64,000 nucleotides of DNA from Evansella cellulosilytica DSM 2522 (GTDB lineage: Bacteria > Bacillota > Bacilli > Bacillales > Salisediminibacteriaceae), in NCBI RefSeq assembly GCF_000177235.2, contig NC_014829.1, forward strand, positions 248,001-312,000. Direction: 5' to 3'. Below, piece after piece: positions 1 to 64,000 of this stretch. The notes under the pieces are model-generated. The model was not told the origin of the DNA. It saw nothing but the letters and a program-made list of their open reading frames with translations, and did not search any database. Made by a program: the position numbers and the translations under genes. Numbering within the stretch: the stretch's first letter is position 1; each line of letters begins with the position of its first letter.

Positions 1-180
1 ACGTTGAAAATCACTGATATATTACAATCTGATATGTTTACTGAGGAAATTTAGGATAAACAAGTAATATAGTAGGAATCTAAAGAGAGATGTTGTTTTA
101 TAGTAATAAGAATTTATTTCTTACTTCCTATTACTTATTCTTCCCTCTATTATATCCCCCTGTCTTATTCTCTTTCCCCA

Positions 181-440
181 CGCTAAAAAGTCGGTACCTA
201 CTGCTAAATAGTTGGTATTACGGAGGGAAGAGCGGGGGAGGAAGAACAAAGAGACAATCACGTTAATTCAATCGTTAAATTAATACAAACTCAGGCTGGA
301 TCCAATACAGGTCCAGTCTTTTTCTTTTATCCAGTCTACCTTTAATCCCTTGTCCAATAAGGGTTTCAGCGGTATTTCAACTCATAGAACCGTAGGATAT
401 TCAATCTCTATTCAGTGTGTTTCCTAACTACAAAGCCAAC
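181..440. repeat. Dispersed noncoding repeat, copy A
   Basis: The order of motifs here is repeated at 3571-3830: TGCTAAATAGTTGGTA, a purine-rich stretch, an imperfect hairpin (CTGGATC with GGTCCAG), then TTCCTT-type and CTATTCA(G/A)TGTGTT blocks. A partial third copy lies at 5815-5935. The copies are clearly related by eye but diverged, and no reading frame is kept. Confidence 0.6.
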
Positions 441-727
441 TTAGATTAGCTGCATTTCCTTTCTTTTCTCCTAATTCTTCTCTCCATTACGGAACATCTT
501 AATAACATTGTCCGAATATTCCGTACAACCCAGAACAGAAAAAAGAGGGAAAAATGGCGAAAAACAAGCCTTTTGAGGGAACAACTTATTAGCAGAATAG
601 AATGAAGAAAAAAGGCGAGATAAGAGGGGTGGGACTTAGAGTAGCAAGGGTTTGAGGGGAGTGAGGAGGAGAGAGGGGATGGGGAAAGACTTTTTAGCAG
701 GGGAATAATTGTTGTGTCTCCATATAA

Positions 728-1146
728 AATTAAGGTTCTTTAGAAAATAATAAGGTTCCAGAGAAAAAAATAACGTTCCAAATCCGAAGGTTTTTCCGGT
801 ACTTTTCCGGCTAACCTTCGGATTTTTTATTGCCAATTTCTCTGGGTTTTCAATCGCAATCCGACTTAATTTTCAATCAAAAATCAAACCTGATCCAACC
901 GTTTTTTTCTAAACGGGTATCTTTCAAACCTTGCTCTGTAAGGGTTCAAGCAAATTCATTTCTTATTCAGTTGGTTTCCTCACGTAATAGAATCTGTGTT
1001 TTTTCTTGGCTGATTCAGGCAGATAACAATGCTGCTTTACGTCCATTCCTTCTCTATTCTGGAACATAATTATTTTCTCAAAATCAGTGTAAAATCATTA
1101 CACAAACTGGTAAAAATGGCCAAAAAGCTGGAACGTAATTTTTTTA
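728..1146. repeat. Cluster of inverted GGAAC motifs, possible element remnant
   Basis: The left side carries AAGGTTC, AAGGTTCC and AACGTTCC spaced about 20 bases apart (around 731, 751 and 772). The right side carries GGAACATAATT (around 1060) and GGAACGTAATT (around 1131) in the opposite orientation. Multiple inverted binding-site-like motifs at two ends resemble transposase-recognised ends. No transposase gene remains between them, so this is a guess. Confidence 0.3.
781..828 (+). terminator. Orphan terminator-like hairpin
   Basis: A perfect ten-base stem, AATCCGAAGG pairing with CCTTCGGATT, is followed by a run of six T. A second small CCGG/CCGG hairpin sits in the loop. No gene directly precedes it on either strand. 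Confidence 0.55.
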
Positions 1147-1677
1147 TGAAGGAAATGGAGGGGAGAGGGAAAAGTGGTCGTGAGCCCTAGGGAGAGAAGG
1201 GTTTGAGGGGGATGAGGGAGGGAGGTAGCGGTGGAAAGGAATTATTTTCTGGGGACATAGTAGATGCCATATGTTTTACAAAAAAGTGTATTGATATTTA
1301 CCAGTCAATTAGTCTATCTTTCTTTGCTTCAGATATTAACCAATCCTTTGTTTATTACCGATAAAGATTCAATCTTTTCTTCATCCATCATTTATGTGCA
1401 ATTCATTGTTCTTCCTCACCATATTGAATCAACGGATTTACAAACTCAAACCAGTATGGTTCCACACTTTACTAAGACAGTTGGTATCCAAATAAAAAAG
1501 GAAGGATGAAGGGTAGCCGGAAAACCATATGTGCTTCAATGGTTTCTATATTATTATTCAATAGGATGTTCAATCCAATTCAATGATAAAAAGATGATTA
1601 GAGGAACAATTGATTATTGATTATTCTAAGGAAATGGAATATAATGGCGTAATATTTATTTTTAAGTTGGGAGGATA

Positions 1678-2469
1678 ATGATGAAGCAGGAAGATGCTGT
1701 TAAGGCCATTTCGCAAAGTTTAATGAAGGATGAACTTGTAAAGGCAATCTTTTTAAAAGGTTCTATGGGTAGAGGTGAATATGATGAATATTCGGATGTA
1801 GACCTTTACTGTTTCGTCGACGAAGAAGATGAAGATTTGTTTTTAACACATCGATTAAAGCATTTAGAGACTTATAGAAAGATATTGTTTTATGAAGATT
1901 TCTTTATCATTGCACCTCAAATGATAGCAGTCTTTGACAATCTCCTTCATGTAGATTTATTTACTGTTACTGAAAAGAGTTTCAAAGAAAAAGATTATTT
2001 CCATGTGTTGTATGATCCAGAAGGCAGGCTAACTAAATTTCAATCCACTCAAAACTTACTTCTTTCCTTAGAAGAGTTTAGTGGATGTGCCTATGATGTG
2101 GCATGGTTCCTTTTTCAATATAATAAGGCAAGACAGAGAGGAAACGACTTATGGGCCGTGGAAATGTTGCAACACGTTATGGTCAACTTTTCTAAAGTAT
2201 TATTACATAGGTATAAACCAGAAAAAGCTCAATTGGGATTAAAAAGTCTTGAGTCACAATTACCTCCTATTCAACTCGACAAAATAAAGAAAATTTTCAT
2301 GTATATGACGCCAAATTTTCATAAAAAGGCAGTGTATAACTTAATTTACCTAATGAGTGATGAAATCAATTGGATAGAATCCAAGGTGGAAAACGATTCT
2401 CAAGCAGTTCCATTTTTGAAAATGATGATAAACTTGCTAATTCAGCAAGAAGAGGAAGAAAAAAATTAG
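1678..2469 (+). CDS. Nucleotidyltransferase-domain protein
   Basis: This 263-residue protein carries the nucleotidyltransferase signature GSMGRGEYDEYSDVDL near residues 28-43. It has the GS motif and the paired aspartates (DVD) that bind metal and nucleotide in the polymerase-beta superfamily. The rest is helical and charged, in the style of aminoglycoside adenylyltransferase-like proteins, but the substrate cannot be told from the sequence. A GGGAGG ribosome site lies just upstream of two adjacent ATG codons; the second (1681) may be the true start. It heads a loose group with a NUDIX protein and a histidine phosphatase, all plausible nucleotide- or phosphoester-handling enzymes. Resistance to a drug is possible but not shown. 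Confidence 0.8.
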   Translation: MMKQEDAVKAISQSLMKDELVKAIFLKGSMGRGEYDEYSDVDLYCFVDEEDEDLFLTHRLKHLETYRKILFYEDFFIIAPQMIAVFDNLLHVDLFTVTEKSFKEKDYFHVLYDPEGRLTKFQSTQNLLLSLEEFSGCAYDVAWFLFQYNKARQRGNDLWAVEMLQHVMVNFSKVLLHRYKPEKAQLGLKSLESQLPPIQLDKIKKIFMYMTPNFHKKAVYNLIYLMSDEINWIESKVENDSQAVPFLKMMINLLIQQEEEEKN

Positions 2470-2537
2470 TTAAGTTCAGGAAAGAGAAAGTAAATTTATA
2501 TTAGAAAAAAAACTATTATATCCAATTGGAGGTTTAT

Positions 2538-2975
2538 ATGTTCATTGTAAATGTAGAGGGTGCGATATATAAAGATGATAAATGGTTGATTATTGAACGA
2601 AGTAAAAAAGAGGAACATGCCGGTGGATTGCTATCACTTGTTGGCGGTAAAGTTGAACAGGAAGGGTATACATCAGATATTTTAGAAAGAACTGTGAAAC
2701 GTGAAATAAGTGAAGAAGTTGATGTAACAGTAAAAGAGAAATTAAAATACGTACATAGTACATCTTTTGTAGCTGATTCGGGTGAAAATGTAGTGGATAT
2801 AGTATTTCTGTGTGAATATGACTCTGGTAAGGCAATTGCCAAAAGTCCTGATGAAGTAGAGTCAGTAAACTGGATGACACCTCAACAAGTATATGAACAC
2901 CCTAATGCTCCCGATTATTTAAAAGTGAGTATTAAAAAAGCTGAGAATGTTAAGAGTGCAATTGTTGCCTTGTAG
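2538..2975 (+). CDS. NUDIX hydrolase
   Basis: The protein has about 145 residues and a NUDIX fold. A GGK start of the box near residue 40 leads to REISEEVDV, which supplies the catalytic REUxEE core. The helix between the glycine and the REU part is three residues longer than in the canonical box (GGKVEQEGYTSDILERTVK). NUDIX enzymes cleave nucleoside diphosphate-X compounds, and the substrate here is unknown. I place the start at ATG 2538 because GGAGG at 2528-2532 is ideally spaced; an in-frame TTG at 2526 would sit within that site. The next gene begins 20 bases after the stop with its own AGGAGG, so the two are probably co-transcribed. Confidence 0.85.
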   Translation: MFIVNVEGAIYKDDKWLIIERSKKEEHAGGLLSLVGGKVEQEGYTSDILERTVKREISEEVDVTVKEKLKYVHSTSFVADSGENVVDIVFLCEYDSGKAIAKSPDEVESVNWMTPQQVYEHPNAPDYLKVSIKKAENVKSAIVAL

Positions 2976-2994
2976 GTTTATAAAAGGAGGAAGT

Positions 2995-3546
2995 ATGAAT
3001 AAAAATATATACATAATTAGACATTGTGAAGCGATAGGACAATCTTCTGATTCACCATTAACGGAAAGAGGATTCACACAAGCAAATGAACTATCTGACT
3101 TTCTATCGAATATAAAGGTAAAGGTTGATAGAATTATTTCCAGTCCTTACTTGCGAGCGGTTCAAACGATAAAGCCATTTGCAGAGAATAAAAATATGGA
3201 ACTTGAGATGGATAGGCGACTAACTGAACGTATACTTAGCTCCACCTTTTTTCCAGATTGGATGGATAAACTGGAAGCAACATTCAAGGATATGGATTTG
3301 AAGTATGAAGGTGGACAATCCAGTAATGAAGCCATGAATCGAATTGTAGAAGTTGTAAATGACATTGTGGCAAGTGATTCTGAAAATACGATTATCGTGG
3401 CACATGGAGGAGTTATATCCTTATTATTAAATCACTATGATAAGAAATTTGGCTTTGAGCAATGGAAAGGTCTGAGTAATCCAGACGTGTATCAATTGAG
3501 GATATTACAAAACAACTTTGATATTAAACGATTATGGAATGATTAA
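2995..3546 (+). CDS. Histidine phosphatase family protein
   Basis: This 183-residue protein begins with IYIIRHCEA, the RHG-type catalytic motif that holds the phospho-accepting histidine. It carries the partner histidine in IIVAHGGVIS near residue 137. SSPYLRAVQT supplies the usual second arginine. Members of this family include phosphoglycerate mutases and broad phosphomonoesterases. At this length, with little beyond the core, a general phosphatase is more likely than glycolytic mutase. The start at ATG 2995 is chosen because of AGGAGG eight bases upstream. It follows the NUDIX gene closely, which suggests a common transcript. Confidence 0.82.
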   Translation: MNKNIYIIRHCEAIGQSSDSPLTERGFTQANELSDFLSNIKVKVDRIISSPYLRAVQTIKPFAENKNMELEMDRRLTERILSSTFFPDWMDKLEATFKDMDLKYEGGQSSNEAMNRIVEVVNDIVASDSENTIIVAHGGVISLLLNHYDKKFGFEQWKGLSNPDVYQLRILQNNFDIKRLWND

Positions 3547-3984
3547 TATATTTATATGGGGTACTTAAATGACTATGTGCCTGCTAAATAGTTGGTACAT
3601 CTGAGGCAAGAACGAGAAGAAAAAAGAGCAGGCAGAACGTTATGTAATCAATAAATATTTCAATCATAACTCTGGCAGATCCAATTCGGCTCCAGTTTTT
3701 TAGCTGTTCAATAATCCCTCAATTCCTTATCAATATTGGTTTTAGGCTGTGTTCGATATATCTTTCCAGTTGCCTTCAAAACCATATCAATCCTACGGAT
3801 TCTCAGTTTCTATTCAATGTGTTACTTAAATCTCCCTCTAGAAGTATTCTCTTTAAAAGCTCCTAACAATACTAAATTAAACATTTCTATTTTTTTCCAC
3901 CTTCTATATAATTAGCTTAAATATTATAGGATTATTTTAGTAACTATCTTTCCGAAAAGGAAGAGAATCAAGATGAAACAATAA
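3547..3984. repeat. Noncoding gap with dispersed repeat copy B
   Basis: About 3571-3830 matches the repeat at 181-440 in motif order, including TGCTAAATAGTTGGTA, a CTGGCAGATCC...GGCTCCAG hairpin followed by a T run, and a CTATTCAATGTGTT block. The remainder (3850-3984) is AT-rich and holds only the leader of the next gene. No gene was seen. Confidence 0.55.
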
Positions 3985-4359
3985 GTGTTTCGAATTGGAA
4001 CGATAGTAAAAGAGGTGCATGGATTGAATAACTATTATTGGATTGTAAGTGCGATAGTCAACTATGTGTTAGGAATCGTATTTGTTATTCCCGGTGGATT
4101 CTTGTATATTTTTATCCTTTATCTGTTGGAAGAGACAGTGGGGTGGGTAATAGACCCTACTTTGGAACCGGATTTTCTACTAGGGGCGTTGTTTCTCGCA
4201 ACAATAACTGGTCTTTTCTATTTTCCTATTTTAATATTAATCAATGTCTTTATTTATAAGCGATTACTTGCTAAGAAATATTTGTATTATCTATTTGTTG
4301 TTTTCTTTTTGGCATTGGGTGTTTTTTCGTATCTCTATTACAAATTGTATTTATTTTAA
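3985..4359 (+). CDS. Small membrane protein, copy 1 of a paralogous pair
   Basis: This 124-residue, very hydrophobic protein has about three membrane segments and no recognised domain. The central stretch GWVIDPTLEPDFLLG followed by a second hydrophobic span is clearly matched in the protein at 5429-5761 (GWNLDPTMEEGLFF). The GTG start is weakly supported: a GGAAG-type site lies upstream and a short ATG-stop frame overlaps it. It is followed by a DUF5412-like protein, and that two-gene arrangement appears twice here in altered order. Function unknown. Confidence 0.6.
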   Translation: MFRIGTIVKEVHGLNNYYWIVSAIVNYVLGIVFVIPGGFLYIFILYLLEETVGWVIDPTLEPDFLLGALFLATITGLFYFPILILINVFIYKRLLAKKYLYYLFVVFFLALGVFSYLYYKLYLF

Positions 4360-4446
4360 GATCAAACTATCGACTATGATTATAGCCCTCATGATCTTCG
4401 TGTGGTGACATTTGAATATGAGTAAAGTATAGAAAGTGGGTTAAGA

Positions 4447-4881
4447 ATGAGGAATCAGGAAGAAGACCTTTACGAATATAATAGAGTAAAGAAAGAAACC
4501 TACAAAAAGTCATTATTAGGATGTTTTCTAGCAATTCTACTTATTATTTTAATCCCAATCATATATGTTGGTGGCGTTTTTATTTCTAGTGTAAACGAAG
4601 AACAGGTTATTACTGAAAGCACATCCCCTAATAATCTAGAAAAAATAACTATCATTCAAAAAGGGGGAGGCTTCTTACATAGAGGAAGCACAGTAATTTT
4701 GAAAAGTAGCAATGATTCTATAAAAGTTCCGATACATGAAGGATCTTCACTACAGGAACTTGAAATCCATATTTATTGGGAAAATGATGAAGAAGCAACG
4801 ATTAGTATACTAGAAGGATATGTCATTTCATTTAATAAAAGTAATAGTTTGTTGGAGAAGTCGTTCAAGGTTGTTGAGTAA
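4447..4881 (+). CDS. Membrane-anchored DUF5412-like protein, copy 1
   Basis: The 144-residue product has a charged N-terminus, one membrane segment at about residues 24-50 (CFLAILLIILIPIIYVGG) and an extracytoplasmic domain. The pattern ESTSPNN, then IIQKGGG, then IHIYWENDEEATIS resembles the Bacillus DUF5412 family, in which an S-P-x(2)-N stretch precedes a small beta domain. That family assignment is from memory and tentative. Its paralogue lies just downstream (4932-5315) in a damaged state. Function unknown. Confidence 0.6.
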   Translation: MRNQEEDLYEYNRVKKETYKKSLLGCFLAILLIILIPIIYVGGVFISSVNEEQVITESTSPNNLEKITIIQKGGGFLHRGSTVILKSSNDSIKVPIHEGSSLQELEIHIYWENDEEATISILEGYVISFNKSNSLLEKSFKVVE

Positions 4882-4931
4882 CATGTGCTAGATCTGTGAC
4901 CAATGAAATGAAAAGAGATTAGAGGTGTTTC

Positions 4932-5315
4932 ATAGCATCAATAGCAGCAACATGTGCTTTAATCGTTTTAATCTCAATTCCAATTGTCATATGGGGGCTG
5001 GAAGTATATGAAGAACTAAATGAAGAAACAATCTTGCTAATAAGTGAGTCACCTAATGCCACCAATACCATTGAAGTTGTTGAAAAAGGGTATGTTGGGG
5101 GTGAAACGGATTCTAAAGTCATTATTAAATCTCAGGGTAACTCCATTGAACAAAGGGTTTTACAGGACAGGTACAGACTTGAATCATCCAATGTAATAGT
5201 GGAATGGATTAATGAACAGGAATCATATGTTACTCTTTCTGGAAAGAAACAAGAGCCGGAGATAATAGAGTTTAAAGAACCTGAACTTGAAACTCCTTTT
5301 CAAGTTTTGGAATAA
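4932..5315 (+). pseudogene. DUF5412-like protein, copy 2, start codon lost (ATA)
   Basis: The frame is open from 4923 to 5315 and encodes a membrane segment (ATCALIVLISIPIVIWGLE) followed by SESPNATNTIEVVEKGYVGG, aligning with the intact gene at 4447-4881. No ATG, GTG or TTG stands at the right place. A GAGGTG ribosome site at 4922-4927 is followed after four bases by ATA at 4932, which looks like a mutated ATG. The only conventional starts in frame are a CTG at 4998 and a TTG at 5034, both of which would remove the membrane anchor. Either it is a pseudogene or a rare ATA start is used. Confidence 0.6.
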
Positions 5316-5428
5316 TAACGAAATGGAAACTACCACCACTTTTTAGATTTCATGCAAGTAGATAAAGAGACTGTGATTGTAAGTCAATCTCCAAACAAGG
5401 TCACTTCGAATGAAATAGGAGGATTATT

Positions 5429-5761
5429 TTGAATAAAACTGCGGCTATTGTCGGACTGATTACTAATCTTCTGTTTGGGTATATCCTAGTCAAATACCTT
5501 CTCATAGTATATCTATTGTTTTTTCTATCGTTTACGCAGCTAATTGGTTGGAATCTTGATCCAACTATGGAAGAAGGGTTATTTTTTCCTATGCTTATCA
5601 TTAGTCTCTTGGTAACAGCATTGTATTTTATACCGCTAACTCTGTTGAATATTAAAGTTTACTGCATCCTTAGAGTTACCAAAGTGAACTACATCATGGG
5701 AATTGTCTTACTGATAATTATTGGAGGGATAATAGGGTTTGACTTTGATAAATTTTATTGA
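5429..5761 (+). CDS. Small membrane protein, copy 2 of a paralogous pair
   Basis: This 110-residue protein has about three membrane segments and ends in GFDFDKFY. GWNLDPTMEEGLFFP aligns with the same region of the protein at 3985-4359, and the spacing to the following hydrophobic span is kept. The TTG start at 5429 is backed by AGGAGG at 5417-5422. It lies downstream of the damaged DUF5412-like copy, so the block 3985-5761 is membrane gene, domain gene, domain gene (decayed), membrane gene. Function unknown. Confidence 0.6.
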   Translation: MNKTAAIVGLITNLLFGYILVKYLLIVYLLFFLSFTQLIGWNLDPTMEEGLFFPMLIISLLVTALYFIPLTLLNIKVYCILRVTKVNYIMGIVLLIIIGGIIGFDFDKFY

Positions 5762-5814
5762 GGGAGGGTTGGTGCATGAAACCTTATTTTTGATGGTCAC
5801 TAGGTTAGAATAAA

Positions 5815-5935
5815 AATTCTATTCAGTTTGTTTCCCAACTGTATACCGGCCCATTTATACGGTTTTGAGGGGAGAGGGAAGGACTTTTTAGAATAGCTGG
5901 ATCCGTAAAGGATTCAGTCTGTTTTTGATGAAAAT
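5815..5935. repeat. Dispersed noncoding repeat, partial copy C
   Basis: CTATTCAGTTTGTTTCCCAACT matches the end part of copies A and B. The following GAGGGGAGAGGGAAGGAC then TTTTTAG resembles the purine tract around 665-700. CTGGATCC...GGATTCAG repeats the small hairpin of copy A, followed by a T run. It may act as a terminator for the gene at 5429-5761. Confidence 0.45.
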
Positions 5936-6003
5936 AACTTATTAAGACTAATACATAACATAAAATAACTCCAATTAGAAATACTAATTGAGAGGTGATA
6001 TAT

Positions 6004-6543
6004 ATGTTACAAATAGCATTATCCATTATAGTAAGCTTTTCATTATTTCAGACGGACGCATTTCAATTACTTGAAAAAGATCCATTGGAGCCTGATCCTC
6101 ATAAGCCATTAGGAGACGTTGTAAGTATAGAAGATGCATTGACAGAGTTTGAAGAAATCTATGGAAGGATGGGCAAGACACCTACATATTTACCGTTTAA
6201 GCCAACGATCAGTGGTGGAAATGTTGAAAAATCAGAGGAAAGGGTAAGAATTGATTATTTAGATGAGAAGAGCGGTAAAACTTTGTCTATTCATATACAT
6301 GTTCATCCAATAAATATCAAAAGTGAAAAAGATGGTATTTATTTAGAAAATGGTACTGAAGCGGGAATCATTAATACGGAAAATATCGGTTTTATTTTCG
6401 TTCATTTTGTTTTAGATGATTTGGAATACTTAATTGGAATAAATAAGGATAAATTTAATAATAACGAGGAATGTATCGATGAACTCGTCAAAGTAGCCAA
6501 TTCGTTGAGTGATAAGGCTACACCTAGTGCTTATGGTTATTAG
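6004..6543 (+). CDS. Secreted or anchored protein, DUF4367-like
   Basis: The 179-residue product has an N-terminal hydrophobic stretch (MLQIALSIIVSFSLF), read as a signal peptide or anchor. Its mature part includes PTYLPFKP near residue 57, several short beta strands and a C-terminal IDELVKVANSL helix. That layout recalls DUF4367-type proteins, where a 'P-x-YLP' stretch starts the domain, but the match is tentative. The start at ATG 6004 follows a GAGAGGTG site; a GTG at 5995 lies within that site. The last ten codons double as the left arm of a terminator. It stands alone. Function unknown. Confidence 0.65.
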   Translation: MLQIALSIIVSFSLFQTDAFQLLEKDPLEPDPHKPLGDVVSIEDALTEFEEIYGRMGKTPTYLPFKPTISGGNVEKSEERVRIDYLDEKSGKTLSIHIHVHPINIKSEKDGIYLENGTEAGIINTENIGFIFVHFVLDDLEYLIGINKDKFNNNEECIDELVKVANSLSDKATPSAYGY

Positions 6544-6558
6544 GTGTAGCCTTTTTTT
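6516..6558 (+). terminator. Terminator overlapping the end of the preceding gene
   Basis: GGCTACACCTA at 6516-6526 pairs perfectly with TAGGTGTAGCC at 6541-6551, followed by seven T. The stop codon TAG is the first base triplet of the right arm, so the C-terminal codons are constrained by the RNA stem. Confidence 0.85.
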
Positions 6559-6911
6559 GATCTCCTTAGGTAAAAGTCCCGAATAATGAAAACGAAGAGA
6601 GAGATTGGAAGTGAATAAATACCTATTTGTGTCGAATTTTATGGATATGTGCCGAAACCTTATATATAATATAGAATATTGTAATAATTGGATATAACTT
6701 TTATTGGGAAATGAAACTTATCATAGATTAGGTTGAAATGATGTGGATCTATATTACTGAGACTAAGGTAACTGTTTTCAATAAAATGATTAAAAAGTTA
6801 TCATTCTAGAATGTCTATTCATTAAAGGTCGTTTAGATAGATTTAGTTTGTAGGATATAAAATTATTTTTATGTTGTTAATTATTAGAGAATGGATAAGG
6901 GGATGATCGTA
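6559..6911. other. AT-rich gap, nothing recognised
   Basis: About 350 bases separate the terminator from the next gene. I see no open frame with a ribosome site, no repeat and no strong promoter, apart from general AT-richness. It presumably holds the promoter of the coiled-coil gene. Confidence 0.5.
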
Positions 6912-7640
6912 GTGACAAAGGATGGCAAAAATAAGTCAAAAGGTTGGTTTAAAACGGTTTTGCTAAATGATGAAGACACGGATGAACAAGTGATAGATAA
7001 GCAAGAAACATATAGTGATAAAGAAGAATTGTCAATTGATGATATGCAAGTTGATGAAACAAATAGCAAGCAAATTCTTACGAAAGAAAACAAGGATAAA
7101 ATGACACTGGATTTACTCGTTTCCTTAGAAAACCTATTAAATGATCGACAGTTAGTAATCTACAATAATAAAGATCTTAAATCCCAATTGAAAAATGCAA
7201 ATGAAACAATCGATAGATTAAAGTATGACTTAAATAAAAAAGAAAAGTTAGTTGAAGATAAGATTGAGGAAATTAGTTTACTAGAGAGCAATCTTACGAA
7301 TAAACAAATGAGTTATGATCAGTTAATGGAAGATTTTAAAGACTATCAATATACTTCTAAAAATGACTATGAAAAAATATCAAACCAGTTAGATAAAGAG
7401 AAAAATAAATATTATAAGTTAGATGAAGAATTAAAGACTATACAATATGAAAATTTAATAGAAATCAAAAGTCTAAAAGAGAAAATAAGAACTTTAGAAG
7501 TAGAGAATCAAGAGTATGCAGAGAAGTGCCAAAAAATTATGGATGAAAAGAATGAATTAAGACAGACGATAAATGATTTTACAGAGAGAATGTCCATGTC
7601 CTTTTCCCCAAAAAACTCTTCATCTATCAAATCAGAATAA
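6912..7640 (+). CDS. Cytoplasmic coiled-coil protein
   Basis: The product has about 242 residues. The first 60 are acidic and probably disordered. From about residue 75 to 225 there is an almost unbroken heptad pattern rich in Lys, Glu, Asn and Leu, typical of a long coiled coil, and the tail is Ser/Lys-rich. No membrane segment or enzyme motif is visible. The start is set at GTG 6912 because AAGGGG at 6897-6902 has proper spacing; ATG codons at 6891 and 6903 overlap that site. It ends 39 bases before a membrane-anchored deacetylase, so the two are probably one operon. A scaffold or regulator of that enzyme is a guess. Confidence 0.75.
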   Translation: MTKDGKNKSKGWFKTVLLNDEDTDEQVIDKQETYSDKEELSIDDMQVDETNSKQILTKENKDKMTLDLLVSLENLLNDRQLVIYNNKDLKSQLKNANETIDRLKYDLNKKEKLVEDKIEEISLLESNLTNKQMSYDQLMEDFKDYQYTSKNDYEKISNQLDKEKNKYYKLDEELKTIQYENLIEIKSLKEKIRTLEVENQEYAEKCQKIMDEKNELRQTINDFTERMSMSFSPKNSSSIKSE

Positions 7641-7679
7641 CATTTTTCCTGTTGGAGGATGGAGAGGAGAATGTAGGTC

Positions 7680-8891
7680 ATGCTAGCTTATGGGGTAAAG
7701 CTATTGGAATTACTGTCAATTGACAAAACAGCAGAGAAAAGTTTTCTAAAAATAAGATTAGTGTTAGACGAGGAAGTGGTGCTATTTTGGGAAATTGATG
7801 ATGATACAGCGTCGTACTTAGTGGGGCTCACATTGAGAGAAGAGGGGCATAAGTATCGACTTTCATTTCACAGTAGCCGGAATTCTGTTAATAACCGCAA
7901 TATAAGTTGGTTAACAAAGACATATAAGGACAATAGTGAAAGAATAAATTTTACTTGTAGTGACGACTATATTAATCAATTAAAGCGAATAAAAAGTATA
8001 GAAAAAATAAAGGACATTGACGCACTTCCTTTTTTAACTAGTGCTCTTAAAGAAGAAAAAGATGAGCAGGTTGCTGAGGAGGATACACTATATCTCCGGC
8101 GGCCTGCATGGAGAATAGCACTTATATTAAGTATAACTATCCTTACTGTTTTTTCTTTCTCTAGTTATAAATATTTCTATAATCCAGTTTATGGAGATAA
8201 CCCAAAACTAATTAATGAGTATGAAAAAAAGGAAATTACATTAAAGAAAAAGGAGCAACGTGCAAATAGATTAAGTTACGAAGAAACAAAAGGGACAGGA
8301 TATATTCCATACATAGAATTAAAAGATTTAATTACATATGGTCTTCCAGAAGGTAGTGTTGCGATTACCTTTGATGATGGACCTTCAGAGTACACAACAG
8401 ACATTATAGATATACTCAATGAATATCAAGTGGGTGGGACTTTTTTCTTTATTGGAAAAAATGTAATAAAACATCCATCTTCAGTTCAATATGTGAACGA
8501 AAATGGCTATTCTATTGGTAATCATGGTTATACTCATATGAATTTTATTAAACTTTCAGAAGAAGGGCAAGAGAATGAATTATTAAAAACGAATCGTCTT
8601 ATTGAGGATATAACACAAGAACGTGTCACTATGTTTAGGCCACCTTATGGATCATTTAATGATGATGTCATAGATTTAATGGGAAATAAAGAAATGAACA
8701 TGGTGATTTGGAATGTAGACCCAAAAGATTGGAAAAGTCCAAATAGCACCAAAATTGTGGATCACTTACATAGCAGCGATATGTCTGGATCGATTATTCT
8801 TCTACATGAAACGAAAATGGTTGTAGAAGCATTACCAGAAATAATTGAATACCTTCAAAATGAGGATTTACAAATAGTGAATTTACGTTGA
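7680..8891 (+). CDS. Membrane-anchored polysaccharide deacetylase with cytoplasmic N-domain
   Basis: This 403-residue protein has three parts. Residues 1-140 form a cytoplasmic domain with no recognised motif. A single membrane segment lies at about 144-166. Residues 225-400 are a NodB-homology carbohydrate esterase 4 domain outside the cell. All five NodB motifs are present: TFDDGPS (230-236), NHGYTH with the metal histidines, RPPYGS, the DPKDW region and LLHET. It should remove N-acetyl groups from cell-wall or surface polysaccharide. The large intracellular domain is unusual for the family and, with the coiled-coil neighbour upstream, suggests control from inside the cell. A terminator follows 17 bases after the stop. 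Confidence 0.85.
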   Translation: MLAYGVKLLELLSIDKTAEKSFLKIRLVLDEEVVLFWEIDDDTASYLVGLTLREEGHKYRLSFHSSRNSVNNRNISWLTKTYKDNSERINFTCSDDYINQLKRIKSIEKIKDIDALPFLTSALKEEKDEQVAEEDTLYLRRPAWRIALILSITILTVFSFSSYKYFYNPVYGDNPKLINEYEKKEITLKKKEQRANRLSYEETKGTGYIPYIELKDLITYGLPEGSVAITFDDGPSEYTTDIIDILNEYQVGGTFFFIGKNVIKHPSSVQYVNENGYSIGNHGYTHMNFIKLSEEGQENELLKTNRLIEDITQERVTMFRPPYGSFNDDVIDLMGNKEMNMVIWNVDPKDWKSPNSTKIVDHLHSSDMSGSIILLHETKMVVEALPEIIEYLQNEDLQIVNLR

Positions 8892-8908
8892 GTGGTTCAA
8901 CCTATCAA

Positions 8909-8954
8909 AAACTTCATGAAATAATCGGATAAGATTATTTCATGAAGTTTTTTT
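8909..8954 (+). terminator. Strong terminator after deacetylase
   Basis: An 18-base perfect stem (AAACTTCATGAAATAATC with its complement) closes a six-base loop and runs into seven T. Confidence 0.9.
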
Positions 8955-8988
8955 AATTTAAACAAAATCTTCATTGTTTTTATGCCCC

Positions 8989-9042
8989 TTGACATTTCCT
9001 GTAGGTGGTATATACTTATATACATAACTATATAAGTATATA
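8989..9042 (+). promoter_or_regulatory. Promoter and YtrA-type operator of the GntR/ABC operon
   Basis: TTGACA at 8989-8994 and TATACT at 9011-9016 are separated by 16 bases, giving a good sigma-A promoter. The -10 lies inside a perfect inverted repeat with 14-base arms, TATATACTTATATA at 9009-9022 and TATATAAGTATATA at 9029-9042, six bases apart. GntR proteins of the YtrA group normally repress their own ABC-transporter operon through such a palindrome, so autorepression is the natural reading. Confidence 0.85.
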
Positions 9043-9072
9043 TCGGTTACCCAATAATTAGGTGGTGAAGTT

Positions 9073-9447
9073 GTGAGTCAATCTTTACACGATAAAAAAC
9101 CAATTTTTATACAAATGAAAGAAAAGATTGAAGACCAAATAGTAAAAGGACAGTTAAAGGAGCACGATCAAATCCCTTCAACGACAAAAATGGTGCAATT
9201 TTATAAAGTGAATCACATTACAGTTTTAAAAGGGATGAACTTGCTTGTAGATGAAGGAATTATTTATAAAAAAAGAGGTGTTGGGATGTTTGTAGCTGAA
9301 GGAGCGAAGGAACAACTCTTAGAAAAAAGAAAAGATGTTTTTGCTGATGAATATGTCCTTCCTATGATTCAGGAGGCAGAGAAGCTTGGTTTGACAGAAA
9401 AAGACATCGTAGACGTTATTGAAAAAATGAAAGGAGAGTTCAAATGA
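9073..9447 (+). CDS. GntR family transcriptional regulator, YtrA subfamily
   Basis: The 124-residue protein has an N-terminal winged helix (PIFIQMKEKIEDQIVKGQL, then IPSTTKMVQFYKVNHITVLKG) and only a short helical tail. That size and tail mark the YtrA subfamily, whose members sit with ABC transporters and respond to cell-envelope stress or antibiotics. The GTG start at 9073 follows a GGTGGTGAAG site. Its stop overlaps the ATG of the ABC ATPase by four bases, so the genes are translationally coupled. The large palindrome over its own promoter is the probable operator. The signal is unknown. Confidence 0.9.
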   Translation: MSQSLHDKKPIFIQMKEKIEDQIVKGQLKEHDQIPSTTKMVQFYKVNHITVLKGMNLLVDEGIIYKKRGVGMFVAEGAKEQLLEKRKDVFADEYVLPMIQEAEKLGLTEKDIVDVIEKMKGEFK

Positions 9448-10313
9448 CATTCAACGTTAAGGCAGACAATATATCACTTAAGTATAAAGACTTTGAAGCT
9501 GTAAAAAACGTTTCATTTACTCTAGAGGAAGGGAAGACGTACGGTTTAATAGGGAGAAATGGCGCTGGTAAAACATCTTTATTATCGATATTAGCCTCAT
9601 TTCAGGAGTCCAATTCTGGGACTTTAACTATTGGTGGGGAAAACCCTTTTGAAAATAGAAACGTTATGCCTCACGTAAGCTTTATGTACGAATCCGATTA
9701 TAGTGATGAATACGAACCGGTGAAAAGCTATTTTGAGTTTGCGGAACGTTATAGGCCAAAATTTGATAGGGCTTATGCAGAAGAATTGTCCGCAAGCTTT
9801 CGTTTACCACTCGATAAACCGATAAAACAACTTTCTAGTGGGATGCAATCGGCATTAAATGCGACGATAGGTTTAGCAAGCCGAACACCAGTGACGATAC
9901 TAGATGAGGTTTACCTCGCAATGGATGCACCAACGCGAGAAGTTTTTTATAAGGAAGTAATTGAAGAGCAAGCGCGTCACCCTAGAATTATGATTCTTTC
10001 CACCCATCTTGTTTCTGAAATGGAGTATTTGTTTGATCATGTATTAATCCTTCATAACGGAAGCTTGCTAATAAATGAACCGATTGACGAAATAGTTAGT
10101 AGGGGAGCAACGGTTACTGGAGACAAGAATATCGTTGATGATTTTGTCAAAGGAATGAGACAAATTAATACACAGCATCTAGGCAACACAAAAGCGGTAA
10201 TGATATATGAGCAATTAAGTGAAGATAAATATGTAGAGGCACAAAGGCTAGGTCTAGAGGTTGGACCTGTTTCTTTACAGGAATTATTTATCCACTTAAC
10301 AGAGGAGGATTGA
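9444..10313 (+). CDS. ABC transporter ATP-binding protein
   Basis: This 289-residue ATPase has Walker A (GRNGAGKT, about 37-44), a signature reading LSSGMQ rather than LSGGQ, and Walker B with the catalytic acid (VTILDEV). The remaining 75 C-terminal residues form an accessory tail. It belongs to the YtrB/BcrA-like class that pairs with a six-helix permease and exports drugs, lipids or peptides, or senses envelope damage. It overlaps the regulator upstream by four bases and is followed six bases later by its permease. Confidence 0.88.
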   Translation: MTFNVKADNISLKYKDFEAVKNVSFTLEEGKTYGLIGRNGAGKTSLLSILASFQESNSGTLTIGGENPFENRNVMPHVSFMYESDYSDEYEPVKSYFEFAERYRPKFDRAYAEELSASFRLPLDKPIKQLSSGMQSALNATIGLASRTPVTILDEVYLAMDAPTREVFYKEVIEEQARHPRIMILSTHLVSEMEYLFDHVLILHNGSLLINEPIDEIVSRGATVTGDKNIVDDFVKGMRQINTQHLGNTKAVMIYEQLSEDKYVEAQRLGLEVGPVSLQELFIHLTEED

Positions 10314-10319
10314 TAGAGA

Positions 10320-11042
10320 ATGACACAGCCATCAAATACGTTTAAAGTTGCGACAGACTTGTTCTTGATACAGATGAAGTGGTCTTTATGGTTTATTCCA
10401 ATTGTGTTTGCTATATATTTAATCGTTATTCCGTTAGTACCTAATTTGGAGGAGCTTGATTTAAATTTTCTAGCTTTTCAATTTCAACCATCTAAAATCT
10501 ATATGCTAGTCATTGGGATTTTAACTTGCTTTGCGTTTATGTCACACTATGTTAAATATGGTGTAACACGTAACGATTATTTTTACGGAGCAGCATTGGC
10601 TGCGATTGGAGTGGCAATTAGTATAACAGTCACTTCAGCTATATTAGCTGGTATTCTCCAATTCACCGGAACGTTTATTTCGTTTAGTCCAGGTACAGCT
10701 AATATGGAATTTATTCATTCCTCCTCGACATGGCTAGTGCCGATAATAGTATATAGTCTCATCATTATCACTTATTATATTGCAGGATGGCTAATTGCAA
10801 TAGGCTTCTATCGTTACGGCGGTTTCGGGGGAATGGGATTCATCCTTATTTCTATTACTTTTATTACGCTAATTGACTTGTTATGGGAAGGCGACCCAAC
10901 GGCTCCAATGCTAGGATGGTTGAGTATTCCATTTCCTAATCTGTCTTTTTCAGTAGCGGCTATCCTTTCCGGATTGGTTATTGTTTGTGGGATGTGGATC
11001 ACATTACTAACAACTAAAAGAGTAACGATAAAAGTCGAATAG
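10320..11042 (+). CDS. ABC transporter permease
   Basis: The 240-residue protein has six predicted membrane segments, beginning near residues 19-38 and ending near 210-230, and no soluble domain. It follows its ATPase by six bases and is the last gene of the GntR-controlled operon. Two permease-sized halves are normally required, so a homodimer is expected because no second permease gene is nearby. Substrate unknown. Confidence 0.82.
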   Translation: MTQPSNTFKVATDLFLIQMKWSLWFIPIVFAIYLIVIPLVPNLEELDLNFLAFQFQPSKIYMLVIGILTCFAFMSHYVKYGVTRNDYFYGAALAAIGVAISITVTSAILAGILQFTGTFISFSPGTANMEFIHSSSTWLVPIIVYSLIIITYYIAGWLIAIGFYRYGGFGGMGFILISITFITLIDLLWEGDPTAPMLGWLSIPFPNLSFSVAAILSGLVIVCGMWITLLTTKRVTIKVE

Positions 11043-11387
11043 ATATCATCGTGAAGGGCCATATGGAGGGAAATTACTCAGTGGATATCACCCGCCGTGC
11101 GTACTAGCGAGAAGAGCACTCACTAGTACTTAAGGAGATACGGTGAAATTCCATTGCTACAAAGAAAAGAGTGGGTGTCCCAAAAGCTATTAAAAGTTTT
11201 GGCAATGGCTCCACTCACCGCGCGACCACTATAAAAAACGACTTATAGTGGTCTTTAAGGGATTGCGGTGGCTACGCACATTGCTTAGAGGTTGACTCAA
11301 AAGGTAAAAAATCGACCTTTTGAGTCAACCTCTGAAAATAATCAATGACTTTATAATAAAGGAAAGTATGTTGAGAAGAGGGATGGT
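11043..11387. repeat. 3' region with type II and type I nested-hairpin elements
   Basis: About 11085-11147 is a type II element: an inner GTACTAG/CTAGTAC stem sits inside an outer TCACC/GGTGA stem. About 11165-11333 is a type I element: three nested stems, GCAATG/CATTGC, CACCGC/GCGGTG and ACCACTATAA/TTATAGTGGT. It ends in the terminator at 11287-11333. Related copies occur elsewhere in the window with compensating changes. No gene was seen. Confidence 0.7.
11287..11333 (+). terminator. Terminator hairpin closing type I repeat
   Basis: AGAGGTTGACTCAAAAGGT pairs with ACCTTTTGAGTCAACCTCT. The same stem recurs at 31931-31973 and 38764-38807. The T run on the plus side is weak, so it could also work as a processing or RNA stability structure. 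Confidence 0.65.
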
Positions 11388-11660
11388 ATGAAAAGGTTAC
11401 TCATAAAAGCAAGTATTTTTTCAGCTGCTATTCACGTCATTTATTTGTTATGGATTGTCGGTTACAGCTGGTTTGTAACACGTAATTATGTTCCCGATAT
11501 TGCAGATGCGTATGAAAATATCGCTTATTTGCAAAATGAGGTTACCTTTGGCTTTGTGATTCATCCAGTATACACTATTCTATCCTTCATCATAATCGCT
11601 ATCATTGGAGCGCTAGGAATACAGTTCTATGATTCATTTAGGTTAAAGCGGGCCCAATAA
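11388..11660 (+). CDS. Small membrane protein, unknown
   Basis: The 90-residue product has two membrane segments, about residues 8-30 and 57-80, joined by an acidic loop (NYVPDIADAYENIAYLQNE). It ends in a short basic tail. A GAAGAGGG site precedes the ATG. I do not recognise a family. It stands alone between a repeat region and a convergent gene. Confidence 0.55.
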   Translation: MKRLLIKASIFSAAIHVIYLLWIVGYSWFVTRNYVPDIADAYENIAYLQNEVTFGFVIHPVYTILSFIIIAIIGALGIQFYDSFRLKRAQ

Positions 11661-11706
11661 TTAGGATAGTTTAGTAATAGTAGCTTTAAGGTGAAATTGG
11701 CGAGGA

Positions 11707-12042
11707 TTACTTCCAATTGTTCTTCTCCTCGCTAATAGTGTTCATCGTTATTTGGCGTCTTTGTAGCTGTGTAGGGCAAATCTTATTATACTTTTTAATT
11801 TTTTCATTGATTACTTGAACATCTTCTTCTCCTTGGCAGCAGCTGATTAGAGTCGAAATTTCTTTTTGTAGCTTTACCCATTCTGGCAAGTAACCAGCAT
11901 CTTTGGCGATTTTCTGAAAGTTTTGATAGACGTCCATCTTTAAGTAGTTTTTAGACAAAGGTTTTCCTTTTCCTTCATAATTATCTTTTTCACCAGACCT
12001 CTCCAAAATATCTCCAATTAAGTCATTATATTTTTCCTCCAT
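11707..12042 (-). CDS. DUF1992 (DnaJ C28-like) domain protein
   Basis: This 111-residue protein carries the DUF1992 signature: a short N-terminal helix, then the GKGKPL motif near residue 25, then KNAGYLPEW-like AGYLPEWVKLQKEI. DnaJC28-type domains in bacteria stand alone without a J domain, and their role is not established. GGAGG lies just upstream of the ATG on the minus strand. It is convergent with the small membrane protein at 11388-11660. Confidence 0.8.
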   Translation of the reverse strand: MEEKYNDLIGDILERSGEKDNYEGKGKPLSKNYLKMDVYQNFQKIAKDAGYLPEWVKLQKEISTLISCCQGEEDVQVINEKIKKYNKICPTQLQRRQITMNTISEEKNNWK

Positions 12043-12359
12043 CGGTAGTTACCTCCTAGAAAACCCCATTATGGTATTGTTTATTATCTTATTCGTCGTA
12101 TCATGCAGTTATCCTTCAAATTACAGCAAATGAGCACTTCTTTTAAAGGAATATGTAAAAGCTTAATCCTATACCAACAAAAAACAACGGTGATTTCATT
12201 TCTTAGACATATGAAGACGAACGAATCACACACTTGTGCCGATTCGTATCTAGAAATGAATGAATTTGATTAACGGTTCCTAAAATTCGTCAAATCCCTT
12301 ATGGTACACTGTTTTCTGTAGGCGGGACAAGCTAACTTTACTAAAGGGGATGTTATGTA
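12043..12359. other. Divergent intergenic gap
   Basis: This stretch separates two divergent genes and should hold both promoters. I see a weak inverted pair (GAATC and GATTC near 12225 and 12240) and nothing else that can be named. Confidence 0.4.
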
Positions 12360-13043
12360 ATGTATATGACAGTAGAACAAAAACCGAGGAAAGTAAGCAA
12401 TGTAGCAAACAATTTAGTAGGAAGTCTTATCATCTCATATGTTCTTTTTAATATGTTGAATTTGTACATATGGTCGAACCACTTTAATGTGATTGATGTA
12501 GCGATAAAACCGTTTATATTAGCTCCAATACCATTTATATGTGTGGCTTTATTAACGCATTACTTAAAAACGAGTACGCTAAAAGCAAAAATACTTCAAT
12601 TTAAGTCCAATATGAGTCAGAAGTGGCAAGCTCATATAGGACTAGTATATGCTGTGATTAGCTTAGCGTTAACGTATAAAATATTTATCCTATTTCATCT
12701 ATATGTGTTAAACGGACATTTTAATCCAGTTGATTTAATTATTAAGCCTTTTTTGGCATTACCAATAGCTGCTTTCATTACAATGTTATTAGTGAAGGGG
12801 ACAAAATATACTCAAGTTAGAAAAAAATATGTTACTGAACTAAACAACAGTAATCAGGATCGAAACGAAAACAAACGAATTGCTGTGAAAAATTTAGTGG
12901 AGAATAAAGCCACCGATAGGTTGATTATGGGCAACTTTGCACTTCACACACCTTATGTGTTTAATATAGATATAAACATTGAAGCGAGGATCGGGAAGGA
13001 TTCATTTGTTTCAAAAGTGGATGTTCTCGAACCCTTCCCTTGA
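12360..13043 (+). CDS. Membrane protein with internal duplication, unknown
   Basis: The 227-residue protein has four membrane segments in two matching halves. NHFNVIDVAIKPFILAPIPF (about residues 40-59) is repeated as GHFNPVDLIIKPFLALPIAA (about 119-138), each after a hydrophobic span. The C-terminal 75 residues are soluble, basic at first, and end in a short strand-rich region. AAAGGGG lies ten bases before the ATG. I recognise no family. The H-F-N-x-(I/V)-D-x-x-I-K-P-F signature in each half may be a functional loop. Confidence 0.65.
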   Translation: MYMTVEQKPRKVSNVANNLVGSLIISYVLFNMLNLYIWSNHFNVIDVAIKPFILAPIPFICVALLTHYLKTSTLKAKILQFKSNMSQKWQAHIGLVYAVISLALTYKIFILFHLYVLNGHFNPVDLIIKPFLALPIAAFITMLLVKGTKYTQVRKKYVTELNNSNQDRNENKRIAVKNLVENKATDRLIMGNFALHTPYVFNIDINIEARIGKDSFVSKVDVLEPFP

Positions 13044-13052
13044 TACTTAGAC

Positions 13053-13706
13053 TTACCATTTGATACTTTTTAGGAGGAATAATAACTCGTCTATACGACT
13101 TTGAGAAATCCCCCAATTCGGTATTTCTTTTGATAAGTCGGCTAATGTACCATGCTCCTTTACGAAGCCATTTAACCTGGCAACTAAAGTAGCATTCACG
13201 AGCTCATCATCGGTAGGAAAAACGTCGTGTAATTTTTCAATAACATGCTTATACCTTTTCAGATAATATTTTTGATGATAATCTTCTGCAACATAAAACG
13301 TAGAAAAAGGTGCTACCTCAGTTTGCAACGTTTGTTGATGTGTTTCTTCGATCTCTAATTTTATTTCTTCTGCATCTTGTTGTTGCTGCTGATTATGGTA
13401 TAGAAGTAGAGACATGTATTGCCTACCTTTATAAAAACTATCTTTAAATCCATGGTGGTGTTTCCAAAATAAACGTAAAATGTCTTTATAACTTAAAATA
13501 GTCGGATCAAATTGAACTTGCAGTACTTCTGTATGATCACCCATATTACGATAAGTAGGATCTTTTAAAGTGCCACCTGCATATCCGACACGTGTTCTTA
13601 CCACTCCTGGAAGATGTCCGAACCGGGCATCTGGACCCCAAAATCAACCCATACCAAAAGTAGCAAAAGCAATCGTAGTTGCTTGTATATCATAAGTATT
13701 TTTCAT
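13053..13706 (-). CDS. msrA: Peptide methionine sulfoxide reductase A with in-frame TGA at the catalytic Cys (putative selenoprotein)
   Basis: From ATG 13706, behind an AGGAGG site, the frame reads 20 residues ending ATFGMG, then TGA (13646-13644), then FWGPDARFGHLPGVV and a normal MsrA body to 13053. In MsrA the motif is GCFWG, so the TGA replaces exactly the catalytic cysteine. The full product would be 217 residues with selenocysteine 21. The rest contains no cysteine at all, so no resolving thiol exists. The sequence just after the TGA can fold into a hairpin suitable for a bacterial SECIS. The enzyme reduces methionine-S-sulfoxide. Alternatives are a nonsense mutation or sequencing error; an unlikely internal GTG start at 13604 would give an inactive protein. 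Confidence 0.75.
13605..13643 (-). promoter_or_regulatory. SECIS-like hairpin after the msrA TGA
   Basis: On the minus strand, AGATG (13632-13628) pairs with CATCT (13616-13612), and CCG pairs with CGG inside it around a GTT apical loop. About 20 bases lie between the TGA and the loop, and the loop begins with G, both as described for bacterial SECIS elements. The stem is short and has a mismatch, so this is suggestive only. Confidence 0.45.
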
Positions 13707-13972
13707 GTATGATTAACCTCCTAAACTTTACTTTCCAATTAGCTTAAACTATTTTATTGGAATTATAAATGAGGCTTTTTTTATGTTAGTGATAGTGAAG
13801 TGAAGATTTACGTCCTCTGTTGGAAAAAGCAATAAGTGAAGCCCTAACAAGATGATGAAGGAACTTATGTATTGCCTCCAGAAAGAGAAAACGAATAAAA
13901 TAAAATGAAAATTAACATCCAAGTATTCCTAGAAGAAAGACAAGTGAATTAATGACTTTTCTCGTTTTCGTG

Positions 13973-14539
13973 TCAATTTATTTTATTAAATAACATGCCG
14001 AAATGATATGGCGGAAAAGCAACCTGTTTTTCCAAAGATAGGTGAGCATCTTTCGCCCACTTTATGATTTGATTTGGTGATGGCCTTATTTCTAACGAAG
14101 GACCTCTCGGTGTATCATCGTTGATCCAGTGAATGACACCGACTTTTCCACCGACTTTTATCAGTTTAGCAGCATCAATGAATAGTTGAACAGGATCCTC
14201 ACAATGTAGAATGTTAAAGAGTGTAATATAGTCAGCCAATTTAATATCACCTTCTGCTGATTTAACAATATCGGTAATATCTCCAGTAATTAATCTTACT
14301 TTATCATTTGTGGCTACTCTCTCTTGGCATACTCGCAAATAATGTTCATCAATATCAATGCCTATCACATTCTCTTTTACAATATGAGAAGCAGGAATGA
14401 GAAATGTGCCGTATCCACAGCCAACGTCAATAAGAGTGTTAACCTTTTCTGTTACTTCTAGCTTCTTTAGTATTTCTATCGGATTAAAAAAATTCTCCCA
14501 TAAAGCTTCTTCGGGCATTCCCGACTCTCGGTACTTCAT
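13973..14539 (-). CDS. Class I SAM-dependent methyltransferase
   Basis: The 188-residue protein has the SAM-binding motif I LIDVGCGYGTFLIP near residue 36, motif II acidic residue in IGIDIDEHYL, and a post-motif LADYITLFNILHCEDP. The substrate is unknown. The start is placed at ATG 14539 because GGAG lies nine bases upstream within an earlier in-frame ATG (14554). It is divergent from a LysR regulator about 130 bases away, an arrangement often seen for a regulator and its target. Confidence 0.85.
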   Translation of the reverse strand: MKYRESGMPEEALWENFFNPIEILKKLEVTEKVNTLIDVGCGYGTFLIPASHIVKENVIGIDIDEHYLRVCQERVATNDKVRLITGDITDIVKSAEGDIKLADYITLFNILHCEDPVQLFIDAAKLIKVGGKVGVIHWINDDTPRGPSLEIRPSPNQIIKWAKDAHLSLEKQVAFPPYHFGMLFNKIN

Positions 14540-14668
14540 GATACATCGCTCCATATTAAAAACTATTTAATACCTTTTATTTTAATTGTGATCTATTTAT
14601 AATGGAAATGCATAATAATTATAAAGTTAATGTGTTTTGATTATAGTTAAATCGATAGGAGTGAGTGG

Positions 14669-15559
14669 ATGGAACTACACCAGTTAAGATCGTTTTATTA
14701 TGTAGCGACGTATTTAAACTTTTCAAGAGCTGCAGAAAAGCTCTTGGTGAGTCAGCCAGCAGTATCGCGGCAAATAGAGGCTCTAGAGCGCCTTTATGGA
14801 CTCCCATTGTTTTACCGATCTAAGAAAAAAGTAGAGTTAACCCCTGCCGGAAGAGAGCTTTTAACTTATGCAAAAAAAATGATGACGTTAGCTGAGGATG
14901 CAAAAGAAGCTTTATTAACACTTAAAAATGGTGATAGTGGAGAATTACATGTAGGTTGTGGAACGACAATTGGTAATTTTGCTATTACAGCATTAGTTGT
15001 ACATTTCCAAAAGAAGTATCCTAATATTCATATCCATCTAGATATAGATAATACTGATACAATCATTAATAAATTAAATGAACGGAAGCTAGATGTTGCC
15101 ATTATTGCAAAGGATGTTGACCGGGAGGCGTTTAACGTCGATTCGCTTTTTCAAGATAACATTCATTTAGTATGTTTAGCGGAGGAAATGCAAAAGTACA
15201 AACAGAGTCAATCGTTAGACCAACTAGAAAATGAAACGTACATTTTACGAAAGCGAGGATCACACACACGAGAATGTGTCGATGAGTATTTCAAAACAAT
15301 GAACTTTCAGCCGCAAAATATCATTGAAGTCAATAATAACGAAGCAATTAAGCAAGCAGTTATACAAAAACTTGGTGTCGGATTTCTTTCCTCTATTACA
15401 TACAAAATAGAACGTGAGCACCAAATACTACGTCAAATTCGATTGCAAAAACCTAGTAAAAGAGAGTTTTCTTTTATTTATCCAAAGGGAAAATACTATT
15501 CAACGGTTATGGAAATGTTTCATACCTTCCTAAAAGATAATATGAGTAAAATTACATAA
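14669..15559 (+). CDS. LysR family transcriptional regulator
   Basis: The 296-residue protein has the N-terminal LysR helix-turn-helix (FSRAAEKLLVSQPAVSRQIEALE, about residues 18-40) followed by the linker helix and a type 2 periplasmic-binding effector domain (about 90-290). The family binds T-N11-A boxes and often activates a divergent gene, here the methyltransferase. The effector domain resembles the CysL/CbbR-like group only in general. The signal is unknown. GGAGTG precedes the ATG. Confidence 0.88.
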   Translation: MELHQLRSFYYVATYLNFSRAAEKLLVSQPAVSRQIEALERLYGLPLFYRSKKKVELTPAGRELLTYAKKMMTLAEDAKEALLTLKNGDSGELHVGCGTTIGNFAITALVVHFQKKYPNIHIHLDIDNTDTIINKLNERKLDVAIIAKDVDREAFNVDSLFQDNIHLVCLAEEMQKYKQSQSLDQLENETYILRKRGSHTRECVDEYFKTMNFQPQNIIEVNNNEAIKQAVIQKLGVGFLSSITYKIEREHQILRQIRLQKPSKREFSFIYPKGKYYSTVMEMFHTFLKDNMSKIT

Positions 15560-15572
15560 ACCGGGCAAGTGT

Positions 15573-15733
15573 GGTAGATAGATTATTTATTCTGCAGGTG
15601 AACAGGTGTCGTTGCTTTGTACAATGATGGCTTTGTGTTTGCATCTATCTGCCTTTGAGCAAAGAAAAAAGCTCCTGTAGGTAAGAAAGCGCCGTCCTAT
15701 CTACCCTTCAGCGAAGGAAAACACGTCTGAAGG
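15573..15733 (+). ncRNA. Possible structured RNA, unassigned
   Basis: GGTAGATAG (15573-15581) pairs with CTATCTACC (15697-15705), and within that ACAGG pairs with CCTGT. A separate CCTTCAG/CTGAAGG hairpin (15705-15733) follows. It matches no riboswitch I know and could be a decayed repeat. Confidence 0.3.
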
Positions 15734-16036
15734 AAAGTTGAAAACGAGGTACCTTTATCAAACTAGACAAGCCTGTGGCACGAGGTCACTGAAAAAGTAC
15801 AAAGCAACTTTTTCAGTGCCAAAAATTGAATGGCAATGGCTCCGTTCGTTGCGCGACTACTATGATTGCGGAAGCGAGTGGTTGATATAAAAAATAAATT
15901 GCATCCAAAACTCAGTCATAGTAGTGTTACAAAAGATTGCAGCGACTACGCTTCATTGCTTTGAGGGACTGGAAAAGATAAATTTCGACCTTTATCAGTG
16001 CCCTCCTGTTGCACAATCTTCGCAGCAATTAAAAAA

Positions 16037-16076
16037 GTGGACTCATTAGGCAGAAAACACCACCATTTGAGTCCAC
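16037..16076 (-). terminator. Terminator of membrane protein gene
   Basis: GTGGACTCA and TGAGTCCAC form the stem. Read on the minus strand it is followed by six T, directly after the gene ending at 16090. Confidence 0.75.
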
Positions 16077-16089
16077 TACTTCTTTTATT

Positions 16090-17124
16090 TTAAACGGAAG
16101 AAGTTGCTCCTTGGTCAGCCGTTGGAGGTTGCGGAGTGTCTTCTTTTCTTTTGTTAAATAGCTGTTTAAACTTAGATGAAATATTTAATAGCTTTTGTTG
16201 CAAGTCTATATTAGGTTCTATATTTTGAATATTAAGTTGGTAAGCACGTACCATTGCAATCATTGCAATAGGATCAACGATTGCTCTCTTAATCATTGCT
16301 GTTACAATGTAAGCCCCCACAATCGCAAACCAGCCTAAAATAGCTGCCGCCCCAGCATTGGAGGTAATAGCAGATGAAATTCCCATGAATGCAAACACGC
16401 TCGGAATGAAGATAACAAAGTTTAAAATATAAACAAATGCTACAATACCAGCAGCGGTCATCACAATTTTTTTCCAGCTTTGTGCGTAAAGGACAACACC
16501 ATCACATGCAGATTTCCATACAGATTCCTCTTCAGAGTCAGACCCTTCTTCTGCAGTAGCTGCAGCTTCAGCAATTTGACTTTTTCTTAGCATAATATAA
16601 GATAAAATAGCTTCATCAACGTAGCGTAAGCTGACTTCCATTATTTTACTAATAATACCGATTATTTTTTTGGCAGCGGGAACAAAGCTAAGGAAGTTTC
16701 CAATTCTCATAAGCCAACGTTGAATTTGTTTTACTGCTCCATAAATAATTTTGTCTACGACAAAAGCAACATTAGCAGAGCCGAAGTTATTAACAACCTG
16801 GTCTTTCCCATAACTAATTTGATTTTTTCCTTCAGGAACTTTTCCAGTTCTAAGTAATTCTGTTACAACAGCAATATGGCCAACCTTCACCATATACAGG
16901 AAATATCTCTCTACAAACCTTAAAATACCTAATACTGCAAAGAAAGTACCAACAATCATGAGGATGAAAAAGAATGAAGCAAATTCAAACCAACGGAATA
17001 GTAAAATACCTAATCCTAACATAAGTCCCAAGAATAATAATGATGCTACAGCAAAAATAGCATAAACAATGATTCTAGAAATAAAAAATGGAATAGTTTT
17101 CTTTATGAGTTCCATAATCGACAT
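16090..17124 (-). CDS. Polytopic membrane protein, unknown
   Basis: This protein of about 344 residues has two membrane segments near residues 12-35 and 40-68, a soluble stretch of about 130 residues, then two or three more segments (about 215-295), and a Pro/Thr-rich tail. The body contains 'SYGKDQVVNNFGSANVAFVVDKIIYG' type sequence in which a glycine/asparagine turn precedes an amphipathic helix. I do not recognise the family with certainty. ATG 17124 is chosen because of GAGGTG six bases before it; an ATG 18 bases upstream lacks a site. It is divergent from the nitrite reductase operon. Confidence 0.65.
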   Translation of the reverse strand: MSIMELIKKTIPFFISRIIVYAIFAVASLLFLGLMLGLGILLFRWFEFASFFFILMIVGTFFAVLGILRFVERYFLYMVKVGHIAVVTELLRTGKVPEGKNQISYGKDQVVNNFGSANVAFVVDKIIYGAVKQIQRWLMRIGNFLSFVPAAKKIIGIISKIMEVSLRYVDEAILSYIMLRKSQIAEAAATAEEGSDSEEESVWKSACDGVVLYAQSWKKIVMTAAGIVAFVYILNFVIFIPSVFAFMGISSAITSNAGAAAILGWFAIVGAYIVTAMIKRAIVDPIAMIAMVRAYQLNIQNIEPNIDLQQKLLNISSKFKQLFNKRKEDTPQPPTADQGATSSV

Positions 17125-17713
17125 GAAATACACCTCTTTCAAAAATTAGTGCCACTTATAAATAGTCTATAAATTTAACGCAACAGTAACGCCTTCCCCC
17201 TTTTTGTTTATGGAATTAGACTATTATGGGTAGGATCATTTTCCTAACTTCGATAACATGATTACTTAAATTCCTGGGTGAAACAGAGAGGATATTGAAG
17301 TGTGAATTGTAGATTGAATATTAAGAAAACTAATATCGCAATCTCAATTGTATAATAAAGGAAGTAATATAACATTGCCCTTAAGTACCGATTTCGTTCA
17401 CTCATAAATTAGGTAAAAAGTAACGATTGGTGTGTGTGCGTTATATCAGTTGGTATAAATTGCCTACAAATATCGAATCTTGTTTAAAATGTGGCAAAAA
17501 AAGTAACGATCTTTATTTGTGATAAATATCACAGAGGGTATTTTTATTATGAATTAAGATACATATATATTTAATAAGTTAACGTAAACAATGTTATAAA
17601 TTATCCAGTTGATTTACTATGAGGAAGGGTTTCACTTCCGTAAATATGTGAATCATCTCACAAATAATAAAATTGAATGTGAAGTATTACACATAGAGGA
17701 TGGGGGAATTCAA
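17125..17713. other. Regulatory gap upstream of nirB
   Basis: Apart from the FNR box and promoter at 17518-17560, this stretch is AT-rich with no recognised repeat or gene. An in-frame extension of NirB back to 17609 exists but carries no family sequence and lies mostly upstream of the GGGGG ribosome site, so I treat it as leader. Confidence 0.55.
17518..17560 (+). promoter_or_regulatory. FNR box and -10 of the nir operon
   Basis: TGTGATAAATATCACA (17518-17533) is a perfect match to the Bacillus Fnr consensus TGTGA-N6-TCACA. TAAGAT at 17555-17560 fits a -10. If transcription starts near 17567, the box is centred at -41.5, the classic class II activator position. This predicts induction under oxygen limitation. 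Confidence 0.85.
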
Positions 17714-20119
17714 GTGAAAAAGAAATTAGTGATGATAGGAAATGGGATGGCGGGTGTTAGGTGTATTGAAGAAATTTTAAAAAGAGAGTCAAGTATGTTT
17801 GATATCACTATATTTGGTGATGAGCCATACCCGAATTATAATCGCATTATGCTTTCTAATGTTCTACAAGGCAAAACAACGATAGAGGATATTAATATTA
17901 ACGATTGGAATTGGTACAAAGAAAATGGTGTCACACTTTTTACTGGTGAAAAGGTGACGCATATCAATCGCCTCAACAAGCAAGTTGTAACAGATAAAGG
18001 GAATACAGTGGCATATGATGAGCTAATTATTGCGACAGGTTCAAGTGCTTTTATATTACCTGTTCCAGGAAGTGATCTTGAAGGAGTAGTTGGCTTCCGA
18101 ACGATTGATGATACAAACTATATGTTAAATACTGCGAAACGATATAAAAAAGCGGTCGTAATTGGTGGAGGATTGTTAGGGCTTGAAGCAGCAAGAGGAT
18201 TAATGGATCAAGGAATGGACGTTCATGTCGTTCATATTATGCCGTATTTAATGGAGCAACAGCTAGATGAAGCTGCAGCAAGATTATTAAAGAAGGATTT
18301 AGAAGCACAAGGCATGAAGTTTTTAATGGAAAAACAAACGAAAGAAATTTACGGAGACGGCCGTGTACAAGGCATCTCATTTGCAGACGGTTCATCTGTT
18401 GCGTGTGATTTAGTCGTGATGGCTGTTGGGATTCGCCCAAATATTGCATTAGCAAAAGAAGCAGGTATAGACGTAAACCGAGGGATTATTGTAAATAACC
18501 ACTTACAAACATCTCAATCATCTATTTATGCTGTAGGAGAATGCGCAGAGCATAATGGCATTGCTTATGGGCTAGTGGCACCATTATATGAGCAAGGCGT
18601 TGCTCTAGCTGAACATATTACTGGATTAGCTTCCACAGGGTATGAAGGAAGCTTATTATCAACACAATTAAAGGTTGCAGGCTGTGATTTGTTTTCTGCA
18701 GGGAAAATTAAAGAGGATGATGAAACACAAGCGATTATTGTGCAAGATCAGTTTGCAGGCGTTTATAAAAAAGTACTCATCACAAATAATAAGATTGTTG
18801 GTGTTGTTTTATACGGGGATGCATCTGACGGAACGCGATTATTCAGCATGATGAAAAAGGAAACGGATATAAGCGAATTTACGAGTGCATCTATTTTACA
18901 AAAAGCTGGTGAAGATTCAGAAGCAGCGATGATTGCAGAAATGAGTGCAGAGGATACGGTTTGTGGCTGTAATGGCGTGAAAAAAGGTACAATCGTGCAA
19001 TCCATCCTAGAACAGGACTTAAAAACGTTCGATGAAGTGAAAACATGTACGAAGGCTGGAGCTTCATGTGGTAAATGTAAAAATGTCGTAGAGGGCATTT
19101 TAGCGCTAACTTTAGGAGATAGCTTTGATGCATCGGCAAAAAGTAATGGCATGTGTGGATGTACACCTTTATCTCGTGATGAAGTCGTTGCTGAAATGAA
19201 AGAAAAAGGGTTACAATCTCCAAAAGAGGTTCGTCTTGTGCTAGGATTTGAGCAGGAGGAAGGATGTTCTAAATGTAGACCAGCATTAAACTACTATATG
19301 CGTATGCTTCGTCCAGAAGAGTATGAAGATGACAAAGCTTCTCGATTTGTTAATGAAAGAATGGAAGGAAATATCCAAAATGATGGTACGTTCTCCGTCA
19401 TACCGAGAATGTATGGTGGAACGACAACTGCTGATGACCTTATAAAACTAGGTGAGGTTGCAAAGAAATATGATGTTCCATTAGTAAAGGTAACAGGAGC
19501 AAGTCGAATTGGTCTTTACGGAGTAAAAAAGACAGATATGCCACATATATGGGAAGAGCTAGGGATGCGTTCGGGCTATGCTTATTCTAAATCGCTTCGC
19601 AACGTGAAATCATGTGTCGGCTCTCAATTCTGCCGTTTTGGCACGCAGGATTCACTAGGACTAGGTATACAACTTGAAAAAGCATTGGAAATGGTCGATA
19701 CGCCTCATAAAATGAAAATGGGTGTAACAGGGTGCCCAAGAAACTGTGCAGAGGTTTTAACGAAGGATTTTGGTGTTGTCTGCGTAGAAAATGGCTATCA
19801 GCTTTATTTCGGTGGAAACGGAGGTACGGAGGTTCGCGAATGTGATTCATTAACAACTGTTGCAACTGAAGAAGAAGTTCTTGAAATGGCTAAGGCGTAC
19901 GTACAATACTACCGAGAAACAGGAATATATGGTGAGCGTACATCTAACTGGGTTGAAAGGATCGGTGTAGAACCGATTAAAGAAGTACTATTAAATGAAG
20001 CAACAAAGCAGGAGCTTGCAATACACTTTGACCATGCGAAAACAACGTACGATGAGGCATGGGGGAACATGATCAACAATGCAAAGCAAAAAGACATGTA
20101 TGATGTGGTGAAAATATAA
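17714..20119 (+). CDS. nirB: Nitrite reductase [NAD(P)H] large subunit
   Basis: The protein of about 801 residues reduces nitrite to ammonia in the cytoplasm. An FAD/NAD(P)H-binding reductase domain (about 1-300, starting KLVMIGNGMAGVRC) comes first. Two BFD-like [2Fe-2S] modules follow: CGC...CGKC around 416-455 and CGC...CSKC around 480-520. Then come a ferredoxin-like nitrite/sulfite reductase half-domain and the siroheme/[4Fe-4S] domain, with CVGSQFC near 634 and GCPRNC near 674. Start GTG 17714 has GGGGG upstream. nirD and a siroheme fusion gene follow in the same operon, under an FNR box. Length and domains are normal for NirB/NasD. Confidence 0.93.
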   Translation: MKKKLVMIGNGMAGVRCIEEILKRESSMFDITIFGDEPYPNYNRIMLSNVLQGKTTIEDININDWNWYKENGVTLFTGEKVTHINRLNKQVVTDKGNTVAYDELIIATGSSAFILPVPGSDLEGVVGFRTIDDTNYMLNTAKRYKKAVVIGGGLLGLEAARGLMDQGMDVHVVHIMPYLMEQQLDEAAARLLKKDLEAQGMKFLMEKQTKEIYGDGRVQGISFADGSSVACDLVVMAVGIRPNIALAKEAGIDVNRGIIVNNHLQTSQSSIYAVGECAEHNGIAYGLVAPLYEQGVALAEHITGLASTGYEGSLLSTQLKVAGCDLFSAGKIKEDDETQAIIVQDQFAGVYKKVLITNNKIVGVVLYGDASDGTRLFSMMKKETDISEFTSASILQKAGEDSEAAMIAEMSAEDTVCGCNGVKKGTIVQSILEQDLKTFDEVKTCTKAGASCGKCKNVVEGILALTLGDSFDASAKSNGMCGCTPLSRDEVVAEMKEKGLQSPKEVRLVLGFEQEEGCSKCRPALNYYMRMLRPEEYEDDKASRFVNERMEGNIQNDGTFSVIPRMYGGTTTADDLIKLGEVAKKYDVPLVKVTGASRIGLYGVKKTDMPHIWEELGMRSGYAYSKSLRNVKSCVGSQFCRFGTQDSLGLGIQLEKALEMVDTPHKMKMGVTGCPRNCAEVLTKDFGVVCVENGYQLYFGGNGGTEVRECDSLTTVATEEEVLEMAKAYVQYYRETGIYGERTSNWVERIGVEPIKEVLLNEATKQELAIHFDHAKTTYDEAWGNMINNAKQKDMYDVVKI

Positions 20120-20142
20120 AGTCAGGAGCGGAGGTTTTACAC

Positions 20143-20460
20143 ATGAATGCTATACAAGAAAAAGTAAAAGTATTAGAGTTAGCGCAATTACCTCAGTTAA
20201 TCGGTAAGGAAGTAGAAATAAAAGGCGAGTCGATCGCGATTTTTCACTTAAGTAATGGTGATGTACGCGCAGTAGCAAGCCGCTGTCCTCACACAAATGG
20301 TCCACTAGCAGAAGGGATCGTAGCAGGAGAATTTGTTTATTGCCCACTTCAAGATTGGAAAGTCTCTTTAGTGACTGGGGAAGTACAAAAGCCAGACGAT
20401 GGTAAAGTGGTAACGTATGAGACGGAGGTCATTGATGGCTATGTATACGTTGTGGTGTAA
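20143..20460 (+). CDS. nirD: Nitrite reductase small subunit
   Basis: This 105-residue Rieske-fold protein partners NirB. It has the first cluster motif CPH (Cys48, His50) and the second Cys (Cys67) in CPLQDW. The usual second histidine of CPLH is Gln70, so a normal Rieske [2Fe-2S] centre is probably not formed. Many NirD proteins lack some or all ligands and serve structurally, so this is unusual only in detail. GGAGG precedes the ATG, and the gene lies 23 bases after nirB. Confidence 0.88.
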   Translation: MNAIQEKVKVLELAQLPQLIGKEVEIKGESIAIFHLSNGDVRAVASRCPHTNGPLAEGIVAGEFVYCPLQDWKVSLVTGEVQKPDDGKVVTYETEVIDGYVYVVV

Positions 20461-20463
20461 GAA

Positions 20464-21888
20464 ATGACTAATCAGACAGGTTTTGTCTCCTTTGTAGGGG
20501 CTGGTCCTGGGGACAGTGGCTTAATTACAAATAAAGGCTTGAAATCGATAAAAAAAGCAGATGTCATCTTATATGATCGATTAGTAAATCCGAGGTTGCT
20601 CCGAGAAGCGAAAAAAACGTGTGATTTTATATACTGTGGTAAATTACCGAATCGTCACATTATGCGCCAAGAAAAAATTAATGAAACGCTCATTGAACAA
20701 GCGAAGTTAGGTCAATATGTCGTGCGACTAAAAGGCGGTGATCCTTCTGTATTTGGTAGGGTTGGTGAAGAAGCAGAAGCTCTTGTTAATGAAGGTATTG
20801 AGTATGAAATAATTCCTGGTGTAACGTCGAGCATTGCTGCTGCAGCGTATGCCGGAATCCCAGTGACTCATCGTGATTATAGCAATAGCTTCACACTTCG
20901 TACGGGTCATGCAAGTGTTACTAAAGAAACGGTTGATAATACGTACAATGGTCAGTACTTAGGAGAAACAATTGCCTATTATATGGGTGTAAAGAGTTTA
21001 AAAACAAACTGTCATACGCTGATAGAGCAAGGGAAAACTCCACAAACAAAAGTTGCTGTCATCGAATGGGCAACATTAGGGAAGCAGCGTGTTGTTGAAG
21101 GGACTTTAGAAACGATAAGCGATATCGTGGAAACAGAAAACATTAAAAACCCTGCGATGACAATTATAGGAGACGTTGTTTCATTAAGACAAAAAATCAA
21201 ATGGTTTGATAAAAAGAAATTTATTGGGAAAAGAGTATTAGTAGCTAAATCGTCAGGAACGTCCTTCGATTTAGAGGATTATTTTACAGGACACGGTGCA
21301 GAAGCCTACTCTTTTCCTACTGTAAAAATGGAGGAAGCCGCCTTTACTAATGGAGAATTGACGAAGGCATTACAAAGTGACCGCATCATTTTTACAGCTC
21401 CTGAAAGTGTAGATACTTTTTTATCGAGTATGCTTAATCATAGCTTTGATATTCGTGATTTACCAAGGGACATACAGTTCCTTTCAGAAAAAACGAGAAA
21501 AAAACTAATGGAAAAAGGAATTATTGCAACGAAAGCGGAATTCAGTGAAAAAACAACTGCGGTTATTAGTCCAAGTGGGAAAAAAATCGATCAAAGTCTA
21601 TTTGTAGATAGTCATGTATTTCGCTCTCATGCTTGGGAAAGGGATCATAGATTTGATGAATTAAATGAACGCATACTGACGGAAGACAATTGGCAAACAG
21701 TCATTTTTCCAAATAAGGCCTCTATTGATTCTTTTATTGCTGAAATAGAAAGGTTACGTATTGAACTTAAGGCGCTGTCATTTGCTTATATTGGTGAGTC
21801 GGTGAAGAAATACGCCATTCAGTGTGGGTTTACACATGTCGATCAAGAAGTCCAGAATGATCTAGAAAATAATAAATGGAAAAGATAA
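20464..21888 (+). CDS. Uroporphyrinogen-III C-methyltransferase / uroporphyrinogen-III synthase fusion
   Basis: The 474-residue product is a fusion. Residues 1-240 are a SUMT (CobA-type) methyltransferase with GAGPGD, VRLKGGDPSVFGR and a IIPGVTSS loop. These enzymes make precorrin-2, the first step of siroheme. From about residue 250 on, a HemD-like synthase domain begins with FIGKRVLVAKSSG and ends near 470. The domain is more divergent than the methyltransferase part. It starts three bases after nirD, so the operon makes both the siroheme enzyme and precursors of its cofactor. Precorrin-2 dehydrogenase/ferrochelatase is not encoded here. Confidence 0.88.
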   Translation: MTNQTGFVSFVGAGPGDSGLITNKGLKSIKKADVILYDRLVNPRLLREAKKTCDFIYCGKLPNRHIMRQEKINETLIEQAKLGQYVVRLKGGDPSVFGRVGEEAEALVNEGIEYEIIPGVTSSIAAAAYAGIPVTHRDYSNSFTLRTGHASVTKETVDNTYNGQYLGETIAYYMGVKSLKTNCHTLIEQGKTPQTKVAVIEWATLGKQRVVEGTLETISDIVETENIKNPAMTIIGDVVSLRQKIKWFDKKKFIGKRVLVAKSSGTSFDLEDYFTGHGAEAYSFPTVKMEEAAFTNGELTKALQSDRIIFTAPESVDTFLSSMLNHSFDIRDLPRDIQFLSEKTRKKLMEKGIIATKAEFSEKTTAVISPSGKKIDQSLFVDSHVFRSHAWERDHRFDELNERILTEDNWQTVIFPNKASIDSFIAEIERLRIELKALSFAYIGESVKKYAIQCGFTHVDQEVQNDLENNKWKR

Positions 21889-22125
21889 TGAAAAATTAAC
21901 TGAACTAGGGGGGAACGTACGGCATGACCGTTTCGTTTCCCTTTTTCATGTCGGGAGTAAAATAGTGGTAGTGGCCGATAGTGGATAAGCGTTTTAAGAA
22001 GAAGTAAATTTCAAGAAAAAACTGTATCTCTTTTCTTGTATAAAGGAAACATATAAAATAGCTTTGTAGGTAGGATATCTCCAATTCAAAATAGATAAAA
22101 AGTTAGTCGGAGAGGGTGTGCAAGT

Positions 22126-22740
22126 ATGAGACTGTTAATAGGGTTAGACCATGAGCTATTAAGAAATGGTTTAGTACACCTTTTAAAAGATGTTCGACAA
22201 GTTGAATATATGGTGTTAGCAACTTCAACAGAAATGTTTATCGAGTCAGTCCAAAAGTATGAATTTGATTTAATCGTTGTCGACGCTGACCTTCGAGGAG
22301 CAGGCGGATTACGAAGCCTCATCTCCATCCTTGAAATTTTACCTCACACAACGAAAAAGGTGTTCATGTATAATAGTTTACACCCAGAATTAGAAGAATT
22401 GTTAATGAATAAAGATATTCAAGGCCTTTTTTACGAGCAATCTCCTTTAGGAGACTTAATGAGTTTTTTCGAAAAGGTTTTGAATGGTGAGCAAGCGTTC
22501 TTAAATAATGGTAGTCCTAGAAACTACAGAGAAATAGACGAGGAGTTTCACGAGCTTTCAAAGCGTGAAGAAGAAGTATTTTATATGAAGCTTCGTGGCT
22601 ACACTGTTAAAGATACAGCACAAATATTAAACATTTCTCCAAAGACTGTGGAGAACCATCGGCGAAATATTAGAAAGAAGTTGAACATACATAAAGGCAG
22701 TGAATGGTATGATTGGGGAAAAAAATTAGGTGTCATTTAA
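22126..22740 (+). CDS. LuxR-type response regulator-like transcription factor
   Basis: The 204-residue protein has an N-terminal receiver-like domain and a C-terminal LuxR/NarL helix-turn-helix (SKREEEVFYMKLRGYTVKDTAQILNIS, then PKTVENHRRNIRKKL). Asp53 in LIVVDADLRG is at the phospho-acceptor position. The second half lacks the conserved lysine (LFYEQSP in its place), and the acidic pocket is reduced to Asp8/Glu10, so phosphorylation may be weak or absent. No histidine kinase is adjacent. It lies between nir and cydDC, so a role in respiration is a guess. The start has GAGAGGG upstream. Confidence 0.8.
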   Translation: MRLLIGLDHELLRNGLVHLLKDVRQVEYMVLATSTEMFIESVQKYEFDLIVVDADLRGAGGLRSLISILEILPHTTKKVFMYNSLHPELEELLMNKDIQGLFYEQSPLGDLMSFFEKVLNGEQAFLNNGSPRNYREIDEEFHELSKREEEVFYMKLRGYTVKDTAQILNISPKTVENHRRNIRKKLNIHKGSEWYDWGKKLGVI

Positions 22741-23055
22741 TATAGAGGTGACATTAAAACTTGCTTGTTGATTTTTACTATAGGATAATCGCTTGCCACG
22801 AGCATGACTTCAGTTTTCTATAAACGAGAGCTTCAGATAATCCTATTCCTACAGGTGTCTCGAAGAACCAACGTCATCTATCATATTATTAAAGATAATA
22901 ATAAGTGTTCGGTTAGTCTAAAGTGTCACCATTTTGTCATGTAAATGAATCGTATAGCATGAAAAGTGAGATTAAAATAATAGTAAGCACTATTTGTGAA
23001 GTGATAAACATTATCTAGTAATAACGAATGACTCAGTTAGGAGAATGAAAGATAT
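22741..23055. repeat. Gap with decayed Bacillus-type repeat upstream of cydD
   Basis: About 22786-22872 is a degenerate copy of the common hairpin repeat seen more fully at 62110-62222 (CGCTT, then CTTCAG, then TTCC, CAGG and GTCTC blocks). ATAGGATAATC and GATAATCCTAT form a near-perfect inverted pair around it. TTGTGAA near 22994 resembles half a Rex site. The cydD ribosome site lies at the end. Confidence 0.45.
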
Positions 23056-24783
23056 ATGAAGCAACTAAAGGAAATTGCACGCTCCCAAAAAAAAGAAATG
23101 TATGTGCTTTTATGTTTATCGATTTTAATTGGATTGGTCATCGTTGGTCAAGCTTACTTTATTGTTGAAATTGTTGATAGGGTGTTTTTACAAGGAGAAA
23201 CGTTTCAGGCCGTTTTACCATTTCTAGGCGGTCTTGTTTTAGTGCTGATTGCTAGAGCTATTTTTTCTTATGCTAATGGACGAACAGGCATTAGCATGGC
23301 TGCCAAAGTGAAAAAGGATTACAGGCGAGCATTATTAAAAAAGTACTCAACCAATCCTATTCAAGCTTCACTTAAAGGACAATCAGGACAGAAAGTAAGT
23401 GTTTTACTTGATTCTGTTGATGAAATTGATAGTTACTTTAGTAAATATTATCCGCAAATGATCCAAACGAGTATTGTCCCACTCATTATATTAATCGCTA
23501 TCTTTTCTCAAAACTGGGTTTCCGGATTGATTATGGTAGTGACGGCACCATTTATTCCAATTTTTATGATTGTAATAGGGAGTGCCACTCAAAAAAAATC
23601 AGAACAGCAAATGGATAAATTAGCTGCATTTTCAGGGAGATTTCTTGATATTCTACAAGGCCTTACGACGCTAAAGCTTTTTGGGCGAGCGAAAAAACAA
23701 CGTGATGTGATTCAGCAAAGTAGTCTTGATTATAGGGAAGCAACGATGACCGTGTTAAAGACAGCCTTTTTGTCATCTTTAGCACTGGAATTCATTTCGA
23801 TGCTGAGTATTGCGTTAGTTGCGCTCGAGGTAGGCCTACGGCTTGTCATATATGGGCATCTCACCTTTTTCACAGCGTTTTTCGTGCTCATATTAGTTCC
23901 TGAGTTTTTTAATTCGTTAAAGGAATTAGGGAGTGCATTCCACACCGGAAGAGGTAGTATGGGAGCAGCCAATAAAATTCATGAGGAGCTTGAAGAAAAA
24001 GAACAGCCTGTTATTTGGGGAAGTAAAGCACTGGATAAAAAACCAGTTACCATTGAATTACGTCATGCTAGCTTTCGCTATGGAGAATCAGGTTTTTCAC
24101 TTGAAAATATAGATGCGACAATTAATCCGTTAAGCGAAGTAGCAATTGTTGGGCGTAGCGGCTCCGGAAAAACGACGTTACTTCATTTGCTATCAGGGAT
24201 TATTCCTACTACTGAAGGAGATGTGTTCGTTAATGGAAACAAGCTTTTTGACTATAAGGAAACTGATTGGTTTGATGAGCTAAGTTATATTTCCCAAAAC
24301 CCTTATCTTTTTTCTGGAACAATTGCAGAAAATATCGCTATTGGTGGGAAGAAAGATGCAACTCGACAAGAGATCATCGCCGCAGCGGAAAAGGCCGGTA
24401 TAGCCGAAATGATAGAAGACCTTTCCGAAGGCTATGACACAAAAATTGGAGAAGCGGGACGAGGACTTTCTGGTGGAGAAAAGCAACGTGTTGCTCTTGC
24501 ACGAGCATTTTTAAAGAAACCATCTATCGTTTTATTTGATGAACCGACAGTAGGACTAGATTTACAGACGGAAAGAATACTACAGCGCTCAATAAAGGAA
24601 CTGTCAGAAACAGCAACGATCATCACTGTCGCGCACCGTCTTCATACGATAAAAAATGCAGATCAAATTCTATTCTTATCTGATGGGCAATTGCTAGGAA
24701 AAGGGACGCATGAAGAGCTACTTGCGTCGGTGGAGGAATATCGTCATATGGTTGCTGCTCAGCAAGGGGGGAATGCAGGATGA
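23056..24783 (+). CDS. cydD: Heterodimeric ABC exporter for cytochrome bd assembly, CydD
   Basis: This 575-residue half-transporter has six membrane helices (about 1-310) and an ATPase domain with Walker A (GRSGSGKTT), signature LSGGEKQRVALARAF, and Walker B LFDEPT. CydDC exports cysteine/glutathione-type thiols or moves heme across the membrane, and is needed for cytochrome bd assembly. Its stop overlaps the start of the second half-transporter by four bases. It stands opposite cydABS, 4 kb away. The N-terminal region is more like CydD than lipid flippases, and context supports the name. Confidence 0.88.
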   Translation: MKQLKEIARSQKKEMYVLLCLSILIGLVIVGQAYFIVEIVDRVFLQGETFQAVLPFLGGLVLVLIARAIFSYANGRTGISMAAKVKKDYRRALLKKYSTNPIQASLKGQSGQKVSVLLDSVDEIDSYFSKYYPQMIQTSIVPLIILIAIFSQNWVSGLIMVVTAPFIPIFMIVIGSATQKKSEQQMDKLAAFSGRFLDILQGLTTLKLFGRAKKQRDVIQQSSLDYREATMTVLKTAFLSSLALEFISMLSIALVALEVGLRLVIYGHLTFFTAFFVLILVPEFFNSLKELGSAFHTGRGSMGAANKIHEELEEKEQPVIWGSKALDKKPVTIELRHASFRYGESGFSLENIDATINPLSEVAIVGRSGSGKTTLLHLLSGIIPTTEGDVFVNGNKLFDYKETDWFDELSYISQNPYLFSGTIAENIAIGGKKDATRQEIIAAAEKAGIAEMIEDLSEGYDTKIGEAGRGLSGGEKQRVALARAFLKKPSIVLFDEPTVGLDLQTERILQRSIKELSETATIITVAHRLHTIKNADQILFLSDGQLLGKGTHEELLASVEEYRHMVAAQQGGNAG

Positions 24784-26504
24784 AAGAGTTAAACATTGTA
24801 ATAAAACTCATGCTAGTCGAGAAAAAAGACGTCCTGTATTCAATTTTATTTGGTTTTTTAGCTGGAATAGCCGCGGTAAGTTTATTTGCAAACAGTGGCT
24901 ATTTGATTTCAAAAGCAGCAATAAACCCGCCATTATACATTTTGACAGTAAGCATTGCGTTACTTAAATTTTTTAGCTTTACTAGAGCATTAAGTAAATA
25001 TGCTGAACGGTATTATTCGCATAGGGCGACATTCACGATATTAAGTAATTTAAGAGTGAAGTTTTTTGAAAAACTCGAGCCATTAGCACCAAAGGTATTT
25101 CATAAATATCGCAGTGGAGATTTATTGGCAAGAATTGTCGGCGATGTAGAGAGCTTACAAAACTTTTTCTTACGTGTATATTATCCACCAATCATTATGG
25201 TTATCGTTTTCTTAGCAACGATTGCATTTACTACTTTTTTCTCAGTAGAAGTGGCAGTAGCACTCGTTGTAGGCCTATTCATCACAGGTTTTATCATTCC
25301 AATGATATTCGCTGTTCGTCAAAGAGCAATTGAAAATCAGTTAAGAAGTGTACGAGGATCTGTTTCGACGGAGGCGACTGAGTTTTTATATGGCTTTCGT
25401 GATTTAAAGCTATACCAACGACTTGAACAGCAAGAGAAAAATTTAATCGATGCATCCAACACGTACGTAGACGAGCAAAGTAAAGAGAGTGTACATGCTT
25501 TATATGCGCAATCGCTTAACCAAACGATTACGTTACTAGTATCTTGGGTGATATTAGCGATGGGTGCGTACCTTGTCAGTGCAGGCACTTTAGATGGCGT
25601 GTTTTTAGCTATGCTCGTCATGATATCCTTAACCGTCTTTGAAAATGCAACTCCGATGGCTGCTTTCCCAAGTCATTTTGAAGACAGCCGTCGAGCTGCC
25701 GGGCGCTTATTTACCATTGTAGGTGAAGAAGATATTGATCAAAATGAAACAGTTCCTAAAGAAAAAATGTCCACAAATGTTGCACCAGCTATTAAATTGA
25801 ATGATGTAACCTTTATCTATCCAGAGGAAACACGTCCAGCACTGAAGCATTTAAACTTAACAATACCAGCTGGCTCAAAAACAGCTATTGTTGGTCCGAG
25901 TGGTTCTGGGAAGTCTACCTTCATGCAAGTACTATTAAAAATGTATACTTCCTATGATGGGACATTTGATGTGAACGGAGTAAGCTTATCTAAATTGGAT
26001 GAATCGTCGATTTGGGAGACATCCAATGTCGTCCTACAGCACAATCACTTTTTCTACGGAACAATTCGAGACAATCTTTTGTTAGTAAGCGAGGACTTAT
26101 CAGATGCAGAGATGGAATCCGCTCTACGAAAGGTGCAGCTAGATACGTTTTCCCTATATGATCAAGTGTTGGAAAAAGGGGAAAACTTGTCTGGTGGAGA
26201 AAAACAGAGATTGGCGATAGCAAGAGCGATGCTAAAACAATCGCGCCTTTGGTTATTAGATGAACCGACATCTTCGATAGATGTGTTAACGGAAGCGGCA
26301 ATCTATCACAACCTTTTTGAAGAAAGTAAAGAAGATACTCTTGTACTCATTAGTCACCGACTAACTGGCCTAGAAATGATGGACCAAATTATTGTAATGG
26401 AACAGGGAACCGTCATAGAAGCAGGCTCGTTCGATGAGCTGATGGAGAAGCAAGGCTACTTCTACGAAATGAAGCAAATCGAAAAAAGTGTATTCACCGC
26501 GTAA
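24780..26504 (+). CDS. cydC: Heterodimeric ABC exporter for cytochrome bd assembly, CydC
   Basis: This is the partner half-transporter, 574 residues long. It has a six-helix membrane domain (about 1-300) and an ATPase with Walker A (GPSGSGKST), LSGGEKQRLAIARAM and LLDEPTSS. It is translationally coupled to cydD by a four-base overlap. The EALxxL linker and the length are normal. Repeat DNA follows immediately after the stop. Confidence 0.88.
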   Translation: MKELNIVIKLMLVEKKDVLYSILFGFLAGIAAVSLFANSGYLISKAAINPPLYILTVSIALLKFFSFTRALSKYAERYYSHRATFTILSNLRVKFFEKLEPLAPKVFHKYRSGDLLARIVGDVESLQNFFLRVYYPPIIMVIVFLATIAFTTFFSVEVAVALVVGLFITGFIIPMIFAVRQRAIENQLRSVRGSVSTEATEFLYGFRDLKLYQRLEQQEKNLIDASNTYVDEQSKESVHALYAQSLNQTITLLVSWVILAMGAYLVSAGTLDGVFLAMLVMISLTVFENATPMAAFPSHFEDSRRAAGRLFTIVGEEDIDQNETVPKEKMSTNVAPAIKLNDVTFIYPEETRPALKHLNLTIPAGSKTAIVGPSGSGKSTFMQVLLKMYTSYDGTFDVNGVSLSKLDESSIWETSNVVLQHNHFFYGTIRDNLLLVSEDLSDAEMESALRKVQLDTFSLYDQVLEKGENLSGGEKQRLAIARAMLKQSRLWLLDEPTSSIDVLTEAAIYHNLFEESKEDTLVLISHRLTGLEMMDQIIVMEQGTVIEAGSFDELMEKQGYFYEMKQIEKSVFTA

Positions 26505-26929
26505 AGTCTCATGGAGGGAACTGAAAAAGTGGTGTTCTTTCACTGCAATGTGCGTAGCCGTCGCAATTGTTAAAAGCCTGATTAGAGTGGGTTTCTCCTA
26601 TCAGGCGAGCGACTATAATACAAATAAAGGCCACTGAAAAAGTTGTTTTGTACTTTTTCAGTGGTCTAGTGTCATTAGCGCTGAGTCCACGAACTACGAA
26701 ATGTTAAGTAGTTGGTGGGTTCTTTAATAGAAAGGAGCTTGCTGCAATTTGTCACGCATAGAAAGGGAAAAGCGTTACGTGGGGAAATAGCCCATTTATT
26801 TGTTTAGTAGGGAGCTGTTAAGGCGGTTTATCACTCATTTTTACTTTAATATAGAAATTCACTCTTGTTAGTTGGGGAAAAGTGGAATATGATGAAGCTA
26901 GTAAATACAATATGAGGGAGTTGTTGCGC
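26505..26929. repeat. Inverted partial type I repeat and terminator hairpins
   Basis: About 26545-26620 is a type I nested-hairpin element in reverse orientation, recognised by GCAATGTGCGTAGCC followed by TCGCAATTG. Its apical stem is GCCTGAT/ATCAGGC (26577-26606). A second hairpin, CCACTGAAAAAGT/ACTTTTTCAGTGG, lies at 26630-26664 and may end cydDC transcription. No gene was seen before the NERD protein. Confidence 0.6.
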
Positions 26930-27841
26930 ATGATGCTTAATGAGCGTCTGAAATCAACGAACCACCAGGTTTTAGCTGCACTGAGTCCACGAATGACATT
27001 GCCCAAGGATAGCTATATTTACTTTAACAATTTAAAGAAAGGCTATGAGGGCGAATGCAAGTTTGATGAATTGTGTGAAAAATACTTACCTCCTGAGTGG
27101 TTTGTCCTTAGAAATTTGCACTACACGCTAAAAGGAACAGATTTCCAAATCGACTCAATACTAATTAGTCAATATAACCTGATTCTAGTTGATATTAAGA
27201 ACTTCGAAAACGATTATTATATTAAAGATGGAAATTGGTATACACTCTCGCAACATCAGATTAGTAATCCAATCGCACAAAAAGAAAGAATAGCAATTTT
27301 ATTTCAAGATCTCTTGAATCATTTTTCGTCTAACTTGTTAGTCGAGACTTATCTTCTCTTTATTAACCCTGCCTTTACTTTATACCAAGCCCCAATTGAT
27401 TCATCTCTTATACTACCAACACAAATAAACCGATTTATGAAAACGCTAAATGAAAAGCCTATAAAACTAAGTGAATCCCATCATAAGCTAGCTGAATTTT
27501 TACTAAGTAACCAAACATCAGATAAAAAACATAAATGTATTCCAGAACATCGTTATGACATGCTAAAAAAGGGGATTACATGTGAAGTGTGTAACAATTT
27601 TATGAAGCTATCATCAAAACGCAGTTATTTAAAATGTACAAGCTGTGGGTGTGAGGAAAAAGTAGAAAAAGCATTTATAAGAAACGTCTTACAATATCGA
27701 GTATTGTTCCCTGAAAAAGCAATAACAACGAATAATTTAGTTGATTGGTGTGAGGTTTTGTCAGATAGAACAGTTAGTGGTTTGTTAAGATCAAATTATA
27801 AGTTTATAGGTCATGGGAAATCTGTTCAATACTTAGTTTAA
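26930..27841 (+). CDS. NERD-domain protein with C-terminal zinc ribbon
   Basis: The protein has about 303 residues. After a short helical N-terminus, the NERD nuclease-related domain (about 30-140) shows GYEGECKFDEL, FQIDSILIS and LVDIKNF, matching the catalytic E, D and D/E-x-K pattern of the restriction-endonuclease fold. A zinc ribbon CEVC...CTSC near 220-245 could bind nucleic acid. Stand-alone NERD proteins are common in Bacillus and their role is unknown; defence or DNA processing has been proposed. ATG 26930 is chosen because GAGGGAG lies nine bases upstream; a GTG at 26882 would add 16 residues. A 52-bp repeat array follows directly. Confidence 0.75.
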   Translation: MMLNERLKSTNHQVLAALSPRMTLPKDSYIYFNNLKKGYEGECKFDELCEKYLPPEWFVLRNLHYTLKGTDFQIDSILISQYNLILVDIKNFENDYYIKDGNWYTLSQHQISNPIAQKERIAILFQDLLNHFSSNLLVETYLLFINPAFTLYQAPIDSSLILPTQINRFMKTLNEKPIKLSESHHKLAEFLLSNQTSDKKHKCIPEHRYDMLKKGITCEVCNNFMKLSSKRSYLKCTSCGCEEKVEKAFIRNVLQYRVLFPEKAITTNNLVDWCEVLSDRTVSGLLRSNYKFIGHGKSVQYLV

Positions 27842-27858
27842 TATTATGAATCGAATTT

Positions 27859-28440
27859 AGATTGTGTCAAATCAATGGAATGATACGAGAAAAAAATGAG
27901 TCACGAAGATAAGATGTGTCATAGAGGAGCAATGCCACGTGAAAAAGTCGAGTTGTCAAAATAAGATGTGTCATAGAGGAGCAATGCCACGCGAGAAAAC
28001 CGAGTCGTCAAAATAAGATGTGTCATACGAGTGCAATGCCACGCGAAAAAGTCGAGTTGTCAAAATAAGATGTGTCATACGAGTGCAATGACACGCGAGA
28101 AAACCGAGTCACGAAGATAAGATGTGTCATACGAGTGCAATGCCACGCGAAAAAGTCGAGTCGTCAAAATAAGATGTGTCATAGAGGAGCAATGCCACGC
28201 GAAAAAGTCGAATCGTCAAGATAAGATGTGTCATACGAGTGCAATGCCACGCGAAAAAGTCGAGTCGTCAAAATAAGATGTGTCATAGAGGAGCAATGCC
28301 ACGCGAAAAAGTCGAATCGTCAAAATAAGATGTGTCATACGAGTGCAATGCCACCCGAAAAAGCTAATTAACCAAAATAAAGGTCATCATACGAAGCCAA
28401 CACCACAAAAAAATTTCCAAGCTCAGCATAAGATGTGTTT
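27859..28440 (+). repeat. 52-bp tandem repeat array 1
   Basis: The word AAGATGTGTCAT recurs at 27911, 27963, 28015, 28067, 28119, 28171, 28223, 28275 and 28327, each exactly 52 bases apart. A diverged unit (AAGGTCATCATACGA) begins at 28379 and a last partial one at 28430. Units alternate between two variants (ATAGAGGAGC and ATACGAGTGC), and units 5-6 and 7-8 form a 104-bp dimer repeat. There are no unique spacers, so it is not CRISPR, and 52 is not a multiple of three, so it is not a repeated peptide. Confidence 0.95.
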
Positions 28441-28634
28441 AAGTGATTGCACCGACAACTGACAACCGACAAACCAAATCCAAACCAAATCCAAACCAGA
28501 TACAAACCAAATCCAAACCAAACCGAAACAAATAGCTAACATCAAACATAATCAATGCTACCAAAACACAACAAAATAAAATAAGACGAGCCTTCTCCCC
28601 ACTCAAAAAAGTGTGGATGTCAAAAAATAACCGA

Positions 28635-28670
28635 AAAAAGCTGTTGAGAGAAATTTCCTCAACAGCTTTT
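28635..28670. terminator. Terminator of the cydABS transcript
   Basis: AAAAAGCTGTTGAG pairs with CTCAACAGCTTTT. The A and T runs on both sides let it work in either direction. On the minus strand it follows the small cydS gene. Confidence 0.8.
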
Positions 28671-28707
28671 CAAAACACTTCACGTTCTTTTACCTAAACA
28701 CATCACA

Positions 28708-28875
28708 TCAAGAACTAGAAGCTTCATTTGTATCTTCTTGTAATTCAGCTTGCTCTTGAGCTTCTCTTACGAAAGCGGGTTCTTTTGCGAAAGTTGCCCA
28801 GACAAAAACGAGAACGACACAGGCAACTAATAAAAGTGGTGGAGCAACCATGATTAAAAATGTAGTCATATCCAT
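28708..28875 (-). CDS. cydS: Cytochrome bd small subunit, CydS-type
   Basis: This 55-residue reading frame on the minus strand lies 51 bases after cydB, behind GGAGGAG. The N-terminus MDMTTFLIMVAP, followed by one membrane helix (LLLVACVVLVFVWATF), closely resembles the CydS subunit of the Geobacillus bd oxidase, whose helix begins in the same TFLIM(Y/V)AP way. Here it has an extra acidic tail (EQAELQEDTNEAS). CydS lies against CydA and stabilises heme b595 or blocks an oxygen channel. The gene is easily missed because of its length. Confidence 0.85.
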   Translation of the reverse strand: MDMTTFLIMVAPPLLLVACVVLVFVWATFAKEPAFVREAQEQAELQEDTNEASSS

Positions 28876-28926
28876 TGATAAGTTCTCCTCCTTTAATTGA
28901 CATTAACAAATTAGCATAATCTGAAT

Positions 28927-29940
28927 CTATTTTTTTCCTTTAACGTAGTCGGCATCAAATAAGAATAACCTCATGAGCAGGTAAAGCGACGGAATTAATA
29001 AAAGCAATCCAGCTATAAAAGCAATGATTAATGCAATAGCCATCGTTTCATTCGTAAATCCATCGTAGATAGTCAAGTACGGGTACAGTAAGTATGGAAA
29101 ATGTGAAATCCCATAGCCGTAAAATGCCGTGAAGTATTGAAGCATCACGAGTATAAAAGCAGTACCGTAATTTTTACGTTTCCAAATCAAGTAAGTGGCA
29201 ATTGCAAAATTAATAAAGGAAACGGCAAATACCCACCAAATGTCTAGCATATTTTGATAATGCTCTGGGTTTTGATTACCTAGTAGGAAGAATACAACAA
29301 CTCCCATAATGATCGCTGGAAATGCCCAGACGAGTGCGTATTTACGCAATAATTCGAGTGCATCTAAGTCTTTTGCTCTTGATGCATAGTACGTTAAAAA
29401 GCTTGCTGATATAAATAGCACACTGACAATGGCTAAAATAACTACGCCCCAAGAGTAAAGGCTCGTAAACAACTCACCATATAGGAGCTGAACCTTTCCA
29501 TCCTCGACACTAACATATCCACCTTCGGAAATCGTTAACACAGTAGATAAAGAAGCGGGAATTAAAAGGCCAGTCGCACCGTAAAGAAACGAGTAGAAAT
29601 TGCTATCTTTAGCTCCGTAGGTTGCAAAGGCATAGTATGAACCTCTAATAGCTATTAGTATGATTGCTACACTTCCCGGAATCAAAAGTGCGGTTCCATA
29701 ATAATAAGCAGTGCTTGGGAAAAAACCGACAATACCGATAAAGAAGAATACTAAAAATACGTTTGTCACTTCCCAAACAGGAGATAAATAACGCTGAATA
29801 ATGTTGTGTGTAATATGGTTTTTCTTCGTAATTTTTGTATAGTAGCTAAAGAACCCAGCGCCGAAATCAATCGACGCTACGATTAAATAGCCATAAAGAA
29901 ATGTCCAAAGGACCGTAATACCTATAATCTCGTAATCCAT
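28927..29940 (-). CDS. cydB: Cytochrome bd oxidase subunit II
   Basis: The 337-residue protein has about eight or nine membrane helices and the CydB features: an N-terminal WTFLYGYLIVASIDFGAG and an LSPVWEVTNVFLVFFF stretch near residues 50-65. It pairs with CydA to form the quinol oxidase that keeps respiration going at low oxygen. It begins 19 bases after cydA on the minus strand. The length is normal for the family. Confidence 0.93.
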   Translation of the reverse strand: MDYEIIGITVLWTFLYGYLIVASIDFGAGFFSYYTKITKKNHITHNIIQRYLSPVWEVTNVFLVFFFIGIVGFFPSTAYYYGTALLIPGSVAIILIAIRGSYYAFATYGAKDSNFYSFLYGATGLLIPASLSTVLTISEGGYVSVEDGKVQLLYGELFTSLYSWGVVILAIVSVLFISASFLTYYASRAKDLDALELLRKYALVWAFPAIIMGVVVFFLLGNQNPEHYQNMLDIWWVFAVSFINFAIATYLIWKRKNYGTAFILVMLQYFTAFYGYGISHFPYLLYPYLTIYDGFTNETMAIALIIAFIAGLLLLIPSLYLLMRLFLFDADYVKGKK

Positions 29941-29959
29941 CGTCTCACTTCCTTTCTAC

Positions 29960-31315
29960 TTATTTTGCTATGCGACTGCCTGTATGAGAGATTCCTCTTT
30001 TCTCAAGCTCACGTTCGACAGGATTTGTTTTAAACATACGACGTAACACTACTACACAAGTAACACCGAGTATCGCATAAAGAACGACGAATACATAAAG
30101 AAGTATATCGACGTGCTGTGAAGTCGTAGCACCTTCTGAAACGGTCATGACACCATTTAAGATCCAAGGCTGACGCCCAACCTCTGTAAAGAACCATCCA
30201 GCTTCGATAGCTATCATCGATAGTGGACCACCGGCAACAACTGCCCAAAGTAATGGTTTAGTAAAGGCATTCCATTTTTTCGTCCAATTAATGAATACGA
30301 ATATAGCCGAAACAGCAGCTAAATAGATGCCAATAAACACCATTAAATCAAACGCATAATGAACCCAGAGAGGTGGTAAATATTCTTCGTCAAAGTCATT
30401 TAGTCCAACAACGACTGTATCTGGAGAACCACCGGCAAGAATACTCAAAGCGTATGGAATTTCTAGTGCATACTTCACTTCGTTATCTTCCGTGAGAATT
30501 CCACCTAATATTAGTGGTGCCTCAGCCTCTGTCTCAAAGTGCCACTCTGCAGCAGCAAGCTTTTCTGGTTGATATTCATGCAAGTATTTACCTGAAAGAT
30601 CTCCAATTAAAGCAGTACCGATAGCGAAAACGAATGCTGAAACCATTGTTAAGTGTAACGCCTTTTTATGATAAACATGTGCATTACCTTTAATGATATG
30701 GTAGGCTGCAATCGCTCCTAAAATAAATGCAGAAGTTAAATAACATGTAATAATTACGTGTGCTATTTTAGTAGGAGTTGCAGGATTAAACATGGCAGCA
30801 AGTGGACTAACATCCGTTAAAACACCGTCAACGATGTTAAAGCCTTGAGGTACATTCATAAACGAATTGACACTTGTAATAAAGAATGCACTGGCTGTTG
30901 CACCAATGACAATCGGGATGACGAGTAAAAAATGCTTCCATTTACTTTTAAATCTGTCCCAAGTATATAAATAGATTCCAAGAAAGATAGCTTCAAAGAA
31001 AAATGCAAAGGTCTCCATGAACATTGGTAAACCGATAGTATGTCCAGCAGCTTGCATAAAACTAGGCCATAATAAAGTGAGCTGTAAACCGATAGCAGTA
31101 CCAGTAACAACCCCAATTGCTACGGTAATAACAAAGCCTCTAGCCCATCTTCTTGCCATAAGAGTATAATGAGGATCATTTCGTCTAATTCCCATCCACT
31201 CTGCAATAGCAATCATAAGTGGAATACCAACACCGATCGTAGCAAAAATGACGTGAAAACCTAATGTTAATGCAGTTAAAATCCGACTATATATGACCGG
31301 ATCGTATTCTATCAT
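29960..31315 (-). CDS. cydA: Cytochrome bd oxidase subunit I
   Basis: The 451-residue CydA carries the heme ligands: His21 in LGFHVIFATIG, a second histidine in the AAYHIIKG region, and a methionine in the GVMTVSEGAT region. GRQPWILNG is the typical CydA signature. The quinol (Q) loop is of the short type found in Bacillus and Geobacillus. AAGGAGGAG precedes the ATG. cydA, cydB and cydS form an operon divergent in direction from cydDC and separated from it by the NERD gene and repeats. Confidence 0.94.
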   Translation of the reverse strand: MIEYDPVIYSRILTALTLGFHVIFATIGVGIPLMIAIAEWMGIRRNDPHYTLMARRWARGFVITVAIGVVTGTAIGLQLTLLWPSFMQAAGHTIGLPMFMETFAFFFEAIFLGIYLYTWDRFKSKWKHFLLVIPIVIGATASAFFITSVNSFMNVPQGFNIVDGVLTDVSPLAAMFNPATPTKIAHVIITCYLTSAFILGAIAAYHIIKGNAHVYHKKALHLTMVSAFVFAIGTALIGDLSGKYLHEYQPEKLAAAEWHFETEAEAPLILGGILTEDNEVKYALEIPYALSILAGGSPDTVVVGLNDFDEEYLPPLWVHYAFDLMVFIGIYLAAVSAIFVFINWTKKWNAFTKPLLWAVVAGGPLSMIAIEAGWFFTEVGRQPWILNGVMTVSEGATTSQHVDILLYVFVVLYAILGVTCVVVLRRMFKTNPVERELEKRGISHTGSRIAK

Positions 31316-31728
31316 TGATGTCTCCTCCTTAAAAAAAGAAATAAATAAATGTAAATATCATTGCATACTTTGCGCATTATTTAACACTGTGTCTATAGTA
31401 ATAATTATTGTGACATATGATTATAGGGGTTTTCACTCATTTTTTGTGATTGTGTGAGCAATGTTTGAACAAAAATGTCAAAAATATTGTTTGGGAATGG
31501 GGGATTTTCTTAATAATGTCATGTATATGAGTAAGGAGGATTCGAGAAATACTAATACTCAAGGTAAAAATGCTATAATTTATGCTTATTTTTATCCAAT
31601 CCATAAATGACCATACAGGAAGATTTTGATTGTTTTTGAATGTGATAAGTTCGGGTTTAAATGGTTAAATTAAAAAAGATATTCTGTTGAATATCATGCA
31701 AGATATCCTACCGAAGAGGTGATAAGTA
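31316..31728. promoter_or_regulatory. cydA upstream region
   Basis: TTGTGAT-TGTG-TGAGCAA at about 31444-31461 resembles a Rex-type palindrome (TTGTGAA-N4-TTCACAA), with 6 of 7 and 4 of 7 positions matching. In Bacillus cyd genes are repressed by Rex at high NAD+/NADH ratio, so this is a reasonable but weak operator call. The rest is AT-rich without other features. Confidence 0.35.
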
Positions 31729-31881
31729 ATGAGTTATAGAGATCAATTAGATCAAAATTCTCAGAAATTTCACCACAACTGGACACGATATAAACGCTCA
31801 AAATCGCAGGTGAACGGTCATACTGAAATGACTCAAACAAACATTATCCTGCGAAGTAACGCAAAGGCGCATCGTTGGTAA
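31729..31881 (+). CDS. Possible small basic protein (50 aa)
   Basis: An ATG follows GAGGTGATAAGTA, a good ribosome site, and the frame runs 50 codons to TAA. The product is hydrophilic and basic (SYRDQLDQNSQKFHHNWTRY near its start, ending NAKAHRW) with no membrane helix. I recognise no family. The strong start context and the terminator 50 bases later favour a real gene, but codon use gives no further proof. Confidence 0.4.
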   Translation: MSYRDQLDQNSQKFHHNWTRYKRSKSQVNGHTEMTQTNIILRSNAKAHRW

Positions 31882-31930
31882 GGATGGATTGCAATTTTCA
31901 TTGCTCGTTTAGTTAGAGCAATAAAGGAAG

Positions 31931-31973
31931 GGGTTGACTCAAAAGGTCGATTTTTTACCTTTTGAGTCAACCC
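31931..31973 (+). terminator. Terminator after the small reading frame
   Basis: GGGTTGACTCAAAAGGT pairs with ACCTTTTGAGTCAACCC around a T-rich loop. The stem sequence is the same as in the type I repeats at 11287 and 38764, here without the nested part. Confidence 0.65.
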
Positions 31974-32201
31974 TCTATTACTAATTATAAAGCTTTATTA
32001 ATTTTTCATTATTTGAAATTTGTCGTGATACGATTATTATTAATCCTTCAAAAAAAGATAAAGGAAATATTTTCTAAATTACATTGACAAATATTGTAGG
32101 TTTTCATATGATAATAAGTGTACTATTTAGACTAGTACACATGGTACAAAAGTAATGGTACATTAGTGTATAAGACAACATGATAAGTGGAATGGTGGTG
32201 G
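31974..32201 (+). promoter_or_regulatory. Promoter and palindrome of the sigma factor gene
   Basis: TTGACA at 32084-32089 and TATGAT at 32107-32112 are 17 bases apart, an excellent sigma-A promoter. A palindrome TGTACTA-N7-TAGTACA lies at 32119-32139, over the expected start point, followed by a second GGTAC pair near 32142 and 32156. This looks like an operator for an unknown repressor. Confidence 0.7.
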
Positions 32202-32738
32202 ATGAATTTGATATCAGCGGATAGAAATGTAGAAATTACGAAGTGGCATGAAGAGTACGGTGTTGCTATTTCAAAATATATATATAGGATGCTTCGTGAC
32301 TACCACCAGGCTGAGGATTTAACACAGGAAACTTTTATAAAAGCTTTTAGATACTTTGAATCATTTGAAGAAAAGAGCAATCCAAAAACGTGGTTATATA
32401 GTATTGCTCATAATGTAACGATCGATTATTTAAGGAAAAGAAGACCATTACCTCAAATAGAAGATGAAATCATGAATACGATAGATACAAGACTCCTTCC
32501 TGAAGAAATTGTAGAGAGAAATGAGAGTGTGCATATATTGTACAATGCTCTAGAAAACATGAAGCCTTCTTATAGAGAAGTAATCGTTACGAGGCGAATA
32601 AATGAATGTAGCATAAAAGAGACGAGTGAAAAATTAACATGGTCAGAGGGGAAAGTGAAGTCTACTTTACATAGAGCGATGCCAGTTTTAATGAAGGAGC
32701 TACAAGAAAGTGGTTATTCTTATGAACAATCGGTATAG
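32202..32738 (+). CDS. ECF-type RNA polymerase sigma factor
   Basis: The protein of about 178 residues has sigma region 2 (ISKYIYRMLRDYHQAEDLTQETFIKAF, about 18-45, with the DLTQETF -10-recognition core) and region 4 (about 118-165, a helix-turn-helix with ECSIKETSEKLTWSEGKVKSTLHRA). Region 3 is missing, as in ECF sigmas. ATG 32202 is used; a GTG at 32187 is also in frame. ECF sigmas usually have an anti-sigma gene downstream, but here a terminator and a convergent gene follow at once, so any partner is encoded elsewhere. Confidence 0.88.
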   Translation: MNLISADRNVEITKWHEEYGVAISKYIYRMLRDYHQAEDLTQETFIKAFRYFESFEEKSNPKTWLYSIAHNVTIDYLRKRRPLPQIEDEIMNTIDTRLLPEEIVERNESVHILYNALENMKPSYREVIVTRRINECSIKETSEKLTWSEGKVKSTLHRAMPVLMKELQESGYSYEQSV

Positions 32739-32752
32739 TAGATTCATAGGTT

Positions 32753-32786
32753 GCCAGTTATCCGTTACGAGGATAACTGGCTTTTT
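32753..32786 (+). terminator. Terminator of the sigma factor gene
   Basis: GCCAGTTATCC pairs perfectly with GGATAACTGGC and is followed by five T. Confidence 0.9.
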
Positions 32787-32820
32787 GCTTGAAAGATAAG
32801 AAAGTATAAATTTGGCGGTG

Positions 32821-32889
32821 GAAATGATGCCACGCGTAGTAGCGAGAAGAGGCACTCACTACTACTTTAAAGAGATGTGGCATCATTTC
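32821..32889. repeat. Type II nested hairpin element
   Basis: GAAATGATGCCAC (32821-32833) pairs over 13 bases with GTGGCATCATTTC (32877-32889), and inside it GTAGTAG pairs with CTACTAC. The loop holds CGAGAAGA(G)...CACT, identical in kind to the copy at 11085-11147, where the inner stem reads GTACTAG/CTAGTAC. Confidence 0.75.
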
Positions 32890-32908
32890 TTCACCACTTC
32901 TAAGAAAA

Positions 32909-32943
32909 GACTAAAAACGAGCTTTACTAAGCTCGTTTTTAGT
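32909..32943. terminator. Terminator overlapping the end of the ureohydrolase-like gene
   Basis: GACTAAAAACGAGC pairs with GCTCGTTTTTAGTC. Read on the minus strand it covers the last codons of the gene ending at 32911 and runs into T residues; it can act both ways. Confidence 0.75.
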
Positions 32944-33738
32944 CTTTTCTTGTATACGTTTTGAAAACTGATTAACTACCTTCAAAATTTGTTCATTAGC
33001 CTTTTCGTTAATAAACGTTGCCTGTTGAGCTTTTTGAGTATAAACCTGAGAAAAGTCTAAACGATATTCTCCGCATATATCAACTCCGATAATAGAAACA
33101 AGCCGATAAAGGGTATCAAGGACTTCGTTTAGTACTGATAAACGCATTATTCCGTGATCCCAATTTGTATATGCATCACTTTCGTCTAAAACATCCTTAT
33201 CAATGCTTATATATGCTGCCTCAGTTTTAATAAGAGAAAAAAGAATTTTAGCAAGATCACTCGCGCAATTTATTTTTGGATGATGATTTGAGATCATGGT
33301 TACTTTATTTCTTATATGATTAGGAATGGACTTATCAAGATCAGCACGAGTACCTACAATGATCACGTGTTGAAGTGAAGGCAATGATTCAACAGCGTGT
33401 AGTAGCCATGAACCGCAAGATATGTAAGGAGTAATAGAAGATTTAATCGTGTCTGTATGATTGTCAAACAATATAAGTGTAAACGGCTGTTTAATTCTTT
33501 CGATTAATAAATAACTAATGTAATGATAGTTACCATTGCCTAAGAAAGTGATGCTGTTTTTGTGGTTTTGTATTAACTTATTGCGGATGCGTTCAAGCGT
33601 GTCTAAGTTACAGTAGCCTTGTGTACCATGTATTTTTGAAAAATCGAGCCATTGATAGTGAGGCTGCAGTAACGTTTTTTGCGATAAATAAGTATGATCA
33701 AAATCTAAAACAGTGACATTTGTAGAGGTTAACGACAT
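32911..33738 (-). CDS. Arginase/agmatinase-fold protein
   Basis: The 275-residue protein shows the metal-binding pattern of ureohydrolases in a diverged form: His72 in LGNGNYHYI, D-x-H-x-D in LILFDNHTD (Asp92, His94, Asp96), and SIDKDVLDESD (Asp180, Asp182). GVDICGE near residue 220 is the usual C-terminal glutamate region. All six ligands of a dinuclear manganese site can be placed. The substrate cannot be inferred, and the protein is shorter than typical arginase. Formiminoglutamase-, agmatinase- or guanidine-hydrolase-like roles are possible. It is convergent with the sigma factor gene. Confidence 0.72.
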   Translation of the reverse strand: MSLTSTNVTVLDFDHTYLSQKTLLQPHYQWLDFSKIHGTQGYCNLDTLERIRNKLIQNHKNSITFLGNGNYHYISYLLIERIKQPFTLILFDNHTDTIKSSITPYISCGSWLLHAVESLPSLQHVIIVGTRADLDKSIPNHIRNKVTMISNHHPKINCASDLAKILFSLIKTEAAYISIDKDVLDESDAYTNWDHGIMRLSVLNEVLDTLYRLVSIIGVDICGEYRLDFSQVYTQKAQQATFINEKANEQILKVVNQFSKRIQEKTKNELSKARF

Positions 33739-33835
33739 TCGCTATCACCCTTTTCTTCATAAATTGTTTCTTCTTATGAAGCTATGTGAAAATGTATGAT
33801 CTAGACTAAAAAAAATATTTATCTTTTAAAATGAT

Positions 33836-33891
33836 AAAATCAGCTAAAAAAGAGAGCTAGCATTTGTGCTAACTCTCTTAGTTGATTTTAG
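33836..33891 (-). terminator. Terminator of DUF4064 gene
   Basis: AGAGAGCTAGC and GCTAACTCTCT form the core stem, extended by AAATCAGC/TTGATTT-type pairing. On the minus strand it overlaps the stop codon region of the gene ending at 33888. Confidence 0.7.
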
Positions 33892-34328
33892 TAGGATTCA
33901 ATTGGTTCTTTAGGTTTACGAGCAAAGCACATTATTCCTGCGATGAGATAGAAAATTCCAGGGAAGATTCCAGCTCCTAAAGTAGCAATTGCAGCAACGA
34001 CAGAAGTAATGATAAATAGTAACCCAGAAACTTTAGGCTTGTTGTTTCCTTTAAGTAATACCATTGCTACAATCCCTAAAACAATGGCAACTACTGAGAG
34101 GATAATAAGAAAAATACCGCTAGAAGAGAGGAATCCGCCGTCTAAGAAGCCTAATACAGCGTCAACTTCAGCTGCAGATAACTCGTCGTCAGCTTGAAGC
34201 TCTGCTGATAATTCCCCCATAAATTCATCTTGATTTTGTAGCCAGAGGAAGAAAAATCCTGCTACAGTAAAAAACGCATATCCGATAGCACCGATTACAC
34301 CAAGTACAATTTCTCCAGTTCTTTTCAT
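33888..34328 (-). CDS. DUF4064 family membrane protein
   Basis: The 146-residue product begins KRTGEIVLGVIGAIGYA and has four membrane helices with an acidic loop (DEFMGELSAELQADDELSAAEVDAV) after the first. This layout is that of DUF4064, common in Bacillus and of unknown role. GGAGTT precedes the ATG. It is probably a single-gene transcript. Confidence 0.78.
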   Translation of the reverse strand: MKRTGEIVLGVIGAIGYAFFTVAGFFFLWLQNQDEFMGELSAELQADDELSAAEVDAVLGFLDGGFLSSSGIFLIILSVVAIVLGIVAMVLLKGNNKPKVSGLLFIITSVVAAIATLGAGIFPGIFYLIAGIMCFARKPKEPIESY

Positions 34329-34471
34329 AATAACTACTAACTCCTTTACTAGTAAATTTGCAAAAGCTTGATCGTATTTACATTTGTAATAACTTCTACC
34401 ATTTTATACAAATAATTAAAGCACATTCCATAATAAATTTCCTTACTTTTTTCAAAATAATAATTCAATTT

Positions 34472-35548
34472 TTAATCATTACTCAATTTCATTTCATTCA
34501 CAAGTTGTATTATATCATCTAACTCTACATCAGGGTGAAGGATAGAGATAGAATATTGAATATTGTTTTCATCCCAAATGAGATACCTCAAGCTCTCTAA
34601 ATATTCTGCTACGATACTACCACGTATCGTTACTTTTTCACCTCCTAAATATGCATCTTCATTATAAGTGGGTGCAACACTTAATGATAAATAAGGAATA
34701 TCATTTTTCCAATAATAGAGAGTAACTTCCTCTTGTATTTCACCGGAAAGAGAATAACTTTCAATCGATAGGAGGCTTAAGTCCTCTTCATCGAATAAAT
34801 AAAAAGGTGTTTGCACTATTTCCTCTGCATCTGAAATTGAGTCAATAATCTTGATACTTTCATTTAACGTATCATTCACTTCTGTAAATGTAATATGACT
34901 CGGTAAATCAATCGTAAAGGTATCATCATCGAACTGAGGGCTAAAATCGATCTCCTTATATTCAATGGTAGTTGTAATATCACCAGCTACAGATATTCCC
35001 TTCACCATGAACCATGTTTTTTTATCGACCCATAACTCGATATCACCTATTAGTAAATTTGACTCTTTCGCAGTAAGAACCATATGATAAGTATCTATTC
35101 CATTAACGACTACTTCACCTTTTACTTCATAGTAATGTGTGTCTTTCATGTTTTCTAGCATCGAGGTTACTTGCTCCCTATGAGTTAACGTAGGAATGGC
35201 TTCGTCAGAGAGATCTATTTTAATGGCAGTATCATTAGCTTCTTCATAAAAATACAAGTCAAAACCATCATTTACTGCAATTGATTGTTGGTTTGTAGCG
35301 TTGTCAATCGTAATAACCTTTCTTTTCCCTTCTTGACTAACATGTTCTTTAAAGGTAGCTTTTTCAGAAAGACCATCGCCGTAATGAAAGGTCATCTCAC
35401 CTTCAGCATAGTAAGCGAAAAAATCATCATTAGTAGATAAAATATTGGAATATAGCTCATCAGCCGAAACCCCTACTTGTGAGGAAGTGCATCCGGCTCC
35501 AATTAGGGCTATGGTGATCAGCCCGATGAGTAAAGTCATGTTTTTCAC
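34472..35548 (-). CDS. Lipoprotein with LolA-like fold
   Basis: The 358-residue protein has a lipoprotein signal with lipobox IGAGC (Cys20) and a long extracytoplasmic domain rich in beta strands. The layout (YAEGEMTFHYGDGLSEKATF, then LWVDKKTWFMVKG, then IEYKEIDFSPQFDDDTFTIDLP) is that of LolA/LppX-like outer-surface lipoproteins, found in Bacillus as part of envelope-stress operons. Its start overlaps the end of the histidine kinase gene by four bases, so it is the third gene of a two-component operon. It may be the sensed or regulated partner of the kinase. Confidence 0.8.
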   Translation of the reverse strand: MKNMTLLIGLITIALIGAGCTSSQVGVSADELYSNILSTNDDFFAYYAEGEMTFHYGDGLSEKATFKEHVSQEGKRKVITIDNATNQQSIAVNDGFDLYFYEEANDTAIKIDLSDEAIPTLTHREQVTSMLENMKDTHYYEVKGEVVVNGIDTYHMVLTAKESNLLIGDIELWVDKKTWFMVKGISVAGDITTTIEYKEIDFSPQFDDDTFTIDLPSHITFTEVNDTLNESIKIIDSISDAEEIVQTPFYLFDEEDLSLLSIESYSLSGEIQEEVTLYYWKNDIPYLSLSVAPTYNEDAYLGGEKVTIRGSIVAEYLESLRYLIWDENNIQYSISILHPDVELDDIIQLVNEMKLSND

Positions 35549-37017
35549 CTATAATCATCCCCTTCTATTTCCTGCAACCAACATGCAATAAGTGTTCCGT
35601 GTGGTTTTTCTGACCATAGCATAATTTTTCCGCCGTGCTGTTCAATAATCATTTTAGCTATGCTTAAACCAAGACCGGAGCTTCCAGATTGACTTCTTGC
35701 AGTTTCTCCTTGAACGAATGGTTGAAAAAGGTAGTCTACATTTTCTGAGTCTATGAAACTACCTTCGTTTTGAACTAATATAACAGTGCCGCCCTTTCTC
35801 CATTCATCGACTTTTTTGATGAGTGAGGGAAAAACCCATTTTGGTAGTGGGCTAGTTTGTTTATAGGCACCAATCCAAAGGCTTTTCATTTGCGGAGTAT
35901 GCCGCAACCCATTTGTCATCACATTATCAACAAGTCTAATCATTTGTTTTGGATTCACTTTATACTTACTTTCTACATCATAGTGAGTGTGTAACTGAAT
36001 GTCTTTACTAGCAGCTGATTCTTCGTAACCTGATAGAAGCATATCGAAGAATTCTTCTCCATCGACTACTTTGAATTCTGAATGGTTACGTGTAGATTGA
36101 AGTGAATTATATGTGACTAAATCATCAAGCATTTGACTCATGAAATCTAACTTCTCAAAAAGAACTTGTTTATATTCATTTCTTTCCCTTGGTGATAGCT
36201 GCCCATACAATAAAGCCTCATTATATGCTCGGACAACGGTTAAGGGTGTTTTAAGATCGTGGGATAAGGAAGCGACAATAAAGTCCTTTTCTTTCTGATG
36301 ATTGAGTAGTTCCTTTTTCGTTCCTTCTATTTCCACGCGCATTTCTTCAAAATGACCCATTAGCTCACCGATCTCATCTTTCGGAATCGTTTTTAACGGA
36401 CTAATTTCCTTTTCCTTTGCGAAGTCTGTCATTCTCGCATGTAAAAGCTGAAGGGGCCGATTGAGCTTTCGATTTAATAAAAAAATAACTACTGCATACG
36501 TTAAAATAAAAAAGAAGCTAAATAGTGTAAATAATGTAAGTGTTCGGTTACTTACCCCTTCTAACCACTCGTCTCTTGCTAATTTCATCTCATAAATACC
36601 AGCAAGTTCGCCATTTTCAAAAACAGGTTTTTTTAACGAATATGTACGATAATTTTTTTGAATCTCATTAAGGTTTTGATAGACTTCAGTTGTACTTGCA
36701 AATAATGGGGTATTGGTTGATGGACTATTTAATGTTGAAAATAGCTGTACCCCATCAGGACGGTACAAATTAATTTGTAACGAATCGCTGCCCATCTTTT
36801 GTATATGTTCATAGTTTGTCATTGGTTGTAGCTGGTACAAACTAGCGTTATTTAATATAGGTTCTAAATTTGAAAATGTTTGTAAAACGTCTAAATAATT
36901 TTCTAAATCTTGTTCTTTATCATAGCTACTAATTGTAATATAAAGGGCATAAATAGTAGTAATAGGAAGAATCATTACAATAAAATAACTAATCATAAGC
37001 CATGTTTTTATCTTCAT
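35545..37017 (-). CDS. Sensor histidine kinase
   Basis: The 490-residue kinase has two membrane helices (about 7-27 and 161-183) around an extracellular sensor domain of about 130 residues. HAMP is near 184-236, the HisKA helix has the phospho-histidine in SLSHDLKTPL near 255, and an ATPase domain has the N box (LVDNVMTNGLRH) and GLGLSIAKMI. The G1 box reads VQNEGSFI rather than DxGxG, as in some antibiotic-sensing kinases. It overlaps its response regulator by four bases upstream. The signal is unknown; envelope damage is a guess from the lipoprotein neighbour. Confidence 0.9.
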   Translation of the reverse strand: MKIKTWLMISYFIVMILPITTIYALYITISSYDKEQDLENYLDVLQTFSNLEPILNNASLYQLQPMTNYEHIQKMGSDSLQINLYRPDGVQLFSTLNSPSTNTPLFASTTEVYQNLNEIQKNYRTYSLKKPVFENGELAGIYEMKLARDEWLEGVSNRTLTLFTLFSFFFILTYAVVIFLLNRKLNRPLQLLHARMTDFAKEKEISPLKTIPKDEIGELMGHFEEMRVEIEGTKKELLNHQKEKDFIVASLSHDLKTPLTVVRAYNEALLYGQLSPRERNEYKQVLFEKLDFMSQMLDDLVTYNSLQSTRNHSEFKVVDGEEFFDMLLSGYEESAASKDIQLHTHYDVESKYKVNPKQMIRLVDNVMTNGLRHTPQMKSLWIGAYKQTSPLPKWVFPSLIKKVDEWRKGGTVILVQNEGSFIDSENVDYLFQPFVQGETARSQSGSSGLGLSIAKMIIEQHGGKIMLWSEKPHGTLIACWLQEIEGDDYR

Positions 37018-37724
37018 TGAATCACTTCACCGATGAATCTATATCCTTCTCCCCAAACTGTTTGAATAAATTTAGATGTACGAGAATTATCTTGAAGTTT
37101 TGTTCGTAGCCCTTTTATATGAACAGTAACTGTATTATTCCCATCTAAACTACTTTGTTGCCATATATGCTCGTAAAGCTCTGTTTTCGAGAACGTTTGA
37201 CAAGGGTTTTTAGCTAAAAGTAAAAGTAAGTCTAGTTCTTTAGTTGTTAACAATAATGGTTTACCATTTAAATAGACATTCTTTTTCAAAAAATCGATTG
37301 ATAGACCATGTAGAAAATCAATCATAGGTTGTGCTTCATGTTGATGTAAGTAACGGTCGTACCTTCTTAAATGTGAATGGATTCTTGCAGAAAGCTCGAT
37401 TAAGCTAAAGGGCTTCGTTAAATAATCATCGGCACCAAGATCTAACCCTCGGATTTTACTAGCATCCTCTTGTTTAGCGCTAATAATAAGCAATGGAACA
37501 TTGCTTTCAAGTCTTATCGTCTTGCATAAAGTAAATCCATCCATTTCAGGTAGCATTAAATCTACTAGTACTAAATCAAAGCTATTTTGCTTAAAATCCT
37601 CTAACCCTTCCATACCAGTAGAAGCCCATGTGACATGGAAGCCCTCTTTACGTAAGTGATCGACAACGATTCTTGCAATATCCTTATCGTCTTCAACTAT
37701 TAATATATTCCGAGTATGACTCAA
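37014..37724 (-). CDS. OmpR-family response regulator
   Basis: The 236-residue protein has a receiver domain with the acidic pair Glu11/Asp12, phospho-acceptor Asp55 in LVDLMLPEMDG, and the conserved SAKQ and DDYLTKPF positions. It ends in a winged-helix DNA-binding domain (LLLTTKELDLLLLLAKNP, then TVTVHIKGLRTKL). It is the first gene of the operon with the kinase and lipoprotein. ATG follows a weak GAGAAAAG-type site. Confidence 0.92.
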   Translation of the reverse strand: MSHTRNILIVEDDKDIARIVVDHLRKEGFHVTWASTGMEGLEDFKQNSFDLVLVDLMLPEMDGFTLCKTIRLESNVPLLIISAKQEDASKIRGLDLGADDYLTKPFSLIELSARIHSHLRRYDRYLHQHEAQPMIDFLHGLSIDFLKKNVYLNGKPLLLTTKELDLLLLLAKNPCQTFSKTELYEHIWQQSSLDGNNTVTVHIKGLRTKLQDNSRTSKFIQTVWGEGYRFIGEVIQ

Positions 37725-37932
37725 CTTTTCTCAACTCGCTTTCTACCTATAAGTATAAACGTCATCTGCACTTGTAAATGGATTCTTTATATTTACTTAA
37801 TAACTATTTCTATTTTCTAACAAAAATAGAAATTTTGAAATATGAAAGGTCATTTTACCTTTAAAAATTGTAACAAAGAACAATAGTAATCGTCTTAAAT
37901 ACTAAATGAAGAAATGATGGAAGGAGATTTGT

Positions 37933-38622
37933 ATGAGAATTTCAAATAAGATATATTTATTTTTCAGCTTTCTTGTTGTGTTTTCTCTTCTATTAGGAAC
38001 TTCTGCATTTGCCGAACAGGAGCCGATCACACGTGAGAAACTAGAGGAATGGGAGGAGCAAGGGATAGACCCAAATCATACAGAAGTGAGTGAAAACCTT
38101 TTAGAGTATGTAAATGAACATTTGAGTGACATATTTGCCAGTATGCATATAGACCGAAGCGAACGAGAATTAGGTGTACTTGTGTTTTCTTTTATAGAGC
38201 CTGTTAGTGAAGAGCATGCTAGCGCAATGAAACAACTCGTTAGCTCTCCAGCGGAAGTTGAGTTACGACAGGTTCAGTATAAGGAAGCGGAGTTAAATGC
38301 GAAAACTGCAGAAATAGATTTAAATCAATTTCAAGAAGCTGGCATTTCGATTTACCGAGTTGGACCTGATGTCACTCATAATCGCGTTGAGATAGCAATT
38401 GAGCCATATAATGAAGAAAATGCGAGAATGATTTATGACTATTATGGTAGTGAAATGATTCATGTTGTTGAAGGGGAGCAGCCGATGCTGTTACTCACAG
38501 AACAAGAAATAGAAGAAAGCAACACTGACGAAGTGGGAGAAGTAGAGTTAAAAGAAGAAAAAAGTACAATATCTACATTTTTTTCTTCCATAGTCGATTG
38601 GTTCCGAAATCTCTTTAAATAA
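37933..38622 (+). CDS. Secreted protein, unknown
   Basis: This 229-residue product has a clear signal peptide (IYLFFSFLVVFSLLLGTSAFA) cut after about residue 27. The mature part is acidic. The stretch RELGVLVFSFIEPVSEEHASAMKQL recalls the fold of inhibitor-like prodomains of secreted proteases, but the likeness is faint. It ends in an amphipathic or membrane-associated segment (FFSSIVDWFRNLFK). It is divergent from the two-component operon, a common place for a target of the response regulator. GGAGG precedes the ATG. Function unknown. Confidence 0.65.
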   Translation: MRISNKIYLFFSFLVVFSLLLGTSAFAEQEPITREKLEEWEEQGIDPNHTEVSENLLEYVNEHLSDIFASMHIDRSERELGVLVFSFIEPVSEEHASAMKQLVSSPAEVELRQVQYKEAELNAKTAEIDLNQFQEAGISIYRVGPDVTHNRVEIAIEPYNEENARMIYDYYGSEMIHVVEGEQPMLLLTEQEIEESNTDEVGEVELKEEKSTISTFFSSIVDWFRNLFK

Positions 38623-38640
38623 AGTAATATCCCCGTTAAT

Positions 38641-38810
38641 GAGGCTGATCCAAAAGCTTATTAAAAGATCTGGCAATGACTCCACTCGCCGCGCGCCCAC
38701 TATAATCCACTTATAGTGGGCTTTTGGGTTTTAATAGATTGCGTTGGCTCCACATATTGTTTAGAGGTTGACTCGAAAGGTAAAAATTAGACCTTTTGAG
38801 TCAACCTTTG
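38641..38810 (+). repeat. Type I nested hairpin repeat with terminator
   Basis: CCAAAAGCTTATTAAAAG is followed by GGCAATGA and three nested stems, of which GCCCACTATAA/TTATAGTGGGC is the apical one. It ends in the hairpin GAGGTTGACTC.../GAGTCAACCTT at 38764-38807. Compared with the copy at 11165-11333, the apical stem has a compensated change (GCCC/GGGC against GACC/GGTC). Confidence 0.75.
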
Positions 38811-38877
38811 AATAATCAATGAAACAGTTGGAAAAATAACAAGGATGTGTGAAATACATAATAAAGGAGAAGGTAAT

Positions 38878-39489
38878 ATGTCTAATATAAACGTAGCAAT
38901 CGTTTATTACAGCTCAACAGGAACGAATTACCAGCTAGCACAATGGGCAAAGGAAGGAGCACAGGAGTTAGGTGCTGCCGCAAAGGTGTTAAAGGTGCCT
39001 GAGCTCGCTCCTGAAGCAGCTATCGAGCAAAACCCTGCTTGGAAAGCACATATGGAAGAAACGAAGGATGTACCTGAGGTAACTTTGGATGATTTGGAGA
39101 ACGCAGATGCAATCATTTTTAGCGTCCCTACACGATTTGGAAATGTTCCAGGACAAATGAAACAGTTCTTAGATACGACTGGTGGGTTATGGTTTAATGG
39201 TAAGCTTGCTAATAAAGCAGTGAGTGCGATGAGTTCTGCTTCTAATGCTCACGGTGGACAAGAGGCAACAATATTAGCGCTATATAATACTATGTATCAT
39301 TGGGGAGCAATTGTTGTTGCACCTGGCTATACCGATCCAGTAGCATTTGAATCTGGTGGAAACCCATACGGGACAAGTGTCACAGTTAGCCAAGATGGAA
39401 AAATGCAGGAGGACGTAGAAAAAGCAGTGAAGCATCAAGCAAGAAGAACAGTAGAAGTGGCACAATGGATCCAACACGGTACGAAATAA
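38878..39489 (+). CDS. wrbA: NAD(P)H:quinone oxidoreductase, WrbA
   Basis: The 203-residue flavodoxin-like protein has the FMN phosphate loop YYSSTGTNY near residues 11-19 and the WrbA-typical PTRFGNVPGQMKQFLDTTGGLW (about 79-100). It reduces quinones by two electrons, avoiding semiquinone radicals. ATG 38878 is used because AAAGGAGAAGG is well spaced before it. It lies between two type I repeats and is probably a single transcript. Confidence 0.93.
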   Translation: MSNINVAIVYYSSTGTNYQLAQWAKEGAQELGAAAKVLKVPELAPEAAIEQNPAWKAHMEETKDVPEVTLDDLENADAIIFSVPTRFGNVPGQMKQFLDTTGGLWFNGKLANKAVSAMSSASNAHGGQEATILALYNTMYHWGAIVVAPGYTDPVAFESGGNPYGTSVTVSQDGKMQEDVEKAVKHQARRTVEVAQWIQHGTK

Positions 39490-39650
39490 ATTAGGGCTTA
39501 GGACGGTGCCATACGGCTATTAACAGTGTTGGCAATGGTTTCACTCGTCGCGGCCAACTAAAAGAAAACCACATTTAGTAGTGGAGGTGGCCGCTCCGTA
39601 CAAAGCTAAAGGGTGACTCAATAGGTATCAGCCTTTTGAGTCACCTTCAT
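39490..39650. repeat. Degenerate type I repeat and convergent terminator
   Basis: GGCAATGGTTTCACTCGTCGCGG echoes the type I element, but the nested stems are damaged. GGTGACTCAATAGG pairs with CCTTTTGAGTCACC at 39612-39645 and also lies over the last codons of the minus-strand gene ending at 39628. Confidence 0.6.
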
Positions 39651-40278
39651 TATAGTAGATTTCTTGTGCTTCCTCGTATAATGCAATAATTTGCTCGTAG
39701 TTCATGTAACCAACTTTCCTAATAATCGTTCGCCCATCAGGATCGATTACAAATGTCATCGGTAAACTCACAATTAAGTATTCTTTCTCTACGAATCCTT
39801 CAACATCCATCGCTATATCATAAGGAATATTGAAGTCATTAATAAACGCAATAGCACTAGACTTACTCGTTTCAGTATTTGTTAAGTTTACGCCTAAAAC
39901 TTCGACATCTTCCTCGGCATAGTTTTCATGAAAGTCAATTAAGTATGGAATTTCATCTTTACATGGGCCACACCAAGATGCCCACGCGTTCATGATGACA
40001 AAATTACCACGGTAATCATGTAAACTTATTTCCGAAGATTCATCCCAAGACGGGAGGGTGAAGTTTGGTGCAATTCGGCCAGGGTAAGGACCGATTTCCT
40101 CAGATTCAGAATAACTCACTTCCTCATCTCTATTCTCTATCCCGCCAGTTGATAAGTATTCTTCGATACGTTGATCGTTTCGAGAACTTTCCTTTAATAT
40201 ATAGTCGTATACGACATAGCCACTCACTAGTATGGCAATGATGAATATGGATAAATTCATTAACCTTTTTTTTAGCAA
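39628..40278 (-). CDS. Thioredoxin-like thiol-disulfide oxidoreductase, TlpA/ResA-type
   Basis: The 216-residue protein has an N-terminal membrane anchor (about 8-27), an acidic linker, and a thioredoxin-like domain starting at IAPNFTLPSW. The active site WCGPC is near residue 101-105, followed by a cis-proline in SLPMTFVIDP. This is the ResA/StoA layout, in which the anchored protein reduces disulfides outside the membrane, e.g. in cytochrome c or spore envelope assembly. No cytochrome c genes are adjacent, so the partner is unknown. Confidence 0.87.
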   Translation of the reverse strand: MLKKRLMNLSIFIIAILVSGYVVYDYILKESSRNDQRIEEYLSTGGIENRDEEVSYSESEEIGPYPGRIAPNFTLPSWDESSEISLHDYRGNFVIMNAWASWCGPCKDEIPYLIDFHENYAEEDVEVLGVNLTNTETSKSSAIAFINDFNIPYDIAMDVEGFVEKEYLIVSLPMTFVIDPDGRTIIRKVGYMNYEQIIALYEEAQEIYYNEGDSKG

Positions 40279-40367
40279 AATGAACCCTCGCTTTACATAG
40301 GATAATTACTTATCTATAGTATACATGATAAAAATGAATGAAGAGAAGTAATCTGAATGTAATCAGC

Positions 40368-40931
40368 CTAAGCAGTTACTTGCTGAAGTAGGCTTTCAAT
40401 ATCACGCTCTATATCAATTGGATCTGTCGTACATTCAAATCGATCTACAACGTTTCCTTCAGGATCAATTAGAAACTTCGTGAAATTCCATTTTATACTA
40501 TAGTTATCGCTTAAATACTCAGGGTGCTTCTCGTTAATAAGAGGCAGCAAGATTTTTGATACTGGATGCATTTCATTAAAGCCTTTAAAATTTTTCTGAC
40601 CCGTTAAATAATTAAATAATGGATGTGCGTCATTTCCGCGGACATCTGTTTTTTGAAATAATGGGAAACTAACACCGTAATTAAGCATGCAGCTCGTTTG
40701 AATTTGATCATTAGAGTCAGGCTCTTGATGGTCGAATTGGTTACATGGGAAACCTAAAATGACAAACCCCTTATCTTTATAACGGTCATATAAACGTTGT
40801 AAATCTTTGTATTGGTATGTAAATCCACACCTTCCAGCAGTATTCACTATGAGAACAACTTTCCCTTTATATTCTCTTAAAGATTTATCTTTGCCATTCA
40901 TTGCAACAGCAGAGTAATGATAGATACTCAT
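40368..40931 (-). CDS. Glutathione peroxidase-like protein (Cys form)
   Basis: The 187-residue protein has the GPx catalytic triad: Cys35 in VNTAGRCGFT, Gln in FPCNQF near 75, and Trp in IKWNFTKFLID near 150. The usual motif is VASxCGxT. Bacillus homologues are thioredoxin-dependent peroxidases rather than true glutathione users. The catalytic residue is cysteine, unlike the TGA in the msrA of the same window. It is 89 bases upstream of the thioredoxin-like gene on the same strand and has GGAGG before its ATG. Confidence 0.9.
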   Translation of the reverse strand: MSIYHYSAVAMNGKDKSLREYKGKVVLIVNTAGRCGFTYQYKDLQRLYDRYKDKGFVILGFPCNQFDHQEPDSNDQIQTSCMLNYGVSFPLFQKTDVRGNDAHPLFNYLTGQKNFKGFNEMHPVSKILLPLINEKHPEYLSDNYSIKWNFTKFLIDPEGNVVDRFECTTDPIDIERDIESLLQQVTA

Positions 40932-41041
40932 ATTATTCCTCCAATATATGATTCTTTAGACCTGAATATATTAGCCTAGTTTCTAGCTGTTAGCAAATAA
41001 ATTGCTTCAACAAAAAACTAAAGTGACGCCTGTGTGCCACT

Positions 41042-42298
41042 TTAGTTTAAGCTAACCTCGATCGCACGTATTCTTCTCTCGTCAGCATCAATAATCTTTA
41101 AAGAAATATGCTCATATTGTACTTCTTCATTAACCGACGGAATTCGTTGAAACACTTCGGAAAGCCAACCACCAATTGTGTGATATGGTGTGTCAGGTAG
41201 CTCAATTTTCGTTTTCCTTACGAAATCATCCAATGGACAATCGGCATGAACAATGAGTGTGGAAGGGTCAACCTGTTTGAGTAAGTTAATATCCTCATCA
41301 TGTTCATCCCAGATTTCTCCCACTATTTCTTCTAAAATATCTTCGAGTGTAATGAGTCCTTCTGTTCCTCCATATTCATCGATGACAATAGCCATATGCC
41401 CTTTATTTTTCTGAAGTTGCGGCAGCAATGTATGGATTCGCATCGACTCAAAAACAAATACAGGATCACGTAAAAGCTTGCGAATATCTACATCATATTC
41501 TAGTTGAATATATGCCTTTAAAAAATCACGTTCTGATAAAATACCTATAATATTATCGATATTTCCTTCATAAACAGGGATACGAGAATAACGTTCCTTT
41601 ATGAATGTGTTTTTTATTTCATCCACTGTGTTATTGACATCAATAGCGACGATATCCATCCGAGGCGTGACTATTTCTGCAACGATAATATCATTAAAGT
41701 CTAAGGAGCGGTGAACTAATTCTCGTTCACTTTCGTCAATGACGCCTTCTTCTTCACTAATACTAATTAATTCCTTTAACTCTTCTTCTGTGACGGAAGG
41801 TGCCGTCTTCTCCTTTTTTATAAGTTTTGAAACGAATATTTTAAGCTGTAGGAAAACCCAAGTTATCGGTGATAAAAATTTTATAAGAACAAGCAATATC
41901 CATGATATTTTTGAAGAGAACGTTTCTGCAAATTCCTTTGCATACGACTTAGGTAATATTTCGCCAAAAATGAGGACGAGTACAGTCATGACAAATGTAC
42001 TTACAAATACGCCTAAATTAGGTCCGAAAATCGCTGTTGCTACTTGTGCAGATATTGTTGCAGCAGCAATATTTACTAAGTTATTCCCAACTAATATTGT
42101 TGACAATGCTTGGTCGAAATTATGGAGAATACTATATGCTCGCTGTGCACCTTTATTATTTTCGTCCATCATTGTTTTCAAGCGTATTCTGTTCGCACTA
42201 GAATATGCGGTTTCGGCTGAGGAAAAGAAAGCAGACATGATTAGTAGGAGAAATAGTAATAAAATAAGGTATATAGGAATCTGCTCCAAGCCCTTCAC
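41042..42298 (-). CDS. CNNM/CorC-family membrane protein with CBS domains
   Basis: The 418-residue protein has the CNNM domain (DUF21; about 1-195, four membrane segments, with FFSSAETAYSSANRIRL). A CBS pair (about 205-330) contains VTPRMDIVAID and IVIDEYGGTEGLITLEDILEEIVGEI, and a C-terminal CorC_HlyC domain covers about 335-415. This is the MpfA/YhdP/YrkA group, thought to export magnesium or sodium. The GTG start at 42298 has AAAGGA very close upstream, so the exact start is not certain. Confidence 0.88.
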   Translation of the reverse strand: MKGLEQIPIYLILLLFLLLIMSAFFSSAETAYSSANRIRLKTMMDENNKGAQRAYSILHNFDQALSTILVGNNLVNIAAATISAQVATAIFGPNLGVFVSTFVMTVLVLIFGEILPKSYAKEFAETFSSKISWILLVLIKFLSPITWVFLQLKIFVSKLIKKEKTAPSVTEEELKELISISEEEGVIDESERELVHRSLDFNDIIVAEIVTPRMDIVAIDVNNTVDEIKNTFIKERYSRIPVYEGNIDNIIGILSERDFLKAYIQLEYDVDIRKLLRDPVFVFESMRIHTLLPQLQKNKGHMAIVIDEYGGTEGLITLEDILEEIVGEIWDEHDEDINLLKQVDPSTLIVHADCPLDDFVRKTKIELPDTPYHTIGGWLSEVFQRIPSVNEEVQYEHISLKIIDADERRIRAIEVSLN

Positions 42299-42520
42299 AT
42301 CCTTTATCTTTAACAGTATTTAAGCGATAAAAATTAAGCACTGTTAATTAAAGTAGTAGGTTATCTCTTCGTACATTTAGTATGAGAATGTTGCAATTTG
42401 TTATACGGTCTAATAAACAATCTCCTTATTGAGATCTATTACGAACGGTCTAGAACAGAACCAACCCTACCGTGAATAGGTTATCGTTGTAAGCAAAATA
42501 AAATAAGGAGTTGTATTTAA

Positions 42521-42994
42521 ATGAGTCAAGGTCATTTAGCTTGGCATGAAACGTTGGAAATTCATGAGTTGGTAGCAGCACAATCAATCGGTTTAATGAA
42601 GATGAAAAAAGCAATAAAGGATATTAATAACCAAGAATTACATGGGATTTATGAAAGCGCAATTAAAGGTGTTACAAATAATTTGATGGAACTTATAGCA
42701 TTTTATCCTGATATGCCAAGGGCAGAAAGTACGATGACAGAAAAAGAGTTAGAAGGTTTGTATGCAGGTGACTTACTCACTTTTTCTAAAATGAGTGTTC
42801 GGAATTACGCGATTGCAATTACAGAAGCGGCAACACCTGAAGTTAGAAAGGTATTTCAAAAGCATTTAAATAATGCGATTGATCTACATGGGAAAGTATT
42901 TAACTATATGTATAAAACAGGAAAATACCCAGCGTATGATTTAGATAAGCTGTTAAAAAATGACTTGCAGCTAGCAAGAAAAGCGTTGAAGTAA
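42521..42994 (+). CDS. Spore coat protein F (CotF)-like protein
   Basis: The 157-residue protein is helical with a coat F domain: LAWHETLEIHELVAAQSIGLMKMKKAI near the start and a second helix pair ending NYMYKTGKYPAYDLDKLL. Such proteins are found in spore coats, and some vegetative homologues exist. ATAAGGAGTTG precedes the ATG. It supports the host being a spore former. Confidence 0.82.
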   Translation: MSQGHLAWHETLEIHELVAAQSIGLMKMKKAIKDINNQELHGIYESAIKGVTNNLMELIAFYPDMPRAESTMTEKELEGLYAGDLLTFSKMSVRNYAIAITEAATPEVRKVFQKHLNNAIDLHGKVFNYMYKTGKYPAYDLDKLLKNDLQLARKALK

Positions 42995-43221
42995 AAAGAA
43001 GAAGTTGCAACCCTCCCTTTGCGATGTCACTAGAATATGACAGAAAGTCGCAGCAATGGAGTCGTGGAGATAAACTTCCCTTATTGAGGTAGCTTTATTT
43101 TGCTTAGAGGATGCTTTACTTAAAAGTATCCTCTATTTGGTATGGATTTAGAATGATATTTCTTCAGAAAATAACCATCAAACCGGTTATCCTTTGAGGA
43201 CTCAGGAAGGTAAATTATTGA

Positions 43222-43265
43222 AGGGCACTGAAAAAGTGATGTTCTTTCACTTTTTCAGTGTCCCT
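43222..43265 (+). terminator. Hairpin between CotF-like gene and next gene
   Basis: GGGCACTGAAAAAGTG pairs with CACTTTTTCAGTG and TCCC. It is the same stem as at 15787, 26630 and 51653. The whole gap 42995-43288 otherwise holds decayed repeat DNA, with a GAGGAT/ATCCTC hairpin near 43107. Confidence 0.65.
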
Positions 43266-43288
43266 AAGAAAAATGAGGGGGACACATT

Positions 43289-43522
43289 GTGAGTACAACT
43301 AAAAAGGGAAAAACATTTGCAGCTGATCAGAAAACACTGACCAATACACCTGAACGTAGAGAATTTACTGTAGCCTCAGATATTAGCTCAGAGAATCCGT
43401 TCAAATCGAATGCTTACTACCCAGGAGATTCTGTTAATGAGCATAAAGAACTTGAAAAGGCCAATTTAGACATTGCTGAGGACGAGCTTAGACAGCAAAA
43501 TGAGAATAATTCATTGGACTAG
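43289..43522 (+). CDS. Small hydrophilic protein, unknown
   Basis: The 77-residue product is polar and charged, with no membrane helix: TTKKGKTFAADQKTL at the start and an acidic tail with NSLD. A GAGGGGG site seven bases before the GTG start supports it. It lies between a CotF-like gene and yteA, both linked to sporulation, so a spore-associated role is possible. I recognise no family. Confidence 0.6.
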   Translation: MSTTKKGKTFAADQKTLTNTPERREFTVASDISSENPFKSNAYYPGDSVNEHKELEKANLDIAEDELRQQNENNSLD

Positions 43523-43635
43523 CTTTCTTCTTTTGTCTAATTTTTACAAGCTACTTCCAAAATGTTTGTATCAAATTACAAGGGGAATAAGACAAACTAA
43601 GTATGTATGCAAACTTTTATGTAGGAGGTGCACCA

Positions 43636-44364
43636 TTGCTTACAAATGATCAAATAAATGCATTGAAAAAAGAACTCATGCAGATGAAGGAAGAGCAGCT
43701 CACTCGTTTAAATGGACAACATTATGGCTTAGAATTAGAATTACTAAAAGAATCAGTTGGTGAGTTATCCAATTATGATAATCACCCTGGGGACCAAGGA
43801 ACAGAGCTCTATGAACGAGAAAAGGATATTGCATTAAATGAGCATAGTGAACAGCTGTTAGATGAAATAGATAATGCGTTAAAAGCAATAGAGGAAGGGT
43901 CATATGGGAAATGTGAAGTTTGTGGTACGGACATTCCGTATGAGCGATTAGAAGCAATTCCAAATGCGCGAAGATGTATACAGCACGCAGAAGAGAAGTC
44001 GGTTTCTAATAAACGGCCAGTTGAAGAAGACGTCATTGCACCCGCATTTGGTGAATTTGAATACGACGAAAGCGTACGAAACGAAACGTTTTTCGATGCA
44101 GAAGATGCTTGGCAAACAGTAAGTATATACGGTTCATCAGAGACACCTTCAGATTTTCTAAACGTAGACAACAAAGATTACAACAACATGTTTGTTGAAT
44201 CTGAAGAACCTATTGGGATAGTTGAAGATATCGAGGGAATTTTAACTGCAGATATTGAAGGAAACTATTCTGGACCAAGTGTGGATCACAAGGAATATGA
44301 ACAATATTTGGATGAAAATGATGTTACCTCTGTATTAGACGGTAATAAAAAAGAAGAAGAATAA
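43636..44364 (+). CDS. yteA: YteA family sporulation-associated protein
   Basis: The protein of about 242 residues has a helical N-terminal region and a DksA/TraR-type zinc finger (YGKCEVCGTDIPYERLEAIPNARRC near residues 90-120). Here the second pair is reduced to a single cysteine (RRCIQH). After this comes the acidic YteA tail (WQTVSIYGSSETPSD). YteA proteins are typical of Bacillus sporulation. TTG 43636 is chosen because GGAGGTG lies six bases before it; a start at 43603 would include the ribosome site. A terminator follows at once. Confidence 0.85.
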   Translation: MLTNDQINALKKELMQMKEEQLTRLNGQHYGLELELLKESVGELSNYDNHPGDQGTELYEREKDIALNEHSEQLLDEIDNALKAIEEGSYGKCEVCGTDIPYERLEAIPNARRCIQHAEEKSVSNKRPVEEDVIAPAFGEFEYDESVRNETFFDAEDAWQTVSIYGSSETPSDFLNVDNKDYNNMFVESEEPIGIVEDIEGILTADIEGNYSGPSVDHKEYEQYLDENDVTSVLDGNKKEEE

Positions 44365-44368
44365 ATGA

Positions 44369-44400
44369 GAGGGAGACTCAAAAGGTTGAGTCTCCCTTAT
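44369..44400 (+). terminator. Terminator of yteA
   Basis: GGGAGACTCA pairs with TGAGTCTCCC and is followed by a TTAT-rich stretch. Confidence 0.75.
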
Positions 44401-44481
44401 AATTATCCGATTATTTAGGAGCCATCTAGTTGATGTGAGCGAAGATTGGCTGCAGAGGAAGATAATTTACAATTTCTTAAT

Positions 44482-44520
44482 ATATAAGTAATTGATTATA
44501 TAATTATTCACTTATATAAT
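44482..44520 (+). promoter_or_regulatory. Promoter and ArsR operator of the ars operon
   Basis: TTGATT at 44492-44497 and TATAAT at 44515-44520 are 17 bases apart. ATATAAGT at 44482-44489 and ACTTATAT at 44510-44517 form an inverted repeat over the promoter, the expected ArsR binding arrangement for repression lifted by arsenite. Confidence 0.75.
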
Positions 44521-44547
44521 GATTAGTGAAATGGAGGTGGAGTAGCG

Positions 44548-44895
44548 ATGACAATATTAAATAAGTTAGATATTGAACAAGGAGCAAAAATCTTGAAGCT
44601 GTTAGGAGACAATACGAGGCTCAATATTGTAACACTCCTAATGGAGGATGAATGCTGTGTATGTGAGCTCGTGGAAATTCTGCAGATGAGTCAGCCATCG
44701 ATAAGTCAACATGTAGCTAAACTAAAGTCCTTTAATATCATAACGGAACGTAGAAAAGGGCAGTGGATTTTTTACAAAATAAATACATCAGCAGAGATTT
44801 ATCCCCTAATAGATAGCATTGTTTCACACTTCCCAGAGCAAAATGATCGTATTAAAGCGTTAGAGGAGAAAGGTTTAAGAGTGTGTTGTAATTAA
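44548..44895 (+). CDS. arsR: Arsenical resistance operon repressor
   Basis: The 115-residue ArsR/SmtB winged-helix protein carries the metalloid-binding motif ECCVCEL (Cys36, Cys37, Cys39) in the helix before the recognition helix (MSQPSISQHVAKLKSF). A CC pair is also at the very C-terminus. It should bind arsenite and leave the palindrome over the promoter. GGAGGTGGAG precedes the ATG. acr3 and arsC follow. Confidence 0.93.
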   Translation: MTILNKLDIEQGAKILKLLGDNTRLNIVTLLMEDECCVCELVEILQMSQPSISQHVAKLKSFNIITERRKGQWIFYKINTSAEIYPLIDSIVSHFPEQNDRIKALEEKGLRVCCN

Positions 44896-44954
44896 GCTTT
44901 TCATTCAATTGAAGAAATAAATAGCTATTATTACTGAATTGGGGGAAATAAAAT

Positions 44955-46028
44955 ATGGGTAATGAACAAGCCCAAGGACAAGGACTTAGTTTTTTTGAGC
45001 GCTACTTAACGATTTGGGTAGCAGTATGTATTATCGTAGGAATTGCAATCGGACAATTAATGCCAGCAGTACCTAATACATTAGATGAATGGAAGATTTC
45101 AGAGATCTCCATTCCTGTTGCCATCTTAATATGGTTAATGATCTTTCCTATGATGGCAAAAATTGATTTTTCAAGTATTGTCAACGCAGGAAAAAAACCT
45201 AAAGGCTTAGTTATTACTTTAGTAGTTAACTGGCTTATCAAGCCTTTTACAATGTTTTTCTTCGCTTGGTTATTTTTTCGCTTTATATTTAGTCCATTTA
45301 TACCCGAAACGTTAGCAACTGAATATATCGCAGGAGCCGTACTTCTCGGAGCTGCACCATGTACAGCGATGGTATTCGTATGGAGCTACCTTACAAAAGG
45401 GGATGCAGGATATACGTTAATTCAAGTATCAGTTAATGATTTAATTTTAATTTTTGCTTATGGACCAATCGTAGCGCTACTACTTAGAGTAAATAATGTC
45501 ATTGTTCCGTTAGATACAGTATTTTTATCGGTGCTATTATTTATTGTTATTCCGTTAGCTGCTGGTTATATTTCACGAGTAATCCTTGTGAAGAGAAAAG
45601 GAATGGATTGGTTCCAAAATGTGTTTCTAAAAAAAGCTGGGAATTTTACAATTATCGGCCTTTTACTCACGTTAGTTATTTTGTTTTCTTTCCAAGGAGA
45701 CGTTATTTTAAATAATCCGTTCCACATCGGATTAATTGCAGTGCCACTCATTATCCAGACGTTATTTATTTTTGTTATTGCGTATTTATGGGCGAAGTGG
45801 TGGAGAATTAAGCATAGCATAGCAGCACCAGCTGCGATGATTGGAACGAGTAATTTCTTTGAGCTAGCTGTAGCCGTTGCAATCGCATTATTTGGATTAA
45901 ACTCAGGTGCTGCTCTCGTGACAGTTGTCGGTGTGCTTGTTGAGGTTCCGCTCATGCTATATTTAGTGAAAATTGCCAACAAAACAAAGCACTGGTTCCC
46001 AGAAAGCAGCGTCGTAAAACACGGATGA
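44955..46028 (+). CDS. acr3: Arsenite efflux transporter, ACR3 type
   Basis: The 357-residue protein has ten membrane helices and ACR3 hallmarks: GAAPCTAMVFVWSYL with the catalytically needed cysteine near residue 137, and GTSNFFELAVAVAIALFG near 296. It expels arsenite using the proton motive force. It lies between arsR and arsC in one operon, and length is normal. Confidence 0.93.
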   Translation: MGNEQAQGQGLSFFERYLTIWVAVCIIVGIAIGQLMPAVPNTLDEWKISEISIPVAILIWLMIFPMMAKIDFSSIVNAGKKPKGLVITLVVNWLIKPFTMFFFAWLFFRFIFSPFIPETLATEYIAGAVLLGAAPCTAMVFVWSYLTKGDAGYTLIQVSVNDLILIFAYGPIVALLLRVNNVIVPLDTVFLSVLLFIVIPLAAGYISRVILVKRKGMDWFQNVFLKKAGNFTIIGLLLTLVILFSFQGDVILNNPFHIGLIAVPLIIQTLFIFVIAYLWAKWWRIKHSIAAPAAMIGTSNFFELAVAVAIALFGLNSGAALVTVVGVLVEVPLMLYLVKIANKTKHWFPESSVVKHG

Positions 46029-46100
46029 TTTTGTTAACTTAAACGTTAACGTATCTAATAAATTTAATTTAAACGAATCATTAAAGGAGAAGTGAAAATA

Positions 46101-46514
46101 ATGACTAAACCAATTATTTATTTTTTATGTACAGGTAATTCATGCAGAAGTCAAATGGCTGAGGCATGGGGGAAAGCATATTTAGGGGAAAAATATGACG
46201 TGTATTCTGCAGGGATTGAAGCTCACGGAGTAAATCCAAAGGCAGTTCAAGCAATGAAAGAAGTAGACATTGATATTACTGATCAAACATCAGACACTAT
46301 AGATCAAGAGCTTTTGCAGAAGGCAGACTTAGTCGTAACTCTATGCGGCCATGCTAACGATGTTTGCCCAGCAACACCACCTAATAAGGAACGTGTCCAC
46401 TGGGGCTTCGATGACCCAGCAAAGGCAGAAGGAACCGATGAAGAGAAATGGGCCGTATTCCAACGCGTACGTGATGAAATTGGAGCACGCATTAAAAGAT
46501 TTGCAGAAGAGTAA
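46101..46514 (+). CDS. arsC: Arsenate reductase, thioredoxin-coupled
   Basis: The 137-residue enzyme has the low-molecular-weight-phosphatase-like loop CTGNSCRS (Cys10, Cys15) and the redox pair Cys82 and Cys89 in [10 protein letters not shown]. This matches the pI258/Bacillus class that uses thioredoxin. It converts arsenate into arsenite for the transporter. ATG 46101 fits the AAAGGAG site better than a GTG at 46092. A strong hairpin and repeat DNA follow the stop. Confidence 0.94.
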
Positions 46515-46545
46515 CCAGCAAAAGGGCGAACTTCCCTTTTGCTGG
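46515..46545 (+). terminator. Terminator of the ars operon
   Basis: CCAGCAAAAGGG pairs perfectly with CCCTTTTGCTGG around CGAACTT. It forms the start of the first 116-bp repeat unit. Confidence 0.75.
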
Positions 46546-46866
46546 TTACTCGAAGCGTGAGCGAAAAGCCGCCAGCCCTTGAAGCTATATCGGAGTGGTT
46601 TTTTCCGATATAGCGCGCGGCGAAGGAGCCACGCCAAAAGGGTGAACTTCCCTTTTGCTGGTTACTCGAAGCGTGAGCGAAAAGCCGCTAGCCCTTGAAG
46701 CTATATCGGAGTGGTTTTCTCCGATATAGCGCGCGGCGAAGGAGCCACGCCAAAAGGGAGTACTTCCCTTTTGCTGGTTACTCGAAGCGTGAGCGAAAAG
46801 CCGCAAGCACTTGAAGCTATATCGGAGTGGTTTTCACCGAAATAGCGCGTGGCGAAGGAGCCACGC
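46519..46866 (+). repeat. Three tandem 116-bp structured repeats
   Basis: Units begin at 46519, 46635 and 46751, each exactly 116 bases. Each holds a CAAAAGGG/CCCTTTTG hairpin, then nested stems GCGTG/CACGC, GCCGC/GCGGC and GCTATATCGGA/TCCGATATAGC. Unit 3 has more changes, including CACCGAAATAGC in the apical stem. Type I repeat DNA follows without a break. Confidence 0.9.
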
Positions 46867-47010
46867 AAAAATTTAATTGCAATGGCTTCGTTCGTTGCGC
46901 GACTACTATGAGAACCCCGCTCATAGTAGTCTTTTAAAAGATTGCAACGACTACGCGCATTGCTTAGAGAGTGACACAAAAGGTAAAATGCGACCTTTTG
47001 TGTCACCCTC
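46866..47010. repeat. Type I nested hairpin repeat, best-formed copy
   Basis: Three nested stems are complete: GCAATG/CATTGC, CGTTGC/GCAACG and GACTACTATGAG/CTCATAGTAGTC. They are followed by the terminator stem GAGAGTGACACAAAAGGT/ACCTTTTGTGTCACCCTC at 46967-47010, which overlaps the stop region of the convergent gene. Confidence 0.8.
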
Positions 47011-47577
47011 TTAATTCCACTTATTATGTTTTAATGGTTCGTAAGAAGAAATTTTGTCAAGAAGGTCATGTAGAGAATTTTCAACAACTAGTTGATCAAT
47101 GAAATCCTTTTTTAGAAATCCTTCCTTTATCATATGAGATAATAAGTGTTGGAAAGGCTCATAAAAATCATTAATGTTAAACACACCAACAGGCTTTTCA
47201 TGGTAACCGATTTGCTGCCATGTCATGATTTCCGCAAGCTCCTCAAGCGTACCGATTCCTCCTGGTAGCGCAATAAAAGCATCAGCAAGGTCATACATTT
47301 TATGCTTTCTTTCATGCATCGTTTCTACAATATGTAAATGCGTCAATTCAATATGCTCAACTTGATCATATATTTTTTGGGGGATGACCCCAGTTACTTG
47401 CCCGCTATGGTCAATAACTGACTTAGCTAGTGCACCCATTAATCCGGAATGCCCGCCCCCATATACTAATTCAATATTATTCTCAGCTAACGATTTTCCG
47501 AGAGCAACAACTTCCTTTAAGTATATGTTGTTTCCTCCAAAGCTTGATCCACAAAACACACAAATCTTCTTAATCAA
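47011..47577 (-). CDS. LOG-family protein (cytokinin riboside monophosphate phosphoribohydrolase-like)
   Basis: The 188-residue protein has YGGGHSGLMG near residue 40 and PGGIGTLEELAEIMTWQQIG near 103, the TIGR00730/LOG signature. Such enzymes release the base from nucleoside 5'-monophosphates; in Bacillus the natural substrate is unsettled. A GGAGG site precedes the ATG. It is convergent with the ars operon. Confidence 0.9.
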   Translation of the reverse strand: MIKKICVFCGSSFGGNNIYLKEVVALGKSLAENNIELVYGGGHSGLMGALAKSVIDHSGQVTGVIPQKIYDQVEHIELTHLHIVETMHERKHKMYDLADAFIALPGGIGTLEELAEIMTWQQIGYHEKPVGVFNINDFYEPFQHLLSHMIKEGFLKKDFIDQLVVENSLHDLLDKISSYEPLKHNKWN

Positions 47578-47700
47578 AATATAAAACCTCCATATGTAAA
47601 CTCATTTTGCTGTGATACTATTTTAAGTATACACAGATTAGCTTGTATTAGAATGAGTTTCTATTGTTATTTACAAAAATAAAACAGAAGGGTACATCAT

Positions 47701-48642
47701 ATGCATACATTTGAAAAGCTATACACACTTTTTATTACTTTTTCTGCATTATTTGGTCTATTATTAGGCAGATATGATTTTATAAGGGAGAATGCAAATG
47801 ATATCATTGTTCCAGCATTAGTGATGATGCTATTTATTACTTTTTTACAAATCTCTTTTAAAGAGACGATACATGCTATGAAAAACACAAAGTTTACAGT
47901 AACAAGTCTCGGCATTAACTTTATATGGACACCTCTATTAGCAGGGCTGTTAGCCTACATTTTCTTATATGACCATCCAGCTCTATGGATCGGTTTTATT
48001 TTACTAATGGTAACACCATGTACGGATTGGTATTTAATTTTTACAAGTATAGCTAGAGGGAACGTACCTCTTTCGACAGCGGTTTTGCCAATCAACTTCA
48101 TAGTACAAGTACTCCTGTTACCAATTTTTCTAATCATTTTTGCGGGTACAACCGGCTTCATTCAAATGACTACAATTGTCCAAAGCATACTATTCGTCTT
48201 GTGTCTGCCGCTGTTAATGGCTTACATTGTAAAAAGGCTAACTAGAAAACGTCAAGTGTTATATGACAACATAAATGCTAAACTCTCGAGCTTACCTGTA
48301 GTGTTTTTATGTATCGCTATTATGGCTATGTTTGCATCAGAAGGATACTTACTGTTTCAAAATCTAGAACTGCTAGCTGTACTGTTAATCCCTGTGACAT
48401 TGTTTTTTATCATTAACTTTTATATGAGTCAATTAATAGGGAAAAAGCTGAACTTTAACCGAGCCGATCGTGTGAGCTTAGTTTTGACGACATTAGCTAG
48501 AAATTCACCAATCGCCTTAGCTTTAGCTATCGTAGCCTTTCCAGCTGAGCCTTTAATACCATTAACGTTAATAATAGGTCCTTTATTAGAGCTTCCTATA
48601 TTAATGCTAGCCACCCAATTGTTGTTAAAAAACGGTAAATAA
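47701..48642 (+). CDS. Bile acid:sodium symporter (BASS)-family transporter
   Basis: The 313-residue protein has about ten membrane helices and the BASS/ACR3 superfamily mark TPCTDWYLIFTSIARGN near residue 102, with the cysteine kept, and LARNSPIALALAIVAFP near 265. It is closer in layout to 'arsenic resistance protein' annotated BASS members than to true bile-acid carriers. It lies near the ars operon but on its own, with the LOG gene divergent. Substrate unknown. Confidence 0.82.
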   Translation: MHTFEKLYTLFITFSALFGLLLGRYDFIRENANDIIVPALVMMLFITFLQISFKETIHAMKNTKFTVTSLGINFIWTPLLAGLLAYIFLYDHPALWIGFILLMVTPCTDWYLIFTSIARGNVPLSTAVLPINFIVQVLLLPIFLIIFAGTTGFIQMTTIVQSILFVLCLPLLMAYIVKRLTRKRQVLYDNINAKLSSLPVVFLCIAIMAMFASEGYLLFQNLELLAVLLIPVTLFFIINFYMSQLIGKKLNFNRADRVSLVLTTLARNSPIALALAIVAFPAEPLIPLTLIIGPLLELPILMLATQLLLKNGK

Positions 48643-48668
48643 CTTCTTTAATAGGAGAAAAATATGCA

Positions 48669-48713
48669 AAAAGGGAGACTCTCTAGGTAAAAACAACCTT
48701 TGAGTCTCCCTTT
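48669..48713 (+). terminator. Terminator of the BASS transporter gene
   Basis: AAAGGGAGACTC pairs with GAGTCTCCCTTT and a T run follows. Confidence 0.75.
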
Positions 48714-49112
48714 CTAACATTTCTGTTATACACAGTAATGCATCTATATGATTTTACTTCATTTATTGCCGCGGTACATCGCTGTACTTCTTTTGAAACA
48801 TCTTAAATAATGAAAGCCCTACCTCTCTCTCATCCTTACGGTTCCGAGACCGTGCCAGTGATAAGAAAATTCCTTCTTATCGTATAAATAAGGCGCACTC
48901 AGAGTATTTACAGGATTCCAAAAAATCCGTATATAATTTTTTAATAGTTGTTTAATAGCTATAGTAAATCATTACGAACGAAAAAAAATAAAACCACATT
49001 TTACGCGTGAACGTAAGTTTGTATTATAACACATTTATTGATTGCTGACAAATCCACGTTTATTCCATACACACATAAATAATGATTCCTAAATTTGATA
49101 TTAAATGTTATT

Positions 49113-49146
49113 ATGTAAATAACAAAAATAATAACAAATATAATAA
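49113..49146. promoter_or_regulatory. Shared operator-like motif upstream of cellobiose 2-epimerase
   Basis: GTAAATAACAAAAATA at 49115-49130 is identical to 54023-54038 upstream of the beta-mannosidase gene. It is followed here by ATAACAAATATAATAA, a second TAACAAA-type word. A related inverse word lies upstream of the ROK kinase. Confidence 0.55.
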
Positions 49147-49201
49147 TTATTACTACTCATGAATCAGTGATTTAAAATAAATGGTAAAGGTGTGAGTGTG
49201 G

Positions 49202-50422
49202 ATGGATAAAACTTTGTTGTATCGTGCGAAGCAAGAAATAGAAAAAGAACTGACCGATCGAATACTCCCTTTCTGGAAAAAAAGGGTGATAGATGGAAGT
49301 GGAGATGGCTTTCATGGCTATATCGACTACCATTTAACAATTGATCATGACAGTGAAAAAGGTTGTATCCTTCATTCTAGAATACTGTGGAGTTTCTCTG
49401 CTGCGTACCGAAAGTATAAAAATGACACAGATTTACAAGTTGCAACACGAGCCTTCAATTATTTGAAAAATTATTTAATAGATGATGAGTTTGGTGGGCT
49501 TTATTGGTCGGTTACAAATGAAGGAGAGTTAAATGATACGAGAAAACACATCTATAACCAAGCGTTTGGTATATATGGATTAGTTGAATACTTCAGAGCG
49601 ACTAATAATGAAGAGGCGCTACAATTAGCAAAAGAGATTTATCAATTAATAGAAATGCACGGCTTTGACGAAGAGAATAAAGGGTATTTAGAAGCGTTCA
49701 GTAGACAGTGGGAGAAAGATGAAGATTTAAGACTAAGTGACAAGGATATGGATGTAGAAAAAACAATGAATACCCACCTTCATATACTTGAAGCTTATAC
49801 TAATTTATACCGTGTATGGAAAGATGATGTTTTTAAGGAGAAGTTTGAATTGTTATTTGATGTAGTAGCGGAAAAGGTATTGAACGAAAAAACAGGACAT
49901 TACAGCTTGTTTTTTGATGCGGGTTGGAAAAAAGAATCCGATGTTATTTCATATGGACACGATATCGAAGGTAGCTGGTTAATGACAGAAGCGGCTGAAG
50001 TATTAGGCTGTAAAGTCAGACAAAATAAAATGAAAACAATGGCAATAAAAATGGTAGATGCATGTATTGAGGAAGGATTAGAGAATGATGGTAGTCTCAT
50101 TAATGAAAAGGATTCAAATGATGTCGATGCGACCCGAGTTTGGTGGGTTCAGGCGGAAAGCTTAGTTGGCTTTTTGAATGCCTATGAGCTAAGTGGTGAG
50201 GAGCGTTACTTAAAGCATTTCCACAATAGTTGGGAGTATATAAAGAAATATGTTATAGATGATAAACATGGGGAATGGTATTGGGAGCTTGATCAGGACA
50301 ACAACGTAAATAAAGAAAAGCCAATCGTTGAGCCGTGGAAAGGACCGTACCATAATAGCCGAGCATGTATGGAAGCTGTAGAAAGAATAACAAAAATAAC
50401 AAATAACTATATAGACCGATAA
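49202..50422 (+). CDS. Cellobiose 2-epimerase
   Basis: The 406-residue protein belongs to the N-acylglucosamine 2-epimerase superfamily with an (alpha/alpha)6 barrel. It shows [13 protein letters not shown] near residue 60, [18 protein letters not shown] near 114, and [13 protein letters not shown] near 305, with the expected catalytic histidines. It interconverts the reducing-end glucose and mannose of beta-1,4 disaccharides, e.g. mannobiose to mannosyl-glucose. ATG 49202 is used, though an upstream GTG (49196) also fits AAAGG. The next gene, GH130, starts 14 bases later, and the pair is a known mannan-degrading couple. Confidence 0.92.
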
Positions 50423-50436
50423 AAGGAGAATGTAAA

Positions 50437-51639
50437 ATGGAGAATGTTTTTCAAGCAAGAATGAAAGCGGTTCATGAACGGTATAAGGAAACAATTCAGC
50501 GAGAAAATAAAAAACTTGAAAATGGAAATGGTATTTACGATCGCTATGAACACCCTATTTTGACGAAAGAGCATGTACCGCCATATTGGATCTATGACTA
50601 TAATGAGGAAACTAATCCTTACTTTATGGAAAGGTTAGGTATGAATGTTGTTTTTAATCCAGGTGCAATTTATTTAAATGGAAAGTTTCATTTAGTAGCT
50701 CGTGTCGAAGGAGTTGACCGTAAATCATTTTTTGCTGTTGCGGAGAGTGATAATGGTATTGATGGCTTTAAGTTTTGGGACTATCCTGTTACTTTGCCAG
50801 ATACGAATGAAGATGAAGTCAATGTGTATGATATGCGTTTAGTGCAACATGAGGATGGCTACATATACGGGCTATTTTGCTCTGAAAGAAAAGACAAATC
50901 AGCGCCTCCAGGAGACACATCAAGTGCCATTGCGCAATGCGGTATCGTGAGAACAAAGGATTTAAAAACTTGGGAACGACTAAATGACCTTGAAACAAAA
51001 TCTGCACAACAGAGAAACGTCGTTTTACATCCTGAATTTGTGAATGGTAAATATGCTTTCTATACCCGTCCCCAAGATGATTTTATTGAAGCTGGTACTG
51101 GTGGTGGTATTGGTTGGGGGCTGTCAGATAGCATTGAGAAAGCGAAGATAGATGAAGAATTGATTGTGGATCCAAAGGAATACCATACTATAAAAGAGGT
51201 GAAGAATGGCCAAGGGGACGCTCCGATTAAAACGGATAAAGGCTGGCTTCACGTTGCACATGGCGTACGTAATACAGCGGCAGGGCTGCGCTATACTATT
51301 TATGTTTTCCTAACGGACTTAAATGAACCGTGGAAGGTCACGCACCGCCCGGGAGGCCACTTTATCGCACCAGAAGGAATTGAAAGAGTTGGTGACGTTT
51401 CAAACGTCGTTTTCACTAATGGCTTAATAGAAAAAGATGGAGAAGTGTTTATTTATTATGCTTCTTCAGATACGAGATGTCATGTAGCAACAACGACGAT
51501 TGATCGTTTATTAGATTATGCGACCAACACTCCTGAAGATAAGCTCCGTTCCACTTACAGCGTTGAACAGCGGAAAGAATTAATCGGAAATAACTTATCA
51601 TTATTTGAAAAAAATCCAGAGCTTGATCCTCGTAATTGA
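50437..51639 (+). CDS. GH130 beta-1,4-mannosyl-glucose phosphorylase
   Basis: The 400-residue protein is a GH130 subfamily 1-type phosphorylase. The general acid Asp132 lies in VYDMRLV, and [43 protein letters not shown] and [17 protein letters not shown] match the family. The usual reaction is mannosyl-beta-1,4-glucose + phosphate to mannose-1-phosphate + glucose. It pairs with the epimerase upstream in one operon. AAGGAG precedes the ATG, and a terminator follows. Confidence 0.92.
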
Positions 51640-51652
51640 TAGCAAGGTTTTA

Positions 51653-51697
51653 GAGGTCGCTGAAAAAGTGGTGTTCTTTCACTTTTTCAGCGACCTC
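51653..51697 (+). terminator. Terminator of the epimerase/phosphorylase operon
   Basis: GAGGTCGCTGAAAAAGTG pairs perfectly with CACTTTTTCAGCGACCTC. Confidence 0.75.
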
Positions 51698-51707
51698 GAT
51701 TTTTACT

Positions 51708-52019
51708 TTTGAGTCATTCTTTTTGAAATGCTTACCTAAAAAACGAAATAGAGCATCTGAAGGTCATCATACGAGCCCAATGCTTACCGAGAAAACAAGA
51801 AGAAGTTCCTGAAGGTCATCATAGAAGCGCAATGCTTACCGAGAAAACGGGAAGAAGCATCTGAAGGTCATCATAGAAGCGCAATGCTTACCGAGAAAAC
51901 AAGAAGAAGCACCTGAAGGTCATCATAGAAGTGCAATGCATACCGAGAAAACAAGAAGAAGCATCTGAAGGTCATCATACGATCGCAATACTTACGAAAA
52001 ACTCGTAATGAAGCAACCA
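51708..52019 (+). repeat. 52-bp tandem repeat array 2
   Basis: AAGGTCATCAT begins units at 51760, 51812, 51864, 51916 and 51968, exactly 52 bases apart, with partial units at both ends. The unit shares its period and its CATCATA-type, GCAATGC and GAGAAAAC words with array 1. The last diverged unit of array 1 begins with the same AAGGTCATCATACGA. Confidence 0.95.
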
Positions 52020-52178
52020 ACACTCGGCATCAACAATATAAACCGAATCGCGGCACCTCAAATATATATTGCCATAGAATCCCACCCCGAAGCTAAAACA
52101 CTCTGCTTTGATTTTTCATAAAAGATTCATGTATGATAGTGTAACTAAGTGATTTTACACGGTAGAGGGGTATGTTCG

Positions 52179-52688
52179 ATGGAAGAGATCGTTATTAGAC
52201 AATTGGAAGAAAGTGATGCAGCGGAATTTCTAGACATTCGTTTAAACGCGTTAAAAAGCAATCCAGAAGCCTTTGCCACTACATATAAGGAATTAATGGA
52301 TAGTGGAAATCCTTTAGAACAGTTAAAGAAACAATTGAAAAGTGACCAATCGTTTACATATGGAGCTTTTATTAATAAACAGCTAGTAGCAATTGCGACG
52401 ATAAGACTGTATGCAATAGAGAAAATGAAGCATAAAGGAATGCTGTTGGGCATGTTTGTTTCTGATCAAACGAGGGGATTAGGAGTTGGCAAAAGGCTGA
52501 TGCAGGAAGTGGTGAAAGAAGCTAGAAAAATTGGGCTAGAACAGATTCAGCTAATGGTTGTCACGACGAATAAAGCGGGGAAGGCATTTTATGAATCATT
52601 AGGGTTTGAAACATATGGTATTGAAAATAATGCTATGAAGTATAACGGTGAATATTGGGATGAGGAACTAATGGTGCTGTTTTTATAA
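52179..52688 (+). CDS. GNAT family N-acetyltransferase
   Basis: The 169-residue protein has the GNAT core: GMLLGMFVSDQTRGLGVGKRLM near residue 85-108, with the acetyl-CoA pyrophosphate loop QTRGLGVGK, and a C-terminal NKAGKAFYESLGFETYG. Acceptor unknown. ATG 52179 is used because GAGGGG lies eight bases upstream. It is a single gene closed by a terminator. Confidence 0.9.
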   Translation: MEEIVIRQLEESDAAEFLDIRLNALKSNPEAFATTYKELMDSGNPLEQLKKQLKSDQSFTYGAFINKQLVAIATIRLYAIEKMKHKGMLLGMFVSDQTRGLGVGKRLMQEVVKEARKIGLEQIQLMVVTTNKAGKAFYESLGFETYGIENNAMKYNGEYWDEELMVLFL

Positions 52689-52694
52689 TTGTTT

Positions 52695-52739
52695 AAAGAC
52701 CACAACGACGTTTGAGAGACGACGTATGTGGTCTTTTTT
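52695..52739 (+). terminator. Terminator of GNAT gene
   Basis: AAAGACCACA pairs with TGTGGTCTTT, with an inner ACGACGT/ACGACGTA pairing region, and is followed by a T run. Confidence 0.85.
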
Positions 52740-52969
52740 GAAAGGTAAGAATAAATTTTCTAATGTGTAGCTCCAGGCGCCACACCTCGTGTCAAATAAC
52801 CCCTCCTTAAACAATGTAAAATACATCTATCGATCCAAATGTATAAGTAGTATAGACAACTGCCTATTTGTAAGGGTACACGCCCAAAAGTAGAACGTTG
52901 ACATGCAGTGGTGAATTACGTAATAGGGAAGAAACTATATACTTATACTTAAGGAGTTGGAAAAGAAGT

Positions 52970-53821
52970 ATGTTCTATCACATTAAAGAGCTACAATATG
53001 ATGCGAAGCCAACTAGACCAGACCCAGTATTTGCTAAGCAATTACAAGAAGTTTTAGGTGGACATTTTGGGGAAATATCTGTAGCGTTACAATATTTATT
53101 TCAAGGCTGGAACGCACGAGGTGACGAAAAATACCGTGATTTGCTCATGGATGTAGGAACGGAGGAACTAGCGCACGTAGAAATGCTAGCGACAATGATT
53201 GCAAGATTATTGGATGGTGCATCATTAGGAGACCAAGAGGATGCTGCTAAAAATCCTGTAGTAGGTGCAATCATGGGAGGTATGAATCCTCAGCATGTTA
53301 TCGTTTCGGGGCTTGGTGCTATGCCAGCTGACAGCGTTGGTAATCCGTGGACGGCATCTTACATTAAAGCGAGTGGCAACTTGTTAGCTGATTTCCGACT
53401 AAACTTAACGTATGAATCTCAAGGTAGACTTCAAGTGACGAGATTATATAATTCTACGAATGATCCTGGTGTAAAGGATATGCTGTCTTTCTTAATTGCT
53501 AGAGATACGATGCACCAAAACATGTGGGAGGCAGCGATTTCAGAGCTAGAGGCGCAGGAGAATATTGTTGTTCCAAGTACTTTCCCTAAGCATTTAGAAA
53601 AAAATGAAGTAGCATACGACTTTTATAATCTATCTGAAGGAGAACAAAGTAGCCGTGGAAGATGGGCGAAAGGTAAGAGTATGGATGGATTAGATAAGTT
53701 TAAGTATTATTCTAAGGCGCCAGCATATGGTGAAAAACCATTTCTAAAACCAGCGCCGAAACACATTCACAACACTTTACCTACAATAAGATCGGAACAA
53801 GATGAGGGAGAAAACGAATAA
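52970..53821 (+). CDS. Manganese catalase family protein
   Basis: The 283-residue protein has a ferritin-like four-helix core with Glu35 (FGEISVALQYLFQ), the EELAHVE motif (about 65-71) and the second-half ligands in TYESQGRLQVTRLY and ARDTMHQNMWEAAI. These bind the dinuclear manganese that splits hydrogen peroxide. Bacillus homologues (KatX2/YjqC/YdbD-like) are often spore-associated. The start at ATG 52970 follows AAGGAG. The gene is single, and a terminator follows. Confidence 0.9.
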   Translation: MFYHIKELQYDAKPTRPDPVFAKQLQEVLGGHFGEISVALQYLFQGWNARGDEKYRDLLMDVGTEELAHVEMLATMIARLLDGASLGDQEDAAKNPVVGAIMGGMNPQHVIVSGLGAMPADSVGNPWTASYIKASGNLLADFRLNLTYESQGRLQVTRLYNSTNDPGVKDMLSFLIARDTMHQNMWEAAISELEAQENIVVPSTFPKHLEKNEVAYDFYNLSEGEQSSRGRWAKGKSMDGLDKFKYYSKAPAYGEKPFLKPAPKHIHNTLPTIRSEQDEGENE

Positions 53822-53840
53822 AACTGTGAGTGAATGAAAG

Positions 53841-53886
53841 TGGCTCAGCGGGTAGAAATCAACCTGCTGAGTCATCTTCTTTTTTA
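53841..53886 (+). terminator. Terminator of manganese catalase gene
   Basis: TGGCTCAGC...GGT pairs with ACC...GCTGAGTCA, one mismatch, and is followed by a T-rich run. Confidence 0.7.
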
Positions 53887-54020
53887 AAGGGTGTTTTCTT
53901 AAAAATTGTTGCTTCTCAGATTTGGTGAAACAAAGGGGGGTGACTCCGTCGGAATAACATATAAAGAAGTGAAAATACTATTTTTTGAATAGTGATACAT
54001 ATGTGAAAATGGCTGAAATA

Positions 54021-54146
54021 ACGTAAATAACAAAAATATGTTGGTTTTAATGAGAAATAAAGAGATATTTATTTACGAAATGTATATGTGATGGTATTAT
54101 ATTTGTTGTAATAATAACTAAATGATAACAAAAATAACAAAATAAA
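54021..54146. promoter_or_regulatory. Shared operator-like motifs upstream of beta-mannosidase
   Basis: The 16-mer GTAAATAACAAAAATA and two further ATAACAAAA words cluster here. Together with copies at 49113 and 62320 they suggest one regulator for the three mannoside units. Confidence 0.5.
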
Positions 54147-54185
54147 CAAAATACTGATTAGGTGAAGAAAACTGGAGGGTGAAAA

Positions 54186-56645
54186 ATGCAGAGGATTACT
54201 TTAAATGGAGATTGGGATTTTCGTAAAGTTGGGGAAAACGAATGGTTAGTTGGTAAAGTGCCAGGGTCTGTTTATAATGACCTATTACAGCATAAAAAAA
54301 TGGAAGACCCTTTTTATCGAGATAATGAAGATGCAGTGAAAAAGTTATCGGAGTTTGATTACGAATATAAAAGAAGTTTTCAAGTTGATAGTAGCTTTTT
54401 AGAAAATGATTCACAACTTCTTATATTTGAAGGTGTTGATACGCTTTCTAAAATATTTATCAATGATACTTTAGTTAATGAAACGAATAATATGCATCGA
54501 CGTTATGAGCTTGATGTGAAAGGAATTGTGCAAGAAGGAGAGAACGATATTAAAGTTGTTCTTCTGTCACCACTTCAGTATGTGGAAAAGAAGCATAATG
54601 AAAATCCTATTTGGGGTGTAACTGATGCAGTCGAAGGCTTTCCTCATTTGAGAAAAGGGCATAGTATGTTCGGTTGGGATTGGGGACCACAATTACCTGA
54701 CTTAGGCATTTGGAGAAATGTTTCCTTAGAAGGGTACAGTAAAGCGAAGCTTCAAGATGTGTACGTCACGCAAAAGCATGATGATCATGTTGTTGAGCTG
54801 TCAGTAGCTATTGAGAAAGTGCAGTTTTCTACTGATACTACTACTGTTTTCACGAAGGTGTATGATCCTGATGGTAACTTGTTAGAGGAATCAGCCAATA
54901 CTTCCGAAAATAACAATATTCATGAAACCTTTACAATTCCTAATCCTCAGAAATGGTATCCTGCTCAATATGGGGAACAGCCACTTTACTTAGTAGAAGT
55001 AGAAGTGGTTGTTAATGGGAAAAAAGTAGATACTAAAAGCCTACAAATTGGATTAAGAACGATAGATATTGTTCAAGAAGATGATGAATGGGGACAATCA
55101 TTCTATTTTAAAATAAATGGAACGCCTATTTTCTCAAAAGGTGCTAACTACATTCCTGAAGATAACATATTGGCGAGAACGAGTCGAGAAAAGACAGAAA
55201 GGCTAATAAAGGATTGTGTGGCAGCAAATTTTAACATGATTCGTGTGTGGGGTGGCGGTCATTATCCAGAAGATTACTTCTTCGAGCTTTGTGATCAACA
55301 CGGGTTGATTGTATGGCAGGACTTTATGTTTGCATGTGCGGTTTACGATTTATCTGAAGAGTTTGAAGCAACAGTGAAACAGGAATTCATCGATAACATT
55401 AAAAGAATACGCCACCATGCGTCATTAGGTATTTGGTGTGGGAATAATGAAATGGAATCAGCTTGGGTTGATTGGGACTTTCCAAAGACAGAAAAGCATA
55501 AACTAGATTATTTAAAGTTATTTGAAGAGATTATCCCAGAGATAGTGAAAGAATATGACCCACAAACTTTTTATTGGCCATCATCGCCATCATCAGGAGG
55601 TGGCTTTGACAAGCCTAGTGATGAAAATATAGGTGATGTCCATTATTGGGATGTATGGCATGGTCTCAAACCTTTTACCGAATATAGGAAGTTTTATTAC
55701 CGATTTGTGTCTGAGTTCGGATTTCAATCGTTCCCATCGCTAAAAACGATAAAATCATTTACGTTACCAGAGGATCGCAATATTTTTAGTTATGTTATGG
55801 AGAAGCACCAAAAAAATGGGACAGCTAACGGAAAAATTCTATATTATTTATCGGAAAACTTTAAGTATCCTAAGGATTTTCATTCTTTACTATATACGTC
55901 GCAAATCCTACAGGCTGAAGCGATTAAGTATGGTGTTGAACATTGGAGAAGAAACTTCGGAAGATGCATGGGGGCAATTTATTGGCAATTAAATGATTGC
56001 TGGCCTGTTGCTTCATGGGCAAGTATTGATTATTATGGTAGATGGAAAGCTTTACACTATTTTGCTAAAAGATTTTTCTCTATGACGTTAATATCTGCAA
56101 AAGAAAGTGCTACAGGCGCAGAGATTGTAGTTACAAATGATTATGAGAAAGCTTTCCGTGGTAAAGTAAAGTGGGCGCTTAGAACAAACAGTTCAGAAGT
56201 AGTAAAGCAAGGTGAAGAAGAAGTTATTGTAGACGGTGTATGTGCAAAATCAATTGTTCACTTAGATTTTAGCAAGGAGCTAAAGGAAGTAAATCGAAAG
56301 TCATATCTGGAATATCAGCTTATCGACGAACACGGATCTAATATAAGTAATGGAACAGTTCTGTTTGTGCCTGCTAAACATTTCGAATTTTTAAATCCAG
56401 AACTCGATTTACATGTGGAAGATAAAAATGATCGCTTTATCCTATCAGTAAGTGCAAAGGCGTATGCGAAATACGTAGAAATAGATCATCAAGAATTAGA
56501 CTTCATTTTAAGTGATAATTACTTTGACATTTCTGCTGGAGAAGAAGTAAAGGTCGAGCTAATAAAAGAGCCTTCATTATCTAATATTAGTAAGGAACAC
56601 TTACTTAATGGATTAACGATTAGAAGCTTGTACAACACTTACTAA
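54186..56645 (+). CDS. Beta-mannosidase, GH2
   Basis: The 819-residue protein has the GH2 order: a sugar-binding beta domain (1-180, ending in GHSMFGWDWGPQLPDLGIWR), an immunoglobulin-like domain (about 180-300), and the TIM-barrel domain. The acid/base Glu422 is in WCGNNEME and the nucleophile Glu510 in FVSEFGFQ. The residues of GH2 mannosidases (WDWGP, WGGG) are conserved. No signal peptide is present, so it acts inside the cell on imported beta-mannosides. GGAGGG precedes the ATG. A GH1 gene follows 20 bases later. Confidence 0.93.
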   Translation: MQRITLNGDWDFRKVGENEWLVGKVPGSVYNDLLQHKKMEDPFYRDNEDAVKKLSEFDYEYKRSFQVDSSFLENDSQLLIFEGVDTLSKIFINDTLVNETNNMHRRYELDVKGIVQEGENDIKVVLLSPLQYVEKKHNENPIWGVTDAVEGFPHLRKGHSMFGWDWGPQLPDLGIWRNVSLEGYSKAKLQDVYVTQKHDDHVVELSVAIEKVQFSTDTTTVFTKVYDPDGNLLEESANTSENNNIHETFTIPNPQKWYPAQYGEQPLYLVEVEVVVNGKKVDTKSLQIGLRTIDIVQEDDEWGQSFYFKINGTPIFSKGANYIPEDNILARTSREKTERLIKDCVAANFNMIRVWGGGHYPEDYFFELCDQHGLIVWQDFMFACAVYDLSEEFEATVKQEFIDNIKRIRHHASLGIWCGNNEMESAWVDWDFPKTEKHKLDYLKLFEEIIPEIVKEYDPQTFYWPSSPSSGGGFDKPSDENIGDVHYWDVWHGLKPFTEYRKFYYRFVSEFGFQSFPSLKTIKSFTLPEDRNIFSYVMEKHQKNGTANGKILYYLSENFKYPKDFHSLLYTSQILQAEAIKYGVEHWRRNFGRCMGAIYWQLNDCWPVASWASIDYYGRWKALHYFAKRFFSMTLISAKESATGAEIVVTNDYEKAFRGKVKWALRTNSSEVVKQGEEEVIVDGVCAKSIVHLDFSKELKEVNRKSYLEYQLIDEHGSNISNGTVLFVPAKHFEFLNPELDLHVEDKNDRFILSVSAKAYAKYVEIDHQELDFILSDNYFDISAGEEVKVELIKEPSLSNISKEHLLNGLTIRSLYNTY

Positions 56646-56665
56646 CAACAGAGGAGGCAAAAAGA

Positions 56666-58030
56666 ATGGCAATTATTCAATTTCCAAAGGACATGAGATG
56701 GGGTACTGCAACAGCGTCCTATCAAATTGAAGGAGCAGCAAATATTGATGGAAGAGGTCCATCTATTTGGGATACGTTCTCCAAAACTCCTGGTAAAGTT
56801 TTAAATGGAGATAATGGGGATGTAGCTTGTGATAGTTATCACCGTTATAAGGAAGACGTAGCAATTATGAAAGATTTAGGAATTACTACATACCGTTTCT
56901 CCTTTGCGTGGCCAAGAGTTATTCCAAACGGTACTGGTGAAGTAAACCAGCTAGGTTTAGATTTTTACCATAATTTTATTGATGAGTTAATTGCTAATGA
57001 TATTGAGCCAATGGCAACACTTTATCACTGGGATCTACCGCAAGCGTTACAAGATAAAGGTGGTTGGGGTAGCCGTGAAACGATCGATGCATTTGTTGAG
57101 TATGCAGAGCTTATGTTCAAAGAATTCAACGGAAAAATTAAGTATTGGATTACTTTCAATGAGCCTTGGTGTGCATCTTTCTTATCTCACTACGGTGGAG
57201 AGCATGCGCCAGGATTTACAGATTTACAATTAGGGATGGATGCAGCGCATCATATGTTAGTTTCTCACGGTAAGGCTGTTCAAAAATATCGTGAACTTGG
57301 TGTTAAAGGTGGCCAAATCGGCTATGCACCTAACGTAGAATGGAATGAGCCATACAGTAACAAACAAGAGGATATTGATGCTTGTCGCCGTGCTGGTGGA
57401 TTCTTTATCGAGTGGTTTATGGATCCGGTATTTAAAGGTTCTTACCCTCAATTTATGCTTGATTGGTTCAAAGAAAAAGAAGGTGTTGAGCCACCAATTC
57501 AAGATGGTGATTTAGAAATTATTTCACAACCAATCGACTTCCTTGGTATTAACTATTATACAGGTAGCGTAGGACGTTATGTAGAGGATCAAGCTGCACA
57601 ACAGCATTCCTTATTTAATCATGAACGTGTAGATCAAGGTTACCAAAAGACAGATATTGGTTGGAACGTATATCCAGAGGGCTTTTATAATGTACTGAAA
57701 TACGTTACAGACCTTTACGGACAAGTGCCAATTTATATTACAGAGAACGGGTCTTGCTACAACGATGAGCCAGAAAATGGGGTTGTAAAGGACGATAAGC
57801 GTATCGACTACTTAAGACAACATTTAACTGCACTTCGCCGTGCGATGGACTCTGGTGTAAACATTAAAGGATATATGACTTGGTCGTTACTTGACAATTT
57901 TGAGTGGGCTTGGGGCTACTCTATGCGCTTCGGAATTGTACACGTAAATTACCGTACATTAGAGCGTACGAAGAAGGATAGCTTCTACTGGTACAAGCAA
58001 ACAGTAGCTAACAACTTCTTTGAAGTATAA
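56666..58030 (+). CDS. Beta-glucosidase, GH1
   Basis: The 454-residue GH1 enzyme has the acid/base Glu166 in TFNEPW and the nucleophile Glu360 in YITENGS, with TASYQIEGA near residue 16 and NFEWAWGYSMRFG near 411. It lacks a signal peptide. In this setting it may cleave beta-glucosides or glucomannan pieces. It shares an operon with the GH2 gene upstream (AGGAGG before the ATG). The phospho-sugar-binding residues of 6-phospho-beta-glucosidases were not seen, so unphosphorylated substrates are expected. Confidence 0.93.
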   Translation: MAIIQFPKDMRWGTATASYQIEGAANIDGRGPSIWDTFSKTPGKVLNGDNGDVACDSYHRYKEDVAIMKDLGITTYRFSFAWPRVIPNGTGEVNQLGLDFYHNFIDELIANDIEPMATLYHWDLPQALQDKGGWGSRETIDAFVEYAELMFKEFNGKIKYWITFNEPWCASFLSHYGGEHAPGFTDLQLGMDAAHHMLVSHGKAVQKYRELGVKGGQIGYAPNVEWNEPYSNKQEDIDACRRAGGFFIEWFMDPVFKGSYPQFMLDWFKEKEGVEPPIQDGDLEIISQPIDFLGINYYTGSVGRYVEDQAAQQHSLFNHERVDQGYQKTDIGWNVYPEGFYNVLKYVTDLYGQVPIYITENGSCYNDEPENGVVKDDKRIDYLRQHLTALRRAMDSGVNIKGYMTWSLLDNFEWAWGYSMRFGIVHVNYRTLERTKKDSFYWYKQTVANNFFEV

Positions 58031-58042
58031 AAAATAATGATT

Positions 58043-58086
58043 AAAAATCCTCCTTAGAATATCTAAAAGCTAAGGGGGATTTTTCA
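58043..58086 (+). terminator. Terminator of GH2-GH1 operon
   Basis: AAAATCCTCCTTAG pairs with CTAAGGGGGATTTT, with T on the outside. Confidence 0.75.
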
Positions 58087-58191
58087 TTTTATAGGAAAAA
58101 ATATACTCGATGATCAAAATGTCGCTGTATTGACGACAAGAGCGCTCACTAGAAGCTGAAGATAAGTTCAAAGAAGGAGGATGTCGGTTTT

Positions 58192-59025
58192 ATGAGACTA
58201 GGTGGTCCGGTTTTTTTTAAAAATCATGATGCTGAGAGCTGGGCAGAAGCAGTAAAGGTGGAAGGCTACAGAGCAGCTTTATGCCCTGTGAATTATGAAG
58301 ACGGTGAGGAGACAATTAACGCCTATAAACGCTCAGCGATCAAGAATGATATCGTCATAGCGGAAGTAGGGGCTTGGAGTAACCCGATTAGCCCGGACGA
58401 TGAGATGCGGAGATCTGCGATAGAGCATTGTAAAAGGCAGTTGGAGCTAGCTGAAATGTTAGAGGCGAAGTGTTGTGTTAATATTGCAGGATCACGTGGG
58501 GAACAGTGGGATGGTCCGCACGTTGATAACTTTAGTGACGATACATTTACGTTAATAGTCGATACAGTAAGAGAGATTATAGATGCCGTTCAACCGAAAC
58601 ATACTTTTTATACGTTAGAGATGATGCCATGGGTTTATCCCGACTCTAGTGATACATATTTAGCTTTAATAAAGGCAATTGAACGTGATGCTTTTGCTGT
58701 TCATTATGATCCGGTTAATATCATTACTAGCCCTAGAAATTATTATAATAATAAAAATATGATAAGGGATTTCTTCAAGAAATTATCGCCTTATATAAAA
58801 AACTGTCATGCGAAAGATATTAACCTATTAGGGAAATTAACTGTTCATTTAGAAGAAGTCATACCGGGTAAAGGATTATTGCATTATCAAACGCTATTAA
58901 CAGAGCTAAATAAGCTTGATAAAGATACGCCGCTTATTATCGAGCATCTTTCTACGGAAGCGGAATATAGAGAGGCTGCTAACTACATCCGAAGTGTAGC
59001 AAATACGATGAACATTGATCTATAG
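58192..59025 (+). CDS. TIM-barrel sugar isomerase/epimerase family protein
   Basis: The 277-residue protein is an AP endonuclease family 2-like sugar isomerase. Metal ligands can be placed in TLEMMPWVYP (Glu), AVHYDPVNI (Asp), NCHAKDI (His/Asp) and PLIIEHLS (Glu). The substrate is not known; a role in hexose or mannoside metabolism fits the location. GGAGG lies upstream of the ATG, though an unusually long 11 bases away. It is a single gene with its own terminator. Confidence 0.8.
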   Translation: MRLGGPVFFKNHDAESWAEAVKVEGYRAALCPVNYEDGEETINAYKRSAIKNDIVIAEVGAWSNPISPDDEMRRSAIEHCKRQLELAEMLEAKCCVNIAGSRGEQWDGPHVDNFSDDTFTLIVDTVREIIDAVQPKHTFYTLEMMPWVYPDSSDTYLALIKAIERDAFAVHYDPVNIITSPRNYYNNKNMIRDFFKKLSPYIKNCHAKDINLLGKLTVHLEEVIPGKGLLHYQTLLTELNKLDKDTPLIIEHLSTEAEYREAANYIRSVANTMNIDL

Positions 59026-59028
59026 TAT

Positions 59029-59078
59029 AAAGGAGAGCTAGAAGATACAATTATGGTATCTTTTTTAGCTCTCCTTTT
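59029..59078 (+). terminator. Terminator of isomerase gene
   Basis: AAAGGAGAGCTA pairs with TAGCTCTCCTTT, with an inner GATAC/GTATC pair, followed by T residues. Confidence 0.8.
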
Positions 59079-59112
59079 CAAAAAAAGATTAGAAATTATC
59101 CGTCGAGTAGAT

Positions 59113-59553
59113 TTAAGATAAGTAAGCTTTTAGCATCCATATGTGTTTTTCTACGGAAGCTTTCATACTAATAAAAAGGTCAGCTGTGACGTGATCATTA
59201 TTTTCTTCTGCTATGAAAATAGCGTCGTTTAGCTCCTCTGTCATAAGTGTAAAATCATCTGTAACATTTGCAACCATTTCCTTAGCGTGAAGGTTGCCAT
59301 CTACTTCTTCAATGGAAGCATTGTCAATAAATTCCCGTAATGTAGAAATTGGTGTTCCACCGATACTTAAATGTCTTTCAGCAATTTCATCGACATAGCT
59401 AGTTGCTTCGTTATATAACTCTTCAAACTTTTCGTGAAGTGTAAAAAAATCCGGTCCTTTGACAAACCAGTGAAACTGGCGCAGCTTACTACCTATGATA
59501 TTCCAGTTTGCTAAATGTAAATTTAAAGCTTCGTATAATTTTCGTTCGTTCAT
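59113..59553 (-). CDS. dps: Dps-family ferritin-like protein
   Basis: The 146-residue protein has the Dps helical bundle with the ferroxidase-site residues His and Asp in FHWFVKGPDFFTLHEKFEELY and an EIAERHLSIGGTPISTL region. It stores iron and protects DNA from peroxide, as MrgA does. GGAGA precedes the ATG. Two identical 17-base AT words lie upstream, close to the PerR-box form. Confidence 0.92.
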   Translation of the reverse strand: MNERKLYEALNLHLANWNIIGSKLRQFHWFVKGPDFFTLHEKFEELYNEATSYVDEIAERHLSIGGTPISTLREFIDNASIEEVDGNLHAKEMVANVTDDFTLMTEELNDAIFIAEENNDHVTADLFISMKASVEKHIWMLKAYLS

Positions 59554-59567
59554 TATAATCTCTCCTT

Positions 59568-59634
59568 AATAATAATTATTATAATATATATTATAATACT
59601 AAATAAAAATAATATCAAATAATAATTATTATAA
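59568..59634 (-). promoter_or_regulatory. Twin PerR-like boxes upstream of dps
   Basis: AATAATAATTATTATAA occurs at 59568-59584 and again at 59618-59634, 50 bases apart. Each contains a near-palindrome close to the PerR consensus TTATAAT-N-ATTATAA, with a third AT palindrome between. Bacillus mrgA/dps genes are controlled by PerR, so this is a sensible guess, but AT-rich DNA gives chance matches. Confidence 0.5.
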
Positions 59635-59758
59635 ATAATGTAGGTATTTTTGATATAAGGGGAATACATTTTTCAAAATAACTTTAATTTCGACACTATT
59701 GGTAGGATAATAGAACTATAGATCGGATGCTTCGACCGGATCAAGGGAGGGAATAAAA

Positions 59759-62047
59759 ATGAAGCTAAAAGTTAAAACCGCCATTGTCATTCTATCAAGT
59801 GTATTCACTCTTTTAGTTATTTTATTTATTTCCATTAACCCTATTATGTTAAGTCAATATAAGCAGTTGGAGCTAGAACTTGTTGAACAAAATAACGAAC
59901 GTGTAAAAAGTGCGCTAAATAATGAGTTAAATCGCTTAAAAATGATAGTACGTGATTATTCCGTATGGGATGATACATATCAATATATGCAAGATGGAAA
60001 TGAACAATATATTAATAGTAATTGGGTTGAGGACACGTTTAATACTAACAATATTAACTTTGTTGTATATATATCTGAAGAAGGTGAATTGCTATACGAT
60101 CAAGGCTATGATGCTGTCACAGACTCATCTGTACATATTGAGGAATTACTGGATTGGGAAGAGCTACAACCATTCATTTTTGAACAAAATAGCGTAATCA
60201 TTCTTGGGCATGAACACCCTATTTTTGTAGCGTCACATCAAATATACCCTAGTCTACAAAACGCACCAGCAAATGGGGTTTTGTTAATGGGGAGTGTGAT
60301 AGATTCGACTGTAGTCGAAGCGCTTTCGGCTACAACTCAGTTACCTCTCGAACTAAGCTTAAGCCAACAATATGAAGAGTCAACTGTCAAACTGTTAAAT
60401 GACGAGTTAATACAAGGGAATTATTTTTTTCCAATTGAAGGGACTTCATTGGAAGGTAATTTAAGCTTTACGCTTGATAGGGATGTTTATCAAAGTGGAC
60501 GAAGGGGTTTAATAGGCTTTTTTACTTTATACGCTTTAATAAGCCTATGTCTTACTGCTATTTGTATTTACTCTTTAGATAAGTTTATCTTATCAAGGTT
60601 CACTACTTTATCGGATCAACTAAAGGAAATACAACAATCTCGAGATTTGAACAAGAGGATTGTTGTAAGTGGAAATGACGAAATATCCAGTTTAAAGCGT
60701 GCAATTAATCACATGCTGTATGCTTTGTTCCAATCGCAAACAGAAATACAGAAGCTCGCATTAACGGATGAATTAACAGGTCTTTCTAACAGGAACGATT
60801 TTAGAAGTCGTTTTGAGGTAATGGTCAAGGCTGAAGCGCAACAGCGTATTGCTATTTTGTTTATAGACATTGACTTATTTAAACGGATTAATGATGCACT
60901 TGGTCATTACGTTGGTGACACTGTCATTAAAGAGACATCAAAGAAATTAAAAGAAAATATACCTCCAGATGCGATCGTTGGTCGGTGGGGCGGAGACGAA
61001 TTTATCGTTGCACTACCGTTTGAAGAAGAGAGGGAGGTTGTAACACTTTCTAAACAGCTATTACTTGATATAGCAAGACCCATCGTAATGAAGGGATATA
61101 CGTTTGAAATTACATCTAGTATTGGTATTAGTACAGCACCTAATGATGCGAAGGAGCCGGAAGACCTTATTCGACAAGCAGATATCGCGATGTATGAAGC
61201 GAAAAGGCACGGTAAAAATCAGTATAGGTTTTATCAAGATGTGGCTAAGTACGCATATTTTAATCATTATGTATCTCTTGAAAATGATTTAAGATATGCG
61301 CTACAAAATAACGAATTCAATATTTATTACCAACCTATTATGAATGCTGACGGAAATGTATTAGGTGTTGAAGCATTATTGCGTTGGGAGAATCGTGATA
61401 AAGGAATGATTCCACCTGATAAATTTATTCCTGTTGCTGAAGAGCTAGGGATGATGCCTTTCATTGGAAAATGGGTACTAAAGGAAAGTATTCGACAAGT
61501 GAAAAGGTGGCATGAATTAGGCTATGAGGATATTTCATTATCTGTAAATGTCTCAAAAACACAATTAGTCAGCAACGACTTTTGTTCAATTGTTAAAACG
61601 ACTTTAGAAGAATGTGATTTTCCACCAGAATTACTTGTGTTAGAAATAACGGAAAGTGATGTCGCTATTTATATGGAAAAATTAACGCTCGCTTCAAAAG
61701 TATTAACAGAAATGGGAGTGAAAATCTCACTAGACGATTTTGGAATGGGTGCTTCTTCCTTGCATTACTTAAAGGAAATTTTTGTTGATCAATTAAAGAT
61801 TGATCGCTCATTTGTAAATGGCATCCCGTCAGATTCCTTCGATAGTGCGCTACTTTCAGGAATAGTGACATTATGTAAAAAATTAAAAATTGAAGTAGTT
61901 GCAGAAGGCATAGAAACAGAGGAGCAATATATTTATTTAAAGGAAGACAACATCTCTCTGCAAGGTTATTACTTTAGTAAGCCTTTACCGAAAGATGAAG
62001 TAGAGATGTTTATAATTGAAAAAAATAATAGTATAGAAAACAGGTGA
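59759..62047 (+). CDS. GGDEF-EAL protein with CHASE4-like sensor
   Basis: The 762-residue protein has a membrane helix at 7-28, an extracytoplasmic CHASE4-like domain (about 45-235, RDYSVWDDTYQYM), and a second helix near 252-275. A HAMP-like linker, a GGDEF domain with intact GGDEF at 411-415, and an EAL domain (EALLRW at 538-543) follow. The EAL part also has ITESD, SLDDFGMG, KIDRSF and AEGIE. Both active sites look complete, so it may make and break c-di-GMP. It is a single gene. A GGGAGGG site precedes the ATG. Confidence 0.93.
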   Translation: MKLKVKTAIVILSSVFTLLVILFISINPIMLSQYKQLELELVEQNNERVKSALNNELNRLKMIVRDYSVWDDTYQYMQDGNEQYINSNWVEDTFNTNNINFVVYISEEGELLYDQGYDAVTDSSVHIEELLDWEELQPFIFEQNSVIILGHEHPIFVASHQIYPSLQNAPANGVLLMGSVIDSTVVEALSATTQLPLELSLSQQYEESTVKLLNDELIQGNYFFPIEGTSLEGNLSFTLDRDVYQSGRRGLIGFFTLYALISLCLTAICIYSLDKFILSRFTTLSDQLKEIQQSRDLNKRIVVSGNDEISSLKRAINHMLYALFQSQTEIQKLALTDELTGLSNRNDFRSRFEVMVKAEAQQRIAILFIDIDLFKRINDALGHYVGDTVIKETSKKLKENIPPDAIVGRWGGDEFIVALPFEEEREVVTLSKQLLLDIARPIVMKGYTFEITSSIGISTAPNDAKEPEDLIRQADIAMYEAKRHGKNQYRFYQDVAKYAYFNHYVSLENDLRYALQNNEFNIYYQPIMNADGNVLGVEALLRWENRDKGMIPPDKFIPVAEELGMMPFIGKWVLKESIRQVKRWHELGYEDISLSVNVSKTQLVSNDFCSIVKTTLEECDFPPELLVLEITESDVAIYMEKLTLASKVLTEMGVKISLDDFGMGASSLHYLKEIFVDQLKIDRSFVNGIPSDSFDSALLSGIVTLCKKLKIEVVAEGIETEEQYIYLKEDNISLQGYYFSKPLPKDEVEMFIIEKNNSIENR

Positions 62048-62390
62048 TTTATATTGCCTGTTTTTATTATGGGATATTATTTAATTAAAAGGCTCTGTTA
62101 AACTTTGTTGTTGATTTTCGCTTTCCGCGGACAACGCCTCAGCCCCCTTCGGGGAAAAACACCCCTACGGTGTCTTCAGCAGTTGCTTTTCCCGCAGGAG
62201 TCTCATATTCTCGGCTACAATCAACAGGGCTAAAAAACAACACTATACTTTAACATAGCCAATTAAAATAAATATTTTCTGTTCACAATAACAGTGGAAT
62301 ATTGTACGATTACAATAGGTTGTTTTGTTATTTATGTTAGCTATTATTTTTCAGTTATAATAACAAATTAAAATAAAGGATTGGTGAATC
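62048..62390. repeat. Bacillus-type hairpin repeat and operator of the kinase gene
   Basis: At about 62110-62222 lies a copy of the GC-rich repeat widespread in Bacillus (CGCTTTCCGCGG, CCTCAGCC, CCCGCAGGAGTCTC). TTGTTATTTATG near 62324-62335 is the inverse of the TAAATAACAAAA-type motif found upstream of the epimerase and mannosidase genes. No gene was seen. Confidence 0.65.
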
Positions 62391-63335
62391 GTGTATATTA
62401 TTGGAATTGATATTGGTGGAACGAATATGAGGGTAGGACTATTTAAAGATGGAAATATGATAAAAAAAACAAGTGTATTCACACGTACAGAAGAAGGTGT
62501 AGTGGCAATCATTACTAGGCTTAAGCAGCTGATAGTCAATGTGCTAGAGCAAGCTAATATTGAAATGGGACAAGTGAAAGGGATCGGTGTCGGTTGCCCA
62601 GGACCACTTGACCCGTGGAAAGGTGAGATACAATCCCCACCTAACTTACCTGGTTGGGATCACATCCCATTAAAAAAGATACTAGAAGAAGAATATAGCT
62701 TACCAGTGTTTTTACATAATGATGCAAATGCTGCAGCTTTAGGTGAGTATACATTCGCATATAACAGAAATGTTAACAATCTCGTATATATTACGGTAAG
62801 TACAGGGGTTGGCGGGGGTGTCGTAGCCGACGGACGTTTATTATTAGGTGTAAATGGCAGTGCTGCAGAAATAGGGCATATGATCATTAATCCAAATGGG
62901 AACTTGTGCTCATGTGGTAATAGAGGCTGCCTAGAAGCCCAAGCATCAGGTACTGGGATTGTTTCAAAAACGAAGGCTCTTCTACAAACAACTAAGGAAG
63001 CGTCTGTATTGAAGGGGAAATCTAAGCTTACTTCAAAAGATGTGTTTGTTGCAGCAGAAAATGGAGATGCACTCTGTAAAAGAATCATTGAAGAGGTGCA
63101 ATTTGATTTGGCATTAGGTTTAACAAATATTGTTCATGCATATAACCCAGAGATGGTCGTTTATGGTGGAGGGGTTATGCAGGCAGGTGAATCATTTATT
63201 AAACCAGTTATCGAAAAAGCGGAAAAAATGATTTTACCAGGTATGAAGGGAAGGCTCACATTTGCAGCTACCAAATTAGGTGGGGAGTTAGGTTTGTACG
63301 GTGCAGCGGCTTTAGTTGATTATTTTCAAGAATAA
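62391..63335 (+). CDS. ROK-family sugar kinase (glucokinase-like)
   Basis: The 314-residue protein has the ATP-binding DIGGTNMRVG at 6-15, HNDANAAALGE near residue 105 with the catalytic aspartate, and the ROK zinc motif CSCGNRGCLEAQASG near 172-186. ROK kinases phosphorylate glucose or related hexoses. It fits as the enzyme that uses the glucose freed by GH130 and GH1 activities nearby. GTG 62391 is used with AAAGGA before it. It has no helix-turn-helix, so it is not a ROK repressor. Confidence 0.9.
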   Translation: MYIIGIDIGGTNMRVGLFKDGNMIKKTSVFTRTEEGVVAIITRLKQLIVNVLEQANIEMGQVKGIGVGCPGPLDPWKGEIQSPPNLPGWDHIPLKKILEEEYSLPVFLHNDANAAALGEYTFAYNRNVNNLVYITVSTGVGGGVVADGRLLLGVNGSAAEIGHMIINPNGNLCSCGNRGCLEAQASGTGIVSKTKALLQTTKEASVLKGKSKLTSKDVFVAAENGDALCKRIIEEVQFDLALGLTNIVHAYNPEMVVYGGGVMQAGESFIKPVIEKAEKMILPGMKGRLTFAATKLGGELGLYGAAALVDYFQE

Positions 63336-63456
63336 CTTTCATTTCTAATATGGATTAAAATAAGTTTTTCCTATCAAAATAGTAGGAAATAGTTCACTTT
63401 TCCGAGCATACCATCTATAATATAACTAATCAATGATAGAGAATGGAGGGGAACGC

Positions 63457-63789
63457 ATGAAACGATATATGATGATAGGTGCAGCGGTTATTATATTGGC
63501 CTTCTTTAGCTGGTTTTCGTTCGGTCAAGGACTACCACATGAGCACCGAGTTGCTGCAGACCATGCCATTGATTTTATCGCAAGTGAACATGCGCTCTCA
63601 AAAGAAGCAATAAAGTTAGATGGGATTAGATATTGGGAAGAGGAAGACCGATTTTCATTAAATATACTCGATGAATCAGAAGATAAAATGTATCAAATAG
63701 CCTTAAGAGTTGCAGAGGATGACGAATTAGCCTTTATACTTGATGTAACAGGACAATTTGATGATTTCGGTTTAGCGTATTGTCATTGA
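63457..63789 (+). CDS. Small exported protein, unknown
   Basis: The 110-residue product has an N-terminal membrane helix or signal (MIGAAVIILAFFSWFSFG) and an acidic domain with HEHRVAADHAIDFIASEHALSKEAI then strands ending FGLAYCH. The shape suggests a PepSY- or 'lipocalin-like' small beta domain only faintly. GGAGGGG precedes the ATG at 63457. Function unknown; a terminator follows. Confidence 0.6.
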   Translation: MKRYMMIGAAVIILAFFSWFSFGQGLPHEHRVAADHAIDFIASEHALSKEAIKLDGIRYWEEEDRFSLNILDESEDKMYQIALRVAEDDELAFILDVTGQFDDFGLAYCH

Positions 63790-63810
63790 TCAACAACAAT
63801 ATATATTTCA

Positions 63811-63843
63811 ATCCGTGATGTTGTTAGGCATCACGGATTTTTC
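63811..63843 (+). terminator. Terminator of last gene
   Basis: ATCCGTGATG pairs with CATCACGGAT and is followed by five T. Confidence 0.85.
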
Positions 63844-63948
63844 TGTTTAGTAAAATGTCTTTTTGTCGCAGTTGCCAATGGGTAGCAACGAGAAGTATAG
63901 AGGAATGTGGATGAAGTATCTTCACCATATCTGTTCCCGAAGCTAATA

Positions 63949-63982
63949 AGGGCGGTTCAAAATCAACCTTTTGAGTCGCCTT
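63949..63982. terminator. Hairpin near the right edge
   Basis: AAGGGCGGTTCAAAA pairs imperfectly with TTTTGAGTCGCCTT. It is the terminator end of a decayed type I-like element; the upstream gene, if any, is not seen in this window. Confidence 0.45.
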
Positions 63983-64000
63983 CTTTTTATTTTGTTTTAC

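Follow-up and report, generated by a model that had tools for sequence, protein, structure and literature searches.

A UGA-containing msrA gene in Evansella cellulosilytica DSM 2522: evidence for a selenocysteine form of methionine sulfoxide reductase

Does the single in-frame TGA of an msrA gene in Evansella cellulosilytica DSM 2522 encode selenocysteine (Sec), or does it mark a gene that is broken, leaky or wrongly delimited? The gene is found within a stretch of 64,000 nucleotides (the window), which spans positions 248001-312000 of a genome of 4,681,672 bases in one contig. MsrA is a known selenoprotein family of prokaryotes, with a GUFWG/H motif (2026 review, PMC13188914), and it is likewise named as such in a review of 2022 (PMC9312934). 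For Bacillales, three selenoproteins of three families were counted in a survey of 2006 (PMC1794560). A Sec-MsrA of a bacillus was not found in the parts of the open literature consulted here, and a search of the open literature for selenium work on Bacillus cellulosilyticus, Evansella or Bacillaceae likewise returned none.

The msrA frame and the predicted protein

The frame was read again from the sequence. It runs from an ATG start at 13706 to a TAA stop ending at 13053 on the minus strand, with a single in-frame TGA at codon 21. The AGGAGG/ATG start, the coordinates and the lone TGA, all given in a preliminary description of this DNA, were recovered in this way. The features of the locus are as follows:

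13053..13706, minus strand: msrA selenoprotein gene, 217 aa with Sec21, stop codon included
13644..13646, minus strand: in-frame TGA, codon 21 and putatively Sec, where the G-U-F-W-G motif has its catalytic residue
13717..13722, minus strand: AGGAGG, a Shine-Dalgarno-like sequence read from the sequence
13224..13706, minus strand: N-terminal catalytic domain with predicted PMSR fold, residues ~1-161 (Pfam match 15-153)
13056..13223, minus strand: predicted C-terminal helical domain as in the C. oremlandii MsrA, residues ~162-217 (phmmer, model, Foldseek)
13612..13632, minus strand: SECIS-like hairpin within the coding sequence, AGATG.CCG GUU CGG.CAUCU, with a C.A 1x1 mismatch

With the TGA read through, the product of 217 aa was found to score 140.8 bits against the Pfam PMSR family (PF01625, cut-off 23.7). 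This translation bears out the earlier statement that the TGA occupies the site of the catalytic Cys in the invariant GCFWG motif and that there is no other Cys in the 217 residues. Both the PMSR domain and the G-C/U-F-W-G active-site motif by which MsrA proteins are recognised are therefore present, as are the features of the 1-Cys type represented by the C. oremlandii enzyme (CoMsrA), namely a UGA-encoded catalytic residue, the absence of a resolving Cys and a C-terminal helical domain. A mechanical list of open reading frames trims the gene to a frame of 183 aa lacking the active site. Scanning of positions 12900-14000 for promoters and terminators returned five promoter-like sites against 3.9 expected, which is near chance, and no terminators.

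The closest solved relatives identified with phmmer were the Sec-MsrA entries of Clostridium (Alkaliphilus) oremlandii OhILAs (PDB 4lwj, 4lwk, 4lwl, 4lwm and 4u66), with 4lwj aligned over residues 12-216 (E 3.1e-52). An AlphaFold2 model from 24 sequences (pLDDT 92.2, pTM 0.88) has predicted C-terminal helices at residues 166-170, 173-182, 188-197 and 202-214, and the domain boundary given above was drawn from this model and from the division of CoMsrA into residues 1-144 and 145-209. Using Foldseek, the C. oremlandii entries were again returned first (TM 0.85/0.90, 38% identity), with other MsrAs at 0.48-0.62 on query length. The window protein resembles CoMsrA in its predicted Sec at the catalytic site, in the absence of a resolving Cys and in having both a catalytic and a C-terminal helical domain, the latter being needed for active-site formation in CoMsrA (PMC4479559, PMC4333827). 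The two differ in their hosts, E. cellulosilytica being alkaliphilic and C. oremlandii strictly anaerobic (PMC4479559). Ordinary MsrA proteins, such as those of E. coli and mammals, share the PMSR catalytic fold with the window protein. This is also the case for the products of two further MsrA genes elsewhere in the host genome, both of which differ from the window gene in having no in-frame stop. Matches of the family search that are free of stops reach query residue 162 at most and so are not aligned to the helical domain.

Selenocysteine genes of the host and the spread of the TGA codon

The preliminary description had proposed that the genome be searched for selA, selB, selC (tRNA-Sec) and selD, and all four were identified, inside 9 kb. 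These are tRNA-Sec at 2317090-2317182 (60.2 bits against a cut-off of 47, anticodon TCA by ARAGORN), selB at 2318356-2320209 (349 bits), selD at 2321517-2322446 on the minus strand (413 bits), which itself carries one in-frame TGA, and selA at 2324269-2325633 (529 bits). The tRNA-Sec model also gave 23 weaker matches below the cut-off in the host and matched all 14 control genomes, five of them over the cut-off; as it matches every control genome, only the match over the cut-off was counted. Adjoining the tRNA-Sec gene is an ORF (L027:1937-2911, minus strand) that, by its motif, resembles a tyrosine recombinase. Elsewhere in the genome there is a weak selA-like match (3982331-3983248, minus strand; 58.7 bits, under the cut-off). 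It is interrupted by five in-frame stops and may represent a paralogue or relative that has decayed.

The TGA of the host selD (also L027:7416-8480, minus strand) is codon 22 of the listed frame and stands in a U-G-C context, with a strong hairpin, GGCGCAG-GTA-CTGCGCC, downstream of it. The gene likely encodes a second selenoprotein. Formate dehydrogenase alpha is represented in the host by matches at 3124352-3126394 and 997611-999656, one over and one under the family cut-off. Neither has an in-frame stop, and therefore this common Sec client is apparently without a UGA here.

A chance hit on codon 21 had been held unlikely in the preliminary description, where it was suggested that homologues from related strains be compared for TGA or Cys at this codon. 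Homologues with TGA at the same codon were identified in 27 of the 35 genomes of the host's family, the host included, one of which (in G012) has a second TGA farther along. A selA gene over the cut-off is present in 28 of the 35, including 25 of the 27 genomes with the TGA gene, and the two exceptions (G006 and G017) have completeness values of 80% and 76%, respectively. The eight family genomes lacking the TGA gene comprise five with no selA over the cut-off (G009, G010, G023, G029 and G030) and three that are selA-positive (G015, G027 and G032).

A sample of 397 genomes of the host's order was also searched, with msrA matches taken to E 1e-30 and selA counted over its cut-off among matches listed to E 1e-60. 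TGA homologues occur in 49 of these genomes, 12 of which overlap the family set and one of which (G043) has its homologue split by a frame break. selA was found over the cut-off in 181 genomes, among them all 49 with the TGA gene. TGC or TGT stands at the codon in nine order genomes, which are 97-100% complete, and selA was found in none of the nine (to E 1e-60; Fisher 9e-11 for TGA/Cys against selA, relatedness ignored). The Cys genes are distributed over three families, with five in f40, three in f14 and one in f23, and G356, of f14 and of another genus than the Cys genomes of that family, has TGA together with selA. Among the nine, one genome match is partial (G326), as is one of the collected loci (L103). 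Across the 74 homologues collected, the position aligned with the UGA of the window gene is TGA in 65 and TGC or TGT in nine, and in the proposed comparison TGA goes with the presence of selA, Cys with the failure to find it. The breadth of Sec-MsrA among the relatives and the exactness of this match between codon and selA are the less expected part of the findings. As only 49 of the 181 selA-positive order genomes have Sec-MsrA at E 1e-30, many of them may keep Sec decoding for other proteins.

A phylum sample of 398 genomes yielded matches (to E 1e-30) in a further 21, of which 16 have one TGA; three of the matches without a stop reach past residue 198 and two end at residue 151. A scan of a contig database, from which the host's own and very near records may be absent, confirmed one relative only, L023, from a Desulfuromonadales MAG. 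It is like the window gene in having TGA at the same codon, a similar length after it and a similarly designed hairpin in which pair changes are compensated, and unlike it in sharing 42% identity at the protein level and in having a longer open stretch ahead of the motif. Syntrophobacter fumaroxidans, of the deltaproteobacteria, is listed with a selenoprotein MsrA in the 2006 survey (PMC1794560).

Trees were built from 69 of the 74 sequences, five (L045, L053, L062, L102 and L103) being left out as short. The careful tree has two Sec/Cys changes, and two to three are counted over the bootstrap trees, for which the values had yet to converge; a topology with all Cys sequences in one clade is not rejected (AU p 0.43). 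A quick tree has three changes and places the window gene beside the Cys group of f40, a placement that is not present in the careful tree. When rooted on L023, a Sec sequence forming one long outgroup branch, the Cys sequences are nested inside the Sec sequences, which would fit a conversion of Sec to Cys where the machinery is absent.

In three genomes of the host's genus (loci L030, L034 and L035, in G021, G019 and G017) the Sec-MsrA gene is closely followed, in the same orientation, by a second MsrA match. The frame of this second match is 323-330 aa long and stop-free, and is possibly an MsrA-MsrB fusion.

The hairpin downstream of the UGA

A hairpin with a G-starting loop at the distance of a bacterial SECIS was part of the preliminary description. 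It was recovered, and its predicted extent, 13612-13632, falls within the interval of 13605-13660 that had been named for it. It has 8 bp with the 1x1 mismatch and a 3-nt loop, GUU, at 13621-13623, 20 nt after the UGA, with G as the first base of the loop. Its folding energy is -7.6 kcal/mol when 25 nt are folded and between -9.5 and -14.7 kcal/mol for 39-60 nt. These values lie within all the limits for bacterial SECIS elements that are given in the legend to Fig. 2 of the 2026 review, i.e., a loop of 3-9 nt, a stem of 4-16 bp, G in loop positions 1-2, a distance of 16-37 nt from the UGA and an MFE of at most -7.5 kcal/mol (PMC13188914). An Rfam search of positions 12900-14000 returned no match up to E 1.

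Consensus folding of 28 sequences with RNAalifold gave one hairpin after the UGA, with seven pairs, three of which have double changes. The analysis was extended to the 65 TGA sequences (27 from the family, L023 and 37 from order genomes outside the family), which are related and not independent draws. Standard pairs fill 92.5% of their pair cells, compared to 28.7-50.2% when the partner is slid by 1-3 columns. Double-change cells number 30, compared to 10.0 in shuffles (reached by 0 of 500), and pairs with double changes number four, compared to 2.5, with 7 of 500 shuffles attaining that number. For further pair types the count is unexceptional, as 95 of 500 shuffles reach it.

Because the hairpin sits in coding sequence, the same proteins were recoded with synonymous codons, using the codon usage of the later part of the same genes. 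The 65 TGA genes have on average 7.40 of the eight pairs, where 5.33 (sd 0.12) are expected under recoding, and a hairpin energy of -9.17 kcal/mol, where -3.83 (sd 0.26) is expected. The nine Cys genes have 3.78 pairs against 3.84 expected, i.e., no excess, and -4.89 kcal/mol against -3.93 (sd 0.63). At codon +7 of the TGA genes, all 38 Arg codons are CGG (79 of 681 Arg codons later in the genes) and all 26 Gln codons are CAG (228 of 560 later), with CAT in the one remaining gene. The hairpin is thus constrained beyond the protein sequence in the 65 TGA genes and is without such constraint in the nine Cys genes. Of 11 further loci from the phylum sample, six were recovered with the motif pattern: five carry TGA and form 5-7 of the eight pairs, and one carries TGC and forms three. 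With only 5-7 pairs kept, the lower stem is less conserved in these TGA loci.

Alternative readings, proposed decoding and significance

Three other readings of the TGA were weighed against decoding as Sec. The first is that the UGA is read through without Sec, e.g., by a near-cognate tRNA, to give a Trp or Cys form. Low-level UGA readthrough is known in bacilli. A Cys version of the C. oremlandii MsrA is moreover active (PMC4479559). Readthrough of this kind leaves unexplained the constrained hairpin, the full set of Sec genes and the finding of Cys codons only where selA was not found, and we consider it very improbable.

The second is that the gene is a pseudogene, or the TGA a sequencing error, a nonsense mutation having chanced on the catalytic codon. 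The stop-free MsrA genes elsewhere in the host could make the window gene redundant, and frame-broken copies do exist in some relatives. Four of the 65 TGA copies (L045, L053, L062 and L102) have early-stopping frames. A remnant in G271 (L104, ~408-826), a genome with selA, still has its ATG, its TGA and the C-terminal half, but the hairpin and much of the catalytic domain are gone. Found as a stop-free partial match, it was left out of the 65 and of the comparison of codon with selA. The gene is therefore dispensable in places, or the assemblies contain errors. Against this reading, the same-codon TGA recurs in 27/35 family and 49/397 order genomes with the remaining frame conserved in most copies, it is associated exactly with selA, and the hairpin is under synonymous constraint, so that the probability left to a chance mutation or error is negligible. 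Hardly any credence can be given to the third reading, in which the functional product is the open frame past the TGA (183 aa, beginning with GTG at 13604), the TGA merely ending an upstream peptide. This frame, although it is the one given by the mechanical ORF list, has no catalytic residue and is missing the opening strand and helix of the MsrA fold as predicted, and the codons flanking the TGA on either side are kept in 65 homologues. All of these readings (pseudogene, sequencing error, readthrough without Sec, re-initiation after the TGA) were rejected on conservation, the match with selA, the constraint on the hairpin and the missing active site.

It is almost certain, in our judgement, that the gene encodes the Sec form of a methionine-S-sulfoxide reductase, a 1-Cys-type MsrA with a C-terminal helical domain, whose UGA 21 is decoded by means of SelB and the hairpin. 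The selenoprotein reading of the preliminary description is thereby supported by the Sec genes, the codon-selA match and the covarying hairpin. It stands directly on the gene and its conserved UGA, the Sec genes, the hairpin with its constraint and the codon-selA match, together with the predicted fold. Sec insertion, enzyme activity and the recycling partner, as we infer them, would take the following course. SelA and SelD would provide Sec-tRNA-Sec, and SelB, bound to the in-coding hairpin 20 nt downstream, would carry it to ribosomes that have reached codon 21, the UGA. In the finished enzyme, Sec21 would attack the sulfoxide of oxidised methionine (methionine-S-sulfoxide). As the product has no resolving Cys, return of the resulting selenenic acid to the reduced state would call either for a thiol reductant from outside, a glutaredoxin-like protein for example, or for a dimer.

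C. oremlandii reportedly has a selenoprotein glutaredoxin (Kim 2011), in contrast to the host, where a glutaredoxin with an in-frame TGA was not found, none of the three PF00462 matches in the genome having an in-frame stop. For CoMsrA, glutaredoxin serves as the reductant, whereas thioredoxin does not (PMC4479559). It is conceivable, though we think it rather unlikely, that the Sec-MsrA of the order uses a reductant other than the glutaredoxin route, with bacillithiol/bacilliredoxin as a guess, and that in the host it is the main client, beside SelD, that maintains the Sec machinery. If this were true, genomes elsewhere that lost the machinery would at the same time have exchanged the UGA for a Cys codon and let the hairpin decay.

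Sec-MsrA as a kind is already known from other bacteria, and the window gene is an additional, well-supported case, offering a clean example of UGA recoding. The order-wide set amounts to a natural experiment, in which TGA and a constrained hairpin are found where selA is present, and Cys, with the constraint gone, where selA was not found. As changes of Sec to Cys were reported in only four families by the 2006 survey, mostly in formate dehydrogenase and selenophosphate synthetase (PMC1794560), this set may be used for studying how a selenoenzyme survives the loss of selenium decoding.
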